This document shows positions 1 to 21,547 of a stretch of DNA of 21,547 bases, piece after piece. The DNA is taken from positions 1 to 21,547 of the IMG/VR virus record IMGVR_UViG_3300046001_004348; one strand, written 5' to 3'. How positions within the stretch are numbered: position 1 is the first letter of the stretch; every line of letters begins with the position of its first letter. The notes below the pieces were generated by a model. That model had not been told where the DNA came from and did not search any database. It worked only from the letters and a program-made list of their open reading frames with translations. Source of the DNA: a virus. Position numbers and translations under genes: made by a program.

Positions 1-2
1 GA

Positions 3-386
3 GATGGCAATAGAAAAGTTTTCTTTGTACACGGTGGAACTGATACGACTGACCGTGAAGAAATTAGAAGAATTATGGAGATTGAAAACGATGCAATTGT
101 AGTGGCTTCTTATGGTACTTTTAGCACAGGTATCAATATTAGAAATTTACATAACATCATATTTGCAATGCCAACTAAATCTTCAATTAGGACGTTACAG
201 AGTATTGGTAGAGGCCTTAGGCAAAGTGAAGGCAAAGAGATAGCAACTCTTTACGATATTGCCGATGACCTCAGATATAAAAAACATATGAACTATACCT
301 TAAAACATTTCGTGGAAAGAACTAAGATATATAATGATGAGCAGTTCCCTTTCAAAATATACAAGATTGGATTAAAAAATGCTTGA
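3..386 (+). CDS. uvsW: UvsW-like DNA/RNA helicase, C-terminal part (5' truncated by window)
   Basis: The reading frame is open from base 3 and enters from outside the window, so only about the last 127 residues are present. They contain the end of a superfamily 2 helicase RecA-like domain 2: a motif V-like stretch (VASYGTFSTGINIRN) and an arginine-finger motif VI (QSIGRGLRQ). In T4, UvsW is an ATP-dependent helicase that unwinds R-loops, regresses forks and migrates branched recombination intermediates, shutting off RNA-primed origin use late in infection. The gene lies upstream of 55-47-46, as expected for a T4-like recombination block, and its stop overlaps the next start by 8 bp. A general SF2 helicase is the alternative, but the motif spelling and context favour UvsW. 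Confidence 0.88.
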   Translation, partial: DGNRKVFFVHGGTDTTDREEIRRIMEIENDAIVVASYGTFSTGINIRNLHNIIFAMPTKSSIRTLQSIGRGLRQSEGKEIATLYDIADDLRYKKHMNYTLKHFVERTKIYNDEQFPFKIYKIGLKNA

Positions 387-768
387 ACATAAAACACAAG
401 TAATAAAATTACAGAATGGGGAAGATTTGATTGCCAATGTTTCTATTGATGGATTAAACCATTACATACTGGATCAGCCAATGGCTTTCTCTGTTGATTT
501 CCGTGGAATAGATGCTGGTTTGGTTATGAGACAATGGCTTCCAATACAATTAATTAAAAATAATCAATTACAGGTACACACCAAAGATATACTGACAATG
601 GCAGAACCAAATGAAGAATTTGTGGACTACTATGTGTATACTGTGGAAAAGATTAAGAATGTTTTAAGTGCCAAAGAACTGGCAAAAGAAATGACTGATG
701 AAGAATTACAACTAGCAATTAATGATTTCCAGGATATACAATATGATGGTACAGGTGTATTACATTAA
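379..768 (+). CDS. Conserved phage hypothetical protein, possibly Sm-like fold
   Basis: A 129-residue acidic protein whose ATG lies inside the last codons of uvsW, suggesting translational coupling. The N-terminal segment (TQVIKLQNGEDLIANVS) has the shape of an Sm/LSm-type strand-turn-strand opening, with alternating hydrophobics and a central NGE. A second beta-rich stretch follows, then a helical, Glu-rich C-terminus (KELAKEMTDEELQLAIND). I see no signal peptide, membrane segment or catalytic motif. The Sm-like idea rests on pattern only. I recall similar small ORFs beside uvsW in marine T4-like phages, but I cannot assign a function. Confidence 0.7.
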   Translation: MLEHKTQVIKLQNGEDLIANVSIDGLNHYILDQPMAFSVDFRGIDAGLVMRQWLPIQLIKNNQLQVHTKDILTMAEPNEEFVDYYVYTVEKIKNVLSAKELAKEMTDEELQLAINDFQDIQYDGTGVLH

Positions 769-839
769 TAATCTCAAAACAGGACATACTCGACTTTACT
801 CTCTTGTCAAGCGTTTGTCAATAACTTTAGGTGGTAAAC

Positions 840-1376
840 ATGGCTTCTAAACCAAAACAATATGTAAACAATGCAGATTTCTTAGCTGCACTCATTGATT
901 ATAAAGAGAGATGTAAGGCTGCTAAAGCAGATAAAAAACCACCTCCAGCGATTCCTAATTACATAGGTGAGTGTTTTATGAAGATAGCAGAGGGACTATC
1001 ACACAAACCCAACTTTATCAACTATACCTATCGTGATGAAATGATGTCTGATGGTATCGAGAACTGCCTGATGTATTTTGATAACTTTGATCCAGAGAAA
1101 TCTAAGAATCCATTTGCCTATTTTACACAGATAATTTACTTTGCCTTTCTTAGAAGGATTGGTAAAGAGAAGAAACAACAGTATGTTAAGTATAAAGCCA
1201 CAGAACAATATGGCATACTTGATGAGTTTGAAATGATGGAGTTTGAAGATGGTACTACCAAACAGTTTGAACTATATGATAATATTAGTGTATTCATTGA
1301 AACATATGAAACGGCAAACAAGAAGAAAAAAGAAATAAAGAAACCAAAAGGGCTTGAAAACTTCTTAGGAGAGTGA
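840..1376 (+). CDS. 55: gp55-like late-promoter sigma factor
   Basis: A 178-residue protein close to the 185 residues of T4 gp55, the highly diverged sigma-70 family factor that directs host RNA polymerase to TATAAATA late promoters. The central part (YFDNFDPEKSKNPFAYF, then TQIIYFAFLRRI) matches sigma region 2, which binds the core coiled coil and the -10 box. The C-terminus (KGLENFLGE) is a hydrophobic/acidic tail of the type gp55 uses to dock on the gp45 clamp. The GTG at 831 is in frame, but the ATG at 840 follows an AGGTGG Shine-Dalgarno at 5-bp spacing, so 840 is preferred. The next gene, 47, and the late box at 10297 fit this role. Confidence 0.93.
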   Translation: MASKPKQYVNNADFLAALIDYKERCKAAKADKKPPPAIPNYIGECFMKIAEGLSHKPNFINYTYRDEMMSDGIENCLMYFDNFDPEKSKNPFAYFTQIIYFAFLRRIGKEKKQQYVKYKATEQYGILDEFEMMEFEDGTTKQFELYDNISVFIETYETANKKKKEIKKPKGLENFLGE

Positions 1377-1382
1377 TATAAT
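1354..1382 (+). promoter_or_regulatory. Sigma-70 promoter inside the end of gene 55, driving gene 47
   Basis: TTGAAA (1354-1359), a 17-bp spacer and TATAAT (1377-1382). The hexamers and spacing are near consensus. The predicted start point falls at or next to the ATG of gene 47 (1389), so an mRNA from here would be almost leaderless. The -35 box lies in the coding sequence of the gp55 C-terminal tail. Confidence 0.55.
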
Positions 1383-1388
1383 AGTATT

Positions 1389-2471
1389 ATGAAAATAGCG
1401 ATTATAACAGACCAACACTTTGGAGCAAGGAATGACTCACCTCATTTCTTGGATTATTATGAAAAGTTTTATAGAGATACTTTCTTCCCATGCCTTGACA
1501 ATAATGGCATTACTACTGTTCTTATACTCGGTGATACGTTTGACCGTAGGAAATACATAAACTTCTACAGTCTTAAACGTGCCAAAGAAATGTTTTTTGA
1601 TGAGTTATCCAAAAGAAACCTTACAGTTTATATGTTGGCTGGCAATCATGATACCTATTTTAAAAATACTAATGATGTAAACTCTGTAGACCTTCTACTT
1701 AATGAGTATGAAAACATCCATGTTATAGATTCACCACAGACAATACACTTAAATTATGGTGAGGTTGGTTCTGATATATTGATGATGCCTTGGATTTGTG
1801 CTGAGAATTATGATGAGAGTATGTTGGAACTTAAAAACAATTCGGCTGCTCTATGTATGGGACACTTTGAGATTGCTGGGTTTACCATGCACCGTGGTAT
1901 GACATCTGATGGAGGATTGAATCGTGAAATTTTTAGGAAATTTGATATGGTCTTTTCTGGCCACTTTCATCATCGCTCTACTTCAGACAATATTTCTTAC
2001 CTTGGCAATCCTTATGAGCTCACGTGGCAAGATTACAACGACACTAGGGGTTTTCACCTTTTTGATTTGTCTACTCGTACTTTGGAGTTCATCCCGAATC
2101 CCAACGTAATGTATCACCGTATTGTGTATGATGATAAGGCAGAATCTATTACAGAAATCACCAACAAAGATTTGACCAAGTATACCAATACCTATGTTAA
2201 GGTAGTGGTCGTGAATAAAACCAATCCTTATCTGTTTGACAAGTTTATGGCTTCATTATACAATATTAATCCAATCGATATTACCATTGCCGAGGACTTT
2301 ATTGACTTGACAACAGGCGTAGAAGATGATATGATAGACCAAGCTGAAGATACTATGACGATTATAGAGAAGTTTGTCGATGGTATCTCAGAGGAATCTA
2401 TTGATAATAACAAGCTAAAAACAGTAATGCGTGAATTATATGTTGAGGCATTGAACCAAGAACAAGCATGA
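1389..2471 (+). CDS. 47: gp47-like recombination endonuclease, SbcD/Mre11 subunit
   Basis: A 360-residue calcineurin-like metallophosphoesterase (T4 gp47 is 339). The catalytic motifs are in order: D8/H10 (TDQHFG), GDTFD (48-52), GNHD (85-88), GHFE, and GHFHH near residue 195, which together bind two metal ions. With gp46 it forms the SbcCD/Rad50-Mre11-type complex that resects double-strand ends for recombination-dependent replication and helps degrade host DNA. The start is fixed by the conserved opening MKIAIITDQH. The nearest purine-rich SD (AGGAGAG at 1367) is about 15 bp away, too far for normal use, and a TATAAT box ends 6 bp upstream. The stop overlaps the gene 46 start as ATGA. Confidence 0.95.
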   Translation: MKIAIITDQHFGARNDSPHFLDYYEKFYRDTFFPCLDNNGITTVLILGDTFDRRKYINFYSLKRAKEMFFDELSKRNLTVYMLAGNHDTYFKNTNDVNSVDLLLNEYENIHVIDSPQTIHLNYGEVGSDILMMPWICAENYDESMLELKNNSAALCMGHFEIAGFTMHRGMTSDGGLNREIFRKFDMVFSGHFHHRSTSDNISYLGNPYELTWQDYNDTRGFHLFDLSTRTLEFIPNPNVMYHRIVYDDKAESITEITNKDLTKYTNTYVKVVVVNKTNPYLFDKFMASLYNINPIDITIAEDFIDLTTGVEDDMIDQAEDTMTIIEKFVDGISEESIDNNKLKTVMRELYVEALNQEQA

Positions 2472-4180
2472 TTATATTTGAAAAGTTAAGGTGGAAGAAT
2501 ATTCTTTCCACAGGTAACTCATTTACGGAATTAAATCTAACTAAATCACCAAACACACTTGTTATAGGTAATAACGGTGCCGGTAAATCCACTATGTTGG
2601 ATGCCTTATGTTTTGGTTTGTTTGGAAAGCCATTTCGTAAAATCAATAAACCCAATCTATTAAACTCTATCAACCAACAACAAGGTGTAGTTGAGGTTGA
2701 GTTTTCTATTGGTCAAAAGAAGTATAAGATTATTCGTGGTATTAAACCAAACACATTTGAAGTATATTGTAATAACCAGTTAGTGGACCAAGATGCGAAA
2801 GCTAAAGACTACCAAGACCACCTAGAGAAATTCATTCTCAAAATAAACTATAAGTCTTTTACGCAAGTAGTCATCTTGGGATCCGCCTCATTTGTTCCGT
2901 TCATGCAGCTGTCGCCTGGTGACCGAAGAGCAATCATTGAGGACTTATTAGACATTCAAATTTTCTCCTCAATGAATGGCATTGTTAAAGACAAAATGTC
3001 TATCATTAAAGATGGAACATTGAAGAACAAGTATGCCATGGACTTGGCATCTGAGAAGATACTATTACAGAAACAGAATATAGAGGAACACAAGAAGCAC
3101 AATCAATCGGAGATAGAAAAGAAGAAGAAAGATGTGGCAGATAGTGTAGACCAAATCTTTACCTTACAGAAAGATATTGGATTAATCCAAAAACATATTG
3201 ATGTGTTACAAAGTAAAATTGCCGATAAACTGGCAGTAGAGGCTAAGAGTTCCAAGTTACTACAATTAGAATCTAAACTAGAATCTAGAATTAAAAAAAT
3301 TGATAAAGAGGTGTCTTTCTATGAGCAAAACGATAACTGTCCCACCTGTAAACAAGGAATTGAAGAATCATTTAGACAGGAACAAGTGGTTACTTTGGGC
3401 TCAACTAAGCTGGAGGTCGACAAAGGACTTACAGAATTATCAGTTCAGATTGCTACTACTAATAAAAGATTCGAAGATATACAAAGCAGCCTAAAACATA
3501 TTACGGCACATAGTAATGAGATTGTAAAACATAATTCCACGGTGTCTGCCATCAACCAATATGTTACTAAGATGCAGAAAGAAATTGAGGAGTTATCTAA
3601 TCGCAAAGATAACTTAGAAGAAGAAAATACAAAACTAGTTGAGTTGAAGGCTGAGTTGTCCGCTTTGATTAAACACCAAGAAGGACTTTCTATTGAGAAA
3701 CAATATTTGGAGTTTGCTGGTAACCTTTTAAAAGATACTGGTATTAAAACAAAGATTATCAAGCAGTATTTGCCAATCATGAATAAACTGATTAACAAAT
3801 ACCTAACAGCAATGGACTTCTTTGTGAATTTCAACATTGATGAGAATTTTGAGGAGTCTATTAAGTCCAGACACCGTGATGATTTTAGTTATGCCAATTT
3901 CTCTGAAGGTGAAAAGATGAGAATTGATTTGGCATTACTATTTACTTGGCGCCAAATTGCCAAGATGAAGAATTCAACTAATACTAACCTATTAATATTA
4001 GATGAAGTGTTTGATTCGAGCTTAGATACTGTAGGTACAGATGAATTTTTGAAGTTGTTATATGAAATGGATAAGGACACTAATGTGTTTGTTATCAGTC
4101 ATAAAGGTGACCAACTGTTTGATAAGTTTAGGTCAGTAATTAAGTTTAAGAAAGTTAATAATTTTAGTCAGGTAGAATGA
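2468..4180 (+). CDS. 46: gp46-like recombination ATPase, SbcC/Rad50 subunit
   Basis: A 570-residue SMC-like ATPase (T4 gp46 is 560). The N-terminal half-domain has Walker A GNNGAGKST at 34-42. Two long coiled-coil arms (roughly 180-290 and 310-410) flank a zinc-hook CPTC at 291-294. The C-terminal half-domain has the ABC signature FSEGEKMRI near 478-487, Walker B LLILDEVFD near 508-516 and a D-loop. It partners gp47 in end resection at the membrane-associated recombination complex. It is translationally coupled to 47 (ATGA) and to the deformylase downstream (its TGA lies inside ATGATGA). All key residues are intact. Confidence 0.95.
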   Translation: MIIFEKLRWKNILSTGNSFTELNLTKSPNTLVIGNNGAGKSTMLDALCFGLFGKPFRKINKPNLLNSINQQQGVVEVEFSIGQKKYKIIRGIKPNTFEVYCNNQLVDQDAKAKDYQDHLEKFILKINYKSFTQVVILGSASFVPFMQLSPGDRRAIIEDLLDIQIFSSMNGIVKDKMSIIKDGTLKNKYAMDLASEKILLQKQNIEEHKKHNQSEIEKKKKDVADSVDQIFTLQKDIGLIQKHIDVLQSKIADKLAVEAKSSKLLQLESKLESRIKKIDKEVSFYEQNDNCPTCKQGIEESFRQEQVVTLGSTKLEVDKGLTELSVQIATTNKRFEDIQSSLKHITAHSNEIVKHNSTVSAINQYVTKMQKEIEELSNRKDNLEEENTKLVELKAELSALIKHQEGLSIEKQYLEFAGNLLKDTGIKTKIIKQYLPIMNKLINKYLTAMDFFVNFNIDENFEESIKSRHRDDFSYANFSEGEKMRIDLALLFTWRQIAKMKNSTNTNLLILDEVFDSSLDTVGTDEFLKLLYEMDKDTNVFVISHKGDQLFDKFRSVIKFKKVNNFSQVE

Positions 4181-4755
4181 TGAGTGATGATATTATAAGA
4201 TTTAATACGGAAGATGCCGTAAAAACTGGAATCGTAACACCACAACAAGCCAAAGTATTTAAATTGGTTTCTGAGGACCATCCAATTTTAAAAGAAGTAT
4301 TACCAGAATTTAACTTTGATAATCCTCCTGTTAATCCAAATGAGTTCGCTTCTACGTTAGTGGAAACTTGTAAGTTACATCGAGGTTTTGGATTATCTGC
4401 CAATCAATGTGGATTTAAACATCGAGTATTTGTAATGGGTGCAGAAGAAAACTATGTGGCATTTTATAATCCAAGAATAGTATCATATGATGGTGAAGTC
4501 CATTTAGCGGAAGGATGTTTATCTTTTCCTTTTCTAGGATTACATATTACTAGAGCTGCAATCATTGATGTTGAGTATCAAGATTTTAATGGAATCTTTA
4601 GAGAGTCTAAGTTTTCTGGTATATCTGCTCGTTGTTTTCAACATGAGCTTGACCACATGAATGGAATAGTGTATACTCAAATAGCGAAACCAATGGCATT
4701 ACAAACTGGTATGAAGAAACGTAACAAACTAATGAAGAAATTAAAACTCATATAA
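4177..4755 (+). CDS. def: Peptide deformylase
   Basis: A 192-residue Fe/Zn-dependent amidase that removes the formyl group from nascent N-terminal Met. All three family motifs are present: GFGLSANQ (about 70-77, motif 1), EGCLS (112-116, metal ligand Cys114) and HELDH (156-160, two His ligands and catalytic Glu157). About 30 residues precede the usual DPxL-type opening (here DHPIL), and a Lys-rich tail ends the protein. ATG codons at 4177 and 4180 are both in frame, the second with better spacing from AGG at 4170. Phage deformylases are known from marine T4-like phages, where they are thought to keep up with rapid virion or photosystem protein synthesis. An initiator-like tRNA lies at 12916. 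Confidence 0.95.
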   Translation: MMSDDIIRFNTEDAVKTGIVTPQQAKVFKLVSEDHPILKEVLPEFNFDNPPVNPNEFASTLVETCKLHRGFGLSANQCGFKHRVFVMGAEENYVAFYNPRIVSYDGEVHLAEGCLSFPFLGLHITRAAIIDVEYQDFNGIFRESKFSGISARCFQHELDHMNGIVYTQIAKPMALQTGMKKRNKLMKKLKLI

Positions 4756-6020
4756 TGGCAACTCCTATTGAATTTGTAGAAGAACAATGGCAAACTTGGA
4801 TTGAAAAGAATCCTCTTGGCACCTATGAACATATTGACCAAGAAAAACTAGTTGATGTTCTCACCAAAGATTTAACGTATGCTTCTGGTATGGATGTGAA
4901 AGAATATACATTGTACCAAAAGTGGTGTGAAATTAAAGAAAGATATCCCGTAGAAAATGTATCAACTCTATGGGGCCAAGATGTTCAAATGGTATATCCA
5001 GAACAAGAAAAACTTATTAATCAAGTTAAGTCTAATTTCTGGATGCCTAAAGAGCCTGATGATTATGCCAATTTAAAACCTGTTATGAAATTACATAATG
5101 GTGAGTTGGCTGAAACATGGAATGCCATTAGGACATTCACATCAACAATGAAGAATAACTCCAACATTGGCCGTAATCTATTCTATACAATTGAAGATGA
5201 GATTACAGGTAAATATCTTGGTGTACTTTGTATATCATCCGACTTCTTGGATTTAACTCCAAGAGACAATGCAATTGGTTGGTCAAGAGATATTAAGACT
5301 TCACAAGGCATGATTAATCATACTGCCATTGGGTCCACGATTGTTCCTTTACAGCCTCTTGGTTATAATTATATGGGTGGAAAGTTATTGGCATTGTTAT
5401 GTCTTGCCGATACAGTTCAGAACGATTGGAAAGAAAGATATGGAGATGTCTTGGTCGGAGTTACAACTACTTCTCTTTATGGCAATACTAAGTCTAATGG
5501 TCTTTCTCAATATGATGGACTAGAACATTGGAATAAAATGGGATTCTCCTCTGGTTCCGTGGCATTTGAACCATCTAGAGCAACTAAGAGAATGATATTT
5601 GATTGGTTAAAAGAGAATCATACTAAAAAATATTTTGAGTGGTGGGAAGCTAAGAACAAACAAGGACTGCCATTAAAACGTGACCATAAGAATAGGTCAT
5701 TACACTTTGCTTATCCCAAGCTTGGTATAGCAAAAGAATTAACCAGAACAGAACATCAAAGAGGAATCTATTTCTCTCCTCTTTATGACAACACCAGTGA
5801 ATATCTACGCAAAGAGATTGGTGATGATAAACTAGTAAAGTCATTCGATACTAGTTTGGAAGCCTTGACGAATATTTGGAAAACCAAATATGCTAAAGGT
5901 CGTATATCAATGTTGAAGAAAAAGAATACTGTTTCGTATGAAGCCTTATTCTATGATGACTTGATAAAAATGTCTTGGGAAGAAACCAAGGCAAAATATC
6001 TGACACAAGTTGGCAGATAA
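4755..6020 (+). CDS. DruA/DUF4338-like protein of unknown role
   Basis: A 421-residue soluble protein, start overlapping the deformylase stop by one base. Residues about 140-275 follow the layout I know from DUF4338/DruA: a beta pair ending in YLGVL, then RDNAIGWS, a small-residue segment with IVP, a helix (GGKLLALLCLADTV), DWKERYGD, a strand with TTTSLYG, and an aromatic W-x-x-MGFSSGS turn. DruA is a component of the Druantia anti-phage system, with unknown chemistry. Here the gene sits among replication genes, so it is more likely a phage-function homologue than a defence system. The C-terminal third (about 300-421) is Lys/Arg-rich and may bind nucleic acid. Family assignment is from pattern memory only. 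Confidence 0.6.
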   Translation: MATPIEFVEEQWQTWIEKNPLGTYEHIDQEKLVDVLTKDLTYASGMDVKEYTLYQKWCEIKERYPVENVSTLWGQDVQMVYPEQEKLINQVKSNFWMPKEPDDYANLKPVMKLHNGELAETWNAIRTFTSTMKNNSNIGRNLFYTIEDEITGKYLGVLCISSDFLDLTPRDNAIGWSRDIKTSQGMINHTAIGSTIVPLQPLGYNYMGGKLLALLCLADTVQNDWKERYGDVLVGVTTTSLYGNTKSNGLSQYDGLEHWNKMGFSSGSVAFEPSRATKRMIFDWLKENHTKKYFEWWEAKNKQGLPLKRDHKNRSLHFAYPKLGIAKELTRTEHQRGIYFSPLYDNTSEYLRKEIGDDKLVKSFDTSLEALTNIWKTKYAKGRISMLKKKNTVSYEALFYDDLIKMSWEETKAKYLTQVGR

Positions 6021-6023
6021 TCA

Positions 6024-6071
6024 AGTATACCACAGGTATGCTTGACAATCATACATATATAATGTTATGAT
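6024..6071 (+). promoter_or_regulatory. Sigma-70 promoter with upstream 11-bp element, driving the HTH gene
   Basis: TTGACA (6042-6047), an 18-bp spacer and TATGAT (6066-6071). Seven bases upstream of the -35 box is AGTATACCACA (6024-6034). The same 11-mer sits at exactly the same distance from the -35 box of the promoter at 12361. A second TATAAT (6058-6063) lies within the spacer, in both copies. Confidence 0.7.
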
Positions 6072-6124
6072 GTTACTACTCGTGAATTGCGAGGATTTTT
6101 TAAATTATGAACAAGGAGTTCTAT

Positions 6125-6406
6125 ATGAAGTTATCAGCAAAAGAGAAGATTGCCAAGTACTTGGCGACTAATGAAACCCGTGGTTTGACAGTTAGTCAAG
6201 CTCGTGCTCGTTTTGGCATTCAAAACGTTTCTGCTCGCATCGAAGAATTGCGTAAAGAAGGTCATGTAATTTATACAAATACAAAGACCCGTGCTGACGG
6301 CACTCGGTTTCATTTGTATCGTATGGGTAAGCCAACTAAAGCATTAGTTCGTGCTGCCATTGCTGCCGGTTTTAACTTTAACCAACCTCACTCTGAAGTT
6401 GCTTAA
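6125..6406 (+). CDS. Small helix-turn-helix/winged-helix DNA-binding protein
   Basis: A 93-residue basic protein. The first ~65 residues read as a winged helix: helix (AKEKIAKYLATN), HTH (LTVSQARARFGIQNVSARIEELRKE, given here as the region 19-43) and a wing (HVIYTNTKTRADGTRFHLYRMG). A GxP-containing tail and an Ala-rich helix follow. The ATG at 6107 is in frame, but AAGGAG at 6113-6118 gives ideal 6-bp spacing to the ATG at 6125, so 6125 is the start. The gene is monocistronic: its own promoter upstream and a strong terminator right behind it. This layout suggests an abundantly expressed phage regulator or nucleoid-type protein. Similar short proteins are common in marine T4-like phages. Its target is unknown. 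Confidence 0.85.
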   Translation: MKLSAKEKIAKYLATNETRGLTVSQARARFGIQNVSARIEELRKEGHVIYTNTKTRADGTRFHLYRMGKPTKALVRAAIAAGFNFNQPHSEVA

Positions 6407-6421
6407 GTTGTAATGCTACAT

Positions 6422-6457
6422 AGGGAGTTCGCTGGGAAGCGATACTCCCTTTTTTTA
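6422..6457 (+). terminator. Intrinsic terminator after the HTH gene
   Basis: AGGGAGT (6422-6428) pairs with ACTCCCT (6444-6450). An inner CGCT/AGCG pair closes a GGGA tetraloop. The stem runs straight into a T-tract (6450-6457). Confidence 0.9.
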
Positions 6458-6464
6458 TTTTTTA

Positions 6465-6470
6465 TATAAT
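6465..6470 (+). promoter_or_regulatory. TATAAT -10 box directly upstream of the glycosyltransferase gene
   Basis: A perfect TATAAT followed by GGACT, the same context as the -10 box at 10863. No good -35 hexamer lies 16-18 bp upstream, because that position is inside the terminator stem. The box ends 8 bp before the ATG at 6479, so any transcript would be close to leaderless. It is a weak call without a -35 box. Confidence 0.35.
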
Positions 6471-6478
6471 GGACTAAA

Positions 6479-7297
6479 ATGGAAATCTCAATCTCAAAAG
6501 AAGAATTACAAAAGAAAAGCCTATTTGTAGCCACACCAATGTATGGTGGTATGAATCACGGCCTATACATGAAAGCCTGTTTAGATTTACAAGGCGTATG
6601 TATGCAGTACAATATTCCAGTCAAATTCTCATTCTTATTTAATGAGTCCCTAATTACCAGAGCAAGAAATTATCTTGTTGATGAGTTCATTCATAGGTCT
6701 GAATGTTCACATTTGTTGTTTATTGATTCAGATATTAATTTTGGTCCACAAGATGTGTTAGCTTTATTAGCTTTAGACAAAGATGTTATTGGTGGTCCTT
6801 ATCCGAAGAAAGCAATTAAATGGAAATCAGTAGCAACAGCATTAAGAAAGAATCCAGAAATTGAACCAAATATGTTAGAGAAAGTTACTGGTGATTATGT
6901 GTTTAATCCAGTTAAAGGTACAGCACAATTTTCTGTAACAGATCCGTTGAAAGTGATGGAGATTGGAACAGGATTCATGTTGGTAAAGCGTGAAGTATTT
7001 GCTAAAATGGAACAAGAGTATCCGTCTATTCGTTACAAACCAGACCATGTAGGTCAAGCACACTTTGATGGCAGTCGTTATATTCATGCCTTCTTTGATA
7101 CAGTCATTGATACTAAAGATTCTATCACAGGTGGTGGTTCCGACCGTTATCTATCAGAAGATTATATGTTCTGTCAAATGTGGCGTAAGATGGGTGGAGA
7201 TATCTGGTTGTGTCCTTGGATGAAAACAGAGCACATTGGTACATATCATTTCAAAGGAGATATGGCTGCTGTTGCTAATTTTGTCGGAGAAATGTAA
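6479..7297 (+). CDS. GT-A fold glycosyltransferase-like protein
   Basis: A 272-residue cytoplasmic protein. The N-terminal strand KSLFVATPMYGG, the segment SLITRARNYLVDEF and the DxD-type motif LFIDSDINF (about residues 78-86) are those of a GT-A sugar-nucleotide-binding domain. A second conserved part (EIGTGFMLVKREVF, later GGGSDRYLSEDYMFCQMWRKMGGDIW) supplies the acceptor side and the ED pair typical of this group. It could glucosylate DNA, a virion protein or host surface sugars; the substrate cannot be read from the sequence. No Shine-Dalgarno precedes the ATG. The stop overlaps the next start by one base. Confidence 0.8.
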   Translation: MEISISKEELQKKSLFVATPMYGGMNHGLYMKACLDLQGVCMQYNIPVKFSFLFNESLITRARNYLVDEFIHRSECSHLLFIDSDINFGPQDVLALLALDKDVIGGPYPKKAIKWKSVATALRKNPEIEPNMLEKVTGDYVFNPVKGTAQFSVTDPLKVMEIGTGFMLVKREVFAKMEQEYPSIRYKPDHVGQAHFDGSRYIHAFFDTVIDTKDSITGGGSDRYLSEDYMFCQMWRKMGGDIWLCPWMKTEHIGTYHFKGDMAAVANFVGEM

Positions 7298-7656
7298 TGA
7301 AATATGAGGATTTTATAAAGGAATCACAGACTGCCACAACAGGTGGTCGTAAGTTTGATGGTAACAAACTAGAATATGGTTTGTTACCGCCATTAGCATT
7401 AAAGGCAACAGTAGATATACTTACCTTTGGTGCTCAGAAGTATGAACGGGATAATTGGAAATATGTTCCTGATTCCAAGCGTAGGTATTTTGATGCCGCA
7501 CAACGGCATTTATGGGCTTGGAAAGAAGGAGAACAGAATGACCAAGAAACCGGTAAGAATCACTTGGCACATGCGCTGTGCTGCTTGATGTTTTTGTATG
7601 AACATGATATAATGTATTCTTTAAATAATGGAGAAGTAAATGAAACTATCAAATGA
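7297..7656 (+). CDS. dATP/dGTP diphosphohydrolase-like protein (MazG-related family)
   Basis: A 119-residue all-alpha protein. It matches the pattern I know for the phage family called dATP/dGTP diphosphohydrolase N-terminal domain (formerly DUF5664): GRKFDGNKLEYGLLPPLAL, a helix with LTFGAQKYERDNW, then RYFDAAQRHLWAWKEGE and a metal-binding-type helix ending HLAHALCCLMFLYEHD. Relatives in phages with modified genomes cut dNTPs to dNMPs. Here it would adjust nucleotide pools near the replisome. The gene overlaps the start of the clamp gene by 17 bp, and the clamp gene's promoter and SD lie within it. The activity is inferred from family pattern, not shown. Confidence 0.7.
   Translation: MKYEDFIKESQTATTGGRKFDGNKLEYGLLPPLALKATVDILTFGAQKYERDNWKYVPDSKRRYFDAAQRHLWAWKEGEQNDQETGKNHLAHALCCLMFLYEHDIMYSLNNGEVNETIK
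7585..7613 (+). promoter_or_regulatory. Sigma-70 promoter for gene 45, inside the preceding gene
   Basis: TTGATG (7585-7590), a 17-bp spacer and TATAAT (7608-7613), 26 bp before the clamp ATG. A GGAG Shine-Dalgarno follows at 7629-7632. It would allow extra clamp synthesis independent of upstream read-through. Confidence 0.55.
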
Positions 7657-8320
7657 AACCGTAAATGTGTTGAAGAATTTTTCAACCATCAATCAAGGTT
7701 TAGAATTTAAACAAGGCAAGACAATCAAAACAGTATCTTCCAGTAAGGCATTAATGGCAGAAGCTACTTTAACAGATGACTTTCCAGAAACCTTTTGTAT
7801 CTATGACTTAAACCAGTTCTTATCGGTCAATTCTTTGTTCAAAGATAAACCAGAATTAGTTTTTGATGATGCAAATGTGGTATTTACAAGTGGTCGTAAC
7901 AAAGTGAAGTATCGTAAAACAGCCAAGAGTATGATTGTATCTGCACCAGATAAAACAATTACATTACCATCTGTTGATGTATCTTTTACTTTGAAGGCTG
8001 AAGATTATCATTGGATTATGGATACTGCCAAAGTATTATCTTCTCCACATATTGCCATTCAATCTGATGGTGATGCAGTTGAGATTGTTACCTTTGACGC
8101 AGCAAATGATTCTGCTCACGTTAATTCGATGCAGATTGAAGGTCTTGATGCTGCCGGTAAGAAATACAAAATTGTTTTCAACACAGAAAACTTTAAGATG
8201 ATTCCTGGTAGTTATGAAGTTAATGTTTCTTTTGGTGGTATCAGTCACTTCAAGAATACTAAAGATAACATCCAATATTGGATGGCATCTGAAACTAAAC
8301 ATACTAAAGTTGGAGGTTAA
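7640..8320 (+). CDS. 45: gp45-like sliding clamp
   Basis: A 226-residue DNA polymerase processivity clamp, nearly the length of T4 gp45 (228). It has the T4-like opening (MKLSNETVNVLKNFSTIN) and two repeated clamp domains (about 1-110 and 111-226) of alternating strands, ending WMASETKH. The trimer encircles DNA, tethers the polymerase and, in T4, acts as a mobile enhancer for late transcription by binding gp55 and gp33. Its loader subunits follow (44, 62), then regA, exactly as in T4. The A-rich region around its ATG resembles the kind of site RegA represses, though that is inference. Confidence 0.92.
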   Translation: MKLSNETVNVLKNFSTINQGLEFKQGKTIKTVSSSKALMAEATLTDDFPETFCIYDLNQFLSVNSLFKDKPELVFDDANVVFTSGRNKVKYRKTAKSMIVSAPDKTITLPSVDVSFTLKAEDYHWIMDTAKVLSSPHIAIQSDGDAVEIVTFDAANDSAHVNSMQIEGLDAAGKKYKIVFNTENFKMIPGSYEVNVSFGGISHFKNTKDNIQYWMASETKHTKVGG

Positions 8321-8321
8321 T

Positions 8322-8519
8322 ATGGCGTGTTTTATACATCTTACCGATGTTGTTAGTGGAAATCTTGTTGCTATTAATCCAACAAAAGTGGTTTGTATAT
8401 TTACAAACAAAGATCCGGATTCTGGAGTAGAAACTACAGTAGTTAATTTAGTAAATGGTAATGTTGGTGTTACTGAAGAATATTTGGAAGCTGTTCGCCT
8501 GTTACAAAACGGAACTTAA
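8322..8519 (+). CDS. Small conserved protein between clamp and clamp loader, FlbD-like pattern
   Basis: A 65-residue protein. An upstream in-frame ATG exists (8214), but it lies deep inside gene 45. GGAGG at 8312-8316 sits 5 bp before the ATG at 8322, which is the better start. The sequence (FIHLTDVVSGNLVAINP, then TTVVNLVNGNVGVTEEYLEAV) resembles the small beta-rich FlbD-type domain, with its xLTxLxG, INP and LxNG marks. FlbD itself is a flagellar-operon protein, so function does not transfer. T4 has the unrelated RpbA near this place. Confidence 0.75.
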   Translation: MACFIHLTDVVSGNLVAINPTKVVCIFTNKDPDSGVETTVVNLVNGNVGVTEEYLEAVRLLQNGT

Positions 8520-8560
8520 CTAGGCGATTTTTGAGTTGTATTATATTATGGGAGTTTTGA

Positions 8561-9493
8561 ATGGAACATTTACTATGGGTCGAGAAGTATCGACCAGCCA
8601 AAGTGGAAGATTGCATTCTTCCGGATGCAATCAAAACCACTTTTCAAGAATATGTCAATAGAAAAGAAATACCAAACTTATTACTTTCGGGCTCAGCAGG
8701 TGTTGGTAAAACAACAATTGCGAAAGCCCTCTGTGAAGAAGTTGGTTGTGACTATATTGTTATTAATGGTTCTGATGAATCTGGTATTGATGTACTTCGT
8801 AATAAGATTAAAAATTATGCTTCGTCTATCTCGTTATCAGGTGGTCGAAAAGTAGTTATTATTGATGAAGCAGACTATCTAAATCCAAATTCCACCCAAC
8901 CAGCGTTGCGTGGTGCAATCGAGGAGTTCTCCTCAAACTGTTCGTTTATCTTTACTTGTAACTTTAAGAATAGGATTATTGACCCAATCCATTCTAGGTG
9001 TTCAGTAATTGACTTTAAAATCAATGGTAACAAAGCAAAGATGGCTGCTCAATTCTTTAAGAGAGTTGAGTGGATTCTGGAACAAGAAAATATTAAATAT
9101 GATAAAGAGGTGGTGGCTGCCGTCATCACCAAACATTTTCCCGATAATCGTAGGATATTAAATGAACTTCAACGTTACTCCGTTTCTGGTGTTATTGATA
9201 AAGGTATTCTTTCTAATGTTACTGATGTACAACTTGATGCTTTGGTACAAGGGCTAAAAGATAAAGACTTTGGATCCGTTCGTAAATGGGTTACAAACAA
9301 CTTAGACAATGATCCAACCAAAATCTATCGTAAGTTATATGATACATTATATGAACAGTTGAAACCAAACGCAGTTCCACAGTTGGTTCTACATCTTGCT
9401 AAGTATCAATATCAAGCTGCATTTGTTGCTGACCATGAAATCAATATGGTTGCCTGTTTGACTGAGATTATGGTGGATTGTGAGTTCAAATAA
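8561..9493 (+). CDS. 44: gp44-like clamp loader large subunit (AAA+ ATPase)
   Basis: A 310-residue AAA+ protein (T4 gp44 is 319). It has the RFC box WVEKYRP near the N-terminus, Walker A GSAGVGKTT (44-52), a DEAD Walker B (VVIIDEADYL, about 98-107), sensor 1 (FIFTCNFKNRI) and the SRC arginine-finger motif (IHSRCSVIDF). A C-terminal collar domain follows. Four gp44 subunits and one gp62 load the gp45 ring at primer ends using ATP. GGGAG gives the SD. The stop overlaps the gene 62 ATG by one base (TAATG), so the two subunits are translationally coupled as in T4. Confidence 0.95.
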   Translation: MEHLLWVEKYRPAKVEDCILPDAIKTTFQEYVNRKEIPNLLLSGSAGVGKTTIAKALCEEVGCDYIVINGSDESGIDVLRNKIKNYASSISLSGGRKVVIIDEADYLNPNSTQPALRGAIEEFSSNCSFIFTCNFKNRIIDPIHSRCSVIDFKINGNKAKMAAQFFKRVEWILEQENIKYDKEVVAAVITKHFPDNRRILNELQRYSVSGVIDKGILSNVTDVQLDALVQGLKDKDFGSVRKWVTNNLDNDPTKIYRKLYDTLYEQLKPNAVPQLVLHLAKYQYQAAFVADHEINMVACLTEIMVDCEFK

Positions 9494-9885
9494 TGCCTGA
9501 CCTATTCAAAGACATTATACCATCAATCCTCCAAACCAAAAAGAATGTATTACAAGATGAAATAGATGTAAAAGATTACACACCTTTTGTTGTAAATCGT
9601 GCTTTATCATATCATATGGATTGTATCCTATATGCCAATGAAATGAATTTGTATTCAGAAATGGATAAAGACCTTCAATATCAGTACCTTCTAAATACTA
9701 TTAGACCGATGAAACGGAAGTTTCAACCGTGGCAGAAAGCATCGGCCGACAAGGATTTAGAATGTGTCAAGGAGTATTTTGGTTATTCAAATCAAAAGGC
9801 CAAAGAGGCTTTGCGGATTCTAAATGATGAACAAATCGCTGAAATAAAAGCAAATACAATAAAAGGCGGAGTGAACAAATCATGA
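9493..9885 (+). CDS. 62: gp62-like clamp loader small subunit
   Basis: A 130-residue protein, clearly shorter than T4 gp62 (187). It keeps the opening LFKDII and a central block that aligns by eye with T4: PFVVNRALSYHMDCILYAN, then QYLLNTIRPMKRKF and PWQKA. It lacks an ATPase motif, as expected for the non-catalytic subunit that bridges the gp44 tetramer. Position directly after 44 and before regA supports the call. The start overlaps the 44 stop by one base and the end overlaps regA as ATGA. The short length suggests a reduced collar. Confidence 0.85.
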   Translation: MPDLFKDIIPSILQTKKNVLQDEIDVKDYTPFVVNRALSYHMDCILYANEMNLYSEMDKDLQYQYLLNTIRPMKRKFQPWQKASADKDLECVKEYFGYSNQKAKEALRILNDEQIAEIKANTIKGGVNKS

Positions 9886-10289
9886 TTTTAATTACAGATT
9901 TGGTAGAGGTTACCCTAGCGGAAAAGGATGATTTCCTTAAAGTCCGTGAAACACTAACACGAATCGGTGTCGCATCCAAAAAGGACAGAATTTTATATCA
10001 GTCTTGCCACATTTTACATAAGCAAGGTCGTTATTACATCGTACATTTCAAAGAGTTGTTTGCATTAGATGGTAAGCCAACAGACATATCAGAGAATGAT
10101 TTGTCCCGTAGGAATGCTATAACAAAGTTATTACAAGATTGGGAATTGATTAAAGTGGTAAATAACAAACAGATTGAGGAACCACCTCCAATCTTTCTAT
10201 CACAAATCAAGATACTATCACATAAAGAAAAAGACGAATGGGAATTAGTACCAAAATACAATATTGGTAAAAAACCAGGAGCTTATTAA
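9882..10289 (+). CDS. regA: RegA translational repressor
   Basis: A 135-residue protein (T4 RegA is 122) with striking similarity to T4 in its core: DDFLKVRETLTRIGVASKKD, ILYQSCHILHKQGRYYIVHF and, near the end, EWELVPKYNIG. RegA binds A/U-rich sites around the start codons of early phage mRNAs, including 44 and 45, and blocks ribosome entry. It sits at the end of the clamp-loader operon, as in T4. In T4, the DNA polymerase gene 43 follows; here it does not. About 12 extra residues lie in the segment around 100-112 (EEPPPIFLSQ). Confidence 0.96.
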   Translation: MILITDLVEVTLAEKDDFLKVRETLTRIGVASKKDRILYQSCHILHKQGRYYIVHFKELFALDGKPTDISENDLSRRNAITKLLQDWELIKVVNNKQIEEPPPIFLSQIKILSHKEKDEWELVPKYNIGKKPGAY

Positions 10290-10296
10290 AAACTGA

Positions 10297-10304
10297 TATA
10301 AATA
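10297..10304 (+). promoter_or_regulatory. T4-type late promoter (TATAAATA) upstream of hsp20
   Basis: A perfect match to the T4 late-promoter octamer, with no -35 box required, located between regA and hsp20. It is the only exact copy I find on either strand. It is the expected target of the gp55 encoded at 840. Transcription would start near 10311, at the base of the hairpin that follows. Confidence 0.75.
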
Positions 10305-10308
10305 ATAG

Positions 10309-10336
10309 TGTGATGCCTTCGGGGTCACACTTTTAT
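10309..10336 (+). promoter_or_regulatory. UUCG-capped hairpin in the 5' leader of hsp20
   Basis: GTGTGA (10310-10315) pairs with TCACAC (10326-10331). A CC-TTCG-GG cap and a short asymmetric internal loop complete it, and TTTTAT follows. It begins where the late transcript should start, so it may protect the mRNA 5' end, as leader hairpins do in T4 gene 32. The short T-run also allows it to act as a weak terminator for the regA operon. Confidence 0.6.
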
Positions 10337-10361
10337 AACTCGCTTAACTAAGGAGAAATCT

Positions 10362-10817
10362 ATGAGCACAATATCCCTATTTCCTAAATGGGAATCAATC
10401 CACAAAACTTTGGATCCTTTCACAATCGGCTTTGATGATGTATTAAGTCAATTGGAGAAAGTTCACTCCAACATGGCCAAAACAATTCCTGGCTACCCTC
10501 CATATAATATCAAACAAGTTAAAGACAACAAGTATGTAATCGAAATGGCAGTTGCTGGTTTTGCCAAGACCGACATTGAAGTTACTTTAGATGGTGATAA
10601 ACTGGTCATCAAAGGTACTTCAAAAGACACCGATCCCGATGAAGCTTATGTTTACAAAGGTATTGCAGCACGGAACTTTGAACGGACATTTACATTGGCT
10701 GATAAGGTAGAGATTAAAGATGCCGAAATCGTTAATGGTATGTTAAATATCTGGTTGGAAAACATCGTTAAGGCACAGGATGCCATTAAAAAGATTGCCG
10801 TTAAGTCAAAAGACTAA
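10362..10817 (+). CDS. hsp20: Hsp20/IbpA-type small heat-shock protein
   Basis: A 151-residue protein with an alpha-crystallin domain (about 45-140). The opening TIGFDDVLSQLEKV and GYPPYNIKQV resembles IbpA. The core has IEMAVAGFAKTDIEV and the family signature AEIVNGMLNIWLE (A-x-x-x-N-G-hydrophobic-L). Small heat-shock proteins hold unfolding proteins for refolding by DnaK/ClpB. Phage copies are common in marine T4-like phages and are thought to assist capsid or tail assembly late in infection, which fits the late promoter in front. The SD is AAGGAG at 10350-10355. The gene ends 15 bp before a terminator. Confidence 0.93.
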   Translation: MSTISLFPKWESIHKTLDPFTIGFDDVLSQLEKVHSNMAKTIPGYPPYNIKQVKDNKYVIEMAVAGFAKTDIEVTLDGDKLVIKGTSKDTDPDEAYVYKGIAARNFERTFTLADKVEIKDAEIVNGMLNIWLENIVKAQDAIKKIAVKSKD

Positions 10818-10832
10818 GTGGTAAACATTAAA

Positions 10833-10858
10833 AGAGGTCTTGACAGGCCTCTTTTTTT
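10833..10858 (+). terminator. Intrinsic terminator after hsp20 with a -35 box in its loop
   Basis: AGAGGTCT (10833-10840) pairs with AGGCCTCT (10845-10852), eight pairs with one G-U. The loop is TGAC, followed by a T-tract (10852-10858). The loop and flanking bases form TTGACA, the -35 hexamer of the next promoter. Confidence 0.88.
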
Positions 10859-10868
10859 ATTGTATAAT
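10840..10868 (+). promoter_or_regulatory. Perfect-consensus sigma-70 promoter overlapping the terminator
   Basis: TTGACA (10840-10845), a 17-bp spacer and TATAAT (10863-10868), all consensus. The spacer is the 3' arm and T-tract of the hsp20 terminator. It drives the 69-residue ORF at 10897. Confidence 0.85.
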
Positions 10869-10896
10869 GGACTCTTATTATGATTGAGGTGAAACT

Positions 10897-11106
10897 ATGA
10901 GTACCAAAATTGAGTTATTTTCTGTGCATCAAAGACATTTATTTGATGCTACATCCAAAGATGATATGAAGCTTGCCAAAAACTTCTTTATCAGACACGC
11001 ATGGGGTCCTGATGGATGTCCATTCTTTCTAGAAGTTCCATGGTTGAATGTTCCAGATATGCTCAAAGACAGAATCATGAAGTTCCATCTTGATATAAAA
11101 AACTAA
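10897..11106 (+). CDS. Small hypothetical protein (69 aa)
   Basis: A 69-residue soluble protein with a GAGGTG ribosome-binding site about 6 bp from the ATG and a consensus promoter in front. It has a basic/aromatic middle (AKNFFIRHAWGPDGCPFFLEVPWLNVPDM, residues about 28-56) with a WGPDGCPFF turn, and ends in a helix. A strong host-type promoter suggests early, high expression, typical of host-takeover proteins. I do not recognise the family and see no signal peptide or membrane segment. Confidence 0.75.
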   Translation: MSTKIELFSVHQRHLFDATSKDDMKLAKNFFIRHAWGPDGCPFFLEVPWLNVPDMLKDRIMKFHLDIKN

Positions 11107-11172
11107 ATAACGGAGTGCGAGCAACATAGGTATTATGCCAATTATTGGGTCAATTTTCTAAGGAGAGACCTA

Positions 11173-11682
11173 ATGCAGTTAAGTATAGTTGGTTGTCCCG
11201 ATAAAGAGCGATTCAGGCCTTATGTGAAGCGTGCTGTTATTTTTTTTACAAATGAACTTATTTCTAAAAAGTTGTCAGAAAACATATACTTAAAGATAAA
11301 GTTCAATAAAGAATTAGATGTGCTTGGTTATGCTGAAGTGAAAGAATATAATAATTCTGGTAAACCAAGAGAATTTGAAATAGAATTAAACTACAATGTT
11401 AGTGGTCCTGATATATTAAGAACTTTGGCACATGAACTTGTACACATTAAACAGTTTGTTTATGGTGAAACCAACGAAGCCTTAACCCGTTGGAAAGGTA
11501 AGAAAGTTTCTAGTGATATTGATTACTGGTTTGAGCCATGGGAAGTAGAAGCAAGAGGTTTAGAATCAGCACTATTCACTAAGTTTGCTATTGAGGAGAA
11601 GCTTTGGAATGTGTTTACGGATGTAAATAATCTTGATGAACCAATAGAAGTAGAACCTATAGGCTGGAAAGAATACAGTTAA
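11173..11682 (+). CDS. Putative zinc metallopeptidase (HExxH)
   Basis: A 169-residue protein with the zinc-peptidase motif HELVHIKQ at about 88-95 on a helix preceded by DILRTLA. About 30 residues later comes WEVEARGLE, whose Glu or Asp could be the third ligand, as in gluzincin or SprT-like enzymes. The N-terminal half is beta-rich (IYLKIKFNKELDVLGYAEVKEY, residues about 38-59). There is no signal peptide, so the substrate is likely cytoplasmic. Similar ORFs occur in T4-like marine phages without known function. A strong AAGGAGAG site precedes the ATG and an intrinsic terminator follows 26 bp after the stop. Confidence 0.8.
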   Translation: MQLSIVGCPDKERFRPYVKRAVIFFTNELISKKLSENIYLKIKFNKELDVLGYAEVKEYNNSGKPREFEIELNYNVSGPDILRTLAHELVHIKQFVYGETNEALTRWKGKKVSSDIDYWFEPWEVEARGLESALFTKFAIEEKLWNVFTDVNNLDEPIEVEPIGWKEYS

Positions 11683-11707
11683 AGTAACTATAATTTAATA
11701 TAAACTA

Positions 11708-11736
11708 AACCCTAGTCTAAAACACTAGGGTTTTTT
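11708..11736 (+). terminator. Intrinsic terminator after the metallopeptidase gene
   Basis: CCCTAG (11710-11715) pairs with CTAGGG (11725-11730), flanked by AA/TT pairs and followed by six T (11731-11736). Confidence 0.9.
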
Positions 11737-11793
11737 AGTCTCCAGAGCCTTATTCCACAACGTTGTTTTTTTACAACAACATGAAAATAGTGT

Positions 11794-11821
11794 TTGACTT
11801 ATTCCTTGGTTAGTGTATAAT
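11794..11821 (+). promoter_or_regulatory. Sigma-70 promoter opening the tRNA region
   Basis: TTGACT (11794-11799), a 16-bp spacer and TATAAT (11816-11821). It precedes a 58-residue ORF and, 210 bp on, tRNA-Glu. No terminator is seen between the ORF and tRNA-Glu, so the tRNA is probably processed from this transcript. Confidence 0.7.
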
Positions 11822-11847
11822 GGTTATATTAATTGAGAGGAAACTAA

Positions 11848-12024
11848 ATGAAAACAGAAATGTTAAGTAACCAAGCTTGTGTTAATTATATTAATGGTCG
11901 TTTACATTTGATTAAAGAATTAATTGCTGATGAAGCAAAGTTTGATAGCATTACTAGGGAAACAGTTGATAAGCAATTTGAAAAGATTAAAGAATATTTG
12001 AGTGTCGTATACACTAGAAAATAA
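11848..12024 (+). CDS. Small helical hypothetical protein (58 aa)
   Basis: An ATG preceded by GAGAGG at good spacing opens 58 codons with phage-like codon use. The protein looks fully alpha-helical: ACVNYINGRLHLIKELIADE, a short break, then TVDKQFEKIKEYLSVVY. No family is recognised. It is the first gene of a transcript that runs into tRNA-Glu 8 bp after its stop, similar to the small ORF found between tRNA-Gly and tRNA-Met. Confidence 0.65.
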   Translation: MKTEMLSNQACVNYINGRLHLIKELIADEAKFDSITRETVDKQFEKIKEYLSVVYTRK

Positions 12025-12031
12025 AAGTTTT

Positions 12032-12106
12032 ACTCGGTTCGTCTATCGGTTAGGACATTGCCCTTTCACGGCAGTAAGACCAGTTCGATTCTGGTACCGA
12101 GTACCA
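12032..12106 (+). tRNA. tRNA-Glu (anticodon TTC), CCA encoded
   Basis: Acceptor ACTCGGT (12032-12038) pairs with ACCGAGT (12096-12102). It has a D arm with GTCT/GGAC, anticodon stem TTGCC/GGCAG with loop CTTTCAC, and T arm ACCAG-TTCGATT-CTGGT. The discriminator is A and CCA is encoded at 12104-12106. The CGTCTA and CCCTTTCACGG marks are those of bacterial tRNA-Glu. The acceptor starts with A1-U72, unlike the G1-C72 of the usual bacterial gene. Confidence 0.95.
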
Positions 12107-12281
12107 AGTTGTCAAAAGTTGCCGAGCTTTGAATCGGGGGTATCTTGCTCGTCCTTACGCAAGAGGTGTTATTACAGCATTCTGACAATGTAATAACTGT
12201 GGTTACTACAGAGTAAAAAAGTGTAACTAACGATGAATTCCAATCGAGGGCTTGAGACAACAAGTAGCTCGTCCCAATTAT
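12107..12281 (+). ncRNA. Candidate structured RNA between tRNA-Glu and tRNA-Cys
   Basis: 175 bp without a convincing ORF, but with strong local foldings: GTTATTACA/TGTAATAAC (12168-12176 with 12189-12197, nine Watson-Crick pairs), TGGTTAC/GTAACTA (12200-12206 with 12223-12229), CTTGC/GCAAG (12144-12148 with 12159-12163), and a possible closing helix GTTGTC/GACAAC (12108-12113 with 12256-12261). It sits exactly between two processed tRNAs, so RNase P and tRNA 3' processing would release it as one RNA. T4 has two stable RNAs (C and D) of unknown function in its tRNA cluster; this could be an analogue. Family unknown. Confidence 0.45.
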
Positions 12282-12359
12282 GCACCGATGGCAGAGTGGC
12301 TTAATGCAACGGATTGCAAATCCGTAAAATCGTAGGTTCGAATCCTACTCGGTGTTCCA
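12282..12359 (+). tRNA. tRNA-Cys (anticodon GCA), CCA encoded
   Basis: Acceptor GCACCGA (12282-12288) pairs with TCGGTGT (12349-12355), with G1-U72. The anticodon arm is ACGGA-TTGCAAA-TCCGT and the T arm GTAGG-TTCGAAT-CCTAC. The discriminator is U73, a known cysteine identity base, and CCA is encoded at 12357-12359. The D stem is short (GCA/TGC). Confidence 0.93.
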
Positions 12360-12360
12360 A

Positions 12361-12407
12361 AGTATACCACAAAGTCTATTGACAATGTGTATATATAATG
12401 ATATACT
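12361..12407 (+). promoter_or_regulatory. Sigma-70 promoter with upstream 11-bp element, driving structured RNA and tRNA-Gly
   Basis: AGTATACCACA (12361-12371), seven bases, TTGACA (12379-12384), a 17-bp spacer and TATACT (12402-12407). The element and its distance to the -35 box are identical to the promoter at 6024. The spacer also shares TATATAATG with that copy. Transcription would start near 12414, just before a GAGA-capped hairpin. Confidence 0.75.
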
Positions 12408-12413
12408 AGTATC

Positions 12414-12625
12414 TACTGTTGAGAAACAGCAAAACTTCCGTCTCTCTTGGAGACCCTGTAACCGGTAAGCAGGATTTTTAGTTTAGTGTTATCAGGGTAT
12501 CGTTAATAGACGTATTAACTATGCGGGCCTAACTGGCGAGGGACAGGTCCTGATATAACTGCTTAGTCGCTATGGGATGGAAGCACCAGACCCCTAAATT
12601 GAGCAGATAACACTAAATTAAGAAT
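12414..12625 (+). ncRNA. Candidate structured RNA with a 20-bp closing helix
   Basis: About 210 bases between a strong promoter and a tRNA-like element, with no ORF. It begins with a GNRA hairpin (CTGTT-GAGA-AACAG, 12416-12429), then GTCTC/GAGAC (12440-12454) and CCTG/CAGG (12455-12473). A 20-bp helix (12474-12493 with 12606-12625, two G-U pairs) closes a domain with at least three hairpins: GTTAATA-GACG-TATTAAC (12502-12519), GGGCCT/AGGTCC (12525-12550) and TGCTT/AAGCA (12560-12585). GGG in that last loop faces CCCC at 12591, a possible pseudoknot. It does not match tmRNA, RNase P RNA, 6S RNA or group I intron cores as I know them. Confidence 0.6.
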
Positions 12626-12627
12626 AT

Positions 12628-12696
12628 GCGGTGGGTTGGAGAACAGATTAAGCTTCCCGTTTAATCACCTTTGTGCAACTCAAAGACACCGCTCCA
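12628..12696 (+). tRNA. Degenerate tRNA-like element, Gly-like, CCA encoded
   Basis: Six acceptor pairs (GCGGTG 12628-12633 with CACCGC 12687-12692), U73 and an encoded CCA (12694-12696). The T arm is CTTTG-TGCAACT-CAAAG, with one change from the usual T loop (G at 55). The D arm is minimal (GTT-GGAG-AAC), the anticodon-type stem GATTAA/TTAATC holds a 9-base loop with TCCC, and the variable region has 2 bases. At 66 bases without CCA it is too short for a normal tRNA. G1-C72, C2-G71, U73 and the CC in the loop are glycine identity marks, so it may be a decayed tRNA-Gly or a tRNA mimic that guides processing of the RNA upstream. Confidence 0.5.
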
Positions 12697-12701
12697 GATT
12701 T

Positions 12702-12775
12702 GCGGGATTAGTTTAGTGGTAAAACGAAACCTTGCCAAGGTTTAGTTGTCAGTTCGATTCTGTCATTCCGCTCCA
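12702..12775 (+). tRNA. tRNA-Gly (anticodon GCC), CCA encoded
   Basis: Acceptor GCGGGAT (12702-12708) pairs with ATTCCGC (12765-12771), with one G-U. The anticodon arm is AACCT-TGCCAAG-GTT in the usual register (loop TTGCCAA, anticodon GCC), and the T arm carries GTTCGATTC. U73 and encoded CCA (12773-12775) fit glycine. It lies 5 bp after the tRNA-like element. Confidence 0.94.
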
Positions 12776-12779
12776 ATAT

Positions 12780-12911
12780 ATGAATAAAAAAGAAGAAGTT
12801 AAAACTGAGCATAAAGTACCTGAGGTTAAATGGGGTAAGTATTTGACACCAGAAAAACTGACTGAGCTTTTAGATAAAGTATATTCACAAGTAAATAAAG
12901 AAAAGAAGTAA
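12780..12911 (+). CDS. Small Lys-rich ORF between tRNA-Gly and tRNA-Met (43 aa)
   Basis: An ATG only 4 bp after the tRNA-Gly CCA opens 43 codons ending 4 bp before tRNA-Met. The protein is highly charged (Lys and Glu) with a central KWGKYLTPEKLTELLDKVYS that looks like an amphipathic helix. No Shine-Dalgarno is possible because the upstream bases are the tRNA acceptor. After tRNA processing the message would be almost leaderless. Codon use resembles the neighbours. No family recognised; moderate confidence that it is translated. Confidence 0.5.
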   Translation: MNKKEEVKTEHKVPEVKWGKYLTPEKLTELLDKVYSQVNKEKK

Positions 12912-12915
12912 CTTC

Positions 12916-12990
12916 CGCGGAGTAGCTCAGGGGTAGAGCATTGGACTCATAATCCAGAGGTCGTAGGTTCGATTCCTTCCTCCGCAACCA
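12916..12990 (+). tRNA. tRNA-Met (anticodon CAT) with initiator-like C1-A72 mismatch, CCA encoded
   Basis: Acceptor CGCGGAG (12916-12922) against CTCCGCA (12980-12986) leaves C1 and A72 unpaired, the main signal for Met-tRNA formylation. The anticodon loop is CTCATAA. The anticodon stem has G29-C41, G30-C40 and A31-U39, so two of the three GC pairs of a classic initiator. The D stem is C11-G24, elongator-like. The T stem has a T50-T64 mismatch. A73 and CCA (12988-12990) are encoded. It may serve as a phage initiator tRNA or be an elongator that lost pair 1-72; an Ile-type lysidine tRNA cannot be excluded. Confidence 0.9.
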
Positions 12991-13003
12991 ACTGGAGATT
13001 ATA

Positions 13004-13189
13004 ATGACCTGGAATAAAATTTATAAAGATTTTCAAGAAGGCGAATCATTGGATGATATCGATCCTACCAAACAACAGGACGATAAGCATGAAGATGAGG
13101 AGTGGGATTATCTAGAAAAAGAAATAGAACGGAAGAAAAAAGAAGAGGCTAGACTTAATGCTAACCCCTTCATTGATCCAGGTTATTAA
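13004..13189 (+). CDS. Small acidic hypothetical protein (61 aa)
   Basis: A 61-residue, strongly charged protein with a GGAG site at good spacing before the ATG. It starts MTWNKIYKDFQEGESLDDID, continues as a Glu/Lys-rich helix (WDYLEKEIERKKKEEARL) and ends NPFIDPGY. No membrane segment or signal. It closes the plus-strand block: its TAA and the TAA of the opposing autotransporter gene are read from the same TTAA (13186-13189). Function unknown. Confidence 0.75.
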   Translation: MTWNKIYKDFQEGESLDDIDPTKQQDDKHEDEEWDYLEKEIERKKKEEARLNANPFIDPGY

Positions 13190-15240
13190 AACAATATTTT
13201 ACCAGACACTTCAAACATATTGTTCTTAACATCGTCCCATTGTTGTTGTCCTGCTTTTACTGAAACATTGGCCTTGTCTTTAACACGATAATTCATACCA
13301 CCCATTAAATTAGTATACTTTAAAGTTGTTCGGCTTCCTTCAGCAACTACACTTAATTTATCAGTAATTGGTCTATCAATATTGATTCCAATTTCTCGAT
13401 TATAATGTAATGAACTAAGTGGATCATATGTTATAGATGTTAATTCAGAACCTGTGCTAGTTGTACCAGAAGCTCTGTTCTTCTCTAAACGGCCTCCAAT
13501 AAAAGGTCTTACACCATAAACATCAGGTGTATATACTCTAGCAGATGCCCAATTATCAACACCATACATAGTCAATGAATTTTTTAGTCCTAATTCAGGA
13601 ATACTATAATTCGTATCGTAACGATTATGTGCAAATCCTATATCATTTTTAAACAACCAATTATCTAATGTGTATAAACTGTATAAGCCGAAATGGTCTT
13701 TAGTTGTATTACCACCACCAATATCACCAGATAATACGGATGTGTTTCGGTTATATTGAGCACCAACAATCCAATTATGTTTTGCACGGTAATCAACACC
13801 TACACCAATACGATTACCAGCTGAACTATAACCATCTGATACACCACTACGACTATTTTCTAGTGTTACATAACTAGTAAATTCTTCATCACCAGCAAAT
13901 CGTCCATCTTTAACGTGTTGTCTATCTGTTACACGACTATCTAACCACATATTGGCCGCATTATTGGCACGTTGTAATTTTCCTAATTGGTCGACACGGG
14001 TTGAATATGTATTTGTTACAGCATTACTTATTACATCATTCCAACTTACAGAAGATGTTGTTGTTCCTGTACCGTTTTGTGAACTTGAAACCACATCATT
14101 GGTTGTGCTTGTGGTAACCACGGCTGTTCCTGTAGTAGTTACTGTTGTGTTATCACTATAAGTTGTTATAGTAACTGGTGTTGTAGTAGTAGTTACTGTT
14201 ACAGGAGTTGTAGTTGTTGTAGTGGTTGTAAATGGAGTATTAATTACAGTTGTTGTAGTAACGGGTGTTGTAGTAACTGTAGTGAATGTTTGATTTACGG
14301 ATAAATTTCTTGCTGTTTGTGTACCACGGGCTCTTGTTTCTGTTGTTACACTAACTGGAGTTCCACGAACATCGGTACTAGTTGATACACCAGCACCAAA
14401 AACAGTTGCAACAACATCTGTACTTGAACCTCTTGTGGTTGTTGTAACTATTACATCATTTGTAGTAGCATTTGTTACTGTTGGTGTACTACTACCTGTG
14501 TTACCATTTGAAGCACCAGCTCCGTTACCACCAGCACTAATTGTTCCAGCAACTGTACCAGCAACAATACCACGAATGATATCATCTAAGGCTTGTTGAT
14601 TTTGTAGTTGTGCTGTAGTTTGTGAACCAGCAGTACCAAATCTGGTAGAATCTAACCAGTTAATATCTGCTACAGTTACAATAGTACCTGTTACACCAGC
14701 CTCTAAAGCACCTGCACGGCCAATCCAACTCATACCACTAACAGCACCACTTGAATCAGAGATAAGTGGAATACCTTGACTGTTTACAATGGCCGCAACA
14801 GCCGCATAGTTTACAGTAAGTCCGGCAGTCATATAGGTTGTATTCATATTAGTTTCAATGTTGTTTGCCCAACCTGGACCAATCTGTGTTGTACCACCAC
14901 CTAATTCTGTAACTAATGCTGCGACAGAATTATTTCGAGCCATACAACATCCTGGATTTTCTGTTACAAAATAAGCAAATCCACCAGACCTAATAAAGGT
15001 ACTATACAAAGTGGTTTCTGATGTGGTTAATGCAGCACTATATCTAAGGTCCCAAACTTGTTGATAACCTGTTAAACTAGTTGGTGCTGAAGTAGTTGTT
15101 GTTACTGTATGTCCTGCTGCTTCTAATCGACCTGTAACTGCGCCTGCAACACCGGCATAATTTGGATCAACTACCAATACTTGGTCTGCTAATGCCGTAA
15201 AACTCAGACACAGTAAAATTGTTGTAATTATTCGTTTCAT
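13186..15240 (-). CDS. Outer-membrane autotransporter-like surface protein
   Basis: A 684-residue protein in three parts. A Sec signal peptide (1-18, cleavage after ALA) precedes an exported N-terminal domain (about 19-225) with Rossmann-like strands (VLVVDPNYAGVAGAVTGRL) and a Cys pair in ENPGCCMARN. Next is a low-complexity, Thr-rich region (about 240-400), full of TTTTTTPVT-type runs, likely an extended stalk. The last ~260 residues alternate aromatic strands and loops (YVTLENSRSG, IGVGVDYRAKHNWIVGAQYN, YSLYTLDNWLF) and end FEVSGKILF, a Bam-type C-terminal signal with a final Phe. This is the design of a classical type V autotransporter that displays its passenger on the cell surface. AAAGGA is the SD. 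Confidence 0.82.
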   Translation of the reverse strand: MKRIITTILLCLSFTALADQVLVVDPNYAGVAGAVTGRLEAAGHTVTTTTSAPTSLTGYQQVWDLRYSAALTTSETTLYSTFIRSGGFAYFVTENPGCCMARNNSVAALVTELGGGTTQIGPGWANNIETNMNTTYMTAGLTVNYAAVAAIVNSQGIPLISDSSGAVSGMSWIGRAGALEAGVTGTIVTVADINWLDSTRFGTAGSQTTAQLQNQQALDDIIRGIVAGTVAGTISAGGNGAGASNGNTGSSTPTVTNATTNDVIVTTTTRGSSTDVVATVFGAGVSTSTDVRGTPVSVTTETRARGTQTARNLSVNQTFTTVTTTPVTTTTVINTPFTTTTTTTTPVTVTTTTTPVTITTYSDNTTVTTTGTAVVTTSTTNDVVSSSQNGTGTTTSSVSWNDVISNAVTNTYSTRVDQLGKLQRANNAANMWLDSRVTDRQHVKDGRFAGDEEFTSYVTLENSRSGVSDGYSSAGNRIGVGVDYRAKHNWIVGAQYNRNTSVLSGDIGGGNTTKDHFGLYSLYTLDNWLFKNDIGFAHNRYDTNYSIPELGLKNSLTMYGVDNWASARVYTPDVYGVRPFIGGRLEKNRASGTTSTGSELTSITYDPLSSLHYNREIGINIDRPITDKLSVVAEGSRTTLKYTNLMGGMNYRVKDKANVSVKAGQQQWDDVKNNMFEVSGKILF

Positions 15241-15256
15241 TTTTTTCCTTTATTAA

Positions 15257-15409
15257 TTAAAAAAAGCGGTGTATTGCAGGACCGCCCATAAATCCTTGAG
15301 TCATCATATAAGGATAATAATGTTTCATCATTTCAGACATTAACCATGCTTGATAATCTTTGTATGGTTGTAAAAAATATTTACTTTGAAGTTGCCACAT
15401 ATGTTCCAT
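15257..15409 (-). CDS. Small Met/Tyr-rich hypothetical protein (50 aa)
   Basis: The frame extends upstream to 15487 inside the cyclase gene, but the ATG at 15409 has a GGAG site about 7 bp before it and is the likely start. The 50 residues include YFLQPYKDYQAWLMSEMM and HYYPYMMTQGFMGGP, rich in Met, Tyr and Gln, with no signal peptide. It overlaps the last 29 bases of the cyclase gene and ends 16 bp before the autotransporter ATG. Its place in a tight operon supports translation. No family recognised. Confidence 0.5.
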   Translation of the reverse strand: MEHMWQLQSKYFLQPYKDYQAWLMSEMMKHYYPYMMTQGFMGGPAIHRFF

Positions 15410-17381
15410 TCCAATTCTCCGGTTTACCTTCTTCAAGCCTCTCCAACATATTAACATAATATTGTTGAAGTGGAGTTTTTTTCTCAATTAATATCTTGAG
15501 TGTTTCAATGGCATCAATCCAATCACCATTATAATAATCTTCTAAGAAATCTTTATGTTCGATTGTTTCATCACCTAGAGTATAGATTCTTACTCCAATC
15601 TTTTTACCTTTAACAGCAATACAATCCAATTCAGTAACAGGATATTCATCCTTTACTCTTTCAGCTGTTAGTGGTCCTAATACAATTCTTACACCATAGG
15701 GTTTACTTTGACCTTCTAAACGTGATGCCAAATTAACAGTATCACCTAAGCAAGTATAATCAAATCTCTGGTCACTTCCCATGTTACCCACAACAACAGT
15801 ACCAGTATTAATACCAAGACCCATACCAAAGGCAGGTACTCCTTCTTTGGTAACAATATCATTGAAAGTATCAAGACTATTCATCATTTCAAGAGCTGTC
15901 TTTACTGCCAACTTAGCATGATTGATTTCTTCAACAGGAGCATTCCAAAATGCCATCTGAGCATCACCAATATACTTGTCTAATGTTCCGTTGTTTGTTA
16001 AAATCTTTTCGGTCATCGCAGTCATATAACGATTCATAATCTTAGTGAGACCTTGTACATCAGTACCATAGTGTTCAGAGATTGCCGTGAAGCCTCTAAC
16101 ATCTGTAAACATAATAGATAATTCTTTTGATTCACCACCAAGTACCAATAACTCAGGATTCTTTTGTAATTTTTCAACTAATGCTTTTGATAAGTATGTA
16201 CCAAATTGTTTTTTGATTTGTTGCTTCTGTAAAAATTCACTTACAAATTTAATGCCATAGGCATGAAGTATAACCAATACAAGACCAGCAATAAGGCAAG
16301 TAACGTCAAAAAGATATAGGTACTCCGAATACAAATACCTACTAACAGGCAAAATACTACAAAGAACAATAACACATGAGAAAAGTCCAACATAAGTCCA
16401 CCTCGTTAGAAATAATAGAATAAGTCCTAATGTAACTAAAGATAATATTTCAACTCCATCCATCCAATCAGGCCGGTTAATAACTACACCATTAATCATT
16501 GTACCAACTAATGCAGCTTGTAATTCTTGTGGCCATACAGCACCTTTGGCAGTTGGTACTGGATTGGCAATACCTGCAGCTGAAGTTCCTACAATCACAA
16601 TGGCACCACCAAAATCTTTAGGCAAATCTACCATCGATACAGATTTACTTTGTTGTGACCAATCAATCCAAACTCGTCCTAGATTATCTGTGGCAATAGG
16701 ACCAAATTTTGGAATACGCATCTTCTCAATGCCATTCTCATTTACTTTTACTTGTGTAGTGGTATCATTAGCCACAACACGGAGAATCTCCATTGATAAA
16801 CTAGGATAGAATTTACCTTGTGATGTTACAATCAAAGGTACTCTACGATTTACTCCGTCAATTTCTGGTAATGTGTTTGTTGTGCCTACACCAACAGCAC
16901 TATTTTCTAATTTTGGAATGTTAGCAATAATGCCTGGGTATTCAATGAGTGGTGCATCTTTAGGACCAATGATTGCAATGCCAGGAGTTCGAGGAGTATT
17001 CTTATCTTTATTAGATGGTGTGTTACTTAAAATTACCGGGAACTTATTAAGAACATTAAGTAACCTATCATCTTGATTGCTTCGGTCAGGATCAGGCATA
17101 AGAATATTGAAAACAACCACTCCAGCATTTCTCTTATAAAGTTCTTGTATAATATTAGCGTATTCACCCCGTGGGAAAGGCCATTGACCATATCTTGATA
17201 AAGTTTCTTCATCTATGTTAACCGTGTAAATGTTATTCTCTGTTATTGGTTTAGAAGTAATGATAGTATCAAAATATCGAAGCCTTACAGATTCAACAAA
17301 AGATGGATCCACAATCCGAACACATAGCACCAAACTTAAAGTGATTAATGCCGTCCAAGGAGATAGTAGTATTTTTTTCAT
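15381..17381 (-). CDS. CHASE2-domain class III adenylate/guanylate cyclase
   Basis: A 666-residue membrane enzyme. An N-terminal membrane anchor (about 8-24) leads to a periplasmic CHASE2 sensor (about 30-305: DTIITSKPITENNIYTVNID, WPFPRGEYANIIQEL, VGTSAAGIANPVPT). Three membrane segments (about 313-385) follow, then a class III cyclase domain (about 415-600). Metal ligands Asp427 (MFTDVRGFT) and Asp473 (DKYIGDAQM), the purine-site Lys469 and the transition-state pair Asn550/Arg554 (NLASRLEG) are all present. YTCLGDTVN at the second substrate position favours ATP, so cAMP is the likely product. It overlaps the upstream small gene as ATGA. CHASE2-cyclase next to FecR is a familiar bacterial pairing, but not a phage one. 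Confidence 0.93.
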   Translation of the reverse strand: MKKILLSPWTALITLSLVLCVRIVDPSFVESVRLRYFDTIITSKPITENNIYTVNIDEETLSRYGQWPFPRGEYANIIQELYKRNAGVVVFNILMPDPDRSNQDDRLLNVLNKFPVILSNTPSNKDKNTPRTPGIAIIGPKDAPLIEYPGIIANIPKLENSAVGVGTTNTLPEIDGVNRRVPLIVTSQGKFYPSLSMEILRVVANDTTTQVKVNENGIEKMRIPKFGPIATDNLGRVWIDWSQQSKSVSMVDLPKDFGGAIVIVGTSAAGIANPVPTAKGAVWPQELQAALVGTMINGVVINRPDWMDGVEILSLVTLGLILLFLTRWTYVGLFSCVIVLCSILPVSRYLYSEYLYLFDVTCLIAGLVLVILHAYGIKFVSEFLQKQQIKKQFGTYLSKALVEKLQKNPELLVLGGESKELSIMFTDVRGFTAISEHYGTDVQGLTKIMNRYMTAMTEKILTNNGTLDKYIGDAQMAFWNAPVEEINHAKLAVKTALEMMNSLDTFNDIVTKEGVPAFGMGLGINTGTVVVGNMGSDQRFDYTCLGDTVNLASRLEGQSKPYGVRIVLGPLTAERVKDEYPVTELDCIAVKGKKIGVRIYTLGDETIEHKDFLEDYYNGDWIDAIETLKILIEKKTPLQQYYVNMLERLEEGKPENWNGTYVATSK

Positions 17382-17542
17382 TTATTTTTATCTTCAGGCA
17401 AATCTCTATAATCGTGCCGCAAACAAGTTTTCATATAGGCAATTGTTTCACCTTTTTTCGATAATACTTGAGCACTCTTTCCACAAAGTTCAACCTTACA
17501 AAGTGGTGGTGGTAATCTTGGGTTTAAAGTATTATTTTCCAA
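17378..17542 (-). CDS. Small Cys-rich protein (54 aa) with TTG start, bridging fecR and the cyclase
   Basis: An ORF with no usable ATG: the frame is closed by TGA just upstream, so TTG at 17542 is the best start, inside the last codons of the FecR gene. It encodes NPRLPPPLCKVELCGKSAQV, a Lys-rich turn, then YMKTCLRHDYRDLPEDKNK. Cys15, Cys20, Cys40 and His43 form C-x4-C-x19-C-x2-H, which could bind zinc. Its TGA overlaps the cyclase ATG (ATGA), and it fills the 150-bp gap between the genes exactly. This tight fit argues for translation. No signal peptide, so cytoplasmic, as is the cyclase domain. Confidence 0.6.
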   Translation of the reverse strand: MENNTLNPRLPPPLCKVELCGKSAQVLSKKGETIAYMKTCLRHDYRDLPEDKNK

Positions 17543-18593
17543 TTTGTTTCACCGTTAATGTGTTTGTTGTAGAATCTTGGTTCTGTAATTGTATTGTATA
17601 AGCATCTTGTGTTAAGTTAATCATATAACCCCTATCTTTATTAATTAAAGCCGTAAAATTTTGTTTTACGTTTCTTGTTACTTGCCAATATGTACCTTTA
17701 TCAAAAATATAAATCTGTGTTATTGCATTATAACCAACTGTAAAAGCTGCCAACATATAATTGTCTAAAGCGTTGGTTAATAAATTAACATCCAATTCAT
17801 TAATTCCCAACTCATTAAACTCAGCAAATATATCCTTAAATACTTTAACATCCAAAGCGTTTTGGTCCAAAGCATTAAACTCTAAAGCCGAACCAGACTT
17901 GTTAATGTTTTCAATTGCTCTTTGTGTAATCTCTTTTGGAGGTCTTACAATTAACATATTATTAATTGCTGATTCATTTAACATTAACAGAACCGGTCTT
18001 AATGGTCTTGTTTCATTAGATGTAGTCATTGTGGCTTGAAATGCTTGATTAAGCACCACAGAACCCATAGCAGTTTGTACTTCAATTTCACCAACAGAAC
18101 CATCTTTATTCGGTAATAGTATAATCATTGATTGACCTATTTCGTCAACCGTCATACTAAATGCCGTGCCACGAACAGCAATCGTAGCAGTCGGTGTATT
18201 GATTGCAACTTTACTAGGGTTATTATGTGCGATATTACCAGAGGCATATCGTACGGTTCCCATTGCAACTTTTAATCCTAATTTACCCGCGGATTTATTC
18301 TTTGGGTCGTATACAAAATCATCAATAATAAGCTTTGAGTTTTCTGTTACTCTAACTTGTGTATTATCTTCAAAAGAAATACCTACAACACCGTTACCAG
18401 TTTGTACCAAATCATTACTATCAACACCAACATTCTTTTTAACTTCTATACTAGCTTTGTTTCTTGTAATTGAGGCAATACCTTTTTGTTCAGTTACAGA
18501 GCCAATTGCAGCATTAATGTTGAATGATAGTAGTAGCGTTGAGATTACCACTAACACCACTACCTGTGATATTAACAATCGCCGTATTTGCAT
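17532..18593 (-). CDS. Secreted FecR-domain protein
   Basis: A 353-residue exported protein with a Sec signal peptide (about 1-29, ending NINA-A). The FecR domain (about 30-155) is beta-rich: GSVTEQKGIASITR, DLVQTGNGVVGISFEDNTQVRV, then VAMGTVRYASG and the typical INTPTATIAVRGTAF. The rest is helical and then beta-rich, with an Asn/Leu-rich section (ALDQNALDVKVF) and no membrane anchor. It is therefore not the classical FecR sigma regulator but a periplasmic or surface FecR-domain protein. The ATG has a GGAG site 7 bp upstream, which fixes the start inside the curlin gene, an overlap of 80 bp. It precedes the CHASE2 cyclase, a plausible partner. Confidence 0.9.
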   Translation of the reverse strand: MQIRRLLISQVVVLVVISTLLLSFNINAAIGSVTEQKGIASITRNKASIEVKKNVGVDSNDLVQTGNGVVGISFEDNTQVRVTENSKLIIDDFVYDPKNKSAGKLGLKVAMGTVRYASGNIAHNNPSKVAINTPTATIAVRGTAFSMTVDEIGQSMIILLPNKDGSVGEIEVQTAMGSVVLNQAFQATMTTSNETRPLRPVLLMLNESAINNMLIVRPPKEITQRAIENINKSGSALEFNALDQNALDVKVFKDIFAEFNELGINELDVNLLTNALDNYMLAAFTVGYNAITQIYIFDKGTYWQVTRNVKQNFTALINKDRGYMINLTQDAYTIQLQNQDSTTNTLTVKQIGK

Positions 18594-19275
18594 TTGTTAC
18601 TCCATCTTGTGTAATACTAACTGCGTTATATCCACCAATTACATTAAGTTCGATTTTATGGCCGCTGGCACCAGATTGTGTTGTTGTAACATTGTTTCTA
18701 TTACCAGCAATTGCAATTTTAGTTTCCACATTGGTACTATTAATATTACTAACTACCGTATTATAACTACTGGTACTTTGGTTGTCGGTAGATATTCCAT
18801 TATTGTTAATTGCACTACCAATGTTTAATTGATACACATAATTGTCGGCCTGGCCGGTCGTTCCAATGTTCAATGTAGTGGTATTATTATCTCCATTAAT
18901 GTCTATACCAAGTGTGCCTGCATTGGTACCTAAATTTCCCATATCAACTGTTGTAGTATTGGTATTACCATACTGTCTAATATTGGCCGTTGAATCTCCA
19001 CCAATAAAATTACCAGAGATAGTATTGTTCATACCATCTTGTAAGACAGTAAGTTCCATATTGTTACCATCAACAACAAATGCTGGAGTGACTTGGTTAT
19101 TTGGTTCCCCAAAGGTATTTCCAGAACCGGCTTGTGTAATAGAGACGGTTGATAAATCTGCATTTGTCTGGTCTATGTAAACAGAGTTGCTTCCACTATC
19201 TACAGCACCAACTAAACCCATAATGAAAGTTAAGGCTATAGTGGTAACTATTTTGCCAAACTTTAAGGTTTTCAT
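18514..19275 (-). CDS. Curlin-repeat (CsgA/CsgB-like) amyloid protein
   Basis: A 253-residue Asn/Thr/Gly-rich protein with a Sec signal peptide (about 1-24). The first repeat has the curlin layout: SVYIDQTNADLSTVSITQ then AGSGNT, i.e. S-x5-Q and N at the amyloid ladder positions. Degenerate repeats follow through the protein (LTVLQDGMNNTISG, ANIRQYGNTNTTTVD, VTTTQSGASG, AVSITQDGVTNAN) with about 20-25 residue period. It should be exported by the CsgG pore encoded immediately upstream, with which it overlaps as ATGA. SD is AAAGGAAA. A separate csgA/csgB pair and csgE are not seen. Many Gln positions are replaced, so fibre formation is not certain. Confidence 0.85.
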   Translation of the reverse strand: MKTLKFGKIVTTIALTFIMGLVGAVDSGSNSVYIDQTNADLSTVSITQAGSGNTFGEPNNQVTPAFVVDGNNMELTVLQDGMNNTISGNFIGGDSTANIRQYGNTNTTTVDMGNLGTNAGTLGIDINGDNNTTTLNIGTTGQADNYVYQLNIGSAINNNGISTDNQSTSSYNTVVSNINSTNVETKIAIAGNRNNVTTTQSGASGHKIELNVIGGYNAVSITQDGVTNANTAIVNITGSGVSGNLNATTIIQH

Positions 19276-20378
19276 TTTGTTTCCTTTAAATTGTCTTTTT
19301 TAGTATACATCTTTAATCCATCTTTTAATGTTACTTCAACAACATCATTGTATTCTGTTGGTAAAACATCCACTTCTGTATCCTTAACGTAATATTTGAA
19401 TGGACCGTATAGTGGTCCTTTCAAATTAGATTTCTTATAATATAGTTTCGTGTATTCTTTTAAATAGTAGGTTGTTGGCTTCGTTGTAACAACCTCTGTT
19501 GTCTTTTCTTCAATAACATCTTTAACCGGAAGTGCCGTGCTAACAGGTTTTTCATCTATATCCTTTTTAACTACTTCTTCTTGTTTGCTTGTTTTAAACT
19601 TCCACAAGCCTTTCTTTTCACCATCAAATATTAATTCTTCTACTGCCTTTTCTGTTGCTGATTTTAAAACAAAAATACCTACCTCTGTTGAGGACATACC
19701 AATTTCATTTTCAAATGCCTTAGTACCAGCATCAAAAAACTTAAATGTTGCCATACCTATTTGATAACTCAATAATGTCTTTCTTACATTGGTTGTTAAT
19801 AATATCTCACCTGTTTGGGTGCTTACAACTCTCATTGATATCGTCACAACATCTTCATTATATGATGTTGATGGACCAATTCCTAACCATCTCCAACCAA
19901 GTCCACCTGTTCTTACATTACTATCATATGATACAATAGATGCTTCAAGTAACATACCAGCAAAAAGTATTGGTCTTAAATTAGATGGGTCTTTTGCCTC
20001 ATCTCTTGCCGACCTAATCAGTTGTCGTTCTTTCAATAGATTATCAAGCCCAACTCTTTCTACCACTCTAAACCATTGTCCATCACCAATATCTTGTAAA
20101 GCTTTAATCAATATACCTTCACCACCTTGTGTAACTGCTGTAGAAAAACTAGCAACACCTGTTTGTTGTTTCTTTTGACCAGTCGCATCCCTAAAAGAAT
20201 ACACAGCTACAACAATCTTACCATCTTGTGGTGGTGGAACTTCTCTGATAACCTTTTTAGTTTCTTGTGGTTGTTGTAATACTTCAGCATCACTAGTTTC
20301 AAATTTCATTGGTAATAAAGGACCTGTGGCCGCACAACCAAATAAACTGAAACACATTAAAACAATTAATATCTTCAT
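19272..20378 (-). CDS. csgG: CsgG-like curli secretion pore lipoprotein with C-terminal extension
   Basis: A 368-residue lipoprotein. The signal ends in lipobox LFGC (Cys15). The CsgG domain (about 45-265) is complete: VVAVYSFRDATGQKK, FRVVERVGLDNLLKERQLI, ILFAGMLLEASIVSYDSN, the transmembrane hairpin region GGLGWRWLGIG, and ISMRVVSTQTGEIL. CsgG forms a nonameric outer-membrane channel that exports curlin. E. coli CsgG has about 277 residues; here about 100 extra follow: a charged linker (270-305) and a small beta domain (YYLKEYTKLYYKK to KMYTKKDNL), SH3-like in feel. The start overlaps the csgF stop by one base. Confidence 0.94.
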   Translation of the reverse strand: MKILIVLMCFSLFGCAATGPLLPMKFETSDAEVLQQPQETKKVIREVPPPQDGKIVVAVYSFRDATGQKKQQTGVASFSTAVTQGGEGILIKALQDIGDGQWFRVVERVGLDNLLKERQLIRSARDEAKDPSNLRPILFAGMLLEASIVSYDSNVRTGGLGWRWLGIGPSTSYNEDVVTISMRVVSTQTGEILLTTNVRKTLLSYQIGMATFKFFDAGTKAFENEIGMSSTEVGIFVLKSATEKAVEELIFDGEKKGLWKFKTSKQEEVVKKDIDEKPVSTALPVKDVIEEKTTEVVTTKPTTYYLKEYTKLYYKKSNLKGPLYGPFKYYVKDTEVDVLPTEYNDVVEVTLKDGLKMYTKKDNLKETK

Positions 20379-20824
20379 CAGAATTTTAGTGTCCCAATGG
20401 GTATAATAACTTGTGTTAAACTACCATCCGTAGCAGTTACAGTTAAAGATATCTGGTCTGCTGTTTTAGTATACTGTATTGTATTACCTTCAATTGCAAC
20501 TGTTCCACTTGTCTGTGGGTTTTCACCAAAAAGATTATTAACAAGTTGAGTGGATAGTTGTGCATACACACGACTTTCAAAATTGTTTAAAAACTTTTGG
20601 AGATTTGTATTGTTGGCAGCTGAAGCTGCATCTTTGGCTGCTTGTAATCTAGCAGACTCTAGAGCTTGTTTACGGGTAGTCTCAGTATTCTCAATTGTTT
20701 GAATGTGTGATGAATACCCTATGCCGCTAAAGGAAGGTGATTTGAACTGAAAGATTTGTTCTCCACATACTAAACTACTTTTTAGTATTAGGAGTATCGT
20801 TATTAGTTTTTTCATCTTTAACAT
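20378..20824 (-). CDS. csgF: CsgF-like curli assembly factor
   Basis: A 148-residue secreted protein. The signal peptide is followed by IFQFKSPSFSG (24-34), matching the FQFRNPNFGG segment by which CsgF plugs the CsgG channel and forms its second constriction. A helical neck and Gln/Ala-rich part (KQALESARLQAAKDAASAAN) and FESRVYAQLSTQLVNNLF follow, then a beta C-terminus. In curli systems CsgF couples secretion to nucleation on the cell surface. It is directly upstream of csgG. An in-frame ATG at 20815 (MKKLIT) is as likely a start as 20824. It overlaps the upstream membrane-protein gene by 50 bp. Confidence 0.9.
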   Translation of the reverse strand: MLKMKKLITILLILKSSLVCGEQIFQFKSPSFSGIGYSSHIQTIENTETTRKQALESARLQAAKDAASAANNTNLQKFLNNFESRVYAQLSTQLVNNLFGENPQTSGTVAIEGNTIQYTKTADQISLTVTATDGSLTQVIIPIGTLKF

Positions 20825-21050
20825 CTCGCATCATCAACACAATGTTGATTTTTTGGTTTAATCTAATTAAATCATTATCCAACATTCGAACACGGTCTAT
20901 CAAAGCAATTAAAACGGAACTAGCTTCCGAAAGCACAGGCTTAATTTCTTGTGTAGCCCATTGCCATACATAAAATATAAGATAACCCATGCCACCTGCG
21001 GCCACTATTGGGAATCCATACTTGTTAATCATTTCTACTAAATCTGCCAT
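20775..21050 (-). CDS. Small single-span membrane protein, YvrJ/holin-like pattern
   Basis: A 91-residue protein with an AAAGGAC site 6 bp before its ATG. One hydrophobic segment (about 12-31: FPIVAAGGMGYLIFYVW) follows a short N-terminus with NKYGFPIVA, as in YvrJ-type phage proteins. A long amphipathic helix (LSEASSVLIALIDRVRMLDN, then LIRLNQKINIVLMM) and a charged tail come next. Small one-span proteins with a coiled cytoplasmic tail are typical of class III-like holins or of scaffold proteins. Lysis function is only a possibility. It leads into csgF with a 50-bp overlap. Confidence 0.7.
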   Translation of the reverse strand: MADLVEMINKYGFPIVAAGGMGYLIFYVWQWATQEIKPVLSEASSVLIALIDRVRMLDNDLIRLNQKINIVLMMRDVKDEKTNNDTPNTKK

Positions 21051-21059
21051 ATTTTGTCC

Positions 21060-21449
21060 TTAAAATTTCAATTTAAGACCAATACTTAAATTATTGTTAA
21101 TCATTATTAATTCTGTTGCTGATAACGACATTAAAATTATTTTCCTATAGTCACTAAAATAATCTGCGGTTAGATACAGAGCAGGAATAACAAGAAGAAA
21201 ATACAAATCAACTTTATCAGTATGAGGTTGTTTACCTAATATAAGATTCTTTTCATAATAACCCTCATGCCAATGTCTTGAACCATACCTAGTGGTAGTC
21301 CAATCTCCCAACAACATTGTACCGGCTACCGTACCCCAAATCTTTTCTTCATCTGTCCATTCACGGGAGGCTTCTGCTGTTTTTATTCCAAACATTAATA
21401 AAAAAACGAAAATGTATGGAATTACTTTGTTAATCTTTCCGTGCATCAT
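21060..21449 (-). CDS. Exported or inner-membrane hypothetical protein
   Basis: About 130 residues if the ATG at 21449 or 21446 is used (the frame reaches 21479, but those first ten residues would precede the signal peptide). HGKINKVIPYIFVFLLMFGIKTAEA reads as a signal peptide, spanning about residues 2-26. The mature part has WTDEEKIWGTVAGTMLLGDW, a TTTRYGSRHWHEG segment and two hydrophobic stretches (FLLVIPALYLTADYF and IILMSLSATELIM). It ends IGLKLKF. The DWxTT and N-x-x-LG marks recall small phage-borne membrane proteins of unknown role. No family assigned. Confidence 0.65.
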   Translation of the reverse strand: MMHGKINKVIPYIFVFLLMFGIKTAEASREWTDEEKIWGTVAGTMLLGDWTTTRYGSRHWHEGYYEKNLILGKQPHTDKVDLYFLLVIPALYLTADYFSDYRKIILMSLSATELIMINNNLSIGLKLKF

Positions 21450-21543
21450 TTTTGCCATCAGCCCGAGCAATTCGGTCAATATCAGGTTTTACACCCATAG
21501 CGCTTGACATTAGTGTATCAATTCTGATAACATCATGGTTCAT
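21430..21543 (-). CDS. Small ORF at the window edge (37 aa, may be longer)
   Basis: An ATG at 21543 opens 37 codons (NHDVIRIDTLMSSAMGVKPD, then IDRIARADGKNDARKD). The frame stays open to the window end, so this may be the tail of a longer gene. It overlaps the start of the next gene by about 20 bp, the same packing as the rest of the operon. Amphipathic, no signal peptide. Low information; kept because the frame explains the bases upstream of 21449. Confidence 0.4.
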   Translation of the reverse strand: MNHDVIRIDTLMSSAMGVKPDIDRIARADGKNDARKD

Positions 21544-21547
21544 TGTT

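Follow-up and report, generated by a model that had tools for sequence, protein, structure and literature searches.

What is encoded by positions 12414 to 12625 of the phage DNA examined here, an apparently noncoding interval lying among tRNA genes? The window, by which we mean the whole 21,547-base stretch that was analyzed, is an IMG/VR contig of an uncultured phage with T4-like genes, including those for SbcC/D-type recombination nuclease subunits and a clamp loader; the nearest cultured relatives of the clamp loader belong to Methylophilales phage Melnitz (63% amino acid identity) and cyanophage S-CREM1 (62%). A 666-amino-acid protein is encoded on the minus strand at 15381-17381, and it is related (37% identity) to proteins of Melnitz and of Pelagibacter phage HTVC008M that bear the annotation adenylate/guanylate cyclase. 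Four tRNA genes are located at 12032-12990. A second conserved noncoding stretch, RNA2 (12107-12264), lies directly 3' of the CCA of tRNA-Glu and is approximately 73 to 99% identical in relatives; GUUGUC/GACAAC may form a closing pairing, and RNA2 folded alone (as 12107-12281) was no better than its shuffles (z = -0.68).

The original prediction treated the interval as one undescribed structured RNA closed by a 20-bp helix, situated behind a strong promoter and transcribed together with tRNA genes. Much of this description held. A sigma70-type promoter (TTGACA-N17-TATACT, 11 of 12 matches, with a TG before the -10 element that makes it an extended -10 promoter) occupies positions 12379 to 12407 of the plus strand, and transcription would be expected to start near 12413-12415; a transcript common to the tRNA genes is suggested by this promoter together with the order of the genes. 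The interval was correctly described as free of ORFs, none of at least 60 amino acids covering it. Its predicted folding energy, for which a comparison with shuffled sequences had been proposed, was -69.8 kcal/mol, against -50.2 ± 4.2 kcal/mol in 200 dinucleotide shuffles (z = -4.68), none of which reached so low a value. No family in Rfam 15 matched the interval, either at gathering thresholds or at an E value of 10 with permissive filters; what the latter search did return for the window was the tRNAs and, on another strand or elsewhere, matches at the level of chance.

Two RNAs within the interval

In one respect, the original prediction has to be revised. Relatives were fetched by means of the ORF at 11173-11682, giving 57 loci, and in these the first part of the interval (12414-12473) and a tRNA-like element at 12628-12696 are conserved neighbors, with the stretch between them exchangeable. 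The interval therefore comprises two RNAs that are independent of each other and meet at 12473/12474; we refer to them as RNA1 (12414-12473) and module A (12474-12625, approximately 150 nt). The single pseudoknot that had been suspected proved to be present but to be two, one in each RNA.

RNA1 lies directly 3' of the strong promoter and consists of a hairpin followed by a compact pseudoknot. The hairpin, CUGUU-GAGA-AACAG at 12416-12429, is evident from sequence and fold and carries the GNRA cap that had been anticipated; variants have a GGGA loop (locus L053) or the form AAGUC-GGGA-GACUU (L064 and L067). In the pseudoknot region (12438-12473, plus strand), helix H1 is formed by 12440-12445 and 12449-12454, helix P2 by CCUGU (12455-12459) and GCAGG (12469-12473), and the pseudoknot by CCG (12438-12440) and CGG (12463-12465). 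Relatives of RNA1 were gathered by a pattern scan for CCYGTANNCGGTAAGCRGG, from which H1 was left out; 31 of the 35 distinct stretches upstream had H1 with CC in front of it, compared with 1.4% in shuffled sequences, and up to five pair types occurred at a position. The scan located RNA1 also ahead of tRNA clusters in other phage loci and in front of phage hsp20 genes. No Rfam family matched RNA1, and it was not found in the hsp20 leaders of seven cultured phages. Judged by where its sequence recurs, RNA1 is a widespread leader element common to tRNA operons and a chaperone mRNA.

The pseudoknot of RNA1 was seen in the phage hsp20 5' untranslated regions of L129, L131, L133, L134, L137, L140, L144, L150, and L155. 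Several of these copies have a T4-late-like TATAAATA box upstream, and in L134 a stretch resembling a ROSE thermosensor, with a subthreshold Rfam match, follows RNA1 on its 3' side.

The 3' boundary of module A is marked by the separate tRNA-like element (12628-12696, plus strand), which carries a CCA, was missed by ARAGORN, and is followed by tRNA-Gly(GCC) at 12702-12775 (plus strand; called by ARAGORN and Rfam). Its acceptor has the form GCG..CGC with U73 and CCA, and it has a loop of the UCC/ACC type, features of glycine identity; a D-arm cannot be clearly made out, and the T-loop is unusual (UGCAACU, UGCAAAU, or a still more degenerate sequence). More than 20 distinct sequences of this element occur in the fetched loci, for example in L008, L009, L018, L028, L060, L098, L118, L143, and L172.

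Fold and covariation of module A

The fold of module A was derived with RNAalifold from an alignment (A1) of 23 distinct sequences. These copies are closely related, and the relatives were gathered by means of conserved blocks of sequence, a route biased against divergent members. Module A is closed by P1, in which 12474-12493 pairs with 12606-12625 exactly as the 20-bp helix had been drawn, and which is supported by both fold and covariation. Inside it, on the same plus strand, lie the P2 hairpin (GUUAAUA-GACG-UAUUAAC, 12502-12519), with five of its seven pairs changed on both sides, and P3 (GGGCCU/AGGUCC, 12525-12550), with three of six pairs so changed and a conserved loop, AACUGGCGAGGGAC. 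P4 (UGCUU/GAGCA, 12560-12605) encloses two short helices, 12574-12576/12592-12594 and 12578-12580/12586-12588, in which four of the six pairs have changed on both sides. The proposed pseudoknot joins GGCGA (12535-12539) to UCGCU (12567-12571); it can be formed in all 23 sequences and displays no double-sided change.

Over the 23 sequences, 99.0% of cells are paired, against 36 to 47% when the strands are slid by one to three columns. Double-sided changes that keep the pairing are found in 19 of 46 pairs and amount to 124 cells (41 ± 4.5 in shuffles), and the covariation score is 0.338 (0.113 ± 0.009 in shuffles). An Rfam match, or a long helix that fails to covary, had been named as grounds for abandoning the idea of an undescribed structured RNA; no family matched, the interval folds below its shuffles, and 7 of the 17 modeled pairs of P1 have changed on both sides. 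The five pairs of P4 and the five of the pseudoknot are invariant except for one cell, a G-to-A change in the pseudoknot of L185 that converts G-U to A-U, and because both elements are nearly invariant, it is their complementarity that speaks for them. Among module A members, the longest stop-free run in the six frames is 23 to 48 codons, and no coding frame is apparent.

Recurrence and placement in tRNA arrays

A scan with a single conserved block yielded approximately 20 further distinct phage contigs that carry module A and lack RNA1. These copies are approximately 85 to 90% identical, with a mean column identity of 84%. At most of the loci, just 137 to 611 nt can be aligned to the window, and since the flanks hardly align, conservation or exchange of the RNA reaches much further than that of the DNA around it. 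A covariance model (R1) found 30 copies in 81 sources, all of them module A and one per contig.

In the further contigs, module A always lies within a tRNA array and usually takes up the space from the CCA of tRNA-Glu to the next tRNA; about nine distinct contexts have tRNA-Glu(UUC) as the upstream gene. P1 in most contigs starts at the upstream CCA, ends 0 to 4 nt before the next tRNA, or does both, and because it spans the distance from CCA to next tRNA, tRNA maturation would define the ends of module A. In L185 and L197, module A is located directly behind a promoter-like stretch. The copy in the window has no called tRNA directly on either side and no overlapping terminator-like element.

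Searches of 50,697 phage records (by blastn), 72,556 plasmids, and 5,426 genomes of E. coli gave no credible match to module A, so that cultured phages supplied no homologue. When 84,980 genomes were scanned with its most conserved block, one copy emerged: a diverged module A (L218, 3688-3901) in an uncultured Bacteroidetes bin, at a locus cut by the contig end, in the order plsX-like gene, tRNA-Ser(GGA), module A. The plsX-like gene was named from a reading of its translation; it and tRNA-Ser are the neighbors at this contig-end locus, and no toxin gene was recognized beside this single copy as far as the truncated contig reaches. None of 298 further genomes belonging to that order had such a copy, and integration at a tRNA gene and misbinning are both possible origins.

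Exchange of helix-closed RNAs at one slot

Between RNA1 and the tRNA-like element, the fetched relatives carry one of several inserts. The slot holds a short linker and no module in L047 and L106; module A in the window, L003 to L005, L043/L044, and L057; module B in L053 and L045; module C in L006 and L050; module D in L048 and also in the less related L064, L067, and L146; module E in L063; module F in L060; and B and A in tandem in L002. No similarity among the module types was detected by blastn, and the R1 model matched none of types B to F. B to F resemble A in having a long closing helix and in their border sequences, which are ATTTTTA at the 5' end and in most cases TTAAGAAT or AAAAAT at the 3' end. 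Double-sided changes were found in 18 of 52 predicted pairs of module D (four sequences) and in 14 of 44 pairs of module F (five sequences), the fold of each being unlike that of A; variation in module B was too small for a covariation test. Pattern scans for B and D found none away from RNA1, and the other matches that were read looked like chance.

Inter-tRNA gaps without ORFs were also surveyed in these loci. In 14 of 118 such gaps the two ends can form a helix with each other over 14 or more pairs, against 1.5% when ends were swapped between unrelated gaps, and the 14 fall into seven sequence clusters. To judge from these predicted helices, tRNA arrays probably house several helix-closed RNAs, of which module A would be one.

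Two further observations were made in the course of this comparison. A closing helix of approximately the form CCATATTGAAACACATT...AGTGTGTTTCAATATGG recurs around quite different interiors in gaps of L028, L067, L146, L176, L178, and L179, as if one clamp served many RNAs. In L142 (13857-14120), an RNA1-like hairpin and P2 are followed, ahead of tRNA genes, by what may be a helix-closed RNA (AUAGCGG...CCGCUAU), possibly a further module type.

Comparison with known RNA families

Rfam searches of the window and its relatives, at gathering thresholds and at an E value of 10, gave, among the matches listed, tRNAs, the subthreshold ROSE-like stretch, and chance-level matches. The tRNA cluster of S-CREM1 (L169, OP535465) contains three known structured RNAs, manA (RF01745), wcaG (RF01761), and abiF (RF03085). 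There, manA (616-830) fills exactly the gap between tRNA-Leu, which ends at 614, and tRNA-Asn, which begins at 830. Rfam lists manA as cis-regulatory, and the catalogue in which it appeared has it as a candidate riboswitch acting in cis (PMC2864571); this exact fit suggests a trans-acting or processing role in S-CREM1 rather than that of a riboswitch. Like module A, manA belongs to a phage tRNA array, fills an inter-tRNA gap, is of similar size (192-position model), and has a GACG-loop hairpin and a pseudoknot, but the order of its helices is different and it lacks a closing helix of 17 to 20 bp. The manA model gave no match at an E value of 10 on the window or in 20 records that contain RNA1 or one of the modules, and R1 gave none on L169; on these results, manA was rejected as the identity of RNA1 or module A. 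The wcaG covariance model likewise found no match on the window stretch.

ROOL and GOLLD are complex structured phage RNAs of unknown function that are often found near tRNA islands (PMC12286853). They are far larger than module A, GOLLD often exceeding 800 nt, and form cages; neither Rfam model matches module A. The abiF RNA neutralizes the AbiF toxin (PMC12373285) and, like type III antitoxin RNAs, is a structured, phage- or host-encoded binder of a toxin; these RNAs are, however, short hairpins or repeat pseudoknots adjoining the toxin gene, whereas module A has another fold and no recognized toxin neighbor. Module A occupies the same niche as manA, wcaG, abiF, ROOL, and GOLLD, but it is a member of none of these families.

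A parallel had been offered in T4 RNAs C and D, which are stable, lie inside a T4-like tRNA cluster, and have no known function. This comparison gained no support: blastn, which registers sequence similarity only, detected no homologue of module A in the 50,697 phage records, and a search of the open-access literature was empty.

Interpretation

We consider it likely that module A is a stand-alone noncoding RNA of a family outside Rfam 15, a unit of phage tRNA arrays that is freed by tRNA-maturation enzymes and acts in trans. It would be cotranscribed with tRNAs (in the window, behind the leader RNA1), and its placement suggests excision by these enzymes, with RNase P acting at the 5' end of the downstream tRNA and 3' trimming at the upstream CCA; the long P1 duplex could also be cut by RNase III. 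P1 would clamp the two ends together, which may shield them and stabilize the RNA, and P2, P3, and P4, tied by the loop pseudoknot, would offer the near-invariant loops to a partner. Action in trans is suggested by the conservation of the interior and by the lack of a fixed downstream gene, and near-invariant loops in otherwise diverged phages argue for a conserved partner, most likely a host protein or ribonucleoprotein that would be used or disarmed during infection. Recurrence in some 20 otherwise very different phages implies that module A does something useful for phages.

A specific form of this explanation, which we advance tentatively, is that module A serves counterdefense as a mimic or sponge of an RNA sensed by an abortive-infection or toxin system, the RNAs of the slot being alternative decoys. 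The replacement of A to F by one another in close relatives resembles an arms race, and the abiF RNA in the S-CREM1 tRNA cluster is in keeping with such a role, but module A is extremely conserved, unlike a fast-evolving decoy, and the one copy of its conserved block found in the 84,980 genomes scanned has no recognized toxin gene alongside. It is also conceivable, and we hold it no more firmly, that tRNA arrays are cassette islands in which A and no fewer than five other modules (B to F) swap at one slot between a pseudoknotted leader and a tRNA or tRNA-like RNA, each being released by tRNA-processing enzymes and acting in trans on host defense or translation.

The other readings that we weighed against a trans-acting RNA appear less probable. 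It is unlikely that module A is an element for processing or spacing in cis whose P1 brings the flanking tRNAs together and controls cleavage, for instance through base pairing to the tRNA-Glu CCA. Such a role would suit the extent of P1 from CCA to next tRNA, the capacity of the CCA itself to pair with UGG in several copies, and the excess of helix-closed gaps, but it leaves the near-invariant interior loops and the complex fold unexplained, and the window copy lacks a called tRNA directly on either side. Less likely still is a riboswitch- or attenuator-like regulator of the tRNA operon in cis, for which RNA1, lying directly behind promoters and ahead of tRNAs or hsp20, is a better candidate than module A, which often sits inside arrays between tRNAs rather than at transcript starts and in the window is not overlapped by a terminator-like element. 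Covariation leads us to reject a MITE-like mobile DNA element with 20-bp terminal inverted repeats and an incidental fold as very improbable: long inverted ends, the tandem in L002, and the empty site in L047 and L106 would fit it, but the inverted ends differ between copies and yet covary as pairs, the internal helices covary, placement is bound to tRNA borders, and the empty site has no clean target duplication. Least credible of all is a divergent form of a known RNA (tmRNA, standard or permuted, RNase P, 6S, a group I intron, or manA). Some relatives, phage Melnitz among them, do carry a permuted, two-piece tmRNA (PMC9004378), and manA occurs in the S-CREM1 array; however, Rfam gave no match for this stretch at an E value of 10, ARAGORN found no tmRNA, standard or permuted, in the window, and the module A model misses the S-CREM1 manA region. 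The original prediction, too, had been unable to match the interval to tmRNA, RNase P, 6S, or group I introns.

Significance

Module A is a well-supported addition to the few structured RNAs of phage tRNA islands (manA, wcaG, ROOL, GOLLD, and abiF), and its consensus fold and conserved loops are ready for probing. The swapping of unrelated helix-closed RNAs at one slot bears on the role of noncoding RNAs in tRNA islands and suggests that the cargo of phage tRNA arrays is not limited to tRNAs.
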